Source of the DNA: Catenulispora sp. MAP5-51 | GTDB lineage: Bacteria; Actinomycetota; Actinomycetes; Streptomycetales; Catenulisporaceae | DNA length: 64,000 nucleotides | Direction: 5' to 3' | Assembly (NCBI RefSeq): GCF_041261205.1 | Contig: NZ_JBGCCH010000003.1 | Location: forward strand, 372,001 to 436,000 | Shown here: positions 1 to 64,000 of the stretch, one piece after another | Layout of the letters: each line of letters begins with the position of its first letter | Position numbering within the stretch: the first letter of the stretch is position 1 | The notes under the pieces: model-generated | Databases searched by the model: none | What the model saw: the letters and a program-made list of their open reading frames with translations, nothing else | What the model was told of the DNA's origin: nothing | Made by a program: the position numbers and the translations under genes

Positions 1-765
1 CGTGGCGCACGAAGCGGCATAAGCCGAGGCCAGACCGGATGCCATGGGGTCGCCGCCGGTGACGCTCCAGTCCGTGTACCAGCGTTCGATCTCCCGCAGC
101 ACGGCCCGCAGCACGGTGTCCCGGTCGGCGGCCTTCGCGTCCTCCAGCACGAGCGACGTCGCGTGCGCGGCGGGCAGCTCATCGCGCCGCAACGAGACGT
201 TGAGCCCCAGCCCCACCACAGCCGCCGGCCCGCTCGGCGTCTCGACCCGCTCGACGAGGATCCCCCCGAGCTTGCGCGCGGCACCATAAGCGGTGTCCTT
301 ATTACTACTGTCGGTTTCATTGGCGGCCCCGGACTCGTCCACCACGATCAGATCGTTCGGCCACTTCAACCGCACCGGCACCCCGGACACGGCGTCCACC
401 GCCGTCCGCACCGCGGTCCCCGCCAACAGCGGCAGCCACCCCCACCGCACCGCCGGCACATCCTTCGGCCGGAGTAGCACTGACAGGAACAACCCCGAAC
501 GCGCCGGCGCCGTCCAGGTCCGCCCCAACCGCCCCCGCCCCGCACTCTGCGCCTCGGCGACGAGAACGTACCCCTCGTCCTTCCCAGCCCGCGCGGCCTC
601 GGCCACATCCGCGTTCGTGGACCCGGTCTCCGGCACGATCTCGACCCGCCGCCAGAGCCCGCCGGGGCGGACTACAGCCTTGTTCACCGCCAGCTCACGG
701 AGGGGCGGGCGGTCGAGATCACTGTAAGGCGATTGACGTCCGTTCGAATCCTCCGCGCCGGTCAT
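1..765 (-). CDS. birA: Biotin--[acetyl-CoA-carboxylase] ligase, C-terminal end cut by window edge
   Basis: Attaches biotin, via biotinyl-AMP, to the biotin carrier lysine of acyl-CoA carboxylases in the cytoplasm. The reverse-strand frame opens at ATG 765 and runs without a stop to base 1, about 255 residues. Family motifs occur in order: GSTNADV, the biotinyl-AMP loop GRGRLGRTW, KWPNDLIV, GGILVE and GLGLNVSL. No N-terminal DNA-binding helix-turn-helix is present, so this is the short non-repressor form usual in actinobacteria. The SH3-like C-terminal domain is off the window. The start overlaps the stop of the upstream TnpB remnant (ATGA). It lies divergent from pccB, whose enzyme needs biotinylation. 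Confidence 0.93.
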   Translation of the reverse strand, partial: MTGAEDSNGRQSPYSDLDRPPLRELAVNKAVVRPGGLWRRVEIVPETGSTNADVAEAARAGKDEGYVLVAEAQSAGRGRLGRTWTAPARSGLFLSVLLRPKDVPAVRWGWLPLLAGTAVRTAVDAVSGVPVRLKWPNDLIVVDESGAANETDSSNKDTAYGAARKLGGILVERVETPSGPAAVVGLGLNVSLRRDELPAAHATSLVLEDAKAADRDTVLRAVLREIERWYTDWSVTGGDPMASGLASAYAASCAT

Positions 766-1568
766 GTCCAGATCCCTTCGCTTCGGTCGGTTCCTGCTTC
801 ATCGACGACTGCCGGAACGCACTCCGGGCTTACACCGCCTCCACAGGCGTTTAGCCTCTCCCTACGTCCCAGGGCGAGGATGTTGCGGGCCGCGTTCACA
901 TCACGATCATGTCGCATTCCGCAGGACGGGCAGTCCCACTCCCGGATGCGGAGCGGCATGTGCTTGACGCGAGTGCCGCAGCACGAACAGGTCATCGTGG
1001 TCGGGGCGAACCGGTCGACCTTGGCGAAATCCCGTCCCGCTTGGTTCTCGCGGATGATCCGAGTGGACTCCTGGTGGTGCCAGTCACGGCGCCGGTCGGC
1101 GACTCTCGCGTATTGCCGCGCCAGCTTCGACCGGGCCTTCTCCCGGTTGGCAGAGGATTTCTGCTTCCGGGACAACTCCCGGTGCAGCCGTTTGAGCTTC
1201 CGCTCGGCCTGCCGCAGGAACCGTGGTGCGGCGATCTTGGCTCCGTCGGACAGAGCCTGCCGTCGTCGCGGAGGGTGAAGGCATTGGACATCAGCCGAAT
1301 CGCCTGCCGCGGGTCACGCTTCGACTTGAAGCGAGGGAGGTTGACCGCCGGACCGCTTCGCGTGCCCCGCCTGGACGCGAAGAAGGCACGGTAAGCGCGG
1401 TTCAGGTCGCGCAGCCGTCGTCGATGAACCCCTGCCCGGCCGCGAATGCCTCCTGCCGCAGGGCGATGCGCTCGCCCGGGCATTCGGGTGTGCCCGGGTG
1501 GTGTACAACGACGGCCTACGCCGCTGCGCTGCGTCCGGATACAGGCGGTACCTGTAGCGCAACAGCAT
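762..1568 (-). pseudogene. tnpB: Degenerate TnpB (IS200/IS605 or IS607-type RNA-guided nuclease), frameshifted, deleted and internally inverted
   Basis: Pieces of one TnpB lie across reading frames. The N-terminus MLLRYRYRLYP starts at 1568. The middle reads RDLNRAYRAFF, NLPRFKSKRD and NAFTLRDDGRL. The C-terminus has APRFLRQAERKLKRLHRE, SRKQKSSANREKAR, a CSCCG...CPSCG zinc ribbon and RDVNAARNI. Two gaps fall where catalysis should be: DDGRL runs almost directly into LSDGAKIAAPRF, removing the RuvC-I segment (GIDLG-type), and IRENQ runs into FAKVDRF, removing the RuvC-II segment with its glutamate. A short stretch is also inverted (separate entry). The protein cannot be an active nuclease. No tnpA is nearby. 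Its last codons overlap the birA start. Confidence 0.9.
1468..1521 (+). other. Internally inverted piece of tnpB
   Basis: Read on the plus strand this stretch encodes ALARAFGCARVVYNDGLR, the conserved N-terminal TnpB segment that normally follows YRLYPxxxQR. The flanking tnpB pieces are on the minus strand: MLLRYRYRLYPDAAQRR ends at 1518 and RQEAFAAGQGF covers 1459 down to 1427. Flipping this piece of roughly 54 bases restores the expected protein order, so a small in-place inversion happened after insertion. Confidence 0.75.
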
Positions 1569-1721
1569 GCAGCCGATGTTATGGCTGTCCAGCGCGCCGA
1601 CGGCGAACATTCGCGCGATGATGGCCCGAACGAGTGATCGACGGCCTCCCCGCCGCCCGCTGGTTCGTGTGGACAGAATCACGGTCCGCCGCCCGGGGCA
1701 TCGTGCCTGATACGCATTAAA

Positions 1722-3323
1722 GTGACCACCGTGACCGACGCCGAAGCCCCCTCAGCCCACGCACCCCACACCACGGCGGGCAAGCTCACGGAGCTCCGCT
1801 CCCGCCTCGACACCGCGATCCACGCCGGTAACGAGCGTGCGGTGGAGAAGCAGCACGCCAAGGGGAAGATGACGGCCCGCGAGCGGATCGAGTATCTGCT
1901 CGACGACGGCTCCTTCATGGAGCTGGACGAGCTGGCCGTGCACCGTTCCGCGCGCTTCGGCATGGAGCGGAACCGGCCCTACACCGACGGTGTGGTCACC
2001 GGCTTCGGGACCGTGGACGGCCGGCAGGTGTGCGTGTTCTCGCAGGACGTCACCATCTTCGGCGGGGCGCTCGGCGAGGTGTACGGCGAGAAGATCGTCA
2101 AGGTGCTGGACCTGGCGCTGAAGTTGGGCTGCCCGATCGTGGGGATCAACGAGGGCGGCGGGGCGCGCATCCAGGAGGGCGTCGTGTCCCTCGGGCTGTA
2201 CGGCGAGATCTTCCGGCGCAACGTGCTGGCCTCCGGGGTCGTGCCGCAGATCTCGCTGATCATGGGCGCGGCGGCCGGCGGGCACGTCTACTCCCCGGCG
2301 CTCACCGACTTCGTGGTGATGGTCGACCAGACCTCGCAGATGTTCATCACCGGCCCCGACGTCATCAAGACCGTCACCGGCGAGGACGTCTCGATGGAGG
2401 ACCTGGGCGGGGCGCGGGCGCACAACACCAAGTCGGGCAACGCCCACTACATGGGCGCCGACGAGAAGGACGCCATCGACTACGTCAAGGGCCTGCTGTC
2501 CTTCCTGCCGAGCAACAACCTCGAGGACGCCCCCGAGTACGACGTGCTCGGCGACCTGGAGGTCACCGACCAGGACCGGGAGCTGGACACCCTGGTCCCG
2601 GACTCGGCGAACCAGCCCTACGACATCCACAAGGTCATCGAGCACGTCCTGGACGACGGCGACTTCCTGGAAGTGCAGTCGCTGTTCGCCCCGAACATCG
2701 TGGTCGGCTTCGGCCGGGTCGAGGGCCGCACCGTCGGCATCGTCGCCAACCAGCCGATGCAGCTGGCCGGCTGCCTGGACATCGACGCCTCGGAGAAGGC
2801 CGCGCGCTTCGTGCGCACCTGCGACGCGTTCAACGTCCCGGTCATCACCTTCGTCGACGTCCCCGGCTTCCTGCCCGGCACCGACCAGGAGTGGAACGGC
2901 ATCATCCGGCGCGGCGCGAAGCTCATCTACGCCTACGCCGAGGCCACGGTGCCGCTGCTGACCATCATCACGCGCAAGGCCTTCGGCGGCGCGTACGACG
3001 TCATGGGCAGCAAGCACCTCGGCGCCGACCTGAACGTCGCCTGGCCCACCGCGCAGATCGCGGTCATGGGCGCGCAGGGCGCCGTCAACATCCTGTACCG
3101 CAAGGAGCTCGCGGCCGCGCAGGACCCGGCGGCCGAGCGGGCCCGGCTCATCCAGGAGTACGAGGACGAGCTGCTGAACCCCTACGACGCCGCCGAGCGC
3201 GGATACGTCGACTCGGTGATCGAGCCGTCGCAGACCCGGGCCTACGTCATCAAGGCGCTGCGGGCGCTGCGCTCCAAGCGCGAGACGCTGCCGCCGAAGA
3301 AGCACGGGAACATCCCGCTGTGA
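1722..3323 (+). CDS. pccB: Acyl-CoA (propionyl-CoA) carboxylase carboxyltransferase beta subunit
   Basis: Transfers carboxyl from carboxybiotin to acyl-CoA, making methylmalonyl-CoA or malonyl-CoA for fatty acid and polyketide synthesis. The 533 residues match the family length. The N-terminal half carries the acyl-CoA site ([28 protein letters not shown]) and the C-terminal half the biotin site ([34 protein letters not shown]). The ending RKHGN(I)P-type tail is typical. GTG 1722 is taken as start; GTG 1731 is an alternative, and neither has a clear Shine-Dalgarno. The stop overlaps the epsilon subunit start. The biotin-carboxylase/BCCP alpha subunit is not in this window. Substrate (propionyl versus acetyl) cannot be fixed from sequence alone. 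Confidence 0.93.
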
Positions 3324-3595
3324 GCGGCCAGGAGAACGGCGCGCAGGCCGCCGCCCCGGCCCCGGCCGCGGCCCCCGAAATCAGGGTCCTGCACGGCAAC
3401 CCGACCGCCGAGGAGGTCGCCGTGGTGGTCGCGGTGGTCGCCGCCGCGGTTGCCGGTTCGGCTTCACGATTGGGTAACGATGCCGGTCCCCGGCGCCGCC
3501 CCAGCGGCTGGACCGCGCGTGAGCGGAGCGTGCGTGCCCCGCTGCACCCCGGCCCTGGTGGATGGCGGGCCTCGGCATTTCCGCAAGCCCGCTGA
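3320..3595 (+). CDS. Acyl-CoA carboxylase epsilon subunit
   Basis: A 91-residue protein starting at GTG 3320, overlapping the pccB stop (GTGA), which implies translational coupling. An Ala/Pro-rich leader precedes the conserved core [20 protein letters not shown], the signature of the small epsilon subunit that stabilises the alpha-beta carboxylase in actinobacteria. A second conserved element, [24 protein letters not shown] without the middle residues, follows around positions 63-87 and corresponds to the family's W...R...P.GGWR ending. Recognised by context and core motif; length is at the upper end for the family. Confidence 0.85.
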
Positions 3596-3609
3596 CCGGA
3601 GGGCGTCCC

Positions 3610-3633
3610 CGTCTACTCCGAAAGGAGTAGACG
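3610..3633. terminator. Perfect 10-bp hairpin with GAAA tetraloop after the carboxylase genes
   Basis: Bases 3610-3619 (CGTCTACTCC) pair exactly with 3624-3633 around the loop GAAA at 3620-3623, a GNRA tetraloop. It lies 15 bases after the epsilon subunit stop. There is no T-run, which is common for actinobacterial terminators, so a processing or regulatory role is also possible. The rest of the gap to 3765 holds a TTGACA at 3714-3719 that could be a -35 box, but no convincing -10 was found. Confidence 0.55.
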
Positions 3634-3765
3634 AACAAGATCACGTCATCTGTAGGGGGATTCACAGGTTCCACCCGAAGTCGCATCCGGTCCGTCGGGC
3701 CTGGCGAGTACAGTTGACAGCATTAGAGAAACGTTAAGGCTCCGCTAAGTGGGGGGTTCCCAGCA

Positions 3766-4884
3766 ATGCCGACGTCCATTTCCACACGGCGCCCAATACG
3801 TGCGCTGACGATGACGATCGCCGTCGGCGCCGTCGCCGGGCTCTCGCTGACCGCGTGCTCCTCCTCGGGCAGCGCCGGCGGCGGCAGCGGCAGCGGCAGC
3901 GGCGGCAAGACGCCGACCGAGGCGCTGGCTGCCGCGGTGCACAACATCTCCAACGGCAACGCCGAGTCCTTCCAGCTGTCGCTGAAGCCGGACGACGCGA
4001 TGATCGCGGCGATGAACAAGGACAGCTCCGACCCGCAGTCCGCACAGATCGTCAAGAGCGTGTTCGGCAACGGCGGCGTCGTCGTGAAGTTCACGGCCAG
4101 CGCCGACAAGCCGCTCAAGGACCTCAAGGCCGGGGAGAACCCGAACGTCGAGTTCGACGTCACCGCCGGCGGCACCGAGCTGTTCGACGTCCGCAGCGTC
4201 GGGGGTGCGCTGTACGCGAAGGTCAACGTGCCGCAGTTCCTGCAGCTGTCCGGCAAGCCCGCCTCGTCGCTGACCGCCCAGCTCGGCCAGGTGCCGCCGG
4301 ACTTCCAGGCGCCGCTGCAGGCCCTGATGGCCGACAAGTGGGTCGGGGTCAGCGCCGCGGACGTCAAGGGCCTGGAGCAGACGCTGAAGAGCCTGGAGAG
4401 CGGCGGCGACCTCGGCTCCTCGCCGACCACGTCCGCCAGCCCGGGCACCCAGATGCTGGCCGGCGTGGAGTCCGAGCTGATGAAGGCCCTGACCCAGGAC
4501 GCCACCGTCACCGACAAGGGCAGCGGCCAGTACGAGGTCAGCGGCAAGGTCAAGACCATCGGCCAGGACGTGCTGCAGGCCCTGGGCCCGGTCCTGAACT
4601 CGGTCCCCGGCAAGTCCAAGTCCGACCTGGACCAGCTGCGCACGGGTCTGAACTCGGTGCCGGACAGCGAGAACATCACGTTCGACATCTGGGTCAAGAG
4701 CGGCCAGATCAGCGAGCTGCAGGTGGACCTGGCGCAGTTCCTGCCGGGCGACAAGACCGGCGGCGGCCACCTGCCGGTGGACGCGAAGTTCAGCCAGAGC
4801 GCGGGCTCCGTGAGCGCGCCCGGCGACGTCACCAACGTCGACGTGCAGAAGCTGCTCTCGGCCTTCGGCGGGGCCGGCCTGTAA
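3766..4884 (+). CDS. LppX/LprG-family-like lipoprotein
   Basis: A 372-residue exported lipoprotein. The basic N-terminus (TRRPIRALTM) and hydrophobic stretch end in the lipobox LTAC, with the acylated Cys near residue 31, then a Gly/Ser-rich tether. The mature domain opens with a helix (TEALAAAVHNISNG) and contains beta-rich repeats such as QYEVSGKVKTIGQDVL and ITFDIWVKSGQISELQVDL, the pattern of the LppX_LprAFG fold, which carries lipids or glycolipids across the envelope in mycobacteria. Lipid cargo here is unknown. It is monocistronic, bounded by hairpins on both sides. Family assignment rests on layout and the ISELQVDL-type strand, not on an alignment. Confidence 0.72.
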   Translation: MPTSISTRRPIRALTMTIAVGAVAGLSLTACSSSGSAGGGSGSGSGGKTPTEALAAAVHNISNGNAESFQLSLKPDDAMIAAMNKDSSDPQSAQIVKSVFGNGGVVVKFTASADKPLKDLKAGENPNVEFDVTAGGTELFDVRSVGGALYAKVNVPQFLQLSGKPASSLTAQLGQVPPDFQAPLQALMADKWVGVSAADVKGLEQTLKSLESGGDLGSSPTTSASPGTQMLAGVESELMKALTQDATVTDKGSGQYEVSGKVKTIGQDVLQALGPVLNSVPGKSKSDLDQLRTGLNSVPDSENITFDIWVKSGQISELQVDLAQFLPGDKTGGGHLPVDAKFSQSAGSVSAPGDVTNVDVQKLLSAFGGAGL

Positions 4885-4892
4885 GGGTTCTG

Positions 4893-4936
4893 CGGCGGCG
4901 GGGAGTCCTCATCCGAGGGCTCCCCGCCGCCGTTTG
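4893..4936 (+). terminator. Strong GC hairpin terminator after the lipoprotein gene
   Basis: A 13-bp perfect stem, CGGCGGCGGGGAG (4893-4905) with CTCCCCGCCGCCG (4920-4932), is followed by TTTG. It starts eight bases past the lipoprotein stop and sits between convergent genes, so it may serve the maf side as well. Confidence 0.8.
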
Positions 4937-4969
4937 CCGTCTGCGCGGTTTGTCCGCGCCTGCCCGCGC

Positions 4970-5602
4970 CTATTCCGCGGCCGCGGTCCAGTACGCCGTG
5001 TAGTTCAGACCCAGATCGGCCATCAGCTTGCGCAGCAAGGGCTTCGACAGCCCGATCACATTGGAGTGGTCGCCCTCCAGCCGGTCCACGAAGGCGCCGC
5101 CGAGGCCGTCGATGGTGAAGGCGCCGGCCACCCGCAGCGGCTCGCCGGTCGCGACGTAGGCCAGGATCTCCTCGTCGCTCGGCTCGCCGAAGTGCACGAC
5201 GGTCGCCGCGACCTCGCCGGCCTCCTTGCCGGTGGCGCGGTCGACCAGCCAGTGGCCGGTGAGCAGGACGCCGGAGCGGCCGCGCATCGCGTACCAGCGC
5301 GCCACCGCCTCCTCGGGGGTGTCGGGCTTGCCGAGCGGACGGCCCTCGAACTCCAGGACCGAGTCGCAGCCGACGACCAGGGTGCCGTCGGTCTCCGGGA
5401 AGGCGGCCACGGCCCGGCACTTGGCCTGCGCCAGGGCCAGCGCGACCTCCGAGGGGCTGGCCTGCAGGCCGAGCGCCTCCTCGACGGCGTCCTCGTCGAC
5501 GCCGCTGACCAGCACGCGGGGGGCGAAGCCGGCCCCGCGGAGCAGGGCCAGGCGGGCGGGGGAGGCGGAGGCCAGGACGAGCGGGGGCACAGGTGTGGGC
5601 AT
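4970..5602 (-). CDS. maf: Maf-family nucleotide pyrophosphatase
   Basis: House-cleaning hydrolase that cleaves non-canonical or modified nucleoside triphosphates to monophosphates; also linked to septum arrest. The 210 residues start at ATG 5602. Conserved blocks: LVLASASPARLALL at residues 8-21, SGVDEDAV, the LALAQAKCRAVA helix, GTLVVGCDSVLEFEG with the catalytic-region Asp, and LGKPDTPEEAVARW. The later VDRATGKEAGEVAATVVHF and YVATGEPLRVAGAFTIDGLG blocks are also present. The usual actinobacterial order places maf beside the pcc genes, as here, though on the opposite strand and separated by the lipoprotein. Confidence 0.93.
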   Translation of the reverse strand: MPTPVPPLVLASASPARLALLRGAGFAPRVLVSGVDEDAVEEALGLQASPSEVALALAQAKCRAVAAFPETDGTLVVGCDSVLEFEGRPLGKPDTPEEAVARWYAMRGRSGVLLTGHWLVDRATGKEAGEVAATVVHFGEPSDEEILAYVATGEPLRVAGAFTIDGLGGAFVDRLEGDHSNVIGLSKPLLRKLMADLGLNYTAYWTAAAE

Positions 5603-5679
5603 TCCCCGACTCTAGCCGGGCTTCGGGCGGGGCTTCCGGCGCTCCGGTTGCAGGCCGGTCAGGCGGCGTCAGGCCACGT

Positions 5680-5763
5680 CGGCAGTGTCAGGCCGTGTCA
5701 GGCATCTCAGGCCGTGCCGGCGGTGCCAGGCGGCGTCCGCCACGCCGGCAGTGTCAGGCCGTG
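5680..5763. repeat. Short imperfect tandem repeats built on GTCAGGC
   Basis: Between maf and the upstream membrane gene, the heptamer-like unit GTCAGGC recurs several times. An 18-base segment, CGGCAGTGTCAGGCCGTG, is present twice exactly (5680-5697 and 5746-5763). The second copy runs into the last codons of the membrane protein. This looks like slippage or a small duplicated array; no function is visible. Confidence 0.7.
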
Positions 5764-6245
5764 GTCGGCGCGCCGTTCCCGGGCAGCGGACCGCCGCTGC
5801 CGCCGGCCGGCGGGGCCGGGTCCACCGGCCCCGGCTCCGGCTTCGGGGCGTTCGGCGTCACCATCGCCACCGCCAGGGCCCCGGCCACCAGCACGAACAC
5901 GCCGCCGAGCAGGAACAGCTGGGTCCAGCCGGTCAGGCCGGTGACCACGATCGTCACGAACAGCTGCAGCGCGGCGATGGCCATCATCAGGCCCTGCATG
6001 AAGGCGGTCAGCACCATCCCGAACGCCGCCAGCACCAGGATGATCGCGCCCAGCAGCAGCGCCGCGCCCAGGCCCAGGTTCAGGGCGATGGCGACGATCT
6101 TCAGCAGCCCGGGCCCGGCCGGGCCGAACTTCACCCCGTTGCCGAAGGACACGAAGCCGTAGAACGCGGCGGCCACGATCAGCGTGCCCAGCGCCTCGGC
6201 GGCCAGTGCCACCGCTCCGGCGAGGATCAGTATCTTGCGTCCCAC
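5754..6245 (-). CDS. Small four-helix membrane protein, unknown function
   Basis: I do not recognise the family. GTG 6245 is preferred because GGGAG lies five bases upstream; an in-frame start at 6359 would add 38 poorly conserved-looking residues. The 163-residue product has about four hydrophobic segments: ILILAGAVALAAEALGTLIV, GLLKIVAIALNLGLGAALLL running into GAIILVLAAFGMVLTAFM, LMMAIAALQLFVTIVVTGLT and LFLLGGVFVLVAGALAVAM. It ends in a Pro/Gly-rich cytoplasmic-looking tail. It is transcribed toward maf. The predicted role is only 'integral membrane protein'. Confidence 0.7.
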   Translation of the reverse strand: MGRKILILAGAVALAAEALGTLIVAAAFYGFVSFGNGVKFGPAGPGLLKIVAIALNLGLGAALLLGAIILVLAAFGMVLTAFMQGLMMAIAALQLFVTIVVTGLTGWTQLFLLGGVFVLVAGALAVAMVTPNAPKPEPGPVDPAPPAGGSGGPLPGNGAPTTA

Positions 6246-6407
6246 GGCGGCTCCCGATCCCGACGACGGCGTATTGGACGGTTCGTTGAAAACTACTCGC
6301 CGGTAGCGGGCCGTACAAGAGGGTTGATGACTCCCGATCGGGTGAAACACTGGTCGCACTTACGGCGGCACGCGGATCAAACGCCGGAAAACGGACGGCG
6401 GTCGACC

Positions 6408-6413
6408 TAGGAT
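6408..6413 (+). promoter_or_regulatory. -10 box TAGGAT for a probable leaderless transcript
   Basis: TAGGAT ends eight bases before the GTG start at 6422, with no Shine-Dalgarno between. This spacing places the transcription start at or next to the start codon of the deacetylase gene. Confidence 0.5.
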
Positions 6414-6421
6414 CTTGCGCC

Positions 6422-7243
6422 GTGAGGGCACCGGACCGACGTACTGCGCTGCGGGCGGGGCTGGCCGTGTTGGGGACGGCCGCCGCGTCGGCGGGCCTAG
6501 CGGGGTGCTCGGACGGGAAGGGCACAGGCGCGGCCGGGTCGGCCGCGCCGGACACCCCGAATCCCGCGACCCCCGCCGGCCCGGTGTCACCCTCGAGCCC
6601 GGCCTCGCCCGCCGACCCGGCGCCGCCGTCGAGCCGCGCGCCGGCCCCCGACGAGGTCGACCACGCCGGCACCGGCCGCGCGCAGGTCGCCCTGACCTTC
6701 CACGGCGACGGCGACCCGCAGCTGGCCCAGGCCCTGCTGAAGGAGGCCGAGGCCGGCCAGGCCCGGCTCACGGTGCTGGCCGTCGGCCGCTGGCTCGGCG
6801 AGCACCCGGAGATGGCCCGGCGGGTCCTGGACGGCGGCCACGAACTCGGCAACCACACCGAGAACCACGTCGACATCTCCCGCCTGTCGCCGTCGGCGGC
6901 GTTCACCGAGATCCAGGCGTGCGCCGCGCGCCTGCAGAAGCTGACCGGCTCCCCGGGCGTCTGGTTCCGGCCCTCGCAGACCCAGCACGCCGACGCGATG
7001 CTGGTCGAGCAGGCCCGCCGCGCCGGGTACCGCACGGTCCTGTCCTACGACGTGGACCCGCTGGACTACGAGGACCCGACGGCCGCGCAGATCACCGAGC
7101 GCCTGCTGGCCGCGGTGCGTCCCGGGGCCGTCGTGTCGATGCACCTGGGGCACCAGCACACGGTCGCGGCGCTGCCCGCGGTGCTGGCCGGCCTGAAGTC
7201 CCGCGGCCTGGCCGCTGTCACCGCATCGGAGCTGTTCTCGTGA
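6422..7243 (+). CDS. Polysaccharide deacetylase (NodB-fold) lipoprotein, divergent active site
   Basis: A 273-residue exported protein with a twin-arginine-like start (PDRRTALRAGLAVLG) and a lipobox-like AGCS near residue 29, then a Pro/Ala/Ser tether. The NodB domain follows. Motif 1 reads LTFHGDGDP rather than TFDDGP, motif 2 is ELGNHTENH with the two metal-type histidines, motif 3 is WFRPSQT in place of RPPxG, then SYDVDPLDY and VVSMHLGH. The altered motif 1 could change or abolish catalysis, or mark a subfamily with its own chemistry; I recall similar TFHGxGD forms in Streptomyces. Its stop overlaps the next gene's GTG, so the two are coupled. The likely substrate is a cell-wall or surface polysaccharide. 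Confidence 0.85.
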   Translation: MRAPDRRTALRAGLAVLGTAAASAGLAGCSDGKGTGAAGSAAPDTPNPATPAGPVSPSSPASPADPAPPSSRAPAPDEVDHAGTGRAQVALTFHGDGDPQLAQALLKEAEAGQARLTVLAVGRWLGEHPEMARRVLDGGHELGNHTENHVDISRLSPSAAFTEIQACAARLQKLTGSPGVWFRPSQTQHADAMLVEQARRAGYRTVLSYDVDPLDYEDPTAAQITERLLAAVRPGAVVSMHLGHQHTVAALPAVLAGLKSRGLAAVTASELFS

Positions 7244-8661
7244 CGCGCACCCCGCAGGACCGGCGCAGTACCCCCGACGCGCGGCGGACGCGGCCGGTGA
7301 AGGCCTCGCGGCCCTCCCGGCCCTCCCCGCGCACACGGCGCAGGCGGCGGGCCGTGGCGGCGCTGGCCGCCACCGGCTTGATCGGCGCGGGGGTGTGGCT
7401 GCTGACCGATCGCGGCGTCTGGCACGACGGCGGCGGCCCGGCGGCGTCGGGTTCCGGGCACAGCGGGATGGCCGGGATGGACACCGATGCCGGCGGCGGC
7501 TCGGCCGGTCAGACAGGTCAAGCCGGCCAGGCCGGTCTGCCCGGTCTGCCCGGTCAAGCCGCCCAGCCCGGCGTCCCGGGCTTCAAGAGCCTCACCGGCG
7601 GCGCCCAGCGCAGCACAGGGGCGCTCCAGCCCGCCGCCCTCCCCGGGATGCCCGGCTACGACCCCAGCGACCTGTACGCCTTCGACCGCCCCGGCATGGT
7701 CTCGCCGGTGATCGCGGCGGCCCTGCCGCGGGTCTACGTGCCGAACACCGAGAGCGACACCGTCACGGTGATCGACCCGTCGGACTACCACGTCATCGAG
7801 ACGCTCAAGGTCGGCCGCGAACCGCAGCACGTGGTCCCCTCCTGGGACCTGAAGACCCTGTGGGTCAACAACGACCTGGGCAACAGCCTGACCCCGATCG
7901 ACCCCTTCACCGGCAAGGCCGGCGCCCCGATCCCGGTCCACGACCCGTACAACCTGTACTTCACGCCGGACGGCGTCTCGGCCGTCGTGATGGCGAGCAA
8001 GGACATGCAGCTGGTCTTCCGCGACCCGCACACCATGGCGGTCCAGAAGGTCCTGCCGGTCCCGTGCGAGGGCGTGAACCACGCGGACTTCGCGCCGGAC
8101 GGCTCGTACTTCATCGTGTCCTGCGAGTTCTCCGGCCAGCTGCTGAAGGTGGACACCAAGACCCGCACGCTGCTCGGCGTCATCACCCTGCCGCAGCAGG
8201 GCTCGATGCCCCAGGACGTGAAGATCTCCCCGGACGGCAAGGTCTTCTACATCGCGGACATGGTGGCCAACGGCCTGTGGACCGTCGACGGCAACGCCTT
8301 CAAACTGACCGGCCTGATCCCCACCGGCAGGGGAGCCCACGGCCTGTACGTCTCCCGCGACTCCACGACGATGTACGTCTCCAACCGCGGCGAGGGCACC
8401 ATCACCCTGTTCGACTTCGCCGCCGGCAAGCCGCGCGGCAAGTGGCAGATCCCCGGCGGCGGCTCCCCCGACATGGGCGGCGTCTCGGCGGACGGCAAGG
8501 TCCTGTGGCTCTCCGGCCGCTACAACGCCGAGGTCTACGCCATCTCCACGGTCGACGGCCGCCTGCTGGCCCGCATCAACGTCGGCCGCGGGCCGCACGG
8601 GCTGGCGGTGTACCCGCAGCCGGGGCGGTATTCGCTGGGGCATACGGGAGTGTTCCGCTAG
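7240..8661 (+). CDS. Secreted/anchored YncE-like beta-propeller (YVTN repeat) protein with a short collagen-like segment
   Basis: A 473-residue protein starting at GTG 7240 inside the deacetylase stop. A basic N-terminus precedes one hydrophobic segment (AVAALAATGLIGAGVWLL, about 33-50). Next comes a GXY-rich stretch at about residues 89-112 (GQTGQAGQAGLPGLPG...). The C-terminal 300 residues form repeated propeller blades: PRVYVPNTESDTVTVID, KTLWVNNDLGNSLTPID, MYVSNRGEGTITLFD and LWLSGRYNAEVYAIST. Such YVTN/lactonase-fold proteins act outside the membrane in binding or redox-linked roles. Tight coupling to the deacetylase suggests a shared cell-surface task. Ligand unknown. Confidence 0.85.
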   Translation: MTRTPQDRRSTPDARRTRPVKASRPSRPSPRTRRRRRAVAALAATGLIGAGVWLLTDRGVWHDGGGPAASGSGHSGMAGMDTDAGGGSAGQTGQAGQAGLPGLPGQAAQPGVPGFKSLTGGAQRSTGALQPAALPGMPGYDPSDLYAFDRPGMVSPVIAAALPRVYVPNTESDTVTVIDPSDYHVIETLKVGREPQHVVPSWDLKTLWVNNDLGNSLTPIDPFTGKAGAPIPVHDPYNLYFTPDGVSAVVMASKDMQLVFRDPHTMAVQKVLPVPCEGVNHADFAPDGSYFIVSCEFSGQLLKVDTKTRTLLGVITLPQQGSMPQDVKISPDGKVFYIADMVANGLWTVDGNAFKLTGLIPTGRGAHGLYVSRDSTTMYVSNRGEGTITLFDFAAGKPRGKWQIPGGGSPDMGGVSADGKVLWLSGRYNAEVYAISTVDGRLLARINVGRGPHGLAVYPQPGRYSLGHTGVFR

Positions 8662-8678
8662 CATCCGCCGGCAGCGGG

Positions 8679-9569
8679 TCAGTCGATGACCCGCTCCGAC
8701 CCGCAGTACACGTTCGCCGTGCGTCCCCGCAGGAACCCGACCAGCGTCAGCCCCGACTCCGCCGCCAGGCTCACCGCCAGCGACGAGGGCGCCGACACCG
8801 CGGCCAGCACCGGGATCCCGCCGGCCACGGCCTTCTGGACCAGTTCGAACGAGGCCCGGCCGCTGACCGCCAGGACGTGCTCGCGCAGCGGCAGGCGGCC
8901 CGCGCGCAGGGCCCAGCCCAGGACCTTGTCGACCGCGTTGTGCCGGCCGACGTCCTCGCGCAGGCAGACCAGCTCGCCGTCGGCGCCGAACAGCGCCGCG
9001 GCGTGCAGGCCGCCGGTCTTGGCGAAGATCTTCTGGGCCTGGCGCATCCGGTCCGGCAGGCTGAACAGGACCTCGGCCGAGACCTTGACGTCGTCCTCGG
9101 CGACCGGCCAGCGCACGGCGGCGTGGACGGCGTCGATCGACGTCTTCCCGCAGACCCCGCACGCGCTGGTCACGTACGACGACCGCCGCAGCCGTTCCTC
9201 GGGCAGCTCCACGCCGGGGGCCAGGGTGACGTCCACGATGTTCAGGGGGTCGCCGTCGGCGAAGTCCAGGGACGCCTCGCCGTCCAGGTACGCGGTGGAG
9301 GAGCAGCCGTTGTCGGCCGAGCAGAACTTCATCTGGACCAGGTCGCGGGGGCCGGCCAGCACGCCCTCGGCGGCCAGGTGGCCGGCCACCAGGTCGAAGT
9401 CGTCGCCGGGGGTCCGCATGGTCACCGTGAACGGCCGGCCGCCGATGCGCATCTCCAGCGGCTCCTCGGCGGCCATGTGCTCCTCGCCGCCGCGCCGCAG
9501 GATCGCATCGCCCGGGCCCGCCGAACCGTCAAGGCGTACTATGCGCCGCCGCGCGGTGACTCTACTCAC
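8679..9569 (-). CDS. fdhD: Formate dehydrogenase accessory sulfurtransferase FdhD
   Basis: Delivers sulfur from a cysteine desulfurase to the molybdenum cofactor of formate dehydrogenase. Start taken at GTG 9569, which has GGGGA five bases upstream and gives the usual VSRVTARRR opening; a TTG at 9581 is less likely. The 296 residues include EEPLEMRIGG, the sulfur-carrying loop TSACGVCGK, REDVGRHNAVDKVLGW and SGRASFELVQKA, all diagnostic. No formate dehydrogenase subunit lies in this window. It is convergent with the propeller gene, with 17 bases between stops. Confidence 0.95.
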   Translation of the reverse strand: MSRVTARRRIVRLDGSAGPGDAILRRGGEEHMAAEEPLEMRIGGRPFTVTMRTPGDDFDLVAGHLAAEGVLAGPRDLVQMKFCSADNGCSSTAYLDGEASLDFADGDPLNIVDVTLAPGVELPEERLRRSSYVTSACGVCGKTSIDAVHAAVRWPVAEDDVKVSAEVLFSLPDRMRQAQKIFAKTGGLHAAALFGADGELVCLREDVGRHNAVDKVLGWALRAGRLPLREHVLAVSGRASFELVQKAVAGGIPVLAAVSAPSSLAVSLAAESGLTLVGFLRGRTANVYCGSERVID

Positions 9570-9690
9570 AACCGTCCCCAACTCTAGGATCCCAGGCTCC
9601 CCCGGTAATAGGCAAGTGATTTTCCACCACTGACATTCCCGCCTTAAAACCAGGTGAAAGGTGCCTTAGGCATTCTCTACCATCCGACTT

Positions 9691-11604
9691 ATGGAGTCGA
9701 CGCCAGCGCAACCCCCCACCAGTAAACCCAGGATTCCAGACGATACGAAGCTCCCCGACGATCCGAAGCTTCCCGGCGAACCCAAGAGCGGCGCATTCGC
9801 CTCCTTGCGCCGCTTGACGCCCTTCATCCGCCCCTACCGGGGCCAGATGATCCTGATGTCCCTGGCGGCCCTCGGCGCCACCCTGGTCGGCGTCGCCGTG
9901 CCCCTGTTGACCAAGGAACTGATCGACGGGCCGATCGCGCACCACGACAAGGCAGCCCTGTGGCCCCTGGGCGGCCTGGTCCTGCTGTTCGGCGTCGCCG
10001 AGGCCGCGCTGGTCTGGCTCCGGCGCTGGTTCCTGCAGCGCGCCGCCCTCGGCATCGAGGCCGACATCCGGAACGCCTTCTACCGCCACCTGCAGAAACT
10101 GCCGGTGGCCTTCCACGACTCCTGGCAGTCCGGTCAGCTCGTCTCGCGCATGTCCGGCGACATCAACAGCCTGCGCCGGTTCTTCGGCTTCGCGCTGATC
10201 TTCCTGGTGGTCAACGGCGCCACCTTCCTGCTGGTCGGCGGTGCCCTGGTCCTCATCCACACGCTGATGGGCCTGATCATCTACGCCGCCTCCGTCCCGC
10301 TGATCCTGTACGGCCGGCTCGCCGACCGCCGCTACCACCGGCAGTCCCGCGCCGCGCAGGACCAGGCCGGCGACGTGGCCACGCTGGTCGAGGAGTCGGC
10401 GCTGGGCATCCGCGCGATCAAGGCGTTCGGCCGCCAGGGCCTGGTGTTCGGCCGCTTCGACGAGCGCGCCCAGACGCTGCGCAGGCTGGAGCTAACCAAG
10501 ATCCGGACCCTGTCGGAGCTGTGGGCGGTGTTCGCGCTGCAGCCGCAGTTGGTGCTCTCGCTGTGCGTCCTGCTCGGCGCCTACGCGGTGTCCTCCGGCG
10601 CGCTGTCGCTGGGCACGCTGGTCGCCTTCATCTCGCTGTACCTGACGCTGCTGTGGCCGATCGAGTCCATGGCCTGGCTGATGGCGCAGAGCCAGGAGGC
10701 GAACTCCGCGGCCGAGCGCGTGCTGGAAGTGCTGGACACGGTGCCCTCCATCGCCGACGCCGACACGACCGTCCGCCCGCGACCCGCCAGCGCCGGCGAG
10801 CTGGTCTTCGAGGACGTCAGCTTCACCTACCCGAACTCCGACCGGCCGGTCATCTCCGGGTTCGACCTGCGGATCGCCCCCGGGGAGACGGTCGCGCTGG
10901 TCGGCCCGACGGGCTGCGGCAAGACCACGCTGACCGCGCTGGTGCCCCGGCTGTACGACGTCACTGCCGGCCGGGTCCTGGTCGACGGGGTGGACGTGCG
11001 CGAGCTGCCGCTGACCGAGCTGCGGCGCACGGTGGCCTGCGCGTTCGAGGACCCGACGCTGTTCTCCGCCTCGGTGCGCGAGAACCTGACGATGGGCGTC
11101 CCGGACGCCACCGCCGAGCAGATCGAGGAGGCGATCGAGGTCGCGCAGGCCGGGTTCGTCGAGGAGCTGCCGTGGGCGCTCGACACCCGGGTGGGGGAGC
11201 AGGGGCTGACGCTGTCCGGCGGGCAGCGGCAGCGCGTCGCGCTGGCCCGCGCGGTGCTGGGGCGGCCCTCGATCCTGGTGTTGGACGACCCGCTGTCCGC
11301 ACTGGACATCCATACCGAGGGCAAGGTCGAGGAGGCGCTGCACAGCGTGCTGCGCGGCACGACCGGGCTGGTGGTCGCGCACCGGCCGTCCACGGTGCTG
11401 CTGGCCGACCGGGTGGTGCTGCTCTCGCCGCCCGGGCCGGAGGGCACGACGATCGCGGCCGTCGGGACGCATCAGGAGCTGTTGCGGACGTGTCCGGCGT
11501 ACCGCGACATCCTTTCGCAGACCTCTGATCTCGCGGACGCGGCCGAGGAAGCCGCCGATGCCGCCGAACCTGCCGACAGCACGCTTGCGGAGGTGTCCCG
11601 ATGA
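9691..11604 (+). CDS. ABC exporter half-transporter, subunit with degenerate ATP site
   Basis: A 637-residue fused permease and ATPase. Six membrane helices occupy about residues 45-315 (FIRPYRGQMILMSLAALGA opens TM1). The nucleotide-binding domain has Walker A GPTGCGKTT near 405, signature LSGGQRQR near 507, Walker B ILVLDDPLSALD near 528 and H-loop VVAHRPST. The residue after Walker B is Asp (DD), not the catalytic Glu. Its partner gene overlaps by four bases (ATGA) and has the normal Glu but an altered signature. Together they match heterodimeric exporters with one non-hydrolysing site, such as TM287/288 or BmrCD. Substrate unknown; drugs, lipids or peptides are possible. Confidence 0.93.
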   Translation: MESTPAQPPTSKPRIPDDTKLPDDPKLPGEPKSGAFASLRRLTPFIRPYRGQMILMSLAALGATLVGVAVPLLTKELIDGPIAHHDKAALWPLGGLVLLFGVAEAALVWLRRWFLQRAALGIEADIRNAFYRHLQKLPVAFHDSWQSGQLVSRMSGDINSLRRFFGFALIFLVVNGATFLLVGGALVLIHTLMGLIIYAASVPLILYGRLADRRYHRQSRAAQDQAGDVATLVEESALGIRAIKAFGRQGLVFGRFDERAQTLRRLELTKIRTLSELWAVFALQPQLVLSLCVLLGAYAVSSGALSLGTLVAFISLYLTLLWPIESMAWLMAQSQEANSAAERVLEVLDTVPSIADADTTVRPRPASAGELVFEDVSFTYPNSDRPVISGFDLRIAPGETVALVGPTGCGKTTLTALVPRLYDVTAGRVLVDGVDVRELPLTELRRTVACAFEDPTLFSASVRENLTMGVPDATAEQIEEAIEVAQAGFVEELPWALDTRVGEQGLTLSGGQRQRVALARAVLGRPSILVLDDPLSALDIHTEGKVEEALHSVLRGTTGLVVAHRPSTVLLADRVVLLSPPGPEGTTIAAVGTHQELLRTCPAYRDILSQTSDLADAAEEAADAAEPADSTLAEVSR

Positions 11605-13496
11605 CGACGACCACCACCGACTGGCGAGGTGTCGCCACCGAGAAGAAGGACGATCTGCCCGACAAGAGAAGCATCCGGCTGCGGGCGCGCAGCCGGAGAC
11701 TGCTTGGCGAGCTGGTCCGGCCGCATCGCAAGGAGCTGCTCTTCTGCACCGGCATGGTGCTGGTCCAGACCGTGTTCAACATGGCCGGGCCCTACCTGGT
11801 CTCGATCGGCATCGACCGCGGCATCCCGGCGCTGCGGCGCGGGGACTGGGGCCCGATCACCGCGATCTTCGTGGCCATGGTGATCAGCGCGATCCTGGCC
11901 TCGGGGCTGCGCGCGATCTTCCTGAACAAGGTCGGGCGCATCGGCCAGACCATGCTGCTGAACCTGCGGCGCATGGTGTTCAGCAAGTTCCAGGCGCTTC
12001 CGCTGGCGTTCCACGAGAACTACACGTCCGGGCGCGTGATCAGTCGGCTGACCTCCGATCCGGACGCGCTGAACGACCTCATCGACAACGGCCTGGACGG
12101 GCTGCTGGACGCGGTGCTGACGGTGTCGGCGATCGGCATCATGATGGCGGTGCTGGACGTGCCGCTGACCTTGGTGGTGGTGCTGGCGTTCCCGGCGATG
12201 CTGCTGTTGATGCGCTGGTTCTCGCGGCACTCGGCGGTGGCCTACCGGCGCACCCGGGAGACGATCGCGGCGCTGATCGTGCACTTCGTCGAGACCTGCA
12301 ACGGGATCCGCGCGGTGAAGGCCTTCCGCCGCGAGCCGCGCAACGAGGAGATCTTCGGCCAGCTGAACAACGAGTTCCGCGCCGCCAACGCCCGGGCGAT
12401 GAACCTGCTGGCCATCTTCATCCCGGGGATGAAGACCATCGCGGCGTTCACGACCGCGGCCGTGGTGGTGTACGGCGGGCTGCGGGTGATGGACGGGAAC
12501 ATCCAGATCGGCGTGCTGGTGGGCTTCGTGCTGTACCTGCGGCGGTTCTTCAACCCGCTGGAGGACATCGCGATGTTCTACAACTCGTTCCAGAGCGGGA
12601 CGGCCGCGCTGGAGAAGCTGTCAGGAGTCCTGGCCGAGGCGAACGAGCTGCCGGAGCCGGCCGAGCCGAAGCCGCTGCCGTCGCCGCTGCAGGGCGCCGT
12701 GTCGTTCGAGGGGGTGACCTTCGCCTACCCGAAGCGCGAGTCGGACGCGTCATCGGCATTGGGGGCCGAGGCCGAAGCCGAAGCAGAGGACATCGGCACC
12801 GGTGGCAAGGTGATCCTGCCGTTGCTGGACCTGCAAGTCCCGGCCGGGCAGACCGTGGCCCTGGTGGGAGCGACCGGGGCGGGCAAGTCCACCCTGGCGC
12901 GCCTGCTGTGCCGCTTCTACGACCCGCAGGACGGCGCGGTCCGCGTCGACGGCGTGGACGTCCGCGACCTGGCGGACGCCGACCTGCGCCGCGCGGCGGT
13001 GATGGTGACGCAGGAGAACTTCCTGTTCGCCGGCACCGTCGCGGACAACATCGCCTTCGGCCGCCCCGACGCCACCCGCCCCGAGATCGAGGCGGCGGCG
13101 AAGGCCATCGGCGCGCACGAGTTCATCAGCGCACTGCCGGAGGGCTACGACACGGACGTGAAGAAGCGCGGCGGGCGATTGTCGGCCGGCCAGCGGCAGC
13201 TGGTGGCCTTCGCGCGGGCCTTCATCGCGGATCCGGCGGTGCTGGTCCTGGACGAGGCCACGAGCTCGCTGGACGTCCCCAGCGAGCGCATGGTCCAGCG
13301 GGCACTGCGGACCATCCTCGCCGACCGGACGGCGCTGATCATCGCCCACCGGCTGTCCACGGTCGAGATCGCCGACCGGGTGCTGGTGATGGAGCAGGGA
13401 CGCATCGTCGAGGACGGGGAGCCCAGTGCGTTGCTCGCCGCCGGCACGGGACGATTCGCGGGGCTGCATCAGGCTTGGCGGGAGAGTTTGGTGTAG
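11601..13496 (+). CDS. ABC exporter half-transporter, partner with canonical Walker B
   Basis: A 631-residue fused permease and ATPase starting at ATG 11601, coupled to the previous gene. Six membrane helices span about residues 40-330. Walker A is GATGAGKST near 423, Walker B VLVLDEATSSLD near 548 with catalytic Glu, and H-loop IIAHRLST. The signature is LSAGQRQL rather than LSGGQ. In the heterodimer this altered signature faces the partner's Asp-type Walker B, so both defects fall in the same composite site. An acidic Ala/Glu insertion (SALGAEAEAEAED, near 390) sits in the first strands of the ATPase domain. Exporter in the plasma membrane. Confidence 0.93.
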   Translation: MTTTTTDWRGVATEKKDDLPDKRSIRLRARSRRLLGELVRPHRKELLFCTGMVLVQTVFNMAGPYLVSIGIDRGIPALRRGDWGPITAIFVAMVISAILASGLRAIFLNKVGRIGQTMLLNLRRMVFSKFQALPLAFHENYTSGRVISRLTSDPDALNDLIDNGLDGLLDAVLTVSAIGIMMAVLDVPLTLVVVLAFPAMLLLMRWFSRHSAVAYRRTRETIAALIVHFVETCNGIRAVKAFRREPRNEEIFGQLNNEFRAANARAMNLLAIFIPGMKTIAAFTTAAVVVYGGLRVMDGNIQIGVLVGFVLYLRRFFNPLEDIAMFYNSFQSGTAALEKLSGVLAEANELPEPAEPKPLPSPLQGAVSFEGVTFAYPKRESDASSALGAEAEAEAEDIGTGGKVILPLLDLQVPAGQTVALVGATGAGKSTLARLLCRFYDPQDGAVRVDGVDVRDLADADLRRAAVMVTQENFLFAGTVADNIAFGRPDATRPEIEAAAKAIGAHEFISALPEGYDTDVKKRGGRLSAGQRQLVAFARAFIADPAVLVLDEATSSLDVPSERMVQRALRTILADRTALIIAHRLSTVEIADRVLVMEQGRIVEDGEPSALLAAGTGRFAGLHQAWRESLV

Positions 13497-14092
13497 CGGG
13501 CTGGTGCCTGGAGTCAGCGAGCCGGCGTCGTTCCTTTGGGGGCGGCGCCGACTTGTTTGCGGCGGTTTGTCTACGGGTCGGCAGGCGAAGGCGTTTTCTG
13601 ATGGCTTCGCGCGAGGTTTGCGGGATCCGCTGGTGGCGCAGTTCGTCTGGCCGAGGGTGACGCCCGGTATCTGCTCGATGGCCGCGCGGCAGATTTTTAG
13701 CCTGCTTTACCCGCTCCCTCAGACCTCATTCAGCTCCGGCCGACACTGTTGCAAGACGCGGATGCCCGTCCGTCTGCACGTGCGTCCGGCGCGTGCGTTC
13801 GGCTTGCGTGTTCCCTGGTGAGGGGGTGCGTCAGTACTCTGCGCTTAGCATTCGACCCCGGTGTGTAGTGCCAAGACTCGGCAAAGTCCGGGTCATCTTC
13901 GGGCCGTACCCATTGAGACCGGACCGTGACCTCCGGCAGATTGCTCTCCCGACAGGCCTCGCGCGAGCGTTCGAAAGCGAAGTACCCCACGGCCGCGCAC
14001 AGGAGGCGAAGTTCGGCGGAAGGCCTCTCTTGTCCGGCATATCCGGCTCCGGTTCCGGCAGACATGTCGCCAGCCATGCCAAGCCCGGGGCG
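13497..14092. other. 596-bp gap, no gene supported
   Basis: Lies between the ABC exporter and the SLT-domain gene. Several open frames cross it, but none has recognisable protein content or a good start. The frame of the downstream gene stays open back to 13793, giving extra residues that do not resemble a signal peptide. I looked for a c-di-AMP (ydaO-type) riboswitch, which often precedes such cell-wall genes in actinobacteria, and did not find its conserved blocks. Confidence 0.5.
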
Positions 14093-14866
14093 ATGAACAA
14101 CGCCAAGGGCAAGGTCAAGACCGCGGCTGCGGTGACCAGTGTCCTGGCGGTCAGCGGAGGCGTCGCCACCGCGTTCCACCTGCATCAGGATGGTCTGCGC
14201 AACAGTGCTGAGGCTGCTTCGCAGGACTCGAATACCTCGGCGGCGGCCGCGGCGGCGAACGCGCTGCTCGCGCAGCGGACCGGGAGTACCACCGCGGCGA
14301 ACCGCGACATGCAGCGGCCGACGCTGGCGCCGTCCTCGGCGCCGACGAGTTCGTCGAGTGCCGCGCCGACTTCGGCCAGCAGCTCCACCAGCACCACGCC
14401 GCCGGTGCCGACGTCCACCTCGACGTCGACTCCCGCGCCGACGACGGCCAAGTCCGAGACGCCGTTGCCGTCCAAGACCTCGACGTCGACTCCGACGCCG
14501 ACGAAGACCACGACGACGCCGAGCTCCTCCAGCTCCAGTTCGTCCGGTTCGTCGACCAACATGGGCTACAACGCCACGCCCGCGCAGGCGAAGGCGATCG
14601 CCGCGGCGGTGGTGCCCTCCGGCGAGCTCGGGTGCTTCTCGGACATCATCGAGCGCGAGTCGAGCTGGAACGTCTTCGCCACCAACCCGTCGTCCGGCGC
14701 CTATGGCCTCGGTCAGGCCCTGCCCGGCGACAAGATGGCCTCGATGGGCTCCGCCTGGCGCAACAGCGCGCTGGTCCAGATCAAGTGGGCGCTGTCGTAC
14801 ATGAACGGCCGCTACGGCTCGCCGTGCGCCGCATGGACCTTCTGGCAGGCCCACAACTGGTACTGA
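14093..14866 (+). CDS. Exported SLT-like (lytic transglycosylase/aggregation-promoting) domain protein
   Basis: A 257-residue protein with start at ATG 14093, followed by a basic N-terminus and hydrophobic segment (TAAAVTSVLAVSGGVATAF). A long Ser/Thr/Pro linker (about 60-155) crosses the wall. The C-terminal 100 residues carry the domain: IIERESSWNVFATNPSSGAYGLGQALPGDKM in overlapping pieces around residues 180-210, then IKWALSYMNGRYGSPCAAW and the terminal HNWY. ERESSW supplies the catalytic-type Glu, and the ASGAYGLGQ-type loop is diagnostic. This ending is typical of actinobacterial secreted SLT proteins that cut or remodel peptidoglycan. It stands alone. Confidence 0.85.
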   Translation: MNNAKGKVKTAAAVTSVLAVSGGVATAFHLHQDGLRNSAEAASQDSNTSAAAAAANALLAQRTGSTTAANRDMQRPTLAPSSAPTSSSSAAPTSASSSTSTTPPVPTSTSTSTPAPTTAKSETPLPSKTSTSTPTPTKTTTTPSSSSSSSSGSSTNMGYNATPAQAKAIAAAVVPSGELGCFSDIIERESSWNVFATNPSSGAYGLGQALPGDKMASMGSAWRNSALVQIKWALSYMNGRYGSPCAAWTFWQAHNWY

Positions 14867-15055
14867 GGTACCGAGGTCCGTACCGCAAGACATCCGGCTA
14901 CCGCGGTACCCACATACCGACGTACCGACCAGGCCCTCCCCGGGACCCCACAGCCGCCGCAGGCTCACGCGTGCGGCGGACCCGGGCCGGGCCGCAACAC
15001 CGCCCCGCGGCCGAGCTCCCCACCGGCCGGCCGGGCGGACCAGGAAGGGTGCGTC

Positions 15056-15949
15056 TCAGCCGTCTGAGGCGGCGGCGAGCAACGGGACCAGAACGTCGGA
15101 CACCGGCGTCGGGATCCCGTGCCGCCGCCCCAGGCGGCGCACCACGCCGTTGCGCGCGTCCCACTCCAGTTCCCGGCCGGCGAGCCGGTCGAACAGGATC
15201 GAGGACCCGATGTCCGGGTCCATCCGCTCGAAGATGCCGACCAGGGCCTCGGCCTCGGTTTCCGGCAGGGCCGCGCCCTCGGCCCGGGCCACCGCCAGCG
15301 TTTCCTGAGCCAGCGCCAGGGCCAGTTCCCTGATGTCGGGGCGCTGGTAAATCGCCGCGCGCAGGCCGGTCGCGGCCATCACGCCGGCGATCGCGTTGGT
15401 GGTCAGCTTGCGCCAGGCCGCGGTGGTGAAGTCCGAGACCAGTTCCACCTCGACCGCCGAGGCGCCCTCCAGCAGCCGGGCGAACTCCTCGCCGTCGGGG
15501 CCGGCCGGGACCTGCAGCAGCGAGGAGATGTTGTTGCGGACGGTGACCTCGCCCGGGCCGGTCGGTTCGGCGCTGATCCAGACGATGGCCGGCAGCACGT
15601 GCGCGTCGTTCGCGTACGGGGCGACCCGCTCCACGTGCTCCACGCCGTTCTGCAGGGCCACGACGGTCGTGGACGGCTTGCACAGCGCGTCCAGGTAGCC
15701 GGCGGCGCCGTCGGTCTGGTGCGCCTTCACCGCGAGCAGTACCCAGTCGGCCGGGCCGGCCACGTCCGCCGGGGAGGTGAGGATCGGGGCGTCCAGGTCC
15801 GTGGCGGCGCCGGAGGCGTCGTCTACCACCCGCAGTGCCCCCGGGTCGCGCCGTGCGCACAGCGTGACGGAATGTCGTCCCGTCTGCTGCGCGGCAAGCG
15901 CCGCGACCGAACCGATAGCGCCAGGCCCCACCACCGCTATGTCCGCCAT
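15056..15949 (-). CDS. panE: 2-dehydropantoate 2-reductase family protein
   Basis: NADPH-dependent ketopantoate reductase family (pantothenate/CoA pathway). A 297-residue protein from ATG 15949. The Rossmann motif VVGPGAIGS begins at residue 6. Further blocks are VLLAVKAHQT, VVALQNGVEH, the catalytic-region WRKLTTNAIAG with Lys and Asn, and SSILFDRLAGRELEWDARNG, where the EWD(A) segment near the C-terminus is typical of PanE. Many genomes carry PanE paralogues with other substrates, so the exact reaction is inferred. Neighbours (peptide transporter, SLT protein) give no pathway support. Confidence 0.88.
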   Translation of the reverse strand: MADIAVVGPGAIGSVAALAAQQTGRHSVTLCARRDPGALRVVDDASGAATDLDAPILTSPADVAGPADWVLLAVKAHQTDGAAGYLDALCKPSTTVVALQNGVEHVERVAPYANDAHVLPAIVWISAEPTGPGEVTVRNNISSLLQVPAGPDGEEFARLLEGASAVEVELVSDFTTAAWRKLTTNAIAGVMAATGLRAAIYQRPDIRELALALAQETLAVARAEGAALPETEAEALVGIFERMDPDIGSSILFDRLAGRELEWDARNGVVRRLGRRHGIPTPVSDVLVPLLAAASDG

Positions 15950-15975
15950 GGGGCTAGAGCGTATACGCCCCCCGC

Positions 15976-17475
15976 CTACCGCACGTCGCCCATCAGCCGG
16001 TTGATGATCGGGGAGGCCAGGAACACCAGCACCCCGATGCCCGCCGCCACCGCCCCCAGGCTCAGGAAGTAGGCGAAGTCGCTCATGACCGTGCTGAGCT
16101 TGGTGACGTACACGTTCAGCGCGTTCCCGGTGGCCGTGGCCAGGAACCACAGCCCCAGCATCTGCCCGGTGAAGCGGGCCGGGGCCAGCTGCGTGGTCAC
16201 CGACAGCCCGACCGGGGACAGGCACAGCTCGCCGATCGTCTGCAGCAGGTAGGTGACCGCCAGGAACCAGATCGAGACCCGGTGCGTGGGCGTGGCGTCC
16301 TTGCCGGCGATGCTCATCACGAAGAACGAGCACCCGATCACCACCAGCCCGATCGCGAACTTCACCGAGGTGCGCGGGGCCCGGTCGCCGAGCTTCTGCC
16401 ACATCCAGGCGAAGATCGGCGCGAACACCATGATGTAGAAGGGGTTCGCGGACTGCAGCCACACCGAGGGCATCTGCCAGCCGAAGATCGACAGGTCGGT
16501 CTTGTCCGCGGCGAACAGGTTGAGCTGGCTGCCGGACTGGTCGTAGATCATCCAGAACACGGTGGCGCCGACGAAGAACGCGACGAACGCCAGCAGCTTG
16601 GGCCGCTCCTGGGCCGTCAGCCCGCCTCGGCTGAACATGTAGCCGAAGTAGAGGAACGGCGTGGCGATGATCGGCGCGGCCAGACCGTCGGCGAACGCCG
16701 AGACGGACCACTCGGTGATCGCCATCCAGCCCAGCACGATCACCAGGACCACCGCGACGATCAGCGCCCCGAGCCGCAGCGAGCGCCGGAGTTCCGGCGG
16801 GGTGATCGGTTTGGGCGGCCGGAGCCCGACGGTGCCCAGGTGCTTGCCCTCCACGACGTACCAGACCACCGCGAAGGTCATGCCGAGCGCGGCGATCCCG
16901 AAGCCCAGGTGGTAGTTGACGTGCTGGCCGACCCAGCCGGCGGTCAGCGGCGCCAGGAACGCGCCGGAGTTGATCGCCATGTAGAAGATGGTGAAGCCGG
17001 CGTCCCGCCGGTCGTCGTGCTGGTGGTACAGACCGCCGACCTGCGCGGAGATGTTCGGCTTGAGCAATCCGGTGCCCAGGACGATCAGCCCGAGGCCCAG
17101 GAACGAGGTGGCCGCGGTCGGGACGGCCATCACGTAGTGGCCCAGCGCGATGATGATGCCGCCCCACAGCACCGAGCGTCTGGCGCCCCAGATCCGGTCG
17201 GCGACCCAGCCGCCGGGCACCGCCATCAGGTAGACCAGGCTGTTGTAGATGCCGTAGAAGCTGTTGCCGGCCGCGTCCGACAGGCCCAGGCCGTGGTGGG
17301 CCGTGGTGTCGGTGAGGAACAGGACGAGCAGCCCGCGCATCCCGTAGAAGCTGTACCGCTCCCAGAACTCGGTCGCGAACAGTGTCTGCAGACCCTTCGG
17401 GTGTCCGAAGAACGCCCGGTCCTCGTCCTGCGGCGGCAGGCCCTGGGCAGGGGAGGGAACGTCGTGGGTCGTCAT
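15976..17475 (-). CDS. POT/PTR2-family proton-coupled oligopeptide transporter
   Basis: Imports di- and tripeptides with protons across the plasma membrane. The 499 residues start at ATG 17475 (an upstream in-frame ATG at 17508 is possible). The signature EFWERYSFYGMRGLLVLFL sits near residue 35, matching the family ExxERFxYYG motif that couples protons. Fourteen or so helices follow, with GTGLLKPNISAQVG (PTR2 motif), FTIFYMAINSGAFLAPL and the late GELCLSPVGLSVT motif. It ends 26 bases before panE begins and is divergent from the two-component system. Confidence 0.92.
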   Translation of the reverse strand: MTTHDVPSPAQGLPPQDEDRAFFGHPKGLQTLFATEFWERYSFYGMRGLLVLFLTDTTAHHGLGLSDAAGNSFYGIYNSLVYLMAVPGGWVADRIWGARRSVLWGGIIIALGHYVMAVPTAATSFLGLGLIVLGTGLLKPNISAQVGGLYHQHDDRRDAGFTIFYMAINSGAFLAPLTAGWVGQHVNYHLGFGIAALGMTFAVVWYVVEGKHLGTVGLRPPKPITPPELRRSLRLGALIVAVVLVIVLGWMAITEWSVSAFADGLAAPIIATPFLYFGYMFSRGGLTAQERPKLLAFVAFFVGATVFWMIYDQSGSQLNLFAADKTDLSIFGWQMPSVWLQSANPFYIMVFAPIFAWMWQKLGDRAPRTSVKFAIGLVVIGCSFFVMSIAGKDATPTHRVSIWFLAVTYLLQTIGELCLSPVGLSVTTQLAPARFTGQMLGLWFLATATGNALNVYVTKLSTVMSDFAYFLSLGAVAAGIGVLVFLASPIINRLMGDVR

Positions 17476-17555
17476 GCGTTCGGTGCTTCCCGGACCAGAT
17501 CGCCGCATTACAGACAATGCTCCAGATGGGGGAGCGACAGCGGCTCGACCCCGAT

Positions 17556-17561
17556 TACCAT
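17556..17561 (+). promoter_or_regulatory. -10 box TACCAT for a probable leaderless transcript
   Basis: TACCAT ends seven bases before ATG 17569 of the response regulator gene and there is no Shine-Dalgarno in between. Confidence 0.5.
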
Positions 17562-17568
17562 CACACTC

Positions 17569-18237
17569 ATGACCCGAGTACTGCTCGCCGAGGACGACGC
17601 CGCCATTTCCGAACCGCTGGCGCGGGCGCTTCGACGTGAGGGCTACGAGGTCACTGTGCGCGCCGACGGGCCCGGGGCCCTGCTGGCCGGGCAAAGTGGC
17701 GTCGACCTGGTCGTTCTCGACCTGGGCCTGCCCGGAATGGACGGCCTGGAGGTCTGCCGCCGGCTGCGCGCCGACGGCCACACCTTCCCGGTGTTGGTGT
17801 TGACAGCCCGCGCCGACGAGGTCGACACCGTGGTGGGCCTGGACGCCGGCGCCGACGACTACGTCACCAAGCCGTTCCGGCTGGCCGAACTGCTGGCCCG
17901 GGTGCGCGCGCTGCTCCGGCGCGGCACCCCGGACCTGGGCAACGGCGTGCACGGCGTCCGAATAGACATCGAGTCGCACCGCGCCTACCTGGGCGACCAG
18001 GAGCTGAACCTCACCGCCAAGGAGTTCGACCTGCTCCGGGTGCTGGTCCGCGAGGTCGGCCGGGTGGTCACCCGGGACCAGCTGATGCGCGAGGTGTGGG
18101 ACACCACGTGGTGGTCCTCCACCAAGACCCTGGACATGCACATCTCCTGGCTGCGCAAGAAGTTGGGCGACGAGGCCTCCCGCCCGCGGTTCATCACCAC
18201 GGTGCGCGGCGTCGGCTTCCGTTTCGAGCGCGGCTAG
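17569..18237 (+). CDS. OmpR/PhoB-family response regulator
   Basis: A 222-residue regulator. The receiver domain (1-115) has the acidic pair EDDAA, phospho-acceptor Asp in VVLDLGLPGMDG, and the conserved Lys in DDYVTKPFRLAEL. The C-terminal winged helix (about 130-220) has LNLTAKEFDLLRVLVREVGR, VVTRDQLMREVW, TLDMHISWLRKKLG and ITTVRGVGFRFE. The kinase gene follows 18 bases downstream, so the two form a pair. The regulon is unknown. Confidence 0.94.
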   Translation: MTRVLLAEDDAAISEPLARALRREGYEVTVRADGPGALLAGQSGVDLVVLDLGLPGMDGLEVCRRLRADGHTFPVLVLTARADEVDTVVGLDAGADDYVTKPFRLAELLARVRALLRRGTPDLGNGVHGVRIDIESHRAYLGDQELNLTAKEFDLLRVLVREVGRVVTRDQLMREVWDTTWWSSTKTLDMHISWLRKKLGDEASRPRFITTVRGVGFRFERG

Positions 18238-18255
18238 CGAGCGGGCCCGCCTGCC

Positions 18256-19563
18256 GTGCGCCGTCGCCTGGTCTCCTCCACGTTCCTCGTGGTCATGATG
18301 GTCGTCATCCTGCTCGGCGTGCCGCTGGCGGTGCTCGAGGTGCGCTCGGTGGACACCAGCACCAAGACCGTGCTGGCCACCGAGGCGCGCATGCTCGCCG
18401 AGACGGTGCGGATGCAGGTCAGCAAGGCCAGCCTGGACGGCACCAACGCCGGGCCGCTGGGCGCCTACGCCAAGGACTGGCCGAATATGATCGCCTCCCA
18501 GCACGACGCCACCATCAACGTCGACGGCCAGAGCCCGATCCAGGTCAACAGCGCGCTGCCGGCCGGCTCGCCGACCTTCAGCGTCACCTACGACATCGAC
18601 AACGTGCTGCGCAACGTCGGCGTGCACGTCACCGTGCGGGCCCCGCGCGAGCCGGCCGACCAGCAGATCCGCAGCTCGATGTACCTGATCGGCGGGGTGG
18701 CGCTGGCCGTGCTGGTGGCCGCCACGGGCCTGGCCTACCTGCAGGCCCGCCGGCTCACCAAGCCGCTGGAGGAGCTGGCGGCCACCGCCGAGCGCCTGGG
18801 CTCCGGCGACCCGCGGCCCCGGCACCGCCGCTACGGCATCAGCGAGCTGGACCGGGTGGCCGAGGTCATCGACAGCTCGGCGGACCGGATCTCCACGATG
18901 CTGGGGGCCGAGCGCCGGCTGGCCGCCGAGGCCTCGCACGAGCTGCGCACCCCGCTGGCCGCGCTGTCGATGCGGCTGGAGGAGATCATCACGCTGGCCG
19001 ACGACCCGCAGACCGTGCGCGACGAGGCCGAGGTGGCGCTGTCCCAGGTCGAGCGGCTCACCGACGTGGTGCAGCGGCTGCTGACCACGGTGCGCACGCA
19101 CCGGCGCTCGGACCTGGCGGTGCCGATCGAGGTGGACACCGTGATCCGGCAGCAGGTCCACGAGTGGCGCCCGGCCTACCAGTCGATGCGGCGCGGGATC
19201 GTGGTCTCCGGCGAGCGGCGGCTGATGGCCATGGCCACCCCGGGCGCGTTCTCCCAGATCCTGTCCACGCTGCTGGAGAACTCGCTGATCCACGGCGCCG
19301 GCACGGTCACCGTGCACACCCGCGCGGTCGGCGGCTCGGTGGTGGTCGAGGTCGGCGACGAGGGCGACGGCATCGCGCCGGACCTGGAGGCCAAGCTGTT
19401 CGAGCGGGGCGCCTCCTCGCGCGGGTCCACCGGGCTGGGCCTGGCGGTGGCGCGGGAGCTGGCCGAGGCCGACGGCGGCCGGCTGAACCTGGTGCTTCAG
19501 CGGCCGGCGGTGTTCGCCGTCTTCCTCACGGAGCACTCGCCGTTGTCGGTGATTGCGCGCTGA
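18256..19563 (+). CDS. Sensor histidine kinase
   Basis: A 435-residue membrane kinase from GTG 18256. TM1 is near residues 5-27 (FLVVMMVVILLGVPLAVLEV), an extracytoplasmic sensor region runs to about 138, and TM2 is at 140-160 (YLIGGVALAVLVAATGLAYL). HAMP-like linker RRLTKPLEELAATAERLGSG, then the phosphorylated His in EASHELRTPLAALS near 228. ATP-binding blocks: LLENSLIHGAG (N box), VGDEGDGIAPD (G1) and GLGLAVARELAEADGG (G2). It partners the preceding regulator. The 3' end overlaps the convergent GtrA gene by 38 bases. Confidence 0.93.
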   Translation: MRRRLVSSTFLVVMMVVILLGVPLAVLEVRSVDTSTKTVLATEARMLAETVRMQVSKASLDGTNAGPLGAYAKDWPNMIASQHDATINVDGQSPIQVNSALPAGSPTFSVTYDIDNVLRNVGVHVTVRAPREPADQQIRSSMYLIGGVALAVLVAATGLAYLQARRLTKPLEELAATAERLGSGDPRPRHRRYGISELDRVAEVIDSSADRISTMLGAERRLAAEASHELRTPLAALSMRLEEIITLADDPQTVRDEAEVALSQVERLTDVVQRLLTTVRTHRRSDLAVPIEVDTVIRQQVHEWRPAYQSMRRGIVVSGERRLMAMATPGAFSQILSTLLENSLIHGAGTVTVHTRAVGGSVVVEVGDEGDGIAPDLEAKLFERGASSRGSTGLGLAVARELAEADGGRLNLVLQRPAVFAVFLTEHSPLSVIAR

Positions 19564-20107
19564 AGCCGCCGTCGTCGTCGGCGTCGGAGCCCCCCGGGCC
19601 TCCGGGGCGGGCGGCGGCCTGGGTGTTGCCAGCCGCTCCGGCAGCCCCAGCGGCCCCGGCAGCACCGCCGGTCTCGCCGGCCTCGGGGAAGACGAACAGG
19701 TGCGAGGTCGTGAACCGGAACACCCCGGCGACCGGCAGGCCCAGGACGAACTTGGCGACGTTGGCCGCCTCGATGCTGTGGAAGCCCAGCACCCGGTCGC
19801 CGACGAACACGAAGCTGTTCTCGATGATCAGGCCGACCAGGCTGATCAGCGCGAACATCGCCATCTCCCGGCGCCGGGCGTCGGCCGGGCGGTCGCGGAA
19901 GACCCAGTAGCGGTTGCCGATGTAGGCGGTGACGGTGGCCACGCAGGTACCGCCGATGGAGGCCACGGTGTGGCTCAGCCCGGTGTACTTCCACAGCAGG
20001 TTGGAGCTGAAGACGTCCGAGGCGACGCCGATGGCGCCGACCACGCCGAACTTGAGCATCTCGGCGTAGAGCTTGCGGACCGTCGAGACGGTTTTGGCAA
20101 CGAGCAC
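19526..20107 (-). CDS. GtrA-family membrane protein
   Basis: GtrA-like proteins are small four-helix membrane proteins, thought to flip or present polyprenyl-linked sugars for surface glycosylation. Of 193 residues, the first 135 form the domain: KFGVVGAIGVASDVFSSNLL, GGTCVATVTAYIGNRYWVFR with the hallmark NRYWVFR, the charged DARRREMAMFALIS, and KFVLGLPVAGVFRFTTSHLFVF. A Gly/Ala-rich tail follows and runs into the kinase gene on the other strand. GTG 20107 is taken as start. A second GtrA gene lies 46 bases upstream on the same strand. Confidence 0.87.
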   Translation of the reverse strand: MLVAKTVSTVRKLYAEMLKFGVVGAIGVASDVFSSNLLWKYTGLSHTVASIGGTCVATVTAYIGNRYWVFRDRPADARRREMAMFALISLVGLIIENSFVFVGDRVLGFHSIEAANVAKFVLGLPVAGVFRFTTSHLFVFPEAGETGGAAGAAGAAGAAGNTQAAARPGGPGGSDADDDGGFSAQSPTTASAP

Positions 20108-20153
20108 AGGAGGATTATCTACAAAGATGTGCGGTGGCTGTCAGCCCGCGACG

Positions 20154-20717
20154 TCAGCGGCCCGCGGTCTCGGGGACCGGGCGCTGGTGGGCGTGCGGGT
20201 GCGCCGCGTGCGCGTTCGCGACCGGGTACAGCGGGGCGGTCGCGGAGGCCGGGATCGCTTCGGGCTCCTCGGCGGTGCCCTCGGGGAAGACGAACGTCCG
20301 GTAGCAGTACAGGCGGAAGAGCATGCCCAGCGGGAGGCCGAAGACGTAGCTCGCGACGTTCACCGCCAGCGTGCCGTCCTGGCCCAGGCCGTACTTGCTG
20401 ATGAAGACGAACATGACCTCGATGACCGCGGCGACGCCGTTGATCAGGAAGAAGAAGAGCATCTCCCGGCGGCGGTCGATCTTGTCGCGGTCCTTGTAGG
20501 TCCAGTAGCGGTTGCCGAGGTAGGCCACAAAGGTGGCCACGATGGTCGAGACGACCTTGGCGAAGATCTGCTTGCTGGGAGCCGCCAGCAGGTAGACGTT
20601 GAACACGCCCATGTTGACGACCAGGGCGACAGCGCCCACGGCCCCGAACTTCGACAGCTCGTGGACGAGGTGTTCGAAGCGGTTGTACAAAGAACGCACG
20701 ACCGTCACGCCTGCCAC
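20154..20717 (-). CDS. GtrA-family membrane protein, second copy
   Basis: A 187-residue paralogue of the neighbouring gene, in the same orientation. Shared landmarks: ELSKFGAVGAVALVVNMGVFN, TIVATFVAYLGNRYWTYKDR, DRRREMLFFFLINGVAAVIE and YVFGLPLGMLFRLYCYRTFVFPEG. A His/Ala-rich tail (ANAHAAHPHAHQR) ends the protein. GTG 20717 is the chosen start, with others in frame within ten codons. A GtrA gene next to purK-purE is a conserved actinobacterial order. Role in surface glycan assembly is inferred from the family. Confidence 0.9.
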   Translation of the reverse strand: MAGVTVVRSLYNRFEHLVHELSKFGAVGAVALVVNMGVFNVYLLAAPSKQIFAKVVSTIVATFVAYLGNRYWTYKDRDKIDRRREMLFFFLINGVAAVIEVMFVFISKYGLGQDGTLAVNVASYVFGLPLGMLFRLYCYRTFVFPEGTAEEPEAIPASATAPLYPVANAHAAHPHAHQRPVPETAGR

Positions 20718-20942
20718 CTGTCTTCCATCGGTTTTCTCCTAGCGACCCGAGGGTACCGTCCCTATCTGGGCCGCTTCGACTGCTGACCGGGAAACCTCCG
20801 TTAAATCTACTCATCGCGACGTAGCTGTGACATTAGGCCGCACCCATTCGTGGTGCTAGGTCCGGGATGTCGTCCTCCGATGTGTCCAGACAGGCAACCG
20901 GATCGACTCGCCAGTGCGTCGTGGCCGCACCTGGCCGCCCCA

Positions 20943-20948
20943 TAGAAT
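20943..20948 (+). promoter_or_regulatory. -10 box TAGAAT for a probable leaderless purK transcript
   Basis: TAGAAT ends six bases before GTG 20955 and is the best -10 match in the intergenic region. No Shine-Dalgarno lies between. The rest of the 237-bp gap from 20718 shows no gene or PurR-type palindrome that I could support. Confidence 0.55.
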
Positions 20949-20954
20949 TAACCG

Positions 20955-22112
20955 GTGAGCTTTCCCGTGGTAGGAGTCGTCGGAGGCGGCCAGCTGGCCC
21001 GCATGATGCAGCAGGCCGCGATCGGCCTGGGGGTCGAGTTGCGCGTGCTGGCGCAGCGGCCGGATGATCCGGCCGCGCAGGTGACGCCCGGCACGGTGAT
21101 CGGCGACCACCACGACTTCGAGGCGCTGAAGGCCTTCGCCGCCGGCTGCGACGTGCTCACCTTCGACCACGAGCACGTGCCCACGGACTTCCTGCACGAG
21201 CTGGAGGCCGCCGGCGTCGCCGTCCGCCCCGGTCCCGACGCGCTGGTCTACGCCCAGGACAAGGGCCTGATGCGGCAGCGGCTCTCCGAGCTCGGGCTGC
21301 CGTGCCCGCAGTGGGCGCTGGTCTCCTCCGACGACGATCTCGCCGACTTCGGCACCACGGTCGGCTTCCCCTATGTCCTGAAGGCCACGCGCGGCGGCTA
21401 CGACGGCCGCGGGGTGTGGGTGGTGGACGACCTGGACGAGGCCAAGGCGGTGCTGGCCGGCGCGGTCGAGCGCGGCGTGAGGCTGCTGGCCGAGGCCAAG
21501 GTGCCGTTCGTCCGGGAGCTGTCGGCCCAGGTCGCGCGCTCCCCGCACGGCCAGGCCGCCGCCTACCCGGTGGTGGAGTCGCTGCAGATCGACGGCATCT
21601 GCCGCGAGGTGTACGTGCCGGCGCCCGGGCTGTCCGAGGCCGCCGCGCTGGACGCCCAGCGGATCGCGCTGACCATCGCCAAGGAGCTCGGGGTCACCGG
21701 GATGCTCGCGGTGGAGATGTTCGAGACCGCCGACGGCGCGGTGCTGGTCAACGAGCTGGCGATGCGCCCGCACAACTCCGGGCACTGGAGCATGGACGGC
21801 GCGGTCACCGGCCAGTTCGAGCAGCACCTGCGCGCCGTCCTGGACCTGCCGCTGGGCCAGGTCCGGCCGGTGGCGCCGATCGTGGTGATGGCCAACGTGC
21901 TGGGCCTGGACCTGCCCGAGGTCTACCCGGCGTACAAGCACGTGATGGCGCACGACCCCGGGGTCAAGGTCCACATGTACGGCAAGGCCGTGAAGCCGGG
22001 CCGGAAGATCGGGCATGTCAATGTCCTGAGCGTCCAGGGCGGGTCGTTCGAGGACACCGTCGAGCGCGCCCGGCACGCCGCCGCGTACCTGCGAGGAGAG
22101 ATCGATGAGTGA
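20955..22112 (+). CDS. purK: N5-carboxyaminoimidazole ribonucleotide synthase
   Basis: Makes N5-CAIR from AIR, ATP and bicarbonate in purine synthesis. The 385 residues form an ATP-grasp enzyme: [20 protein letters not shown] at the N-terminus, [13 protein letters not shown], then ATP-grasp landmarks [34 protein letters not shown], and [20 protein letters not shown] followed by RPHNSGHW. The C-terminal [18 protein letters not shown] is also typical. Overlaps purE by eight bases. Confidence 0.96.
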
Positions 22113-22653
22113 GCCGGCCGCGGCCAGCGCCAGTTCCGCCAGCCCCGCCAGTCCCGCCAGTCCCCTGGTCGGACTGGTCATGGGTTCGGACTCGGACTGG
22201 CCGGTGATGAAGCTGGCCGCCGAGGCGCTGGAGGAGTTCGGCATCCCCTACGAGGCCGACGTGGTCTCGGCGCACCGGATGCCGCGGGAGATGATCGCCT
22301 ACGGCGAGAACGCGGCCGGCCGCGGCCTGAAGGTGATCATCGCCGGCGCCGGCGGCGCGGCGCACCTGCCCGGCATGCTCGCCTCGGTCACCCCGCTGCC
22401 GGTGATCGGCGTCCCGGTCCCGCTGAAGTACCTGGACGGCATGGACTCGCTGCTGTCGATCGTGCAGATGCCGGCCGGCGTGCCGGTCGCCACGGTCTCG
22501 GTCGGCGGCGCCCGCAACGCCGGTCTGCTGGCCGCCCGCATCCTGGCCGCGCACGACCTGGAACTGCTCGGCGCCATGCGCGCCTTCCAGGACGACCTCA
22601 ACGCTCAGGCCACGGCCAAGGGTGCGGTCCTTCGCGCGGTTAGGGCAGAGTAG
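22105..22653 (+). CDS. purE: N5-carboxyaminoimidazole ribonucleotide mutase
   Basis: Converts N5-CAIR to CAIR, the step after PurK. The 182 residues start at ATG 22105 inside the end of purK. After a 20-residue Ala/Ser/Pro lead, the class I core shows [23 protein letters not shown] with the catalytic His, and [37 protein letters not shown] and [14 protein letters not shown] follow. Operon partner of purK. Confidence 0.96.
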
Positions 22654-22805
22654 GCCGGTCGGACAGCGCGGCACACTGGTCTGGTATCCGTTGTCTGTGT
22701 TCATCTCTGCGGGCATCGCGGGCGACTTCGGCCCGCCCACAGGGGACACTGTGTAAACGGGGGAACCTCGCAGGGCACGCGCGACGACAATGGGGGAGCA
22801 GATCT

Positions 22806-25800
22806 GTGGACGCCAACCGACCCGCTCCGGGCCCCGGCGGCTACGGCGGCCTCGGCGCCGGGAGCATCGTCTCGAAGAACATCCAGCCGCTGCTGGAGGC
22901 CGACCCGCGCCAGATCGGGCCCTACGCGGTGCGGGGGCGCCTGGGCCAGGGCGCGATGGGCAGCGTCTACCTCGGCTTCGCCCCCTCCGGGCAGGCGTTC
23001 GCCCTGAAGGTGCTGCGCCAGGACTTCGCCTCCGACCGCGACTTCCGCAAGCGCTTCACCCGCGAGATCGCCGCGGCGCGCGCGGTGCACTCCCCGTTCG
23101 TGAACGCCGTCACCGACGCCGACCCCAACGCCGCGACCCCGTGGCTGGCCTCGTACTTCATCCCCGGCCCGCCCCTGAGCTCGGCGGTGCAGCTGGCCGG
23201 CCCCTTCGCCCCCCGCTCGGTGGCCCACCTCGGCGTCGGCATCGGCCTGGCCCTGCAGGCCATCCACACCGCGGGCATCGTCCACCGCGACCTGAAGCCG
23301 GCCAACGTCCTGGTCGCCTCCGACGGCCCGCGCGTCATCGACTTCGGCATAGCCCGCGCCGTCGACGCCAGCATGCTCACCGCCACCGGCATGCGCCTGG
23401 GCACCCCGAGCTTCATGGCCCCCGAACAGGTGGCGGGCAGCGACGTGGACGCCCCGGCGGACGTCTGGGCGGTCGGCGGCATGCTGATCTACGCCGCCAC
23501 CGGCCGCACCCCCTTCGGCGACGGCAACGCGATGGCCATCCTCTACCGCGTCGAGAACCACGAGCCGGACCTGCAGGGGATGGAGCCGGCACTGGCGTAC
23601 ATAGCAGGACGCTGCCTGACCAAGGACCCCGCCGAGCGCCCGACCCCGACCCAGCTGGTCGAGATGTGCCGCGCCGCCCTCAACGGCGGCCTGGAGGGAC
23701 ACCCGGCCCTGCGCGGCTCGGACGTCACCGGCTGGCTGCCGTCGGCGGTGTCGCGGGACCTCGCGGCGCGGGCGGTGGAGCTTGCGAACATCGGGCATGT
23801 GGTGCCGGGGCCGGGGCCGGTACCTGCGGCGGCTGCGCCTGCGACCGCGTCGCCGAGTGCGGGCGGCGACACCGGCACCGGTACCGGCGCGGGTGGCGCG
23901 GGCAAGACCGGCGGGGGCCTCGGCGGATTCTTGCGACGCAAAGGCGGAGGACCGGCCGGCGCCGGTTCCGCGACGGGGGCGCCCTCGACCGGGCAGCCGA
24001 GTGGTCAATACAGTCAGGGGACTGCGATGGGTGGCGGGCAGGGGCAGTACGGGCAGCCGAGCGGCCAGACCGGCGGCGGACAGTACGGGCCTCCGCCGGG
24101 GTACGAGGGACAGGACCCGAACGGGACGGGCGGCAGTGGGACGGGGCAGATAGCGCCTGGTCACATATCGCCTGGTCAGATGCCGCCTGGTCAGATGCCG
24201 CAGGGGCAAATGCAACCGGGCCAAATGCCGCCTGGGCAGTACGGCGCACAGCAGCAGGGCACCTTCGGCGGGCAGAACCCGGGCGGCACCAGCGGACAGT
24301 ACGGTGCGCCGGCTCCGCAGCAGGGGTATGCGAACCCTGAGCCCGCCGGCCAGTGGGGCCAGCCGCCGCAGAGTCAGCAGCAAAGCCAATGGGGACAACC
24401 CGCCGCACCGGCGTGGGGACCCTCGGGGCCCTCGGGCAGCGACATGCCCACCACCATCACGCCCCCGAACGTCCCCGCCCCCGAACCCCAGGAACCGGCC
24501 TGGCGCGCGGCGACCTCCTCGCAGACACCGGCGGCCCCGGAACCGGAACCGGCGGGAGTCGCAGGGCTTCCTGCGGGCTTCACGCCGATCGGGGAAGAAG
24601 CCAGGCGCCTCGAAGAAGTAGCTGAAGCAGACTCGGCAGCCGCCTCCGACAGCGGTTCCGGTCAGCAGCCCGCGGGCAATGGTCCGGCCTGGGGCCAGAC
24701 GCCCGGCTCCGGTTTCGGACAGCAGTCCGCGAGTGGCACTCCGGCTTGGGGCCAGCCTGCCGCTTCCGACGCCCCGGCTTGGGGCCAGCCCGCCGCTTCT
24801 GACGCTCCCGCCTGGGGCCAGCCCGCGCCTGCTTTGCCGCAGCCCGCCGCCTCTGCGGCTTCCGATGTCGATCCGGCTTTCGGCCCGCCCAAGCCCGCCA
24901 ACTCGGCCATCCCCCAGATCGCGGAGCCCACTTTCGCGACCAACTTCAACATCCCGGCCGTCACCCCGCCGCCCGAGGCCAGTGCCGACTCCGGCCCCGC
25001 GCGCTCGGGCATCGGCGTACCCTCCATCGCCGAGCCGACGTTCGCGACCAACTTCAACATCCCCGCCGTCACTCCGCAGCCCGAGCCGGCCGCCGATCAG
25101 CCTCAGGCCACGCCGTCGACTCCAAGCTCGACCCCGGCTCCCGCGCCGTCGTTCGCGGTCCCGCAGATCGCCGAGCCGACGTTCGCGACGAACTTCAACA
25201 TCCCGGCCGTGACCCCCGCGCCCGCGCCCGACGCCGCCCAAGCCGCCGCCCAAGCTGCCGCCACCGACGCCCCCGCGTCCCAGGCCGCGCCGTCGACCTC
25301 GCCGTCGACCCCGGCGTCGAATCCGACACCGCCCCCGGCTCCCGCGCCGTCGTTCGCGATCCCGCAGATCGCCGAACCCACGTTCGCCACCAACTTCAAC
25401 ATGCCCGCCGTGACCCCGCAGTCCGGCACCGGGGATTCCAGCGAGCCCGAAGCGTCGGCACCCGCGGCGCCGTTCAGCGGCATCAGCGTCCCGCAGATCG
25501 CCGAGCCGACGTTCGCGACCAACTTCAACATGCCTGCGGTCTCCGCCGCCGCCCCGAACGCCGACTCCGACACGGGCGACGCACCCTCCGCCCGCACCGG
25601 CCCTCCCGCGGTCAGCGTCCCCTCCATCGCCGAACCCAGCTGGGCCACCGGCTTCATGCCCGCGGTCACCCCCGACGCCCCGGCGCAGGACGCGATCCAA
25701 GACGCGATCCCGTCCCCGATCCCCGACGAGCCGGAACCGGCCCCCAAGCCGATCACCCACGCCCCGCCGATCCCGCCGCACCTCCAGCAGCCGATGACGC

Positions 25801-27089
25801 CGCCCAAGGGCTTCGGCACGCCATCCAGCACGCCGAGCTCCCAGCAGCAGCCGCAGTCGCCGCCGTTCCAGCAGCAGACCCCGGCCCAGCAGCCCTTCGC
25901 GCCGCAGCAGGGTCAGGGTCAGGGACAAGGCCAATATCAGCAGCCCTACGCCGCCGGCGGCTACGCCCAGCAGCCTCAGCCCCCGTTCGCCCAGCAGCCC
26001 CCGGCTCCCCAGCCCCAGCACGGCTACCAGCAGCAGTCGCCGCAGGCCTACCAGCAGCCGTACCAGCCGCAGCCCCCGCAGAGCCCTCAGGCCCCGCACC
26101 CCCAGCAGCAGTTCGGCTACCAGCAGCCCCAGGCCTCGCCGCAGCAGTCCTCGGCTCAGCAATACGCGGGCTACCAGCAGCCCCCGGCCTACCAGCAGCC
26201 CTCAGCCTCGCCGCAGCAGCCGCCCGCCCAGCACTACGCGGGCTACCAGCAGCAGCCCCCGGCCCCGCAGCAGCACGCGGCCTACCAGCAGCAGCCCCCG
26301 CAGCCCCCGCAGCCCTCCAACCACCCCGGCCACCCGGGCCACCCGGGCCACCCGGGCCACCCCAACCAAGCCCCCACCCCCCGCCCGGACCACAACCCCC
26401 AAGCCGGCGGCATGACCATCGTCCCCCTCCCGCCCTCGATGGAGTCCCCGTACGGCGTCCCCGAACGTCCCCAGGGCCCCGGCCCGACCCTCGTCGACAC
26501 CGGCACCGCCAAGGGCTGGTCCTCCTGGTCCAGCAGCAAGCGCATCATCGTCCTCACCGTCGCGGGCATCGTCGTCGTCGGCGGCATCGTCGGCGCGATC
26601 CTGGCCATGTCCGGCGGCTCCTCCAAGTCCGGCGCCCCCGTCTCGCCCGCCGTCGGCAACGCCGCCCACACCACCGGCGGCTCCCCGACCACCACCGCGG
26701 CGGCCGGTCCGATCGGTGCGCAGCAGGGCGCGCCCGGCGCGCGCGACGTCGTTCTGCGCGGTCTCTATGTCGCCGCGGCCGACCGCGACTTCCAGACCGT
26801 CTGCTCCTCCCAGACCGACGCCGCGCAGAAGGGCGCCGCCAAGAGCGCCGGCTGGGACGGCCAGGGCGATCCCATGGCGCTGTGCGAGAAGTACTTCCAG
26901 GACAACTGGTCCACCATCAGTGCCGACTACCTGCGCGGACGCCAGGTGACCGACGTCAAGACCGGCCCGGCCGCGAGCACCATGACGGTCACCGTGAACG
27001 ACCCGCCGCCGTCCGGCGGCGGCAGCACCCGCAGCTTCACCGTCGTCTGGCAGGACACCCACTGGCTGCTCGAGGCGGCGAACGCCTGA
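22806..27089 (+). CDS. Giant membrane Ser/Thr protein kinase with repetitive Pro/Gln/Ala linker
   Basis: A 1427-residue Hanks-type kinase from GTG 22806, with a GGGGGAG ribosome site. Kinase domain at about 35-300: GQGAMGSVYLG (P-loop), FALKVL (Lys), HRDLKPANVL near 160, DFG near 178 and MAPE near 204. A linker of about 940 residues is then low complexity: PGQMPPGQMP runs, PAWGQPAASDA units, six copies of a 17-residue motif (separate entry), then YQQP-type Gln/Pro repeats and GHPGHPGHPG. One helix (IIVLTVAGIVVVGGIVGAIL, about 1247-1266) leads to an external domain of 160 residues with two Cys, ending VVWQDTHWLLEAANA. No PASTA or FHA domain is seen. Most actinobacterial kinases are 500-750 residues. 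The external ligand is unknown. Confidence 0.92.
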   Translation: MDANRPAPGPGGYGGLGAGSIVSKNIQPLLEADPRQIGPYAVRGRLGQGAMGSVYLGFAPSGQAFALKVLRQDFASDRDFRKRFTREIAAARAVHSPFVNAVTDADPNAATPWLASYFIPGPPLSSAVQLAGPFAPRSVAHLGVGIGLALQAIHTAGIVHRDLKPANVLVASDGPRVIDFGIARAVDASMLTATGMRLGTPSFMAPEQVAGSDVDAPADVWAVGGMLIYAATGRTPFGDGNAMAILYRVENHEPDLQGMEPALAYIAGRCLTKDPAERPTPTQLVEMCRAALNGGLEGHPALRGSDVTGWLPSAVSRDLAARAVELANIGHVVPGPGPVPAAAAPATASPSAGGDTGTGTGAGGAGKTGGGLGGFLRRKGGGPAGAGSATGAPSTGQPSGQYSQGTAMGGGQGQYGQPSGQTGGGQYGPPPGYEGQDPNGTGGSGTGQIAPGHISPGQMPPGQMPQGQMQPGQMPPGQYGAQQQGTFGGQNPGGTSGQYGAPAPQQGYANPEPAGQWGQPPQSQQQSQWGQPAAPAWGPSGPSGSDMPTTITPPNVPAPEPQEPAWRAATSSQTPAAPEPEPAGVAGLPAGFTPIGEEARRLEEVAEADSAAASDSGSGQQPAGNGPAWGQTPGSGFGQQSASGTPAWGQPAASDAPAWGQPAASDAPAWGQPAPALPQPAASAASDVDPAFGPPKPANSAIPQIAEPTFATNFNIPAVTPPPEASADSGPARSGIGVPSIAEPTFATNFNIPAVTPQPEPAADQPQATPSTPSSTPAPAPSFAVPQIAEPTFATNFNIPAVTPAPAPDAAQAAAQAAATDAPASQAAPSTSPSTPASNPTPPPAPAPSFAIPQIAEPTFATNFNMPAVTPQSGTGDSSEPEASAPAAPFSGISVPQIAEPTFATNFNMPAVSAAAPNADSDTGDAPSARTGPPAVSVPSIAEPSWATGFMPAVTPDAPAQDAIQDAIPSPIPDEPEPAPKPITHAPPIPPHLQQPMTPPKGFGTPSSTPSSQQQPQSPPFQQQTPAQQPFAPQQGQGQGQGQYQQPYAAGGYAQQPQPPFAQQPPAPQPQHGYQQQSPQAYQQPYQPQPPQSPQAPHPQQQFGYQQPQASPQQSSAQQYAGYQQPPAYQQPSASPQQPPAQHYAGYQQQPPAPQQHAAYQQQPPQPPQPSNHPGHPGHPGHPGHPNQAPTPRPDHNPQAGGMTIVPLPPSMESPYGVPERPQGPGPTLVDTGTAKGWSSWSSSKRIIVLTVAGIVVVGGIVGAILAMSGGSSKSGAPVSPAVGNAAHTTGGSPTTTAAAGPIGAQQGAPGARDVVLRGLYVAAADRDFQTVCSSQTDAAQKGAAKSAGWDGQGDPMALCEKYFQDNWSTISADYLRGRQVTDVKTGPAASTMTVTVNDPPPSGGGSTRSFTVVWQDTHWLLEAANA
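24918..25673 (+). repeat. Six in-frame copies of the motif IAEPTFATNFN(I/M)PAVTP in the kinase linker
   Basis: Copies start at 24918, 25026, 25167, 25368, 25497 and 25626. The first five keep 15 or more of 17 residues; the sixth is IAEPSWATGFMPAVTP. Each is preceded by (I/V)P(Q/S). Spacers between copies vary in length (57, 90, 150, 78 and 78 bases) and are Ala/Pro/Ser-rich without conservation. The DNA of the copies varies at third codon positions, so the protein motif, not the DNA, appears to be conserved. Confidence 0.9.
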
Positions 27090-27163
27090 TCCCGGCGCGG
27101 TCCCGACGTCGGTCCAGCGGTCCACTGGACGGCGCCGTGCTCAACGCGGCCCGGCCGGACCAC

Positions 27164-27169
27164 TAACCT
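27164..27169 (+). promoter_or_regulatory. -10 box TAACCT for a probable leaderless nuo transcript
   Basis: TAACCT ends seven bases before ATG 27177 of nuoA. No Shine-Dalgarno is present, so the ten-gene operon probably starts with a leaderless message. Confidence 0.45.
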
Positions 27170-27176
27170 GTCAGTC

Positions 27177-27605
27177 ATGACAGGGCATGGACCGGCCGTC
27201 GCAGCGGTCGGAAACGCGGCGGGCACGGGGAGTAGCGGCACATACTTCAGCGCCTACTCCGTGGTCGGAATCCTCCTGCTCCTGGGAGTGGCGTTCGTGG
27301 CGACCGCTTTCGGTGCCAACCGCTTGTTGCGTCCCCACGCACCGACCCCCGAGAAACTCCTCACCTACGAATGCGGCGTGGACCCAGTCGGTGAAGGATG
27401 GGCACATACGCAAGTCCGGTATTACGTATATGCGTTCCTCTACGCCATCTTTGCCGTAGACGCCGTATACCTGTTCCCCTGGGCGACCATCTTCGCGGCG
27501 CCCGGCTTCAAGGGCACGACGCTCGTGGAGATGTTCGTCTTCCTCGGCTTCCTGGCGGTCGGCTTGCTGTACGCCTACAAGAAGGGTGTGCTGACATGGC
27601 TGTAG
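27177..27605 (+). CDS. nuoA: NADH-quinone oxidoreductase subunit A
   Basis: A 142-residue membrane subunit at the junction of the Complex I arms. It has three helices ([56 protein letters not shown]). The loop [13 protein letters not shown] carries the invariant Cys near the quinone site (YECG). First gene of an operon whose order is A, B, C, H, I, J, K, L, M, N. Overlaps nuoB by ten bases. Confidence 0.94.
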
Positions 27606-28477
27606 ACCTTCCCGTCCCGCGCGTCGGCGCGCCTGTGCAGTCCTCTGCACAGGGAACAGGTACGGGAGCCGCTTTAGGGTTCCTCAACAGTGCCGCGCCC
27701 CAGCCGATGCGTGTTGTCCTCAACTGGGGACGCCGCTACTCCCTCTGGGTCTTCAACTTCGGTCTGGCCTGCTGCGCCATCGAGTTCATCGCGACCTCCA
27801 TGGCCCGCCACGACTTCATCCGTCTGGGCGTCATCCCCTTCGCGCCGGGACCCCGTCAGGCGGACCTGATGGTCGTCTCCGGCACGGTCTCGGACAAGAT
27901 GGCTCCGGCCGTGAAGCGTTTGTACGACCAGATGCCCGAGCCCAAGTACGTGATCTCCTTCGGCTCTTGCTCCAACTGCGGGGGCCCGTACTGGGACTCG
28001 TATTGTGTGACCAAGGGTGTCGACCAGGTGATCCCGGTGGACGTCTACGTCCCGGGCTGCCCGCCGCGTCCTGAAGCTCTGCTTCAAGGAATCATTAAGC
28101 TCCAGGAAAAGATCGCGGCGGAAGACCTCCGGGCGCGCTATAGCGGACGCGATCCCCGCCACCCTCCGCGGCTCCCCTTTATGCGCCGCTCGCCTAAGCA
28201 TCTCTCCAAGGCGTCCGCAGAGTCGGCTACAGGGTCGGCCCCAGAGTCGCCCGCCGACAAGGCCTCGTCCAAGACCATCGCGGACATCCTCGCGACGGCC
28301 CAGGCGCCGGTCTCCCTGCTTCCCCCGCGCGAGGACGCCTCGACGATCCTCCTCCCGGTCGTGGAGACGCCGAAGCCGCCGAAGCTCTTCTACCGCCGCT
28401 ACCCGAAGGAGCTGCGGCGCTCCCGCGACATCGGCCTCAACATCCTCAACCAGAAGCCGGAGGCCGACGATGACTGA
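27596..28477 (+). CDS. nuoB: NADH-quinone oxidoreductase subunit B, with C-terminal extension
   Basis: Carries the terminal 4Fe-4S cluster N2 that hands electrons to quinone. The 293 residues start at ATG 27596. Cluster ligands are the CC pair in [10 protein letters not shown], the Cys in [10 protein letters not shown] and the Cys in [14 protein letters not shown]. The standard core ends near residue 180. About 110 extra residues follow, Ser/Pro/Lys-rich, including [20 protein letters not shown] at about 262-281. The extension is not part of ordinary NuoB and resembles the added tails on other subunits of this operon. Confidence 0.94.
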
Positions 28478-29096
28478 GGCCGAGACCTGGGATGACGTCC
28501 AGGAGACCTTCGGCGAGCGGACCGTCACCGCCGCCCCCGGCGACTGGCTGGCCACGCTGGAGCGGGCCCACGGGCTGGGCTACACGTTCTTCGACTGGCT
28601 GACCGCGGTCGACGAGGAGGACGCGGGCTTCGACGTCTTCGCGCACGTCGCCAAGGTCGAGGGCGACGAGCGCGCGGCCCGGCTGCTGATCAGGACCCGC
28701 ATCCCGAAGGACAAGGCGGAGCTGCCCTCGGCGGTGCACGTCTACCGGGGCGCGAACTGGCATGAGCGCGAGACGTTCGAGATGTTCGGCATCACGTTCA
28801 CCAACCACCCGAACCTGATCCCGCTGCTCCTGCCCGACGGTTTCGACGGGCATCCGCTGCGCAAGGACTTCGTGCTGGCCGCGCGGGTCGCCAAGGAATG
28901 GCCGGGCGTCAAGGAGCCGGGGGAGGGCGGGCCCTCGCACGCGGCCCCCGCCGGGCGGGCCACGCGTCGCCGCATGGTTCCCCCCGGCGTTCCGGACGGT
29001 TGGCTGAAGCCGCTGCCCGAGGACGAGCCGCACGGGTCCGGTGCCGCTGATGCCGCCGATACCTCTCCGGCCGAGGGACAGGAAGGCGGAGCATGA
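28470..29096 (+). CDS. nuoC: NADH-quinone oxidoreductase subunit C
   Basis: A 208-residue peripheral-arm subunit (30-kDa type) starting at ATG 28470 within the end of nuoB. The conserved segment is [20 protein letters not shown], followed by [21 protein letters not shown], around residues 88-133. A Pro/Ala-rich C-terminal tail of some 60 residues follows. There is no fused NuoD domain, and the next gene is nuoH, so the 49-kDa subunit D is missing from the operon. Confidence 0.93.
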
Positions 29097-30061
29097 CCGT
29101 CACGGACGCCGTCGTCCGGCTGGCCATCATCCTGGGGTTCTTCCTGGTCGTGCCGTTGGTCGTGGGCCAGATGGAGCACAAGGCCATGGCGCACATGCAG
29201 TCCCGCGTGGGGCCGATGTACGCCGGGGCCTTCCACGGCTGGGCGCAGCTGGTCGCGGACGGCGTGAAGTTCGCGCAGAAGGAGGACGTGGTCCCGGCCG
29301 ACGCCGACCGCCGCGTGTTCCAGCTGGCGCCGGCCGTCGCGCTGATCCCGTACCTGGTGGTGCTGGTGGCGATCCCGATCGGGCCGGGCACGCAGGTCGG
29401 GCGGAACCTGGACGCCGGGCTGTTCTTCGTGCTGGCGGTGCTGGGCGTTGCCGTGCTGGGCTCGCTGATGGCCGGCTGGGCCAGCGCCAACAAGTACTCG
29501 CTGCTCGGCGGCATCCGCAGCGCGGCGCAGCTGATGGCCTACGAGCTGCCGATGATCCTCGCGGCGTCCTCGGTGGCGATGGCCGCCGGCACCCTGTCGC
29601 TGACCGGCATCGCCGAGGCATGGCACTGGTACTGGCTGCCGTGGCAGCTGATGGGCCTGTTCGTGTTCTTCGTCTCGGGCCTGGCCGAACTCCAGCGCCC
29701 GCCCTTCGACATGCCGGTGGCCGACTCCGAGATCATCTTCGGCGCCTACACCGAGTACACCGGCATCCGCTTCGCCCTGTTCCTGCTGGCCGAGTACGCC
29801 GGCATCGTGGTCCTGTCCCTGCTGACCACGGTCCTGTTCCTCGGCGGCTGGCGGGGCCCGTTCTACCTCGGCCTTGGCGCGGCCGGCTTCGGCTGGTTCT
29901 GGACCCTGGCCAAGACCCTGGTGCTGGCCTTCCTGGTGATCTGGCTCCGCGTGAGCTACCCCCGCCTGCGCGAGGACCAGCTGCAGAAACTGGCGTGGAC
30001 GACCCTGATCCCGCTGTCGTTGGCGCAGATCGCGCTGACCGGAATCCTGAAGGTGGCCTGA
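29093..30061 (+). CDS. nuoH: NADH-quinone oxidoreductase subunit H
   Basis: A 322-residue subunit with eight or so helices that forms the quinone-access chamber. ATG 29093 overlaps the nuoC stop. Landmarks: QMEHKAMAHMQSRVGPMYAG near the N-terminus (the ERK..GxxQxRxGP loop, here EHKAMAHMQSRVGP), LADGVKF (here LVADGVKFAQKED), GGIRSAAQLMAYELPM, ELQRPPFDMPVADSEI and the acidic YTEYTGIRFALFLLAEY. WLRVSYPRLREDQLQKLAW closes the family pattern. Confidence 0.95.
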   Translation: MTVTDAVVRLAIILGFFLVVPLVVGQMEHKAMAHMQSRVGPMYAGAFHGWAQLVADGVKFAQKEDVVPADADRRVFQLAPAVALIPYLVVLVAIPIGPGTQVGRNLDAGLFFVLAVLGVAVLGSLMAGWASANKYSLLGGIRSAAQLMAYELPMILAASSVAMAAGTLSLTGIAEAWHWYWLPWQLMGLFVFFVSGLAELQRPPFDMPVADSEIIFGAYTEYTGIRFALFLLAEYAGIVVLSLLTTVLFLGGWRGPFYLGLGAAGFGWFWTLAKTLVLAFLVIWLRVSYPRLREDQLQKLAWTTLIPLSLAQIALTGILKVA

Positions 30062-30064
30062 CCG

Positions 30065-31879
30065 ATGAGCGCGGACAAGCGCGGCCTGCCCGGCGCCGGC
30101 CTGGCCAAGGGCCTGGCCACGACCCTGAAGACGATGACCAAGCGCTCCGTCACGGCGCAGTACCCGGACGTGAAGCCGGAACTCCCGCCGAGGTCCCGAG
30201 GCGTCATCGCCCTGCTCGAGGAGAACTGCACCTCCTGCATGCTCTGCGCCCGCGAATGCCCGGACTGGTGCATCTACATCGACTCCCACAAGGAAGTCGT
30301 CCCCGCCACCGAACCAGGCCAGCGCGACCGCACCCGCAACGTCCTCGACCGCTTCGCGATCGACTACAGCCTGTGCATGTACTGCGGCATCTGCATCGAA
30401 GCCTGCCCCTTCGACGCCCTCTTCTGGAGCCCGGAGTTCGAATACGCCGAATTCGACATCGTCGACCTCCTCCACGAAAAGGACCGCCTCCGCGACTGGA
30501 TGTGGACGGTCCCCCCGCCACCCCCGCACGCCACGAACGCCGAGCCCCCGAAGGAAATCGCCGCCGCCCAGAAGGCGGTCGAGAAGCAGGCGGCGGCCGA
30601 GGCCAAGGCGGCAGCCGAGCGCGCGACAACGCCGCCGACGGCCTCGCCGACTACGCCGCCGGCTGCCCCGCCGACCACGCCGCCGACTGCTTCGCCGACC
30701 ACGCCGCCGGCCGCCCCGCCCCGCCCCGAGAGCGGCCCGGCGAAGCGCACCGCGGCCCCGCGTCCCGAGCGCCCCCGCCCGACTCCCGCCCCCGAGGCCG
30801 ACACGACGGAGATCCCGAAGGTCACCGACACCGACGCCCCGAAGCGCCGCGACCCGCTGAAGGACACAGCGGAACTGCCGGTGGTCGAGCCGACGCAGTC
30901 CGGCACGCAGCCGCTGCCCCGCCCAGAGGCTGCCGCGACGCAGCCCCTGCCCCGCCCCGAGGCTGCCGCGACCCAGCCGCTCCCCCGGCCCGAGGCCGCC
31001 ACCCAGCCGCTGCCCCGGCCGGAAGCTTTGGCCGAGGCGCAGCTCTCGGCGGGGCTGATCGCGGAGATCGCGGCCGCCGAGGCCGCGGGGAAGCCGGCGG
31101 GGGAGACTGAGGGCGAGCCTGCTGCTGGAGTCGAGACCGGTGCTGAAGGCGAGCCGGAGGCGGTTGCCGAGGCCGAAGCGCCGGTCGCGGCCGAGCCGGA
31201 TGCTGCTGCTGAGCCTTCTGCCGAGGCCAAGACCGAAGCTGCTGAGCCAATTGCTGTTGTGCCCGAGGCTCCGGCGCCGGCAGCGGTTGAGCCGGAAGTT
31301 TCTGCTGAAGCAGCCTCTGCTGAGCCTGAGGCGTCTGCTGTGGTTGAGCCGGAGCCCGCCGCCGAAGCCACCACCTCTGCTGAGCCCGAGGTGCCTGCTG
31401 CGGTTGAGCCGGAAGCTTCTGCTGAAGCAGCCTCTGCTGAGCCCGAGGCATCTGCTGGGGTCGAGCCGGAGCCCGCCACCGAGCCGGAAGCCGGCACCGA
31501 GCCGCCGGCCGAACCCAAGCCCGCGCCCACCCGCGCTCGCAAAACCGCGGCTTCCAAGACCGCAGCCTCCAAGACCGCGGCGGCCAAGAAGTCCGCGGCT
31601 TCGAAGTCTGCTGCCTCAAAGACCGCTGCCTCCAAGTCCACCGCCAAAACCACCCCCCGCCGTCCTCGCAAAACCGCGGCTCCCGACACCCCCGCCACCT
31701 CCGAAACTCCCGACACCGGCGGCGACACCCCCGCTCCCACCCCAAGCCCCAAGCGCCCCCGCAAGACCGCCGCCTCCGCTCCCTCCGAGCCGCCGGCCAA
31801 GCCCGGCTCGGGCGGCAGCGGCAGCGACACCGACACCGACACCGGCCCCGCCCCCGACTCCCCGGAGGCCGCCGGATGA
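30065..31879 (+). CDS. nuoI: NADH-quinone oxidoreductase subunit I with a 450-residue Ala/Pro/Glu tail ending in a histone H1-like Lys/Ala segment
   Basis: The first 155 residues are a normal NuoI. Two 4Fe-4S motifs, [15 protein letters not shown] near 55 and [15 protein letters not shown] near 104, bind clusters N6a and N6b. Ordinary NuoI ends near residue 160-220. Here a low-complexity tail runs to 604: [15 protein letters not shown] repeats (about 185-215), three to four [11 protein letters not shown] units (about 278-318), then long Glu/Ala/Pro repeats ([13 protein letters not shown], twice). At about 490-540 comes a Lys/Ala/Ser block ([20 protein letters not shown]...) like the tails of actinobacterial HU-type proteins. 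The frame is intact and the downstream start overlaps the stop, so the tail is probably translated. Confidence 0.93.
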
Positions 31880-32490
31880 CCGCCACCCGTGCGCTCGGCT
31901 CCACCACCGGGGTCGAGATCACCTTCATCCTGGTCGGGCTGCTGACCTTCGGGGCTGCCGTCCTGACCGTGACCGTGCGCAATCTTGTGCACGCCGCGCT
32001 CTGGCTCGTTGTGGCGCTCGGGGGGCTCGCGGGCTGCTATCTGCTGCTCGCCGCTGAGTTCGTGGCGTGGGTGCAGGTGCTCATCTACGTCGGTGCGGTC
32101 GCCGTGCTGTTGTTGTTCGGGTTGATGCTGACGCGGGCGCCTATCGGGCGGACCACTGAGCTGGACTCCGGGAATCGTTGGGCTGCCGCTGTTGTGGGGC
32201 TGGCGACGGCCGGGGTGCTGGTCAGTGTCGTCGGTGATGCGGTGCGGACCACGTGGTTCGATCCGCGGCAGGCTGTGGTGAACGGGACTGCCAAGGCCGT
32301 GGGCTCCAGCTTGTTCCGCTACTGGGTGCTGCCTTTCGAGCTGCTGTCCGTGCTGCTGCTTGCGGCGCTGGTCGGGGCGATCGTGCTGTCCCGGCGCGAT
32401 GTGTCCGCCGATGCCGAGGGCGATGTCGAGGGCGATGCTCATGCCGTGGGCCACGCCGGCGCCGATTCCGTGACGGAGGCCGAAGCCTGA
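31876..32490 (+). CDS. nuoJ: NADH-quinone oxidoreductase subunit J
   Basis: A 204-residue membrane subunit starting at ATG 31876 within the nuoI stop (ATGA). Five helices. The conserved third helix reads [26 protein letters not shown], holding the pi-bulge region near the E-channel; [12 protein letters not shown] is diagnostic. The final helix [20 protein letters not shown] precedes a short Asp/Ala-rich tail. Confidence 0.94.
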
Positions 32491-32491
32491 C

Positions 32492-32890
32492 ATGCACGCC
32501 ATCTACCCCCTCACCCTCGCCGCCCTGCTCTTCGCGGTCGGCGTCTACGGCGTCCTGGCCCGCCGCAACGCGGTGGCCGTCCTCATGGCGATCGAGCTCC
32601 TCCTCAACGCCGTCAACCTCAACCTCGTCACCTTCTCCAGCCTCCTGCGCGACCAGTACGGCATGGGCCAGGTCTTCACCATCTTCCTGATCACCGTCGC
32701 CGCCGCCGAGACGGGCCTGGGCCTGGCGATCGTCCTGCTGCTGTACCGCAACCGCGGCACCGCTGCCATCGACGACGCGCGCGACCTCGGCGAGGACGGG
32801 GCCCTGGGCCTGCGCCGGATCCCGCAGCAGGCGGACGGCGACGGGCAGGGCGCCGGGACCGCCCCCGCCCCGAAGGCGGTGACCAAGTGA
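32492..32890 (+). CDS. nuoK: NADH-quinone oxidoreductase subunit K
   Basis: A 132-residue, three-helix subunit. [20 protein letters not shown] carries the conserved proton-channel Glu ([11 protein letters not shown]), and the third helix has [22 protein letters not shown] with the second Glu. A 30-residue Gly/Gln-rich tail is additional. One base separates it from nuoJ. Confidence 0.95.
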
Positions 32891-35028
32891 GTATCAGCAC
32901 CCTGGCTCTGTGGATCCCGATCCTCCCCCTGTTCTCCGCCGCGGCCCTCGCGGCGGTCTCGCTGTCCGGCCGCGCCCGCGCGGTGGTCCCGGCTCTGGCC
33001 GTCCTCCCGATCGCCGCCGCTGCCGTCCTCACCTTCGTGGTCCTGTTCGGCCACGGCACCTCCGCGGCCACCCAGTCCCAAATCCGGTACGCGGCGACCG
33101 GCGGGCCCGAGATCTGGCTCGGTGCGCGTGTCGACGGCCTGGCCGCGCTGATCGCGGTCCTGGTCGGCGTGGTGGCCACCGCGGTGCAGCTCTACTCGGT
33201 CAGCTACATGGCCCACGAGGAGCGCTACACCTCCTACTCCGCCCTCATCTCGCTGTTCACGGGGGCGATGCTGGTCGTCGTCTACTCCACCGACCTGCTC
33301 GTCCTGCTCGTCGGCTGGGAAATCATGGGCGCCTGCTCCTACTTCCTCATCGGCCACCACTGGGAGCGCCCCGAAGCCCGCAGCGCGAGCATCAAAGCGT
33401 TCCTGGTCACCAAGTTCGGCGACGCCCCCTTCCTGCTGGGCATCCTGTTCCTGGCGCACGGCGCGGGCTCGTTCCGCATCCAGCCTGTCCTGGCGCACGC
33501 GATCCAGGAGGGCGGCCACGGCTACACCGCCGCCGGCGCGATCCTGCTGATCGGCGGCGTGATGGGCAAGAGCGCGCAGATCCCGCTGCAGACCTGGCTT
33601 CCGGACGCGATGGCCGGCCCGACCCCCATCAGTGCCCTGATCCACGCGGCCACCATGGTCGCCGCCGGCGTCTACGCCGTGGCCCGCCTCTACCCGGTGT
33701 TCCTGGTGACGCCGGCCGCGTTGTGGATCCTCGCGATCGCCGCGGCGATCACCGCCGTGACCGCCGCGCTGTCCGCCTTCGCCCAACGCGACCTCAAGCG
33801 CATCCTGGCCTACTCCACGGTCAGCCAGCTGGCGCTGATGGTCGGGGCGCTCGCGGCCGGCGGCCGGGACGCGGCCGTGTTCCACCTGATGTCCCACGGT
33901 GCGTTCAAGGCCCTGCTCTTCCTCGGCGCCGGCGTGATCATCCACAAGGCCGGCACCGGTGATGTGGACGAGCTCAACACCCAGGATCTGCGCCGCAAAC
34001 TGCCGCTGACCTGCGTCACCATGACGATCGGCCTCGCCGCCCTGGCCGGCGTCCCGCCCTTCTCAGGGTTCTTCTCCAAGGAGTCGATCGCGGGCGTGGC
34101 CTACGACACGGCGACGCACAGCGGCCCGACCAAGTCACTCCTGGGCATCACCCCGGCCGCCGGCATCGGCTGGCTGGTCTTCGCCGCGACGCTGCTGACC
34201 GGCTTCCTCACCGCCGCCTACGCCCTGCGCACCTGGTGGATGCTCTTCGGTCCGCTGGAGCGCGGCTGGTTCCGTTCGGCGGTGGAGATCTCGCAGCGCC
34301 AGCCGAAGGCGACGCAGGCCTCGGCGCCGGCGGGCGAAGCCGAGACCGCGACGGCCGAGGAGGTCGCCGCGGCCGGCGAATGGGCCCTGGAGGCCCTCGT
34401 CGCGGAGTCGATGCGCGAGGAGACCGAGGCCGCGGAAAAGGCGGCGGCGAAAGCGAAAACCGGCCCCGAGGCACCGCGTGCCGAACTCCTCCCGCTGGTC
34501 GTCCTCGCGGCGGTCACCACGGTGTTCGGCTTCGTCGGCCTGAACCTCGGCTGGTTCCCGTCCTGGCTCGGTGACGCCGACGGCGGCGCCTACCGACCGT
34601 CGTTGGCCGGCGCCGGCAAGCTCATCCAGCCCGCCGACGCCTACCACCTGGCGCCCGCGCTGGTGTCGAGCATCCTGGCGGTGGCCGCGCTGCTGCTCGG
34701 TGTCGCACTGGTCCTGGCCGCCGCCAGGGCGAAGCCGGGCACGGATCCGAACCACGTCCTGGGCTTCCTGCGCAAGCCCGCCTTCCTGGGCTTTCGCGCC
34801 GACGACCTCCAGGACGCGATCGTGGTCCGCCCGGTGCAGGCCGCCGCGGACACGGTCGGCTTCCTGGACACCGAGGTCGTGGACGGCTACGTGCGGGGGA
34901 GCGGCGCCGCCGCGCGCCTGCTCGGCGAGGGCCTGCGCCGGCTCCAGACCGGCAACGTCCAGCTCTACCTGACCGGGGTGCTGACCGGAGTGGTCGTCAT
35001 CGCCGCCGCCCTCGGATTCGGAAGGTAG
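32887..35028 (+). CDS. nuoL: NADH-quinone oxidoreductase subunit L
   Basis: A 713-residue antiporter-like proton pump at the end of the membrane arm, starting at GTG 32887 across the nuoK stop (GTGA). Key residues are visible: [17 protein letters not shown] (TM5 Glu), [21 protein letters not shown] (TM7 Lys), [29 protein letters not shown] and [17 protein letters not shown] (TM12 Lys). An Ala/Glu-rich insertion of about 65 residues (about 470-535, [15 protein letters not shown]) interrupts the C-terminal part. The lateral-helix region follows but is shorter than I would expect; this was not measured by alignment. Confidence 0.95.
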
Positions 35029-35036
35029 GGAAAGCG

Positions 35037-36551
<1,515 letters not shown>

Positions 36552-36552
36552 C

Positions 36553-38079
36553 GTGACGGTCTCCTCCCTCGTCCAGAACGTCTCCTACGCGCAGATCGCC
36601 GCGCCGCTGATCGTCGCCGCCGGTGCGGTGGCGGTTCTGGTGGCGGAAGTCTTCCTCCCGCCGCGGCGCAAGCCGCTGGTGTCGTGGCTGTCGTTGCTGG
36701 TGCTGGCCGGGGCCGCGGCGCCGGACATCGCTTTGTGGCCGGGGCGGACGGTCGGGACGTTCTGCATGCCGCAGAGCGCCGCCAGCCTCTACTCGCTCGG
36801 GATGGGCGAGCCGCGCACGCTGCCGAGTACGTGTTCTTATGTCGCGGACCGGTTCACGCTCATCTTCCAGTTCATCGCGCTGGCCGGGGCCTTCATCGTG
36901 GTCCTGATGTCCGCCGCGTCGATGAAGCGGGACCGGATCCCGACCGGGGAGTACCACTTCCTGCTGCTGTCCTCGGTGGCGGGCGTCCTGGTCCTGGCGG
37001 CGTCGCGGGACCTGATCACGCTGACCGTCGCGCTGGAGACGGTTTCGCTGCCGGCGTTCGCACTGGTCGGGTTGAAGCGGTGGAGCGGAAGATCCTCCGA
37101 GGCGGCGCTGAAGTTCTTCCTGGTGTCGGTGGCCTCGACGGCGGTGATGCTGTTCGGGATCAGCCTGGTCTACGGGGCCACCGGGAACGTGCACTTCGGG
37201 CCGGTCGCGCTGCACCTGCATGCTTTGAACGCATCGGCCGGCGGGCCGATCCGGCACCTGGCGTACCTCGGCGTCGGGATGACGCTGGTCGGCTTCGGGT
37301 TCAAGGTGTCGGCGGTGCCGTTCCACTTCTGGACGCCGGACACCTACGCCGGCGCGCCGGTCCCGATAGCGGCGTACCTGTCGGTGGTGTCGAAGGCGGC
37401 GGGTTTCGCCGGGCTGATCCTGTTGACCGGCACGGCTTTCAGCCCGCTGCTGAACAAGACGGGCCCGCTGCTCGCGGTGCTGGCCGCGCTGACGATGTCG
37501 CTGGGCAACCTGGTCGCGCTGCGGCAGCGGGACGCGGTGCGGCTGCTGGCGTGGTCCACGATCGGGCAGGCCGGCTACATCCTGGTGCCGCTCGCGGCGC
37601 ACGATTCGGTGTCGTACACGAAGCACATCAACGCCTCGATCGCGTACATCATCATGTACGCCGCGATGAACCTCGGCGCGTTCGCCGTGGTGCACTCGGT
37701 GCACGACACCCGCCTGGAGGCCTACCGCGGCCTGGCGAAGACCCGCCCGCTGGCCTCCGCCGCGCTGGCGTTCTTCCTGCTCTGCCTCGCCGGGCTCCCG
37801 CCGGGCCTGATGGGCCTGTTCGCGAAGGTCGCCGTCTTCGGCGCCGCGGCCGGCTCGCACCTGGTCTGGCTGGCGGTGGTGATGGCGGTGAACGTGGTGA
37901 TCGCCCTGTACTACTACCTGAGCTGGACCGCGATCCTGTTCGCCGCGCCCGGAGAGGCCACCGCCTCGGTCGGCCGCTCGCCGGCCACGCTGCGGTTCGC
38001 GATCGGGCTCACGATGGCGGCGGCGGTGCTGTTCTCGGTGTGGCCGCAGTCGGCTTTCGGGGCTTTCGGGGCCTTCTAG
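36553..38079 (+). CDS. nuoN: NADH-quinone oxidoreductase subunit N
   Basis: A 508-residue antiporter-like subunit from GTG 36553, last gene of the operon. Landmarks: YHFLLLSSVAGVLVLAASRDLITL, LALETVSLPAFALVGLKR (TM5 Glu), SEAALKFFLVSVASTAVMLFG (TM7-region Lys), VGFGFKVSAVPFHFWTPDTYAGAPVPI, VALRQRDAVRLLAWSTIGQAGYIL and YIIMYAAMNLGAFAVVH. It is convergent with htpX, with 20 bases between the stops. Confidence 0.95.
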   Translation: MTVSSLVQNVSYAQIAAPLIVAAGAVAVLVAEVFLPPRRKPLVSWLSLLVLAGAAAPDIALWPGRTVGTFCMPQSAASLYSLGMGEPRTLPSTCSYVADRFTLIFQFIALAGAFIVVLMSAASMKRDRIPTGEYHFLLLSSVAGVLVLAASRDLITLTVALETVSLPAFALVGLKRWSGRSSEAALKFFLVSVASTAVMLFGISLVYGATGNVHFGPVALHLHALNASAGGPIRHLAYLGVGMTLVGFGFKVSAVPFHFWTPDTYAGAPVPIAAYLSVVSKAAGFAGLILLTGTAFSPLLNKTGPLLAVLAALTMSLGNLVALRQRDAVRLLAWSTIGQAGYILVPLAAHDSVSYTKHINASIAYIIMYAAMNLGAFAVVHSVHDTRLEAYRGLAKTRPLASAALAFFLLCLAGLPPGLMGLFAKVAVFGAAAGSHLVWLAVVMAVNVVIALYYYLSWTAILFAAPGEATASVGRSPATLRFAIGLTMAAAVLFSVWPQSAFGAFGAF

Positions 38080-38099
38080 GCGTCGGGCCGGCGGCGGCT

Positions 38100-38981
38100 C
38101 TACCGCAAGCTCTCCCCAGCGAGCTGCTCCAGCCGCCGCACCCGGTCAGGAATCGGCGGGTGCGTCGAGAACAGCTTCGACATCCCGGCGCCGCTGAACG
38201 GGTTCGCGATCATCATCGAGCTGGTGGTCATCAGCTCCGGCTCGGGGGCCAGCGGCCGGGCCTGGGTCCCGCGCTCCAGCTTGACCAGGGCCGAGGCCAG
38301 GGCCAGGGGGTCGTTGGTGAGGCGGGATCCGGAGGCGTCGGCCTGGTACTCGCGGGAGCGGCCGATGGCCAGCTGGATCATCGAGGCGGCCAGCGGGCCC
38401 AGGAACATGATGGCGATCAGGCCGACCAGGCCGGGGCCGTCGTCGTCCTCCGAGCGGCCGATCGGGATCAGCCAGGCCAGGTTCACCAGCCACATGATCA
38501 CGCTGGCCAGGGCGCCGGCGATGGAGGCGATGAGGATGTCGCGGTTGTAGACGTGCGACAACTCGTGGCCCAGGACGCCGCGCAGCTCGCGCTCGTTCAG
38601 CAGGTCCAGGATGCCGGTGGTGCAGCACACGGCCGCGTGCTGGGGGTTGCGGCCGGTGGCGAAGGCGTTCGGGGCGTCGGTGTGGGAGATGTACAAACGG
38701 GGCATCGGCTGGCGGGACTGCGTCGACAGCTCGCGCACGATGCGGTACATCGCCGGCTGCTCCACCTCGCTGACCGGCTGGGCGCGCATGGAGCGCAGCG
38801 CCATCTTGTCGCTGTTCCAGTAGGCGTAGGCGTTGGTGCCGACGGCGATGAGCAGCGCGATGGTGACCCCGGTGCGACCCCAGAAGCTGCCGATCCCGAT
38901 GATGATCGCCGACAGCAGCCCCATCAGCGCCGCGGTTTTCACGGCGTTGTGGCGGCCATGGAGATGCGTGGTGGATGTCAT
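38100..38981 (-). CDS. htpX: HtpX-family membrane zinc metalloprotease
   Basis: M48 protease that degrades misfolded membrane proteins. The 293 residues start at ATG 38981. Two N-terminal helices ([38 protein letters not shown]) precede the catalytic motif [16 protein letters not shown] near residue 140, with the two His ligands and Glu. The third ligand lies in [13 protein letters not shown] (E). The C-terminal [16 protein letters not shown] is also conserved. Placement beside nuoN is an order I know from Streptomyces. Confidence 0.95.
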
Positions 38982-39116
38982 CGACGTCCTTGCCCGTTTG
39001 CGTGCGTTCCTTGCCCTTCCCCCTTCGGTCCAACGTAGGTGAAGATCTCCGGGGTTCCCGGGGGTGTGAGCCGGGCGGGTGAGGCGCGCGGGTGGGGCGC
39101 GTGGGGTCCGGGTGGT

Positions 39117-39914
39117 CTAAACCGCCAGATCCCTGGAGGTGAAGCGGGCCCAGGCCAGGCTGAGCGCGACCAGTGCGTAGCCTGCCTGGAGCCACAGGCT
39201 GTGGGAGATGGTCCCCCAGTACACGGGGGTCCGTAAGAGGTCGGCGAAGGCCAGCCAGTCGAAGGAGAACAGCCAGGGCTGCACCGGGCCCAGCTGCGGG
39301 ATCGAGCCGGCGATCTCGGCGGCGACGATCAGCCCGATGGTGCCGGCCAGCGCGGTGGCCGGGGAGTCGGTGAGCGTGGAGATGGTCAGCCCGAGGACCG
39401 CGACCCCAGCCATGCAGCAGGTCACGACCCCGGCGATGAGCAGCGCCCGCCCGAAGGCCGCGCTCAGCGGGATGGTGGTGCCGCTGAGCAGGGTGACGTC
39501 CCGCATCGGGAACAGCGCGCTGCCGATGGCCAGCGCCGACAGCGCCACCGTGCATGTCGCCGCCACCGCGTAGACGACGGCCGCCAGCAGCTTGGCGGCC
39601 AGCAGCCGGGTCCGGCCCACCGGCCAGGCCAGCACGGTCCGCAGCGTCCCGTCGGCGGCGTCCCCGGCGACCTGGTCGGCGGCGACCACGCCGACCGCCA
39701 CCGGCAGGAACAGCGGCACGGTCAGCGCCAGCGAGGCGAACACGAGGAACAGGCCGTTGCCGGCCACCTGGTTCAGCATGCCCGTGCCGGACCCGGTGCC
39801 GATCCCGGACACCTTGACCGACACCCCGACCAGGACCGGCACCAGCGCGAGTACCAGGAGGATCAGGAGATTGCGACGGCGCCGGAAGGTCAGGGCCAGC
39901 TCGATGCTAGGAAT
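39117..39914 (-). CDS. ABC-2-type permease without an adjacent ATPase gene
   Basis: A membrane protein of about 265 residues with six helices. The reading frame extends upstream of the first standard start (GTG 39842) through a well-formed N-terminus, PSIELALTFRRRRNLLILLV, typical of ABC-2 permeases. No ATG, GTG or TTG serves it; the frame reaches ATT at 39914, which has GGGGAG close upstream. If ATT is the start, it overlaps the LolA-like gene's end by eight bases. Core features are VAADQVAGDAADGTLRTVLA (after TM2) and VGRTRLLAAKLLAAVVYAV. The usual partner ATP-binding gene is absent. Function would need an ATPase elsewhere. Confidence 0.78.
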   Translation of the reverse strand: MPSIELALTFRRRRNLLILLVLALVPVLVGVSVKVSGIGTGSGTGMLNQVAGNGLFLVFASLALTVPLFLPVAVGVVAADQVAGDAADGTLRTVLAWPVGRTRLLAAKLLAAVVYAVAATCTVALSALAIGSALFPMRDVTLLSGTTIPLSAAFGRALLIAGVVTCCMAGVAVLGLTISTLTDSPATALAGTIGLIVAAEIAGSIPQLGPVQPWLFSFDWLAFADLLRTPVYWGTISHSLWLQAGYALVALSLAWARFTSRDLAV

Positions 39915-41094
39915 GGCTCCCCACCTCCGTGCCCGTCGTCGTGTTGGCCGAAGTGGCCGGCGTCGCGGTCTTTCCAGAAGCCGCCACCGTGGCCTCCAGC
40001 GACTGCGGCGTCGCGAAAGCCACGAACAACCGCTGATCCGGCGTGAACACCAGGCTTACCAGCCGGCTGCTCCACACCAGCCCGACCGGCGTCTTGTCCC
40101 CGGCGGCCATCATCATCCGCAGGTAGCTCTGCATCGGCGTCCCTGGCGTGCCGGCCAGCGCGGCCAGCACCCCGGCCGCCCCTTCCGGCGTCGGCGCCGA
40201 AGCCGCGTGCGACGTTCCGAGCCCCGAGATCAGCTTCTCCGGAGAGACCCCGCCGATCGCCACCGCGGAGGTCCAGTCCTTCCCGGCGCCGTGCACCGGG
40301 TTCGCCGGCAGGTCCGGCGCGGCCTCCTCGACCACCTTCGCGCCCGCCGGCGGCGTGAACCGCAGTTCGGCCGGGTCGGCCGAGAAGGCCACCGACTCGA
40401 ACTCGGCCTGGATCGCAGGACTCGACGATCCCGTCGGATACACCGCGACGCTCAGCGGCACCCCGGTCGCCGCGTCCACCGCGACCCGCACCGACCCGAT
40501 CGTGGTCCCGTCCGCATGCGGCGTGATCCGCAGGACGTAGCAGTCCCGGCCCGCGACGCGCGTCGTCTCCCGCGTCGAGTAGGAGGTGTCGAACAGCAGC
40601 GTCTGCACCGCCGAGGGCCCGGTGAACGTCTTCGCCAGATCCGAGGGCGTGGCGAACGCCAGCAACGCCGAGGTCACCGCGTTCACCGACCCGTGGCGCG
40701 CCGTCTGGTGCGAGGAGTCCCACACCCACAGGTCGCTGCCGTCGCGGAACAGGTCGTACTCCGACAGCGTGTCCTGCACGGCGACCCGCTCGCGCGCTTC
40801 CGGACCCGAGGCATCGGTGGCCACCCGGACCAGGTGGTCCCCGGACAGCAGCCGTATCGGATCAGCGCCGCCGTCGCTGCCCAGTTTCGGCAGGCGCGGC
40901 AGCCCTATGTCGACCTTCAACCGCACCGTCCCGGACACCGCCTGAGTCTGCGGCTTCCCGATCTTTTTGAGAAGCGACACCGGGGATATCCCCGGCAAAC
41001 GCGGAGGACCCGCCGCCGCCAGGCCGTGCCAGACCGGGGCGGCGGCCACCAGGGCGGCCACCGCCACGAGCGGGGTCAGCATGCGCCGGCGCAT
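39907..41094 (-). CDS. LolA-like/DUF2092-type exported protein
   Basis: A 395-residue secreted protein from ATG 41094 with signal peptide MRRRMLTPLVAVAALVAAAP. The mature part has the twisted beta-sheet pattern of LolA-like carriers: VSGTVRLKVDIGLP, LWVWDSSHQTARHG, AGRDCYVLRITPH, VRVAVDAATGVPLSVAVYP and FESVAFSADPAELRFTPPAGA. In actinobacteria such proteins usually sit in front of an ABC ATPase and permease, probably moving lipids or sensing the envelope. Here only the permease follows. The C-terminal 60 residues (QSYLRMMMAAGDKTP...) are less typical. Confidence 0.78.
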   Translation of the reverse strand: MRRRMLTPLVAVAALVAAAPVWHGLAAAGPPRLPGISPVSLLKKIGKPQTQAVSGTVRLKVDIGLPRLPKLGSDGGADPIRLLSGDHLVRVATDASGPEARERVAVQDTLSEYDLFRDGSDLWVWDSSHQTARHGSVNAVTSALLAFATPSDLAKTFTGPSAVQTLLFDTSYSTRETTRVAGRDCYVLRITPHADGTTIGSVRVAVDAATGVPLSVAVYPTGSSSPAIQAEFESVAFSADPAELRFTPPAGAKVVEEAAPDLPANPVHGAGKDWTSAVAIGGVSPEKLISGLGTSHAASAPTPEGAAGVLAALAGTPGTPMQSYLRMMMAAGDKTPVGLVWSSRLVSLVFTPDQRLFVAFATPQSLEATVAASGKTATPATSANTTTGTEVGSHS

Positions 41095-41148
41095 CGGCTG
41101 TGTCCCCGGGCTAGGTCCGGGACGCCGGGCGGTCCGGCGCGGTCGGCG

Positions 41149-41640
41149 TCACCGGTAGTTGGTGAACTGGATCGCGAAGTCGTAGTCCTGCTCCTTGAGC
41201 AGCGACTGTGTGACCTGCAGGTCGTCGCGCGACTTCGAGGACACGCGCAGCTCCTCGCCGATGATCTGCGCCTTGACGCTCTTGGGCGCCTCGTCGCGGA
41301 TCAGCTTGGAGATCTTCTTCGCGTTCTCCGAGGAGATGCCCTCCTGGATGGAGGCGCTGATCCGGTACTCCTTGCCCGACACCCGCGGCTCGCCGGCGTC
41401 CAGCACCTTCAGCGAGATCTTGCGCTTGATCAGCTTGTCCTTGAACACGTCCAGCACCGCGGCGACCCGCTCCTCGGAGTTCGCCCTCATCTCGATGCCC
41501 TCGCCGGACCACCGGATCTCGGCGTCCACCCCGCGGAAGTCGAAGCGCTGGGCGATCTCCTTGGACGCCTGGTTCAGCGCGTTGTCGACCTCCTGCCTCT
41601 CGACCTTGCTCACCACGTCGAACGACGACTCCGAAGCCAC
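41149..41640 (-). CDS. yajQ: YajQ-family nucleotide/c-di-GMP-binding protein
   Basis: A 163-residue cytoplasmic protein from ATG 41640, exactly family length. Blocks: [20 protein letters not shown] at the N-terminus, [52 protein letters not shown], and the ending [18 protein letters not shown] then [12 protein letters not shown]. Some family members bind c-di-GMP and alter transcription; actinobacterial function is not settled. It stands alone, between a LolA-like gene and an inverted-repeat element. Confidence 0.95.
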
Positions 41641-41699
41641 AGTCCGGTCCTCTTCTCTTCAGCTCTTCCGGCGGTCCACGTGCGCCGCGCTGAACGATC

Positions 41700-41918
41700 C
41701 TAGACGGTTGATTCCTGGGGGTTCCGGCAAGCAGCACCGCACCTGGCAAACAGTCTTGCGAAACGGCTCAGCAGCAAGCATGGGCGACCCGGACGACCTC
41801 CCTCAGCCTGGTTGGCTGTGGGTGGTCCGCCGGGGCGGCCAGGCGCCGCTGATCAGACAATGCGCCGAAGGCGCCAACGGATACAGCGCGCCGGTACCCC
41901 CAGGAATCAACCGTCTAG
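41700..41918. mobile_element. Possible MITE: 219-bp segment with 26-bp terminal inverted repeats
   Basis: Bases 41700-41725 are the reverse complement of 41893-41918 with one mismatch (shared core CCCCCAGGAATCAACCGTC on the right arm). Both outermost tetranucleotides are CTAG, a palindrome that could be a target-site duplication of the YTAR kind made by IS5-group elements. The interior has no transposase. One short frame from ATG 41779 reads QPGWLWVVRRGGQAPLIRQC and stays open past the right arm; it has no good ribosome site. The element sits between yajQ and the first S53 peptidase gene. Parent element unknown. Confidence 0.62.
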
Positions 41919-41926
41919 ACGCGTCC

Positions 41927-43516
41927 TCACTTCCACGACCGCAAGTAGGACCTAGAAGGCGAACCCAGGCCGGTCACATCGTCGTAGCCGGCACCGGTGG
42001 AGAGCAGGCCGTCGTCCCCCAACTGGTACAGCCGGGCCTGGTGCGCCCCCTTGCCGTCCACGCCCAGGTCGACGATGGTGGCCGGCGGCGTGCCGGGGCG
42101 CGGGGAGTCCGCTCCGAGGGTGCGCGGGCCGACGTCGTGGAACACCCCCGAGGAGGCCAGGCCGTACAGCGCCGGGTTCAGGAAGCCGAATGGATGACCC
42201 GCGGCCTGCTCGGCGTCGGCCATCACGCCCGCGAACAGCGGGGTGGCCAGCGAGGTGCCGCCGATCGTGGACTCTGCGTACCCGACCGAGCCGTTCGGTA
42301 GTTTCTGCGTGACCCCGGTCATGAACCCGGTCATCGGGTCGGCGTCCATCGCCACGTCCGGGACCACGCGCATCGGCTGCGCCGCCGGCTTGCCGTCCAG
42401 CAGGGTCGTGGCCAGCGCCGGCGGGACGACCGCGGCCTGATAGTCGGGCTGCGGAACGTCTTCGCTCGTCCCGCCGCCGCCCCCGAAGCGCCATTCGCCG
42501 TTCCCCGCCGCCGGCGCCCACGAGGTCCCGTCCGGCGCCAGCGACGAGCGCCGGTCGCCCCAGCCGACCTCCCCGACGTACTGATCCCACGACCCGATCG
42601 CCAGACTGGTCCCGCCGACTGCGGTCACCCACGGGTCCTCGGCCGGGTACTCCGTCTGCGGCCGCGCCGAACCGGTCGCGCACTGCGCCGACGGGTCCTC
42701 GGCACCGCAGTCCCCGGTCGCGAACAGGAAGCTGATGCCCTGCTGCCCGCCGCGCTGGAACAGGGCCGAGTACCCGGCCATCGTCGCGGGATCCTCGTCG
42801 CCGTACGTGCTGTGCGGGATGCCGCCCCAGGAGTTGGAGACGATGGTCGCCAGGTGGTTGTCGACGACCGACTGCAGCGCGGCCATCAGATCGGTGTCGT
42901 CGCAGGACGCGGCGGCGACGTAGACGATGTCCGCCTGCGGGGCCATGGCGTGCACGGCCTCCACGTCCAGCGCCTCCTCGACCGCCCACGAGGACGGCGT
43001 CTCGCATTGGCCGTCCGTCAGGTGGTTGTACGCCGGGGGAGTGACCTCCCGGTACTGGCCCGCGCTCAGGGGGCGCTCGTCGTGGTTCATCGCGTAGTGG
43101 TTCGCGTCGGCGAGCATCGTGGGGGAGGCGTAGGCGTCCACGATCGCGACGGTGACGCCTTTGCCGCGCTCGAGCGACTGCGTGACGCCGTAAGCGAGGC
43201 GGAGCTGTTGGGGGCTGTAGCCGCAGACGGCTAAGGGATTGCTGCCGCCGAACGCATCAGGAACGGTCCTGGCGGTGTGCTCGCCGTAGTAGTCGGAGCA
43301 CTTCTGGGGACCGATGTAGTCGGTGTCGTCGTCGGTCAGCCGGATGTGGTTCGTGTGCATCGCCAGATGGCGGGCTATGTGCTGGGGAGCCGCCGGGACC
43401 GGCGACGTCGGGGCCTGCGATGTCTCCGAGACAGCGCCCTGCGACACGGCTATCAGCGCGCCGGCGGCCAGCGAGGCGGCCCAAGCGGAGCGACGGAATA
43501 AGCGACCGAACATCAA
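41927..43516 (-). CDS. Secreted S53-family (sedolisin/kumamolisin) serine-carboxyl peptidase, short prodomain
   Basis: Acid-active endopeptidase. The 529 residues begin with a signal peptide (RSAWAASLAAGALIAVSQGAV). The catalytic Glu and Asp lie in VEEALDVEAVHAM (E180, D184), the oxyanion Asp region is FLFATGDCGAED, and the nucleophile Ser is in TIGGTSLATPLFAG (S422). The calcium-site ending is DDVTGLGSPS. The usual prodomain of about 180 residues is missing; only about 60 residues separate the signal from the start of the catalytic part, so folding may need help from the full-length paralogue next door or another route. Substrate unknown. Confidence 0.9.
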   Translation of the reverse strand: MMFGRLFRRSAWAASLAAGALIAVSQGAVSETSQAPTSPVPAAPQHIARHLAMHTNHIRLTDDDTDYIGPQKCSDYYGEHTARTVPDAFGGSNPLAVCGYSPQQLRLAYGVTQSLERGKGVTVAIVDAYASPTMLADANHYAMNHDERPLSAGQYREVTPPAYNHLTDGQCETPSSWAVEEALDVEAVHAMAPQADIVYVAAASCDDTDLMAALQSVVDNHLATIVSNSWGGIPHSTYGDEDPATMAGYSALFQRGGQQGISFLFATGDCGAEDPSAQCATGSARPQTEYPAEDPWVTAVGGTSLAIGSWDQYVGEVGWGDRRSSLAPDGTSWAPAAGNGEWRFGGGGGTSEDVPQPDYQAAVVPPALATTLLDGKPAAQPMRVVPDVAMDADPMTGFMTGVTQKLPNGSVGYAESTIGGTSLATPLFAGVMADAEQAAGHPFGFLNPALYGLASSGVFHDVGPRTLGADSPRPGTPPATIVDLGVDGKGAHQARLYQLGDDGLLSTGAGYDDVTGLGSPSRSYLRSWK

Positions 43517-43609
43517 CCCTCCCGAATCGGTACGTATGTCCGCTTCGTACCGTCGGGAGGGTGGAGGGATGCGCGGCCGCCCCGAATGGGTGACCGCGCG
43601 TCCTGACTT

Positions 43610-45688
43610 CTAGTGTTTGAACGAGTTCAGATACTCCTCACGGGGGGATCCGAGCCCGGTCGCGAGGTCGTAGCCGGACGCGGCGGCCAGGCCCTGATCG
43701 TGGCCGAGCTCGAACAGCCGGACCTGGCGCCGGCCCTGGGCGTCGGGGCCCAGGTCCAGGACCGTGGAGATGTCCGCGGGCGCCCCGGCCGGGTGCGCCA
43801 CGACGTCGGTGAAGGTGGCGGACGTCGCGCGCTTGTACAGGTCCGGGTTCGCGAAGCCGATCGGCTTGCCGCCGCCGGCCACCCGGGCCTGCTGCCCGTC
43901 CGCCTGCGTCGCGGCGAACATCGGCGCCGCGGCCGAGGTGCCGCCGACCGCGGCCTCGCTGTACTGGCCGGTTCCCGGGTCGGTGACGCCGACCTGCACC
44001 GCGGTCAGCAGGTCGCCGTCCATCGCGGCGTCAGGCAGCGTGCGCATCGGCCCGGCGGCCTTCTTCCCGGTCCCGAGCGTGCGGGCGAGCGCGTTGGGGA
44101 CCACGCCCTGTTGGTAGGCGGGCTGCTGGAAGTCCTCGCTGGTCCCGCCGCCCCCGCCGAAGTAGAAGTCGCCGGGGAACGGGACCCAGCTCTTGCCGTC
44201 GGCGGACAGCGTCGAGCGCCGGTCGCCCATCGAGGCCTGCCACAGCGGGTTCGCGTTCGGCCCGAGGGCCAGCGTGGTCCCGCCGACCCCGGTCACCCAG
44301 GGCGAGGACACCGGCCACTCGGTCTGCGCCCGCGCCGACTGCGGGTCGCAGCCCGGTCCGGTCCGATTCGAGTCGTCGCCGCAGTCCCCGGTCGCGAAGT
44401 AGAGCCCGATGCCCTCGCTCGCGGCGTACTGGAAGACCTGGGTGGCCTGGGAGATCAGCGCCGGGTCGATGTTGCCGGACAGGCGGTGCATGGTCTCGCC
44501 GAAGGAGGAGGAGACGATGTCCGCGGCGTGGGTGTCGACGATGTTCGCCAACGTGGCGTTGATGTCCTGGTCCGCACAGGAGTTCGCGCCGAAGTAGTGC
44601 ACTGTCGCGCCGGGCGCCATCCCGTGGACGGTCTCGACGTCCAGCGCCTCCTCGCCGGCCCAGTCGCCGGGGCTCTGGCAGACGCCGTCGGAGGTGTGCG
44701 TCCACTGGCTCGGGGTGACGGTCTCCTGGTACTGGTTGCCCGCGAACGCCCGGTCGCCGTGCGCCTGCGCGAAGCGGTTCGCGTCGGTGAGCATCGTCGA
44801 GGAGCCGTAGGCGTCGACGACCGCCACGGTGACGCCGGAGCCGTTCAGGCCGGAGGCGTCGACGCCGTAGGCGGTGCGCAGCTGGCCGGGGACGTAGCCG
44901 CAGACGTCGATCGGCTCCGGGGAGCTGTAGCCGCGCGGCAGGCCCGGGTCGGCGTTGACGGCGCCCCAGCTGGGGGCGCAGGGCGGCAGGGCAGCCCGGG
45001 AGCGGGGGGTCGTCGTTGCTCCGCGGGAGTGAACGACGTCGGGGTGTTCGGGCAGGTCGGCGGGCCGGGGTACGCCGGTGGAGTGAATCGGGGCGGAGGT
45101 GTCCCGTGCGGAGGTGCCCATTGCCGTCTGTGCGTGTCCGAGCGTGCTCACGCCGACCGGGTGGGCGCTCATACCCCGCCGAGCCGTGATCGCCGCCGTC
45201 GCCCCCTCCCGCATCCCCTGCACCTGCGTCTGGCCGAGCCGGGCCACGTTCGCCACGGCGTGCGCCACGTCGGACGGCGCCGTCAGGGCCCGCATCCCCG
45301 TGCCGAACGCGTTGCGCGCGGCCACGGCGCTGCCGGTCGCGTCGATCCAGTGCGCGTCCTGGTTCGTCACGCGCATCCCGGAAGCGCGCAGCCACGTGCG
45401 CACCGACCGCAGCTGCGCGTCCGTCGCGCCGAACCGCGCCCGGGCCTGGGCCGGTGTCAGGAAGTGGCCGTACTGCGGGTCGCCGGGCGTCGACACGGCC
45501 CGCGCGAAGGCCGCCAGGCCCGCCGGATCCCGCCCCGCGAGCCCGATCCGCACACTCACCGGCCCGCCGCGCTCCTGCGGCCCCGCAGTGCCGCCGGCAG
45601 TGGCGCCCGCAGTGCCGCCCGTCGCGGCGTCGGCCGTCCCGGCGGCCAGCAATGCGACCGCCATCGCACTTCCCAGGTATCGAAACAT
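43610..45688 (-). CDS. Secreted S53-family peptidase with pro-kumamolisin prodomain
   Basis: A 692-residue paralogue of the neighbouring peptidase. Signal peptide (LGSAMAVALLAAGTADA), then an activation prodomain (about 45-190): VSVRIGLAGRDPAGLAAF, STPGDPQYGHFLTPAQARARFG and WLRASGMRV. Catalytic residues: EEALDVETVHGM (E346, D350), FATGDCGDDS and VGGTSAAAPMFAA (S585). The C-terminus GYDLATGLGSPREEYL holds the calcium-site motif. The first 200 residues distinguish it from the downstream copy. Both are read toward yajQ, separated by 93 bases, and probably arose by duplication. Confidence 0.93.
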   Translation of the reverse strand: MFRYLGSAMAVALLAAGTADAATGGTAGATAGGTAGPQERGGPVSVRIGLAGRDPAGLAAFARAVSTPGDPQYGHFLTPAQARARFGATDAQLRSVRTWLRASGMRVTNQDAHWIDATGSAVAARNAFGTGMRALTAPSDVAHAVANVARLGQTQVQGMREGATAAITARRGMSAHPVGVSTLGHAQTAMGTSARDTSAPIHSTGVPRPADLPEHPDVVHSRGATTTPRSRAALPPCAPSWGAVNADPGLPRGYSSPEPIDVCGYVPGQLRTAYGVDASGLNGSGVTVAVVDAYGSSTMLTDANRFAQAHGDRAFAGNQYQETVTPSQWTHTSDGVCQSPGDWAGEEALDVETVHGMAPGATVHYFGANSCADQDINATLANIVDTHAADIVSSSFGETMHRLSGNIDPALISQATQVFQYAASEGIGLYFATGDCGDDSNRTGPGCDPQSARAQTEWPVSSPWVTGVGGTTLALGPNANPLWQASMGDRRSTLSADGKSWVPFPGDFYFGGGGGTSEDFQQPAYQQGVVPNALARTLGTGKKAAGPMRTLPDAAMDGDLLTAVQVGVTDPGTGQYSEAAVGGTSAAAPMFAATQADGQQARVAGGGKPIGFANPDLYKRATSATFTDVVAHPAGAPADISTVLDLGPDAQGRRQVRLFELGHDQGLAAASGYDLATGLGSPREEYLNSFKH

Positions 45689-45759
45689 GAACCGGTGTTA
45701 TCCAGACCAAACCATTTCATGTCGGGTGATTGAAGAGTGTGGCAATGCCCTTATCTGCT

Positions 45760-47868
45760 TTACAGTCTGCGCAGGCGGATCAGGCGGCTGGCATAGTCCC
45801 CGGAGGGCAACCCCGGTTCCAAACCGTGTTCCCGCAGTACATCCCCTGAATATGTGGCGCCCCAGAACAGGTCCTGGTACCTCGACCCGGCCCGCAGACC
45901 CGGCAGCCGGACCGGCGCCGGCTCGTGCGCGAAGCGCATCGCGGGCCGCCAAACGAGTACCGCGTGCTCCGAGTCGTCGGGTGCCGCGTAGTGCATCCCG
46001 GTGAGGCCGTCAGGGGTCTGCAAGCGGTACGCGACGCCCCGCTGGACGAGCGGCCGCACCTCCTTGTACTCGGCCACCAGAGCGGCCGCCTCCGCGAGTT
46101 CCTCCTCCGACCACGCGCTCAGGTTCCCGCCGATGCCGAGCGCGCCGGCCATCGCCACGTGGAACCGGAACCGCAGCGGCGTCTCCCGGAACGTGATCGG
46201 GTTCGGGCTGTCGGAGGCCCAGGCCGCCATCGCCGCCGCCGGGTAGACCTGCCCGAAGCCGGCCTGGATCCCGATGCGGTCCACGGGATCGGTGTTGTCC
46301 GAGGCCCACACCTGGTCCACGCGCGCCAGCATGCCCAGGTCGATCCGGCCGCCGCCGCCCGCGCAGCCCTCGATCCGCAGCCCGGGGTGGGCCGCGCGCA
46401 GGCGGTCGATGACGCCGTAGACGTTCTGGACCGCCACGGCCCACATCCGGTCCGGGTCCGGCGACCCCGGCCACCCGGCGTCGGTCACCGGCCGGTTCAT
46501 GTCCCACTTGAGGAAGTCGACGCCGTGCTCGCGGACCAGCCCGTCCAGTGTGGCGTGGACCCATTCGGCCACGTCGGCGCGCGCCAGGTTCAGCATCAGC
46601 TGGTTCCGCAGCTCCGTGGCCCGGCGGGTCGGCGCGTGCACGACCCAGTCCGGATGGGCCCGGAACAGGTCGCTGTCGGCGTTCACCATCTCCGGCTCCA
46701 CCCACAGGCCGAACCGCATGCCGAGCCGGTGTACCTCGTCGGAGAGCGGCTTGAGGCCGTCGGGGAACGCGCCGGGGTACGGCGTCCAGTCGCCGAGCCC
46801 CGCGCGGTCGTCGCGGCGCGCCCCGAACCAGCCGTCGTCCACCACGAACAGCTCGACGCCGGTGCGGGCGGCCAGGCCGGCCAGGGTCTTCTGGCCGGCC
46901 TCGGTGAGGTCGAAGCCCATGGCCTCCCAGGAGTTGTAGAGGACCGGGCGGTCTTCCTCCGGGTGCGGGAGGACGTGGTCCCGGACGTACTCGTGCCAGA
47001 CGCGACTCGCGCCACCGAAGCCGTCCGCGGTGTAGAGCCCTGCGAATACCGGGGTCCGGACGCGCTCCGACGGCCCGATGCGGAAGCTCTGAGCCTCGTG
47101 GCCGTAGCCGCCGGTGAACGTCACGCGCCCGACGGGATCGCGGTGCACGGCGATCCGCCAACTCCCGCTCCACGCCAACGCCGCGCTCCAGACCGACCCG
47201 GACGTCTCGGTCGCGGTGCCGGCGTCCAGCGCCAGCCACGGGTTCGCGTGGTGGCTGGTCATGCCACGCCGGGAGACCAGGACGGTCTCGGCGACCGGCA
47301 GGCGGTCGCGCTGGAGCTGGGTCTCGCTGCCCCAGCCGCCGGCGAGGTGGGTGAGGCGATAGTCGGGCTGCTTCGGCAGGGTCCAGGACGCGCTGTCGGC
47401 GCGTTCGAGGACGATCGGTTCGGCGTCGGCGGAGCCGGTGTGCGCGATCTCGGTCCAGCGCTCGATGACGTCGCTGTCGGGCCGGACGCGGTAGAGGAGG
47501 TCGCACGCCAGCGGGTAGACGCGGTCCTCGAGCTTCAGTCGTAGAACGCCGTCTTCGATGTCGTGGCCGACGTAGCGCCACTGTGCCCCGCGCACGCCGT
47601 CCGCGAACCGCACGCGCAGTCCGGCCGGGCCGAAGCGCGCCCCGGTCTCGATCGGCAGTTCGTCCGGCGCCGCGTCGGCCTCGAAGCTGCTCTCGGCCGG
47701 TGAGCGCCATTCGCGCAGCTCGGTCGCGTCCAGCGGCGTGCCCCAGTACACGTGGCGCGGGCTGCCGTCGTCGCCGATCCGAAGCGTATAGACCGATTTC
47801 GGTGTCCGCAGGACAATCATGCCGCGCTCGGCATCGACGGATACTGATTCGTCAGCGTGGGCGTTCAT
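45760..47868 (-). CDS. GH36 alpha-galactosidase
   Basis: Hydrolyses terminal alpha-galactosides such as melibiose, raffinose or galactomannan side chains. The 702 residues include an N-terminal beta-sandwich (SVYTLRIGDDGSPRHVYWG), VDDGWFGARRDD, GLWVEPEMVNADSDLFRAHP, nucleophile Asp in DFLKWDMNRP (near 456), the loop RIEGCAGGGGRIDLGML and acid/base Asp in WASDNTD (near 524). There is no signal peptide, so it acts inside the cell. ATG 47868 lies only 24 bases from the divergent GH5 start and lacks a ribosome site. ATG 47820 (MIVLRTPKSVY) has a GAGCG-type site and may be the true start. Confidence 0.93.
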   Translation of the reverse strand: MNAHADESVSVDAERGMIVLRTPKSVYTLRIGDDGSPRHVYWGTPLDATELREWRSPAESSFEADAAPDELPIETGARFGPAGLRVRFADGVRGAQWRYVGHDIEDGVLRLKLEDRVYPLACDLLYRVRPDSDVIERWTEIAHTGSADAEPIVLERADSASWTLPKQPDYRLTHLAGGWGSETQLQRDRLPVAETVLVSRRGMTSHHANPWLALDAGTATETSGSVWSAALAWSGSWRIAVHRDPVGRVTFTGGYGHEAQSFRIGPSERVRTPVFAGLYTADGFGGASRVWHEYVRDHVLPHPEEDRPVLYNSWEAMGFDLTEAGQKTLAGLAARTGVELFVVDDGWFGARRDDRAGLGDWTPYPGAFPDGLKPLSDEVHRLGMRFGLWVEPEMVNADSDLFRAHPDWVVHAPTRRATELRNQLMLNLARADVAEWVHATLDGLVREHGVDFLKWDMNRPVTDAGWPGSPDPDRMWAVAVQNVYGVIDRLRAAHPGLRIEGCAGGGGRIDLGMLARVDQVWASDNTDPVDRIGIQAGFGQVYPAAAMAAWASDSPNPITFRETPLRFRFHVAMAGALGIGGNLSAWSEEELAEAAALVAEYKEVRPLVQRGVAYRLQTPDGLTGMHYAAPDDSEHAVLVWRPAMRFAHEPAPVRLPGLRAGSRYQDLFWGATYSGDVLREHGLEPGLPSGDYASRLIRLRRL

Positions 47869-47892
47869 GGCGGCATCCTAAAAGGGGAGTAC

Positions 47893-49833
47893 ATGAGAGT
47901 CCGTACGGTGATCTCCGCGTTCGCGCTGATGACATCCGCCCTGCTCGTGCCGGGTTCGGCGCACGCCGCGCCGGCAGCGTCGAACGCGCCCACCGCGCCT
48001 ATGGCCAATACCGCGTCCTCGCTCTCCGCGTCCTGGACCGGTCCGCTGAGCACCAGCGGGCGTTATGTCGTCGACGCGACCGGGAACCGCTTCAAGCTGA
48101 TCGGCGGCAACTGGGACGGCGCGCAGGGCCACTGGACCGGCAGCGGGTCCACGACCGACCCGGCGCAGAACCACGCCGGCGAGGTGTCGTACGACGTTCC
48201 ACTGGCTCTGGACCGTGCGCCGATCCCGCAGATCCTGTCCGACTTCCACAGCCTGGGCATCAACACCATCCGGCTGCCGTTCGCCGACGCGATGATCCAC
48301 GACACTTCGACGGTCCCGGACGCCGCGGTCACCGCCAACCCGCAGCTGCGCGGGCTGACCCCGCTGCAGGTGTACGACGCGGTCGTCAGCGCCCTGACGA
48401 ACGACGGCTTCGCGGTGATCCTGAACAACCACACCACGAGCTACCGCTGGTGCTGCGGCCTGGACGGCAACGAGCGCTGGAACAGCGGGCAGACCACGCA
48501 GCAGTGGGAGTCCGACTGGCTGTTCATGGTGAACCGGTACAAGGCGAACAAGCGCGTCGTCGGCGCGGACCTGCGCAACGAGGTCCGGCGCGACACCTGG
48601 GACGACCCGAACTGGGGCTGGTACGACGACCACGACGAGTACGCCGCCTTCGAGGACGCGGGCAACCAGATCCTGGCCGCGGACCCGGACATGCTGATCA
48701 TCATGGAGGGCATCAACTGGTACGGCATCCCGGCCGCCGGCTTCTCCCACGGCCGCCCGATGCTCACCCCGGTCGCAAACCTCTCCAACACCCTGATCAC
48801 TTCGAACAAGCTGGTGTACTCGGCGCACTTCTACAGCTACACCGGCCCGAACAACTCCGGCGCCGCCGCCGGTTCGGCCGGGGCCACCAGCGACCCCCGC
48901 TACGAGGACTTCACCCCGGACCAGCTCGCCTCGGTGGTGAACCAGGAGGCCCTGTTCGTCACCCAGGCCGGCCAGCACTTCACCGCCCCGGTCTGGGTGA
49001 GCGAGTTCGGCGCGGCCGGCCGCGGCTCGACCGACACCAAGGAACAGGCCTGGTTCGACAACTTCACGAACATCCTGGTGGCGAACGACACCGACTTCGC
49101 CATCTGGCCCCTCATCGGCTACACGGCCTCGGACGGAAGCCTCCAGGACAACTGGGCCCTGCTCTCCTACGATGCCGCCGGACACCGTACCGGCATCACC
49201 GATCCCGGCGACTGGCGGCTGTCCGACTGGCAGAAGCTGACCGCGCCGCCCGCCGTCACCGGCCCGGTCCCGGCCTCGGTGCGCTGGAACATGCTCGATC
49301 TGGACCACGCCGACTACGACCTCTCCACTGCCATGCTGGCGCAGCCCGATTGGTCCTCCGGCAACCGCAAGGGCGACTGCCCCGACACCGAGCGCCTGAT
49401 GGGTCTGGGCCGGGGCAGCAGCCGGGGTCTGTGCACGGACAACGGTGAGCCGGCCAAGAGCGCCGCGTCCCCCGCCTCCTGGACCGTGGTCACCAACGAG
49501 AACTACGTGACCGAGGGCGACTGGGCGCCCGGCTACAGCAAGCTCCAGTGCCCGGACAACACCTTCGCCGTCGGCTACAGCGTCCACAACAACGCGATGG
49601 AGGCACTCCTTTGCGCTCCCGTGGCCAAGTCTTTGCCCACGGCCGGTCACACCGTCTGGTTCAACAAGGGCGACAACCGTCCCGCCGGCGGTGGATCCAC
49701 GGCTTCGGACTGGGCACCGGGCTCCTACAAGGGACAATGCGCCGACAACGAGTACGTCGCCGGCGTGGCGTACACCTACCAGTGGGCCGAAGGTGGCGTT
49801 CCGGATGCGCTGTTGTGCCGGCCGCTGATCTGA
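47893..49833 (+). CDS. Secreted GH5 endoglucanase/mannanase with repeated-Cys C-terminal domain
   Basis: A 646-residue enzyme from ATG 47893 (GGGGAG upstream), with signal peptide MRVRTVISAFALMTSALLVP. The TIM barrel (about 45-450) shows FHSLGINTIRLPFADAM, FAVILNNHTTSYRWCCG, the acid/base Glu in ADLRNEVR (E230), LVYSAHFYSY and nucleophile Glu in VWVSEFGAAG (E371). Subfamily and substrate (cellulose or mannan) are not clear. After about residue 455 comes a domain with two similar Cys-bearing units, GDWAPGYSKLQCPDNTFAVG and SDWAPGSYKGQCADNEYVAG; I do not recognise it as a named carbohydrate-binding module. Confidence 0.9.
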   Translation: MRVRTVISAFALMTSALLVPGSAHAAPAASNAPTAPMANTASSLSASWTGPLSTSGRYVVDATGNRFKLIGGNWDGAQGHWTGSGSTTDPAQNHAGEVSYDVPLALDRAPIPQILSDFHSLGINTIRLPFADAMIHDTSTVPDAAVTANPQLRGLTPLQVYDAVVSALTNDGFAVILNNHTTSYRWCCGLDGNERWNSGQTTQQWESDWLFMVNRYKANKRVVGADLRNEVRRDTWDDPNWGWYDDHDEYAAFEDAGNQILAADPDMLIIMEGINWYGIPAAGFSHGRPMLTPVANLSNTLITSNKLVYSAHFYSYTGPNNSGAAAGSAGATSDPRYEDFTPDQLASVVNQEALFVTQAGQHFTAPVWVSEFGAAGRGSTDTKEQAWFDNFTNILVANDTDFAIWPLIGYTASDGSLQDNWALLSYDAAGHRTGITDPGDWRLSDWQKLTAPPAVTGPVPASVRWNMLDLDHADYDLSTAMLAQPDWSSGNRKGDCPDTERLMGLGRGSSRGLCTDNGEPAKSAASPASWTVVTNENYVTEGDWAPGYSKLQCPDNTFAVGYSVHNNAMEALLCAPVAKSLPTAGHTVWFNKGDNRPAGGGSTASDWAPGSYKGQCADNEYVAGVAYTYQWAEGGVPDALLCRPLI

Positions 49834-49970
49834 TCTGAGGTGTGCTCCTTCGACCGAAATCACCCCGTCTGGGACGTGAACACAATCACGAATATTTTTG
49901 TGACTCGCGCCCTCGACTAGGGTCTCCCCCTACGTCCGAACAAAACAGCTCGGGTGTAGGAGGCCTGAAG

Positions 49971-51713
49971 ATGGTGACGGAAACTGACGCGAATCTGGTG
50001 TCAGCGGCGGCGGCCGGGGACCCGGCCGCCTTGGAGCGCCTGGTCTCCGACCACCTGCCGCTGGTCTACAACATCGTGGGGCGTGCGCTCCCGGTGGCGG
50101 CCGACGTCGACGACGTCGTGCAGGAGACGATGCTGCGCGTGGTGCGGAGCCTGCCGACGCTGCGCGATCCGCGGGTGTTCCGGTCGTGGCTGGTCGCGGT
50201 GGCGATGAACCAGGTGCGCGACCACGTGCGGGCCTACCAGGGCCGGCCGCGGCCGCTGGACGAGGCGCCGGAGCTGGCCGATCCGGGCGCGGACTTCGCG
50301 GACCTGACGCTCACCGAGCTCGGCCTGACCGGGCAGCGGCGCGAGGTCGCGATGGCCACGGCGTGGCTGGACGACGACGATCGCGAGCTGCTGTCGCTGT
50401 GGTGGCTCGTCGAGGCCGGGCACCTGACGCGCGGGGACCTGGTCAGCGCGCTCGGCCTGGAGCCGCATCACGTCACCGTGCGGATCGCGCGGATGAAGGG
50501 GCAGCTGGAGACGTCGCGGGCGGTGGTGCGCGCGCTGTGCGCCGTCCCGATCTGCCTGGAGCTCTCCGACCTGGCCATGAACTGGCACGGCCGCCCCGAG
50601 CCCTTGTGGCGCAAGCGGTTCGCGCGGCACGTGCGCCAGTGCCCGACGTGCGCGGGTCTGGCGACGGACTTCGTCCCCGCCGAGCGGCTGCTGGTCCGGC
50701 TGCCGCTGGTCCCGCTGCCGTTCGGGTTGGCCGAGGCCGTGCACCACGCGGTGCCCTCCGCGCTCCACTCGGCGGCGGCGACCGCTCAGCTTCCGGCCTT
50801 GGGCGGTCAGGGGCCGGGCGGGTACGGACCGGGCGGGCAGGGGCCTGGCGGACACGGGGCGGGGCCGACCGCCTCGCACCGCCGAATACCCAGGGCCGGT
50901 GCCCGCTCCGCCGCCGGCCACTTCGCCGCGAAGGCGGCCGTCGCGCTGGCCGCGACCGGGGCGATCATCGGCGCGGTGGTGGTGACCACCGGGGCCACCG
51001 ACTCCAAGGCCGATTCCGAGCCCGGGGGCACCACGACTTCGCTCAGCGTCGGCGGAAGCTCGTCCTCCGCGGCCGCCACCACCCCGACGCCCTCGGATTC
51101 CGTAAGCTCGGTAGCCGGATCGACCACCCCGGTCCCGCCGTCGTCCCGCTCCGACTCCGCCAAGTCGGCCCCGAGCACTTCGAAGAGCCCGATGAAGCCC
51201 CCCTCGCAGTCCGTGGCGAGTTCGTCCTCGCATTCCAGCGCATCGAGCGCCAAGCCGTCCTCCTCGTCGTCCCCGGCGGGCTCGTCCCAGTCCGACCCGG
51301 TGAGCCAGGTGCTGGCCGTGATCAACCAGGCCCGCGCGAACCAGGGCCTGGCACCGCTGACGATCACCGCCGGCCTGACCAAGAGCGCGTCGGCGCACAC
51401 CTCGGTCATGGCGTCGGGCTGCGGACTGTCCCACCAGTGCCCGGGGGAGGCGGCACTCGGCGACCGCGAGACCGCCGCGGGCGTGTCGTGGTCGTCGGCC
51501 GGCGAGAACATCGGCGACGGCGGCCCGGTGTCGGACACGAACTCCGCCATCGCCTCCATGGCGGTCGGCCTGACCAACAGCATGCTCGCCGAGCAGCCGC
51601 CGGACGACGGGCACCGGCGCAACATCCTGAGCACCGACTACCACCACATCGGGATATCGGTGTTCCGGGACAGCAGCGGCACGGTGTGGATGACGCAGGA
51701 CTTCTCGGACTGA
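49971..51713 (+). CDS. ECF-type sigma factor fused to a zinc-finger anti-sigma-like segment, one membrane helix and an external CAP/SCP domain
   Basis: A 580-residue fusion from ATG 49971, with GGAGG upstream. Region 2 (about 10-90): LVYNIVGRALPVAADVDDVV, QETMLRVVRSLPTLRDPRVF, RSWLVAVAMNQVRDHVRAY. Region 4 (about 120-190): LLSLWWLVEAGHLTRGDLVS, ALGLEPHHVTVRIARMKGQL. A HxxxCxxC motif, HVRQCPTC at 220-227, matches the zinc anti-sigma signature. Helix at about 322-343 (AAVALAATGAIIGAVVVT), Ser/Pro linker, and a CAP domain at 441-580: VINQARANQGLAPLTI, SAGENIGDG, DGHRRNIL, WMTQDF. Sigma activity may be held at the membrane and released by an envelope signal. No separate anti-sigma gene is adjacent. 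Confidence 0.9.
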   Translation: MVTETDANLVSAAAAGDPAALERLVSDHLPLVYNIVGRALPVAADVDDVVQETMLRVVRSLPTLRDPRVFRSWLVAVAMNQVRDHVRAYQGRPRPLDEAPELADPGADFADLTLTELGLTGQRREVAMATAWLDDDDRELLSLWWLVEAGHLTRGDLVSALGLEPHHVTVRIARMKGQLETSRAVVRALCAVPICLELSDLAMNWHGRPEPLWRKRFARHVRQCPTCAGLATDFVPAERLLVRLPLVPLPFGLAEAVHHAVPSALHSAAATAQLPALGGQGPGGYGPGGQGPGGHGAGPTASHRRIPRAGARSAAGHFAAKAAVALAATGAIIGAVVVTTGATDSKADSEPGGTTTSLSVGGSSSSAAATTPTPSDSVSSVAGSTTPVPPSSRSDSAKSAPSTSKSPMKPPSQSVASSSSHSSASSAKPSSSSSPAGSSQSDPVSQVLAVINQARANQGLAPLTITAGLTKSASAHTSVMASGCGLSHQCPGEAALGDRETAAGVSWSSAGENIGDGGPVSDTNSAIASMAVGLTNSMLAEQPPDDGHRRNILSTDYHHIGISVFRDSSGTVWMTQDFSD

Positions 51714-51737
51714 GCGAAGTCCTGGGAGTCTTGGCTG

Positions 51738-52613
51738 ATGCGGACCGACGAGACCGATGCCGGCGACCAGTGGGCCGATGAGCTGCTTCCGCCAGGAGTT
51801 CAAGCGCTCAGCAGAGAACCGCTGACCGGGGGTATGGCCCACACCGCCTGGCGGGTCTCGTTGTCCGACGGCCGCGAGGCCGTGGTGAAGGGCGGCCGCT
51901 CGGTCTCCGACGGCTTCTTCGGGCAGGAAGCCGAAAGCCTGTCGGCGCTGCGGGACATCGGCGGACTGCCCACTCCGCAGATCCTGCACGTCGGTCCCAA
52001 GTCGCTGGTCCTGGAAGCCCTGAAGTCCGAACTCCCCGACACCCCGCAGTTCTGGGAAGCCGCCGGCCGCGCCATAGCCGCCCTGCACGGCCACGGCTCG
52101 GACCGTCACGGCTGGCACCACGACGGCATGCTCGGCCTGTTGCCGCAGCAGAACAACTGGAACGAGGACGGCCACCGGTTCTTCGCCGAGCACCGGATCC
52201 TGCGCTATCTGCACGAGCCGAAGGTCGAAGCGGCCCTCGAACCCGAGGATCTGCGCGGGCTGGAGCGCTTGTGCGAGCGTCTTCCCAGTCTGCTGCCGGC
52301 GGCTCCCGCGGCCTTGGTCCACGGCGACCTGTGGCGCGCCAACATCATCGCGACGTTCGACGACGCACCGGTGTTCATCGACCCGGCCGTGTACTACGGC
52401 TGGCCTGAGATCGATGTGAGCATGATGTACTGCACCGGCGGCGTGCCGGAGGAGTTCTTCGCCGCGTACTACGAGGTGCGTCCGTCGGCCGGGGACTGGC
52501 GGGAGCGGATGGCGTTGCTGAACCTGCGCGAGTGGCTGTGCGTGATCGCGCACTTCGGGGCGAGCGATAAGGCGGTGACGGGTATCCGTGACGTGATCAA
52601 GCGCTTCTCATAG
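51738..52613 (+). CDS. Fructosamine kinase/aminoglycoside phosphotransferase-fold protein
   Basis: A 291-residue kinase-like protein. Landmarks of the fructosamine-3-kinase family: GGMAHTAWRVSL (nucleotide loop), EAVVKGG, FFGQEAESLSALR, GLLPQQNNWNEDGHRFFAEH with the conserved N..W..F pattern, the catalytic loop VHGDLWRANII, and FIDPAVYYGWPEID. This family phosphorylates sugars bound to protein amines so that glycation reverses. It lies 24 bases after the sigma-factor fusion on the same strand and may share its transcript; a functional link is not evident. Confidence 0.88.
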   Translation: MRTDETDAGDQWADELLPPGVQALSREPLTGGMAHTAWRVSLSDGREAVVKGGRSVSDGFFGQEAESLSALRDIGGLPTPQILHVGPKSLVLEALKSELPDTPQFWEAAGRAIAALHGHGSDRHGWHHDGMLGLLPQQNNWNEDGHRFFAEHRILRYLHEPKVEAALEPEDLRGLERLCERLPSLLPAAPAALVHGDLWRANIIATFDDAPVFIDPAVYYGWPEIDVSMMYCTGGVPEEFFAAYYEVRPSAGDWRERMALLNLREWLCVIAHFGASDKAVTGIRDVIKRFS

Positions 52614-52619
52614 GGCTTC

Positions 52620-53225
52620 TCACAGGGCCCGGATCCCGCGCAGCACTTGGTCCACCAAACGCATGGCGTTCTCCATCTCCATCACCTCGTTGAACAAGGC
52701 CAGCCGTGCCAGCACGGGACCGGCGATGGCGTCGACCACGAGTGTCGGATCGGTGTCCGCGCGCAGCTGCCCGGTTTCGATCCCGTGCCGAACGATGTCC
52801 GCCGACCGGTCCAACCGGTCGTGCCAGTACGCGGTGCGCTCCTGATCGAACTCCGGCGACACCGACAGGGCGCTGAGCCGGACCAGGGCCGAGCCCTGCG
52901 GCGTGTTCAGGTACTCGATCAGGGCCCGCATGGTCGAGCGCAGGTCCTCGGCGATGTCGTCGCCGGCCGGCTGCGGGGGCAGGGCCTCGTCGGAGTACTG
53001 CGTGGCGGCCTCGTAGATCAGCCTCTCCGGCGTGCCGAACTGCCGGTACAGCGAGCTCTCGTGGACGCCGGCCGCCGCCGCGACGCCGGCCATGGTCACC
53101 GCCTGCGGGCCCTGCTCGGTCAGCAACCGCACCACCACCGCGAAAACCGCGCGGCGCATCGGCTCCCCGCGGCGGCGCAGCGGCGGCGCCTTCGGGGGCT
53201 GGTCGGGGTTCTCCTGCGGGCTCAC
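52620..53225 (-). CDS. TetR-family transcriptional repressor
   Basis: A 201-residue regulator; GTG 53225 is chosen because it precedes the conserved basic start (SPQENPDQPPKAPP) and avoids running into the divergent gene. The helix-turn-helix at about 45-70 reads TMAGVAAAAGVHESSLYRQF, preceded by AVFAVVVRLLTEQG. The C-terminal ligand domain is generic. It lies divergent from an alcohol dehydrogenase gene, the classic arrangement for a repressor and its target. Confidence 0.9.
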   Translation of the reverse strand: MSPQENPDQPPKAPPLRRRGEPMRRAVFAVVVRLLTEQGPQAVTMAGVAAAAGVHESSLYRQFGTPERLIYEAATQYSDEALPPQPAGDDIAEDLRSTMRALIEYLNTPQGSALVRLSALSVSPEFDQERTAYWHDRLDRSADIVRHGIETGQLRADTDPTLVVDAIAGPVLARLALFNEVMEMENAMRLVDQVLRGIRAL

Positions 53226-53256
53226 GGCACTCGACGCTAACCCCCGGCCGATCCGG

Positions 53257-53279
53257 ACGCAATGCGAGCGATCTTGCGT
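53257..53279. promoter_or_regulatory. Candidate TetR operator between the repressor and dehydrogenase genes
   Basis: ACGCAA (53257-53262) and TTGCGT (53274-53279) are exact inverted arms 11 bases apart in a 115-bp divergent intergenic region. The GCGATC centre is partly symmetric. This size and position suit a TetR dimer controlling both genes. Confidence 0.45.
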
Positions 53280-53340
53280 TAGCTCGGAATGGGGCGTAGC
53301 TTCCAAAGCGAGGCGACTTGCAATATGAGAGGAGCGGGCC

Positions 53341-54360
53341 ATGACGACCATGCGTGCCGCACGGCTGAACCTGTCCACCGGGACGCTGAGCGTCGAGGAC
53401 GTCGAGAAGCCGGCGCCGGGGACCGGCGAGGTGCTGGTCAAGGTCGAGGCGGCGGGCGTCTGCCTGTCGGACGTCCACCTGGTCCGCGGCTATTTCGCCA
53501 AGCCCCGGCTCCTGGTCGGCGACACGGTGACCCTGGGCCACGAGACCGCGGGCACGGTCGCCGAGGTCGGGCCGGACGTCGCCGGTTGGAAGCCGGGCGA
53601 CCGCGTGGTGCTGCAGGCCGGCGAGATCCGCGACGGCCAGGTGTGGACCCGCGGCGTCGACTACGACGGCGGCTGGGCCGAGTACGCGCTCGCTCGCCAG
53701 GACACGCTGGTCGCGCTGCCGGACGCCATCCCCTTCGAGCAGGGCGCGATCATCCCGGACGCGGTGTCGACGCCGTGGGGCGCCATCACCACGACCGCGC
53801 ACGTCGGCCCGGCGCAGTCCGTCGGAGTCTGGGGCATCGGCGGGCTCGGCGCGCACGGCGTCCAGTTGCTGCGCGCCATCGGTGCCTGCCCGATCATCGC
53901 GATCGACCCGTCGCCGGCTGCCCGGGAGCGCGCCCTGGCCTTCGGCGCGGACCTGGCGCTGGACTCCGCCGACCCGGACCTGCGGGCTGCGATCCGCGAC
54001 GCGACCGGCGGCGCCGGGCTGGAGTTCGCCTTCGACTTCGCCGGGGTGACACCGGTGCGGGAACAGGCGCTGAAGGTGCTGGCGCCCGGCGGGAAGCTGG
54101 TGCTGGTCGGCCTGAGCGGCCAGCCGATCACCATCGAGAACAGCACCAAGTTCCAGTCCGCGCAGTTCCAACTGTTGGGGCACTACGGTTCGCCGCAGGA
54201 GGCGGTCGGACAGTTGATCCGGCTGGAAGCCGCGGGGCGGCTGGACTTCGCGCGGTCGATCTCCGGAGTGATGGGGCTGGAGGAGGCCGTCGAGGCGGTC
54301 GAGCGGTTGGAGAAGAAGGTCGGGGATCCGATTCGGATCGTGCTGCGTCCCGCTGCGTAG
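53341..54360 (+). CDS. Zinc-type alcohol dehydrogenase-like oxidoreductase lacking the structural-zinc cysteines
   Basis: A 339-residue medium-chain dehydrogenase. Catalytic-zinc ligands Cys41 (GVCLSDVH) and His67-Glu68 (LGHETAGTV) are present. The lobe that normally holds four Cys for structural zinc instead reads QAGEIRDGQVWTRGVDYDGG with no Cys. The third catalytic ligand, usually Cys, falls in IIPDAVSTPWG and appears to be Asp. The nucleotide site is GVWGIGGLGAHGVQL, then IAIDPSPAARERA with Asp, favouring NAD(H). Ribosome site GAGAGGAG precedes ATG 53341. Substrate unknown. Confidence 0.88.
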   Translation: MTTMRAARLNLSTGTLSVEDVEKPAPGTGEVLVKVEAAGVCLSDVHLVRGYFAKPRLLVGDTVTLGHETAGTVAEVGPDVAGWKPGDRVVLQAGEIRDGQVWTRGVDYDGGWAEYALARQDTLVALPDAIPFEQGAIIPDAVSTPWGAITTTAHVGPAQSVGVWGIGGLGAHGVQLLRAIGACPIIAIDPSPAARERALAFGADLALDSADPDLRAAIRDATGGAGLEFAFDFAGVTPVREQALKVLAPGGKLVLVGLSGQPITIENSTKFQSAQFQLLGHYGSPQEAVGQLIRLEAAGRLDFARSISGVMGLEEAVEAVERLEKKVGDPIRIVLRPAA

Positions 54361-54465
54361 ATTTCTCTAAAGAGGTCATAAGGAAACGCCGACAGGTGCT
54401 CTCTGGCGAGGCGCAGTAGACGGTCGCTCCATAAACTGGCCAGGTCAGGACATTCGGCCCGGCCG

Positions 54466-55494
54466 GTGCGGCCTCGAACTTCGGGAAGCAGACTGTTCGC
54501 CTACCTACTCGCCGCGTTTTTCGGCCTCCTGTTCGTCAATTCGGTGATGCGCGACCCGCGCGGGTTCCGCAATGCGGTGTTTCTCGGGCTGACCCTGTCC
54601 TTCTTGGGGCTGGGTCTGCTTCTCGGGGTCACGCAGACCTCCGGGGACGGACGGATGCTGGCCGTCGTGGCGGTGGCGCTGTTGCCGGTGCTGGGTCTGG
54701 TGGCACTGGTGACTTTCCTGATCCTCAACGGCATGACGATGCTGCGCAAAGAGGGGCGGACAGTGGCCAACCTGCTTTCCCTCGCTTGTGGGGTCGGCAT
54801 CATCGCACTGCTGCTCTTGTTGGCGGCAGCACTGGTGGCTCGGCATCATGTGCTGACGGCCTTGGCCGCGGCGTCGGTGCTGGTGGTCTGCTACCTCGCT
54901 TTCCTGTTCTTCTGCTACCTCACGTATGGGTTTCTCTATAGGCGGATGCCGATCCGGCGCGCTCCCGACTTCGTCGTCATTCTCGGCGCCGGTCTGATGG
55001 GTGGAAAACGGGTGTCGCCGCTGTTGGCCAGTCGGCTGGAGCGCGGGCGCGCCGTGTACGAAGCCCTTGATCCGCAATACGGTCCGATGCTCATCGTCTC
55101 CGGCGGCAAGGGCACGGACGAGCGGCTGTCCGAAGCCGAAGCGATGGCGAACTACTTGGTGGAGTCTGGCTTCCCGGCCGATCGGATCCTCAAAGAGGAC
55201 CAGTCGAGTACAACGGAGGAGAACCTCCTCTTTAGCGCCGCGCTCATGAGGGAGAACCGGCCTGAGGGGTATCGCTGTGTGGTCGTCACGAACGACTTCC
55301 ACAGCTACCGTGCGGCGTTGATCGCGCGGGACCTCGGAGTGCCCGCGCAGGTGGTGGGATCACCGACCGCCGCGTACTTTCTGCCGAGTGCCACCATCCG
55401 TGAGTTCATCGCTGTGTTCGTGCGCTACTGGAAGGTGAACGTGCCGATCTGCGCGTTCCTTGCGGCGCCGTCCTTGGTGTTGCTCGCGCGTTGA
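54466..55494 (+). CDS. YdcF/SanA-family (DUF218) membrane protein
   Basis: A 342-residue protein from GTG 54466. The N-terminal 160 residues form about five helices (LFAYLLAAFFGLLFVNSVM first). The DUF218 domain follows: PDFVVILGAGLMGGKRVSPL, LIVSGGKGTDERLSEAEAMA, DQSSTTEENLLFSAALM, VVVTNDFHSYRAALIARDLG. The Gly-rich entry, SGGxG and the N-F-H motif are diagnostic. Such proteins act on peptidoglycan or lipid-linked precursors in the envelope. Third-position GC looks lower than in neighbours (many TTG, GGT and GAA codons), which may indicate transfer. Confidence 0.85.
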   Translation: MRPRTSGSRLFAYLLAAFFGLLFVNSVMRDPRGFRNAVFLGLTLSFLGLGLLLGVTQTSGDGRMLAVVAVALLPVLGLVALVTFLILNGMTMLRKEGRTVANLLSLACGVGIIALLLLLAAALVARHHVLTALAAASVLVVCYLAFLFFCYLTYGFLYRRMPIRRAPDFVVILGAGLMGGKRVSPLLASRLERGRAVYEALDPQYGPMLIVSGGKGTDERLSEAEAMANYLVESGFPADRILKEDQSSTTEENLLFSAALMRENRPEGYRCVVVTNDFHSYRAALIARDLGVPAQVVGSPTAAYFLPSATIREFIAVFVRYWKVNVPICAFLAAPSLVLLAR

Positions 55495-55540
55495 GGCGCG
55501 CCTTCGACACAGGTGCGTGTCCGCCCACGAAGATGGGTTG

Positions 55541-56131
55541 GTGAACGGATACGCAGTCGTCGATGTCGAGACCTCCGGATTCCAGCCTCCGAGCGCTGAG
55601 ATCGTGGAGGTCGCGATCGTGCATGTGGACGTCACCGGCCAGGTGACGGGAAGTTGGGACAGCCTGCTGCGACCGGAGGGCGGGGTCGGGGCGACGCGGG
55701 TGCACGGGATCACGCGGGAGATGGTGGAGCCCGCGCCGCGCTTCGAGGACGTCGGCCTGGAGTTGCACGGGCTGCTCGCGGACCGGGTGGTGGTCGCGCA
55801 CAACCTGGCGTTCGACGCCAAGTTCCTGGTGACGCAGTTCGCGCGGATCGGCGTGCACTCGCCGGAGATCGCTGGCGGCGCGTGCACGCTGCGGACGTCG
55901 CAGGCGGTGCTGCCGGGGCCCTCGTACAAGCTGCTGGACTGCTGCCAGGCGGTCGGGGTCGAGCTGACCGACGCGCACAGCGCGCTCGGCGACGCGCTGG
56001 CGACGGCCCGGCTGCTCGGGTTCTTCCTGCGGCGCGGGGTCAACGTCGGCGGCATGGCGGTGCGGCCGCAGGCGGCGGTCCCGCAGCCCCGAGCCGAACT
56101 CGGTGAGCTGTTCCTGTCCAGGTCACACTAG
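55541..56131 (+). CDS. DnaQ-like 3'-5' exonuclease (DNA polymerase III epsilon-type domain)
   Basis: A 196-residue DEDD exonuclease. Exo I is YAVVDVETSGF with the Asp and Glu metal ligands at the N-terminus, Exo II is VVAHNLAFDAKFL, and Exo III is AHSALGDALATARLL (H...D type, DEDDh). RVHGITREMV and LRTSQAVLPGPSYKLLDCC are also typical. GTG 55541 is chosen as start; an adjacent TTG at 55538 is possible. The catalytic domain has only a 30-residue tail, so it is a stand-alone proofreading or repair exonuclease. Confidence 0.88.
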   Translation: MNGYAVVDVETSGFQPPSAEIVEVAIVHVDVTGQVTGSWDSLLRPEGGVGATRVHGITREMVEPAPRFEDVGLELHGLLADRVVVAHNLAFDAKFLVTQFARIGVHSPEIAGGACTLRTSQAVLPGPSYKLLDCCQAVGVELTDAHSALGDALATARLLGFFLRRGVNVGGMAVRPQAAVPQPRAELGELFLSRSH

Positions 56132-56179
56132 GTTTTTCGATTCTTCCACGGCTCCTGGCCGAATCGGTTGCGCAGCCGC

Positions 56180-56214
56180 GATAACGGCGTTATCGTTCTT
56201 GTGACAACGTTATC
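56180..56214. promoter_or_regulatory. Pair of GTTATC-based palindromes upstream of the TlpA-like/TetR genes
   Basis: GATAACGGCGTTATC (56180-56194) is a perfect palindrome with a 3-base centre. Nine bases later GACAACGTTATC (56203-56214) is nearly palindromic, with one mismatch. Both lie 31-65 bases before ATG 56245. The TetR gene 54 bases after that cistron is the likely protein that binds here, giving autoregulation of both genes. Confidence 0.55.
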
Positions 56215-56244
56215 GCCAGCGTTTCCGCCACCGAGGAGGCCGCC

Positions 56245-57306
56245 ATGAACTTCACGATCCTGGACGATCACCGCGAGGTCGTCGTCGACGCCCGGCCGGC
56301 CGAGGACGGCGGCATCCTGATACCGGTCGCCGAGGTCCCCGCGGCCCTGGGCTGGGAGCGCAAACCCCAGGGCTGGTGCCGCGGCGACATCTGCATCCCG
56401 GCGCGGGTGGCCGAGGGCGTCGAGCGGGACGGCGGTCTCGTGGACCTGGCCGCCTTCGCCGCCCTGGTCGACCGCCCCTACGCCGCCGTGCCGGAGTGGG
56501 GCGTCGCGGCCCTGGGCGTGTCGGCCGCCGAGCGCGCCTCGGCGCTGGCCGAGGGCGAGGCGCCGGACTTCGAGCTGCGGGACCTGGCGGGCACCGCGCA
56601 CCGCCTGAGTGATCTGCGGGGACGCAAGGTGGCGCTGGTGTTCTGGGCCTCGTGGTGCGGCTGCCGCTACGACCTGCCGGAGTGGGAGCGCCAGCACGCC
56701 GCGCTGAGCCCCGAGGGCTTCTCGGTGGTGAGCGTGGCGATCGACCGCCGCCCCGAGGACGCCGCCCCCTGGATCCGCGAGGCCGCCGCGACCCACCCGG
56801 CCCTGATCGACGCCGACGGCACCGTCGCCGACCGCTACCAGGTCCTGAACGTCCCGACCGTGGTCTGGATCGACGAGCGGGGCCGGATCGCCCGCCCCAA
56901 CGACACCCAGTTCGCCACCGACCTCTTCCGCTCCCTGAGCGGCCTGGACTCGGCGCGCGCCATCGCCGCCCTGCACCACTGGGTCCGCACCGACGACAGC
57001 GGCCTCACCGCCGCCGACGTCGCCGCCCACACCCCGCAGGTCACCGCGGCCCACCAGCAGGCCCGCACCGAGGCGGCCCTGGCCCTGTGGCTGCACCGCG
57101 CCGGCCACCCCGCCGATGCCGCCGAGCACTTCGCCGAGGCCGAGCGCCTGGCCCCCGAGGACGTGACCATCTGGCGCGGCTCGATGCCCCTGCTCGGCAC
57201 GGACCCGATGGGCGACGAGTACTTCAAACGCCGCGAAGCCCTGACCGACGCGGGCATCCCGATCTACCGCCCCCTGCCCGACTGGCAGGCCGCGCCGGGG
57301 CAGTGA
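56245..57306 (+). CDS. Thioredoxin-fold (TlpA/AhpC-like) redoxin with CxC active site
   Basis: A 353-residue cytoplasmic protein without signal peptide. The first 110 residues are of unknown type (with WCRGDICIP near 50). The redoxin domain spans about 115-240: APDFELRDLAGTAHRLSDLR, LVFWASWCGCRYDLPEWERQ, FSVVSVAIDRRPEDAAPWI, VLNVPTVVWIDERGRI with the cis-Pro. The active site is Cys-Gly-Cys, where TlpA proteins have WCxxC, one residue shorter. A helical C-terminus (LALWLHRAGHPADAAEHFAE) looks TPR-like. Preceded by palindromes and followed by a TetR gene. Confidence 0.82.
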   Translation: MNFTILDDHREVVVDARPAEDGGILIPVAEVPAALGWERKPQGWCRGDICIPARVAEGVERDGGLVDLAAFAALVDRPYAAVPEWGVAALGVSAAERASALAEGEAPDFELRDLAGTAHRLSDLRGRKVALVFWASWCGCRYDLPEWERQHAALSPEGFSVVSVAIDRRPEDAAPWIREAAATHPALIDADGTVADRYQVLNVPTVVWIDERGRIARPNDTQFATDLFRSLSGLDSARAIAALHHWVRTDDSGLTAADVAAHTPQVTAAHQQARTEAALALWLHRAGHPADAAEHFAEAERLAPEDVTIWRGSMPLLGTDPMGDEYFKRREALTDAGIPIYRPLPDWQAAPGQ

Positions 57307-57360
57307 TCGCTACAGTGACGCTCGGCCAAGGGGAGCGACAACCGACAGCGGGAAACGGAC

Positions 57361-58101
57361 ATGAGCAAGAAGCCTGAGACAGCCGCCACCGGCGACCACG
57401 CCGCCGACCACGCCGCCGACCACGCCGCCGATCACACCGCCGACCGCGCCGCCGGCGTCGACGAATACGAGCCGATCGCCCCCGGCGTCTACGCCCGAGC
57501 CCAGGCGCGAGGCCAGGAGGTCCTGCGCGCATCCCTCCTGGACGTCGCCGCCCGCCTTCTGGCCGCCGAAGGCCCCGCCGCCCTGACCATGCGCCGCATC
57601 GCCACCGAAGCAGGCTGCTCCACGATGGTCCTCTACAAGCACTTCGGCTCCAAAGAAGCCATCGCCGCCGCCCTCTACCTCGAAGGCTTCGCCCGCCTCA
57701 AACGCCACCTCGACGCCGTCCCCCCGGACGACGACCCCGCCGAACACCTCGCCGCCCTGGGCCGCGCCTACCGCGAGAACGCCCTGGCGGAACCAAACTT
57801 CTACGACGTCATGCACGGCCCCGGCATCCCCGGCTACACCCCCGACGCCCAAGCCACAGCGGCAGCCAACCAAAGCCTCGCCGTCCTCCACGAAGCAGCC
57901 CAACGCTGCATCGACACCGGCACCTTCCGCCCCGACGCCGACGCATCCGAAATCACCGACCTCCTCTGGGCCGCCGCCCACGGCATCATCAGCCTCGAGC
58001 GCGCCGGCCACATCCCCCCCACCACCGCCCCCGCCCGCTTCCACACCCTGACCACCGCAGCCGCCGCGGCCTTCGCCGCCACCCCGGCCCAAACCACCTG
58101 A
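57361..58101 (+). CDS. TetR-family regulator, WHG-type C-terminal domain
   Basis: A 246-residue regulator. The N-terminus carries four near-identical DHAADHAADHAADHT units (about 12-27), probably disordered. The helix-turn-helix (about 60-100) reads RIATEAGCSTMVLYKHFGSK, preceded by LLDVAARLLAAEGPAALTM. The C-terminal part has RAYRENALAEPNFYDVMHG and LLWAAAHGIISLERAG, the W-x-HG pattern of WHG-type TetR proteins. Same strand as the redoxin gene, 54 bases apart, and likely to bind the palindromes upstream of it. A shorter start after the repeats is possible. Confidence 0.88.
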   Translation: MSKKPETAATGDHAADHAADHAADHTADRAAGVDEYEPIAPGVYARAQARGQEVLRASLLDVAARLLAAEGPAALTMRRIATEAGCSTMVLYKHFGSKEAIAAALYLEGFARLKRHLDAVPPDDDPAEHLAALGRAYRENALAEPNFYDVMHGPGIPGYTPDAQATAAANQSLAVLHEAAQRCIDTGTFRPDADASEITDLLWAAAHGIISLERAGHIPPTTAPARFHTLTTAAAAAFAATPAQTT

Positions 58102-58107
58102 CAGCCG

Positions 58108-58198
58108 GCGCGCTCAACCGCCGCCGCGAGTCTTGCCGGCTCCAGCTTTTCCGCGCGCCTCAACCGCGGCCGTAAGTTCCGCCGAGCCAGCTTTTGCC
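58108..58198. repeat. Imperfect tandem duplication of about 45 bases
   Basis: Two adjacent units begin with GCGCGCTCAACCGC and GCGCGCCTCAACCGC and end with CCAGCTTTTCC and CCAGCTTTTGCC (about 58108-58152 and 58153-58198). They lie between convergent genes. The second has small indels. No coding content seen; the remaining bases to 58264 show nothing else. Confidence 0.55.
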
Positions 58199-58264
58199 CT
58201 TCGCGCCCCGATCGCAGCTGCCGCCTCGCGACACCACCAGCGGGTGAGCACCGCCCCGCCCGAA

Positions 58265-59461
58265 CTAGCCCCGAGCCACAAACCGCCGCCGCCCGATCAC
58301 CACGGCCGCCGTCAACGGCACCGTCGCCAGCCCGCAGACCCCGAACACCGTCCCGTACTGCCCGTGCGCTGCTGCCCCGCCGCCGAGCGCCGCCCCGAAT
58401 GCGCTGCCCACGAACAGCGCGGCCACGTAGAACGACACCGCTGTCCCGCGCGCCTGGGGCACGACCGAGGTCGCCCAGGTTTGCAACGTCGAGTGCAGGA
58501 ATGCCCAGCCCGCCCCCAACAGCGTCGCCACCAGCGCGTACGTCACCACTCCCGGTGCCACCGCCGCGCAGCCGTAGCCCACCGCGACCACGGCTCCGCC
58601 GATCGCCGCCAGGTTGTGCGGCGGCATCCGCCGCGTCAGTGCCTTCACCACCCGGGTGAAGGCGAGTGTCGCGGCGCCGTACAGCGCCGTCAGTGCGCCG
58701 GCCGCCGCTGACGACAGGCCTCGATGTTGCAGCGCCGGTGCCACGAACGTCAGACCGCCGAGCAAGACCGCGCCCTCCACGATCCCCAGCGCCGTCACCA
58801 CATACGCGAACGGCGCGCGCAGGACCGCACCGATCTGCTCGCCCAAGCCTCCGACCGTCGCGCGCTCCGGTTCCCCGACGCCGCGTAACAGGACCACCGC
58901 CGTGATCGCGACCAGCGAGGGCACCGCGAACACCAGCCGCCAGCTCAACCAGTGCGCCACCACGCCCGCGAACAACGCGGCCAGTCCGCTGCCCAGCCCG
59001 AGGGCTGCCATCAGATCCGCGAGTGCGTTCTGCCGGCGCTCCGGCGCCACCGCGTCGCCCACGAAGCTCAGCGACGAGGGCACGGCCGCCCCGAACGCGA
59101 AGCCCGCCACGCACCGGCACACCGCCAGCAGCGTCATCCCCGGCACCACCGCCGAGGCCAGCCCGGCCAGCGCGGCGATGCTCAGCGCGATCCGCACCAC
59201 CGCCAGACGCCCGATCCGATCCGACAGGATGCCCCACAGCGGCTGCGACAGTCCGTAGGCGAGCGCGTAGCCGCTCGCGAGGGCGACGGTCGAGGACAGC
59301 GGCGTGTGCATGGCCGCCGCGATGGTGACCAGAATCGGGCCGACCGCGAACCGGTCGAAGTTGGCCGTGAACGCCGCCACGGTCAGCGGTATCGGCACCC
59401 GCATGTCGGAGTGGGCAGGGACGCGTCCGGTTTCCGCACCGGTGGCAATAGTGGAACTCAC
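58265..59461 (-). CDS. Major facilitator superfamily transporter
   Basis: A 398-residue, twelve-helix exporter-type MFS protein. GTG 59461 is preferred because GGAGA lies directly upstream; an ATG at 59518 would extend into the regulatory region. Motif A is GILSDRIGRLAVVR (GxxSDRxGRR type), and FDRFAVGPILVTIA begins TM1. VCRCVAGFAFGAAVPSSLSF and the later GQYGTVFGVCGLATVPLTAA are also typical. Divergent from an XRE-family regulator, so the pair is probably regulator and target. Substrate unknown; a drug or metabolite is likely. Confidence 0.9.
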   Translation of the reverse strand: MSSTIATGAETGRVPAHSDMRVPIPLTVAAFTANFDRFAVGPILVTIAAAMHTPLSSTVALASGYALAYGLSQPLWGILSDRIGRLAVVRIALSIAALAGLASAVVPGMTLLAVCRCVAGFAFGAAVPSSLSFVGDAVAPERRQNALADLMAALGLGSGLAALFAGVVAHWLSWRLVFAVPSLVAITAVVLLRGVGEPERATVGGLGEQIGAVLRAPFAYVVTALGIVEGAVLLGGLTFVAPALQHRGLSSAAAGALTALYGAATLAFTRVVKALTRRMPPHNLAAIGGAVVAVGYGCAAVAPGVVTYALVATLLGAGWAFLHSTLQTWATSVVPQARGTAVSFYVAALFVGSAFGAALGGGAAAHGQYGTVFGVCGLATVPLTAAVVIGRRRFVARG

Positions 59462-59501
59462 TCTCCGATGATCCGGCCGTACCACCCCTGAAACGCCCGG
59501 C

Positions 59502-59515
59502 AAGCGCTGACGCTT
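59502..59515. promoter_or_regulatory. Candidate operator AAGCGctgaCGCTT between MFS and XRE genes
   Basis: Exact 5-base inverted arms around CTGA in the 89-bp divergent region. It sits 36 bases before the regulator's ATG. The arms are short, so this may be chance. Confidence 0.3.
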
Positions 59516-59550
59516 CATCCTGTGACCAGAACTAATAGGCTGGCCGTGCC

Positions 59551-60519
59551 ATGGACGATCACGACGCGCAGCGCCGGGCCGCGCTCGGCGCCTTCCTCCG
59601 CTCCCGCCGCGAACGCCTCAGCCCCGCGGACGTCGGCCTCGCCGACGACTTCGGCCCGAGGGCGAGAGCCGATGCGCGCCTTGCTCTAAACGGTGGCAGT
59701 GGCAGCAGTGGCAGTGGCAGTGGCAAACCCAACCCCCGCCGCCGCACCCCCGGCCTGCGCCGCGAAGAGGTCGCGCTCCTGTCCGGCGTCAGCGTCTCCT
59801 GGTACTCCTGGCTCGAGCAGGGCCGCCCGATCGCGGCCTCCCGTCAGGTCCTCGACGCGCTGGCCGCCACGCTGCGCCTCACCGCCGCCGAGCGCCGCCA
59901 TGTCTTCGAGCTGGCGGGGGAGAGCGATGCCGGCGCCGTGCAGGCCCCCGCCGCCGACGGCTGCCCGGCGGTCGGCGAGCACCTGCGGGCCACGGTCGCC
60001 GCGCTGGCTCCGGTGCCGGCGTGCCTGCTCGACCTGCACTGGGACATCCTCGCCTACAACGATGCCGAGGCCGCGCTCTACGGCGGCCTGGACCATCTGC
60101 CCTCCACGCGGCGCAACATGATCTGGCTCTACTTCGGCTGGCCGGGTATGCGCGAGATCCTCAAGGACTTCGAAGCCGAGGCCTGGTCCGTCCTGGCCCA
60201 GTTCCGTGCCTCCGCCGACCGGAACGTCGGCGACCCGCGCTTCGCCGAGATCCTCGCCGACGTCACCGCCGCCGACCCCGACTTCCCGCGCCGCTGGGAC
60301 CGCCACGACATCGCCGCGTTCACCCCCGCGCTCAAGCGGTTCATCCATCCGCGGCACGGTCCGCTCACCTTCCGGCAGACCAAGCTCATCGCCGCTGAGA
60401 ACCCCGACCTGCACCTGCTCGCGCGCCACCCCGCCGACCCCTCGACCCGGCGGGCTATGGACGCGATGGAGATGGACGCGATGGGGATGGACGTGACAGG
60501 GACAGAAGGCAAGCGCTAG
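59551..60519 (+). CDS. XRE-family regulator with MmyB-like ligand-binding domain
   Basis: A 322-residue regulator. The helix-turn-helix begins GAFLRSRRERLSP and resumes at RRRTPGLRREEVALLSGVSV, then SWYSWLEQGRPIAASRQVLD. The C-terminal MmyB domain shows VPACLLDLHWDILAYNDAEA, ARRNMIWLYF-type sequence (TRRNMIWLYFGWPGMREIL), FRASADRNVGDPRF and RHDIAAFTPALKRFIHPRHG. A Ser/Gly insertion (NGGSGSSGSGSGK, about 48-60) splits the DNA-binding part, which is unusual. A TAGGCT box nine bases before ATG 59551 suggests a leaderless message. Likely controls the divergent MFS gene. Confidence 0.88.
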   Translation: MDDHDAQRRAALGAFLRSRRERLSPADVGLADDFGPRARADARLALNGGSGSSGSGSGKPNPRRRTPGLRREEVALLSGVSVSWYSWLEQGRPIAASRQVLDALAATLRLTAAERRHVFELAGESDAGAVQAPAADGCPAVGEHLRATVAALAPVPACLLDLHWDILAYNDAEAALYGGLDHLPSTRRNMIWLYFGWPGMREILKDFEAEAWSVLAQFRASADRNVGDPRFAEILADVTAADPDFPRRWDRHDIAAFTPALKRFIHPRHGPLTFRQTKLIAAENPDLHLLARHPADPSTRRAMDAMEMDAMGMDVTGTEGKR

Positions 60520-60529
60520 CAAACACAAA

Positions 60530-60563
60530 CCGGCCGCGGCATGCACACGCACACCACGGCCGG
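60530..60563. terminator. Weak hairpin between convergent genes
   Basis: CCGGCCG (60530-60536) pairs with CGGCCGG (60557-60563) over a 20-base loop, between the XRE and cytochrome-operon stops. No T-run. Confidence 0.35.
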
Positions 60564-60580
60564 CCCCGTTCAAAGCGACA

Positions 60581-61537
60581 TCAGACCTCTGCGGCCGCCT
60601 GCTTCTGTTTCTGCGTCCGGTAGTGATCCCGCCAGATCAGCCGGTACACCGGCACCAATCGCGGTATCGACCGCAGGCCGGGGATGAACGGCAGGAACAG
60701 CAACACCGCCCCGACCAACCCCATCGTCCCCCACACCAGCGCGTCGCCGTTGCCGGAGGTCTTGTAGGGCGAGATCTGATACCAGAACGTGTACGGCGCG
60801 AGCCACACCTGGCCCGGGAAGTTCCCGACCTCGTTCATCATCCCCCACTGCGTCCCGGCCAGATGCTGCGTCTGCGCCTCGGCGGCCAGGTCGCTGCCGT
60901 CGGCCAGCAACAGCAGCGGCAGCGTGTAGTCCGAGTGGTAGAAACCGTCCTCGGACATCAGCTGGCCCTCCAGCGAGCCGGCCTGCGCCTGGTTCAGCAG
61001 CTGCGCCAGCATCAGCGGCACCGGTCCGTAGTCCCCGGGCGCGACCTTCGCCGGGTCCCCGCCGGCCTTGTCCAGCGCGGTGGAGTACGCGCCGGTCCAC
61101 GCCGTCTGCTTGTCGCCGTCCGCCGCCTTCCAGGTGCCGATCGCGGCCGTCACCGCGGGGTTCTGCGGTACCGCCGACAGCGGCTTCAGGACGAAGGCGT
61201 CGACCGTGTCGATCGGGTGCGTGACCCCGGCCGTCTTCGCGATCGCGAACGGCCCGAGCTTCTGCCCCTCGGCGGCGGTGTTGTACGGCGGCCCGTACCC
61301 GGCGGTCGTGCTGCTGCCGTCGAGTTCGGCCAGGGCCGTGGTCGTGAAGTCGCCGGGGTCGCTGGTCGCCCAGGACGCGATCGTCATCGGCTTCACGTCC
61401 GGCGAGGAGAACGCCGCGGCCAGCACGACGGTGAGCACCACCACCGCGACCAGCGCGATCACGAACTCCTTCACCAGGTCGTACGGCCGCGACCCGAACG
61501 AGTACGGGTCCGGCTCGGTGTGTGCGCGGCGCTTCAC
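60581..61537 (-). CDS. Two-helix membrane protein with large external domain, partner of the cytochrome b gene
   Basis: A 318-residue protein from GTG 61537, which overlaps the cytochrome b stop (GTGA). TM1 lies at about 27-48 (FVIALVAVVVLTVVLAAAF) after a SFGSRPYDLVKE lead; a 215-residue extracytoplasmic region follows; TM2 is at about 265-285 (VWGTMGLVGAVLLFLPFIPG), then GLRSIPRLVPVYRLIW in the cytoplasm. It has no heme-ligand His pattern and no subunit IV PEWY motif, so it is not simply the C-terminal half of cytochrome b. It probably serves as that cytochrome's membrane partner. No named family recognised. Confidence 0.8.
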   Translation of the reverse strand: MKRRAHTEPDPYSFGSRPYDLVKEFVIALVAVVVLTVVLAAAFSSPDVKPMTIASWATSDPGDFTTTALAELDGSSTTAGYGPPYNTAAEGQKLGPFAIAKTAGVTHPIDTVDAFVLKPLSAVPQNPAVTAAIGTWKAADGDKQTAWTGAYSTALDKAGGDPAKVAPGDYGPVPLMLAQLLNQAQAGSLEGQLMSEDGFYHSDYTLPLLLLADGSDLAAEAQTQHLAGTQWGMMNEVGNFPGQVWLAPYTFWYQISPYKTSGNGDALVWGTMGLVGAVLLFLPFIPGLRSIPRLVPVYRLIWRDHYRTQKQKQAAAEV

Positions 61538-62220
61538 GCCTCCACCTCCTCGGCGACGTTCGCGGCGGCGTTCCCCAGTGCCAGCGGCGGTACCACGCCC
61601 CGTCGCCGCACCAGCAGGATGTGCAGCACCACGATGACCGACACGACCAGCGGCAGCAGTGCGACGTGCCAGATCAGCATCTGCCCGAAGTCCATCGTGT
61701 TGAAGTACGCGCCGACCCCGATCGAGTTCAGCCCGTCCTTGGCCTGGGTCGCGACCCACTGCGAGTCGAAGTTCTGCTGGATCAGGTACCCGGTCAGCGC
61801 GGTGAACGCCGAGGCGCCCAGCGCGATCACGCCGGTGATCCAGGTCATCGCCCGCTTGCCGCGCCAGGCCGCCATGAAGAACTTGGCGATCAGGTGCACC
61901 GACATGAACGTCATGAACAGCTCCACCGACCACAGGTGCAGGCTGTTCACGAAGTGCCCGGTGCCCGACACGTGCCACCAGGCCGCGCCCTTGAGCGTGA
62001 GCACGGTCCCGGTGCCGACGACGGTCAGGAACGCCGTCAGGGTGAGCACCCCGAAGACGTAGATCCAGGACGCCACGTACGCCGGCTGCGTGTCCGGAAG
62101 CAGTTGCTCCGGCGGCATGGTCTCGACGATGCGGCGCCGCAGCGCGCCGGTCCAGCCGCCGGCCGGCTCCGGTTCCGGCATCGGCTCCGGCAGCGTCTTC
62201 TCCTCGATCAGGTCGGTCAT
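61534..62220 (-). CDS. Cytochrome b (N-terminal, b6-like four-helix) membrane protein
   Basis: A 228-residue diheme cytochrome b half, from ATG 62220. Helix B holds HLWSVELFMTFMSVH, with His 14 residues apart, and helix D holds WHVALLPLVVSVIVVLH, with His 15 apart; the 15 spacing is the b6-type. LTGYLIQQNFDSQWVATQAK lies between helices C and D, and the Qo-region PEWY segment is absent because the C-terminal part is missing. Its start overlaps the stop of a small upstream membrane gene and its stop overlaps the two-helix partner. No Rieske or cytochrome c gene is in the window. Confidence 0.88.
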   Translation of the reverse strand: MTDLIEEKTLPEPMPEPEPAGGWTGALRRRIVETMPPEQLLPDTQPAYVASWIYVFGVLTLTAFLTVVGTGTVLTLKGAAWWHVSGTGHFVNSLHLWSVELFMTFMSVHLIAKFFMAAWRGKRAMTWITGVIALGASAFTALTGYLIQQNFDSQWVATQAKDGLNSIGVGAYFNTMDFGQMLIWHVALLPLVVSVIVVLHILLVRRRGVVPPLALGNAAANVAEEVEA

Positions 62221-62450
62221 TCGCCGTCCCGTCCCTTCGGCTTGGGCTTGGGGAACGGCACGAACAGCGCGGCCAGGAAGGCCACGCCGATGAGCACGAT
62301 CATGACGGTGTTGGCGGCGGAGATCTGGACGAATCCCCAGTGCAGGTAGTGCCCGTGGCCGTTGAGGTTCACGGGTGGTGCGAAGGCGAGGTGTGGGTCG
62401 CCCGGCGTGGCGGGTGTGGCGGCGAGTGCGGTGGTCACTGGTGTCCTCAT
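62217..62450 (-). CDS. Single-helix small membrane protein, first gene of the cytochrome b operon
   Basis: A 77-residue protein from ATG 62450, ending across the cytochrome b start (ATGA). One helix (ANTVMIVLIGVAFLAALFVP) follows a segment with several His (NGHGHYLHWGFVQIS) and precedes a Lys/Pro tail (PFPKPKPKGRDG). The tight overlap argues for a small subunit of the same complex. The His-rich part could bind metal or heme, but this is inference. No named family recognised. Confidence 0.72.
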   Translation of the reverse strand: MRTPVTTALAATPATPGDPHLAFAPPVNLNGHGHYLHWGFVQISAANTVMIVLIGVAFLAALFVPFPKPKPKGRDGE

Positions 62451-62541
62451 CGAGTGCGAGCCGCCGGGTGGGGCGGCGAGGGCAGGGTCGGGTCCCGGAC
62501 CGGGTGGTCCGGGAACGGGTGAAGACGGCCGTCGCCGCGTG

Positions 62542-62571
62542 ATTCTGGTTAAATAAGAACTCGTATGTCAA
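62542..62571 (-). promoter_or_regulatory. Candidate sigma70-type promoter for the cytochrome b operon
   Basis: On the minus strand, TTGACA (62571-62566) and CAGAAT (62547-62542) are separated by 18 bases in a locally AT-rich stretch, about 92 bases before ATG 62450. Confidence 0.5.
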
Positions 62572-62799
62572 TGGTCTGGCGCCAAACAGGCACTACGTGC
62601 GGGTGGCCGGGAAACCAATTACGGGTGCGTGCGTTGTGGCCGGCGCCCTGCCGATCGCGGTGCGGCCTAGGCTTCCGCCGCGGCCGTCCGGTGCCGCATG
62701 ACCGACATCTACGAACCGGTCCGTAGTGCAGCGCTCTGGCGCTTATGCCTCATTAGGCCGCTGACCTCGTGGTCAGAGGGGATATGCCTTTCGGGCGTT

Positions 62800-62805
62800 T
62801 AGGGT
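62800..62805 (+). promoter_or_regulatory. -10 box TAGGGT for a probable leaderless transcript
   Basis: TAGGGT ends seven bases before GTG 62813. The intervening GGGG is too close to serve as a ribosome site. Confidence 0.45.
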
Positions 62806-62812
62806 TGGGGCC

Positions 62813-63553
62813 GTGGAGAGGATCGGAACCGAAGCCGGAGCCCGGATCCTGGTGGTCGAGGACGACGCCGGGATCGCCCAGTCGCTGGTCCGCGGCCTGG
62901 CCCGGGCCGGGTACGTGGTCGACACCGCGAGCACCGGCGCGGACGCGCTCGACGCCCCGCCGGCCGACGTGGTGCTGCTCGACCTGGGTCTGCCGGACCT
63001 GGACGGCGTCGAGGTGTGCCGGCGCCTGCGCCGTCGGGGCGACGCGGCGATCATCGTCGTGACCGCCCGCGGCGAGGAGCGCGACCGGGTCGCGACCCTG
63101 GACGAGGGCGCCGATGACTACCTGGTGAAACCGTTCGGCCTGGCCGAGCTGCTGGCCAGAGTGCGCGCGGTGCTGCGCCGGGTCCGCCCGGCGGGACCCG
63201 CGGTGTACCTGCACGGACCGCTGGCCGTGGACCCGCGCACCCGCCGCGTCTCCGTCTCGGGCGCCGAGGTGATGCTCACGCCGAAGGAGTTCGACATCCT
63301 CGAGTGCCTGACCGCCGACCCGGGCCGCGTGGTCTCCCGGCAGGAGCTGCTGGAGCGGGCCTGGGACGCGAACTGGTACGGGCCGACGAAGGTGCTCGAC
63401 GTCCACGTCGCCGCGCTGCGCCGCAAGCTCGGGGTCGAGGGGCTGGTCGAGACCGTGTACGGACGCGGGTTCCGGCTCGGCCGGGTCGCCGCGCCGACGG
63501 TACCGGCCGTACCGGGATCTCAGCAGCCCGCGCCGCCCCCGTCAGAAGCCTGA
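62813..63553 (+). CDS. OmpR/PhoB-family response regulator
   Basis: A 246-residue regulator. The receiver has VVEDDAGIAQSLVRGLARAG, phospho-acceptor Asp in VVLLDLGLPDLDG and the Lys in DDYLVKPFGLAEL. The winged helix (about 145-225) has LTPKEFDILECLTADPGRVV, SRQELLERAWDANW, VLDVHVAALRRKLG and ETVYGRGFRLG. A Pro/Ala tail ends it. GTG 62813 is the start. The paired kinase begins four bases after its stop. Confidence 0.93.
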   Translation: MERIGTEAGARILVVEDDAGIAQSLVRGLARAGYVVDTASTGADALDAPPADVVLLDLGLPDLDGVEVCRRLRRRGDAAIIVVTARGEERDRVATLDEGADDYLVKPFGLAELLARVRAVLRRVRPAGPAVYLHGPLAVDPRTRRVSVSGAEVMLTPKEFDILECLTADPGRVVSRQELLERAWDANWYGPTKVLDVHVAALRRKLGVEGLVETVYGRGFRLGRVAAPTVPAVPGSQQPAPPPSEA

Positions 63554-63557
63554 CCCG

Positions 63558-64000
63558 ATGACCCGCCGCATCGCCCTGGCCTTCGCCGTGCTCGTCGCGG
63601 TCCTGCTCGTGGCCGCCGTCCTGCCGCTCGGCGCGGCGATGCAGTCGCGCGAGGAGCAGTCGTTCCGGTTCGCCACCATCTCCGACGCGCGCCAGCTGAC
63701 CGCCGCCGCCGAGGAGACCCTCGACGACCACCATGCCCCCGGGCCGATGGACCAGGCGGTCGCCGACGCGCAGCGGCATGGGGACTGCGCGGCCGTCTAC
63801 ACCGCCGCGGCGACCGTCATCGCCTCGACCGCCTGCGGCACCGCGAAGGACGCCTCGGCGGTCGCCCTGGCCCGCCGCGCGCTCTCGGCCCGTACCCAGA
63901 TCGTCGCCCGCGACGGGGACTGGCTGCGTGCGGCGATCCCGGTCGGCGACGACGACGATGCCGGCGCCGTGGTCTTCGCGCGCTCGGCTGAATCGCTTGA
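63558..64000 (+). CDS. Sensor histidine kinase, N-terminal part only (cut by window edge)
   Basis: Opens at ATG 63558, four bases after the regulator's stop, and stays open to base 64000, about 147 residues. TM1 is at about 4-28 (RIALAFAVLVAVLLVAAVLP), followed by an external sensor region with two Cys (HGDCAAVY and STACGTAK) and an Asp-rich turn (VGDDDDAG). No kinase motifs are reached before the edge, so the call rests on position and layout. Confidence 0.78.
   Translation, partial: MTRRIALAFAVLVAVLLVAAVLPLGAAMQSREEQSFRFATISDARQLTAAAEETLDDHHAPGPMDQAVADAQRHGDCAAVYTAAATVIASTACGTAKDASAVALARRALSARTQIVARDGDWLRAAIPVGDDDDAGAVVFARSAESL

Follow-up and report, generated by a model that had tools for sequence, protein, structure and literature searches.

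The window analysed here, a 64,000-nucleotide stretch of the genome of the soil bacterium Catenulispora sp. MAP5-51, encodes a Ser/Thr kinase whose long linker carries an array of one short peptide in six copies. The array is confirmed; it is conserved, selection acts on it, and within what was searched it is confined to one genus. Its likeliest use is the multivalent recruitment of one cytoplasmic partner, with phosphorylation of an invariant threonine as a plausible added switch.

Domain organization and genomic context of the kinase

The gene and its main domains were delimited as follows.

22806..27089, + strand: Hanks-type Ser/Thr kinase gene (ORF of 1427 aa with a GTG start; Pkinase PF00069, E=6.3e-40)
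22923..23663, + strand: kinase catalytic domain (aa 40-286; HRDLKPANV at aa 160-168, DFG at aa 179-181)
26538..26609, + strand: probable transmembrane helix (aa 1245-1268; hydrophobic stretch after KR, read by eye)
26736..27086, + strand: probable extracytoplasmic domain, following the hydrophobic stretch, without a Pfam or NCBIfam match

The PF00069 match and the presence of HRDLKPAN and DFG place the protein in the Hanks-type class, and its kinase domain lies mostly in a high-confidence region of the AlphaFold2 model of residues 1-815. Among PDB sequences, its best relatives are PknA (5.5e-36) and PknB (2.4e-34). The closest NCBIfam match of the domain is AfsK (NF053615), with 258.6 bits over aa 27-324 only; since this score is far under the whole-protein cut-off of 1300 bits, the kinase was not assigned to AfsK. 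Compared with the PASTA-bearing receptor kinases of the StkP/PknB type, it reached 176.2 bits with NF033483, under the cut-off of 450. Outside the kinase domain, no Pfam match was obtained at E <= 0.1, nor was there one for the outer domain searched alone, and the AlphaFold2 model of the outer domain, built from two sequences, had a mean pLDDT of 49.5, too poor for a fold search.

The linker that joins the kinase domain to the hydrophobic stretch measures ~940 residues, and aa 300-1240 contain 189 Pro, 149 Ala, 122 Gln and 114 Gly of 941. The kinase is probably a membrane protein, and its juxtamembrane linker is probably cytoplasmic.

Orthologues were found in 9/9 other genomes of the genus, with 85-97% identity over the first 331 residues; the closest named kinases are those of C. 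pinisilvae (94% identity), C. pinistramenti (93%) and C. rubra (89%). Most of the outer domain is missing from one of these genomes (G008) and ~55 residues from another (G001), in both cases inside long contigs; both retain the linker elements and the array despite the reduced outer domain. Upstream of the kinase, purE was seen in 9/9 other genus genomes and purK in seven (partial in G009); in G008 and G001 the examined stretch stops short of purK. nuoA lies downstream in all four genomes whose examined stretch reaches that far (G008, G009, G001 and G007). These conserved neighbours therefore indicate a stable place for the gene in the genus, in the order purK-purE-kinase-nuoA.

Downstream in the window, the nuo cluster (27177-38079) comprises A, B, C, H, I, J, K, L, M and N, and C extends into the first part of H, leaving no nuoD-G between them. 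The I gene was named by position and by cysteine motifs read by eye, and L, M and N by order. The probable NuoI (30065-31879, 604 aa) bears a tail of >400 residues rich in Ala, Pro and Glu, with tandem 10-letter units and Lys-Thr-Ala repeats. Such a tail is long for a NuoI subunit.

A repeated peptide in the linker

The copies of the peptide lie within the linker as follows.

24918..24968, + strand: motif copy 1, IAEPTFATNFNIPAVTP, starting at aa 705
25026..25076, + strand: motif copy 2, IAEPTFATNFNIPAVTP, starting at aa 741
25167..25217, + strand: motif copy 3, IAEPTFATNFNIPAVTP, starting at aa 788
25368..25418, + strand: motif copy 4, IAEPTFATNFNMPAVTP, starting at aa 855
25497..25547, + strand: motif copy 5, IAEPTFATNFNMPAVSA, starting at aa 898
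25626..25673, + strand: motif copy 6, degenerate, IAEPSWATGF-MPAVTP, one residue shorter, starting at aa 941

The preliminary description of this DNA had placed six copies in 24918-25673, and this span is exact. The near-perfect conservation that it ascribed to all six applies to copies 1-5, which share a 15-residue core, IAEPTFATNFN(I/M)PAV, differing by Ile/Met alone, but not to the degenerate sixth copy. Codons and spacer lengths do vary, as had been noticed: the core DNA of the five near-identical copies differs at 3-7/45 bases, all silent except for the Ile/Met change, and start-to-start distances between successive copies range over 36-67 residues (36, 47, 67, 43 and 43).

A search profile of 21 positions, built from the genus copies and run against the full genome (10.9 Mb), recovered the six copies at E = 1.5e-12 to 1.9e-5, values that are partly circular because the profile includes copies of the window's own array; no match besides these six was found in the same genome at E <= 0.1. 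Recurrence in other species, described below, is what supports the array independently. A count-based scan of the window protein with no required position also returned exactly six copies at >=9/17 matches, shuffled versions of this protein reaching 8.0/17 on average and 10 at the maximum (200 shuffles). The repeat had been presented as matching no named kinase repeat, and none was found in Pfam (E <= 0.1), NCBIfam (E <= 0.001) or the PDB (best E 0.13); the two PDB matches (E 0.13-0.14) were both virginiamycin B lyase and were taken as chance. Over aa 701-800, which hold the first two copies and most of the third, the AlphaFold2 pLDDT is 23-42, and the linker around the array is predicted to be disordered.

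Distribution of the array

The genus set comprised 10 genomes, that of the window (G000) included, and the kinase was present in all 10. The array was found in 7/7 genomes with an assembled linker, at 4-7 copies each and 38 in total (G000, 6; G008, 7; G009, 4; G001, 4; G004, 4; G007, 7; G005, 6). G002, G003 and G006 were left out of this count, as their kinase ORF meets a contig end within the linker. For G002 and G003, this missing C-terminal part was located <=10 bases from the end of another contig, and a search for it in G006 found nothing. The G004 sequence stops past the array, short of the membrane segment, and in G005 the kinase and the array lie on different contigs and were taken as one gene. 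All 38 genus profile matches (E <= 0.1) fall in the kinase gene or in the G005 contig with its C-terminal half.

G001, the single-contig genome of the genus, probably C. acidiphila, has its kinase ORF (L092:703-2787) and its array ORF (L092:1517-4798) in different frames. The frame changes in a C-rich stretch at ~L092:2224-2261, through a sequencing error or a true frameshift.

Among genomes of sister genera, 0/4 gave a match to the motif profile. The best kinase hits there, which sit in open frames of 563-673 residues, share 46-50% identity; this does not exceed the 47-52% shown by other kinases within the genus. A survey of 393 other genomes of the class at E <= 0.1 yielded 12 weak partial matches, covering 8-15 profile positions at E 0.009-0.09; four of them come from one genus, where the same 8 positions match in frames of 154 residues. 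Score and length led us to treat all 12 as chance. In the phylum, 0/395 other genomes gave a match at E <= 0.001, the class and phylum surveys overlapping in genomes. The search across actinobacterial genomes proposed in the preliminary description thus returned nothing convincing outside the genus. Close relatives whose orthologous kinase lacked the motif would have counted against selection, and there was none among the seven informative genus genomes.

Two further possibilities were set aside. A two-unit, 56-residue query for the motif in other proteins of the genus gave outside matches only at E >= 0.0045, which were taken as chance. A mobile or phage origin was rejected, with no match in phages or plasmids and 30 pattern matches in viral contigs, none of them confirmed.

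Other conserved elements of the linker

The alignment of the genus orthologues revealed further linker elements, each present in a single copy.

23913..23951, + strand: GGLGGFLRRKGGG, largely conserved
24408..24452, + strand: PAWGPSGPSGSDMPT, conserved (PAWGPSGPSGSD in 6/7 sequences)
24561..24611, + strand: AGLPAGFTPIGEEARRL, conserved (GLPxGFxPIGEEA in 7/7)
25758..25814, + strand: HAPPIPPHLQQPMTPPKGF, conserved, directly after the array (HAPPIPPHLQQPMTPP in 7/7)
26412..26456, + strand: MTIVPLPPSMESPYG, conserved (T(I/V)VPxPPSMxSPYG in 6/7; G004 ends before it)

The PAWGPSGPSGSDMPT element of G001 is located in the other frame, and the AGLPAGFTPIGEEARRL element overlaps a short helix of low confidence in the AlphaFold2 model (aa 596-611). 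The peptide HAPPIPPHLQQPMTPP, which adjoins the array and is identical in 7/7 orthologue sequences, is a second candidate ligand peptide. Aromatic repeats, by contrast, turn over while the motif stays: WGQ occurs 0-6 times, FGQ 0-16 times and YQQ 0-8 times per sequence (seven sequences, three of them partial or partly out of frame). The linker may be read as a string of candidate ligand peptides, one of which has been multiplied.

Residue conservation and candidate functions

The 38 copies can be summarised as P-x-I-A-(E/P)-P-x-(F/W)-A-T-x-F-x-(I/M/L/F)-P. Six positions show no variation (38/38), namely P, I, A, P, T and the last P; the copies had been chosen by a strict pattern that itself requires P, I, A, P and T. 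A freer profile search gave the same copy number per genome. Scanning by the number of matches, without fixing any position, added one window at 9/17 in G008, which looks like chance, shuffled sequence reaching 11. The F/W position is aromatic in 38/38, A and the second F are each present in 37/38, and W replaces F in the terminal copy of 5/7 species. Realignment corrected the columns for three terminal copies shorter by one residue; the A1 profile was built from 17 variants, not from all 38 copies, with five W-bearing terminal copies left out. This conservation exceeds the needs of a phosphosite or of a sticker, and its pattern looks like that of a peptide lying in a groove.

Our tentative reading is multivalent docking: the short linear motifs of the array would recruit or cluster a putative cytoplasmic partner, a proposal that we hold to be about evenly balanced. 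The array combines several copies, purifying selection and a region that its low pLDDT (over the first three copies) predicts to be disordered; binding, partner and avidity are what we infer. Each copy would probably bind the same site on one putative cytoplasmic partner, either a substrate or a scaffold, and several partner molecules could be gathered at the kinase by avidity, with the spacers acting mainly as a flexible string. Phosphorylation of the invariant Thr by the kinase may serve to switch binding. The confinement of the motif to one genus in the genomes searched is a point against docking. In a fuller form, possible but held with somewhat less than even confidence, a genus-specific receptor-like kinase would have evolved a copy-number-variable scaffold whose 15-residue ligand peptides multivalently recruit or cluster a substrate.

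The Thr of FAT(N/E)F might instead be an autophosphorylation site repeated 4-7 times, acting as a multisite phosphorylation rheostat or as a phosphothreonine ligand ladder for an FHA-type reader, which we consider unlikely. Canonical FHA readers prefer I/L/V/D at +3. Across the 38 copies, the residue at +3 from the invariant Thr is N (29), G (4), M (3), K (1) or H (1), unlike this preference, so that the conserved Thr is not accompanied by the conserved +3 residue of an FHA ligand. The FAT Thr is present in 38/38 copies, as this reading would have it, but the other two Thr positions hold Thr in 28/38 each after realignment, and several residues other than Thr are just as invariant. Parallels that favour it come from passages of PMC12077195, in which StkP is phosphorylated in vivo on threonines of its juxtamembrane domain, seven phosphothreonines being reported there, a phosphomimetic form favours the recruitment of division proteins, and the phosphorylated juxtamembrane segment of M. 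tuberculosis PknB binds FhaA.

It is rather improbable that the motifs bind each other or the kinase domain, thereby clustering or inhibiting the kinase, or forming a condensate-type self-assembly. With its aromatic F/W pairs and further aromatic repeats along a chain rich in P, Q and G, the linker does resemble sticker-and-spacer sequences, and a lead is offered by passages of PMC8849385, which describe condensates that tune a bacterial kinase. However, conservation extends past the aromatics to P, I, A and T, and stickers need less. AlphaFold2 also gave no confident structure for the first copies beside the kinase domain, a weak argument, as the model supplied per-residue confidence but no contacts and its 20-row alignment is mostly informative for the kinase.

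Selection on the peptide and turnover of the array

Synonymous and nonsynonymous changes were counted by the Nei-Gojobori method with a custom script for the species pairs G000/G008 and G009/G004; motif positions were set by pattern in one species per pair, a mild bias, and Fisher tests were applied to rounded counts. In these two pairs, respectively, dN/dS was 0.071 and 0.102 for the motif, 0.40 and 0.28 for the spacers, and 0.087 and 0.028 for the kinase. The linker gave 0.18 in both pairs before the array and 0.46 and 0.27 after it, on an uncertain alignment. Because of the value of 0.18 before the array, the contrast is weaker between the motif and the linker at large than between the motif and the spacers. 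Pooled over the two pairs, nonsynonymous change per site was 0.013 for the motif, 0.105 for the spacers and 0.009 for the kinase domain. The rate is ~8 times lower in the motif than in the spacers (Fisher P = 1e-8), and the stricter test, on the table of synonymous and nonsynonymous changes in motif and spacer, gave P = 0.018. No significant difference was detected between motif and kinase (P = 0.55 and 0.32). In five more distant pairs, dN/dS was 0.07-0.30 for the motif and 0.29-0.85 for the spacers.

The peptide is under purifying selection, as had been suggested from the window, with 7/7 informative genomes carrying it and a nonsynonymous rate like that of the kinase. Synonymous change is also lower in the motif (0.145) than in the spacers (0.260, P = 0.02), so that the likeness of the copies is owed in part to gene conversion, recent duplication or codon constraint.

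The copies arise through tandem duplication, and homogenisation accounts for some of their likeness. The G008 array opens with 108-base tandem units, of which units 1 and 2 show 7 differences, and copies 2 and 3 have identical 54-base cores. The five full copies of the window differ per pair by a mean of 5.2 silent and 1.6 replacement codons out of 18, and by this comparison are older than the G008 duplication. Between G000 and G008, orthologous copies are separated by 0-4 silent codons, and most copies therefore predate the split of these two species. Recent tandem duplication, which had been named as an explanation that would replace constraint, applies to the 108-base duplication of G008 and fails for the window's copies.

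In G007 and G005, 11/13 copies have P for E and 11/13 have E for N. This concerted change could reflect homogenisation, separate expansion or adaptation to one partner site, and is as expected if the copies face one site or are homogenised. Copy number would shift by tandem duplication of ~36-residue units, after which the spacer would drift and the motif would be retained by selection.

A mostly neutral history, in which gene conversion and recent duplication maintain the likeness of a tandemly duplicated unit with little function, is already disfavoured, and we regard it as very unlikely. It would accommodate the G008 units with their 7 differences and identical cores, the variation from 4 to 7 copies, the near array-wide E->P and N->E changes and the lower synonymous change in the motifs. 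It sits poorly with differences among the window's five copies that are all silent but Ile/Met, with spacers and other linker repeats that change where the motif does not, and with a motif nonsynonymous rate not significantly different from that of the kinase. A constraint on DNA or RNA instead of the peptide is disfavoured by the varying codons, despite the somewhat low synonymous change in the motifs, and chance repetition is rejected on the recurrence in seven species together with the selection statistics.

Comparison with known systems

How bacterial Ser/Thr kinases choose their substrates is poorly understood, and a conserved, repeated, ligand-like peptide in the linker is a ready bait for partner capture. 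The genus itself forms a natural series (4-7 copies, two motif versions) for studying valency and co-evolution. Among the top matches of searches in an open-access library, no title or opening of an abstract described such an array.

Like StkP and PknB, the Catenulispora kinase comprises a Hanks domain and a Thr-bearing juxtamembrane segment, predicted to be flexible; its probable membrane helix and outer domain would follow in the same order. In passages of PMC12077195, the disordered juxtamembrane domain of StkP is needed for the phosphorylation of most substrates and is proposed as a recruiting scaffold; bacterial juxtamembrane domains are there said to share no sequence similarity, and the role of long juxtamembrane linkers in bacterial Ser/Thr kinases is called 'elusive' as of 2025. 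The Catenulispora kinase differs from StkP and PknB by the absence of a PASTA match and by the ~940 residues of its linker, and the passages on StkP in PMC12077195 mention no repeated conserved peptide. By analogy, an array devoted to multivalent recruitment would be a repeated, conserved variant of the juxtamembrane recruitment theme of StkP. AfsK of Streptomyces (NF053615) provides the best NCBIfam match, but the alignment ends soon past the kinase domain.

Multivalent linear-motif scaffolds, such as eukaryotic adaptor tails, carry several copies of one short conserved peptide on a disordered chain. Compared with these tails, the Catenulispora array is bacterial and lies within the kinase itself. 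If the docking reading is true, the array would be the bacterial equivalent of such tails, and its partner would have a new peptide-binding domain.
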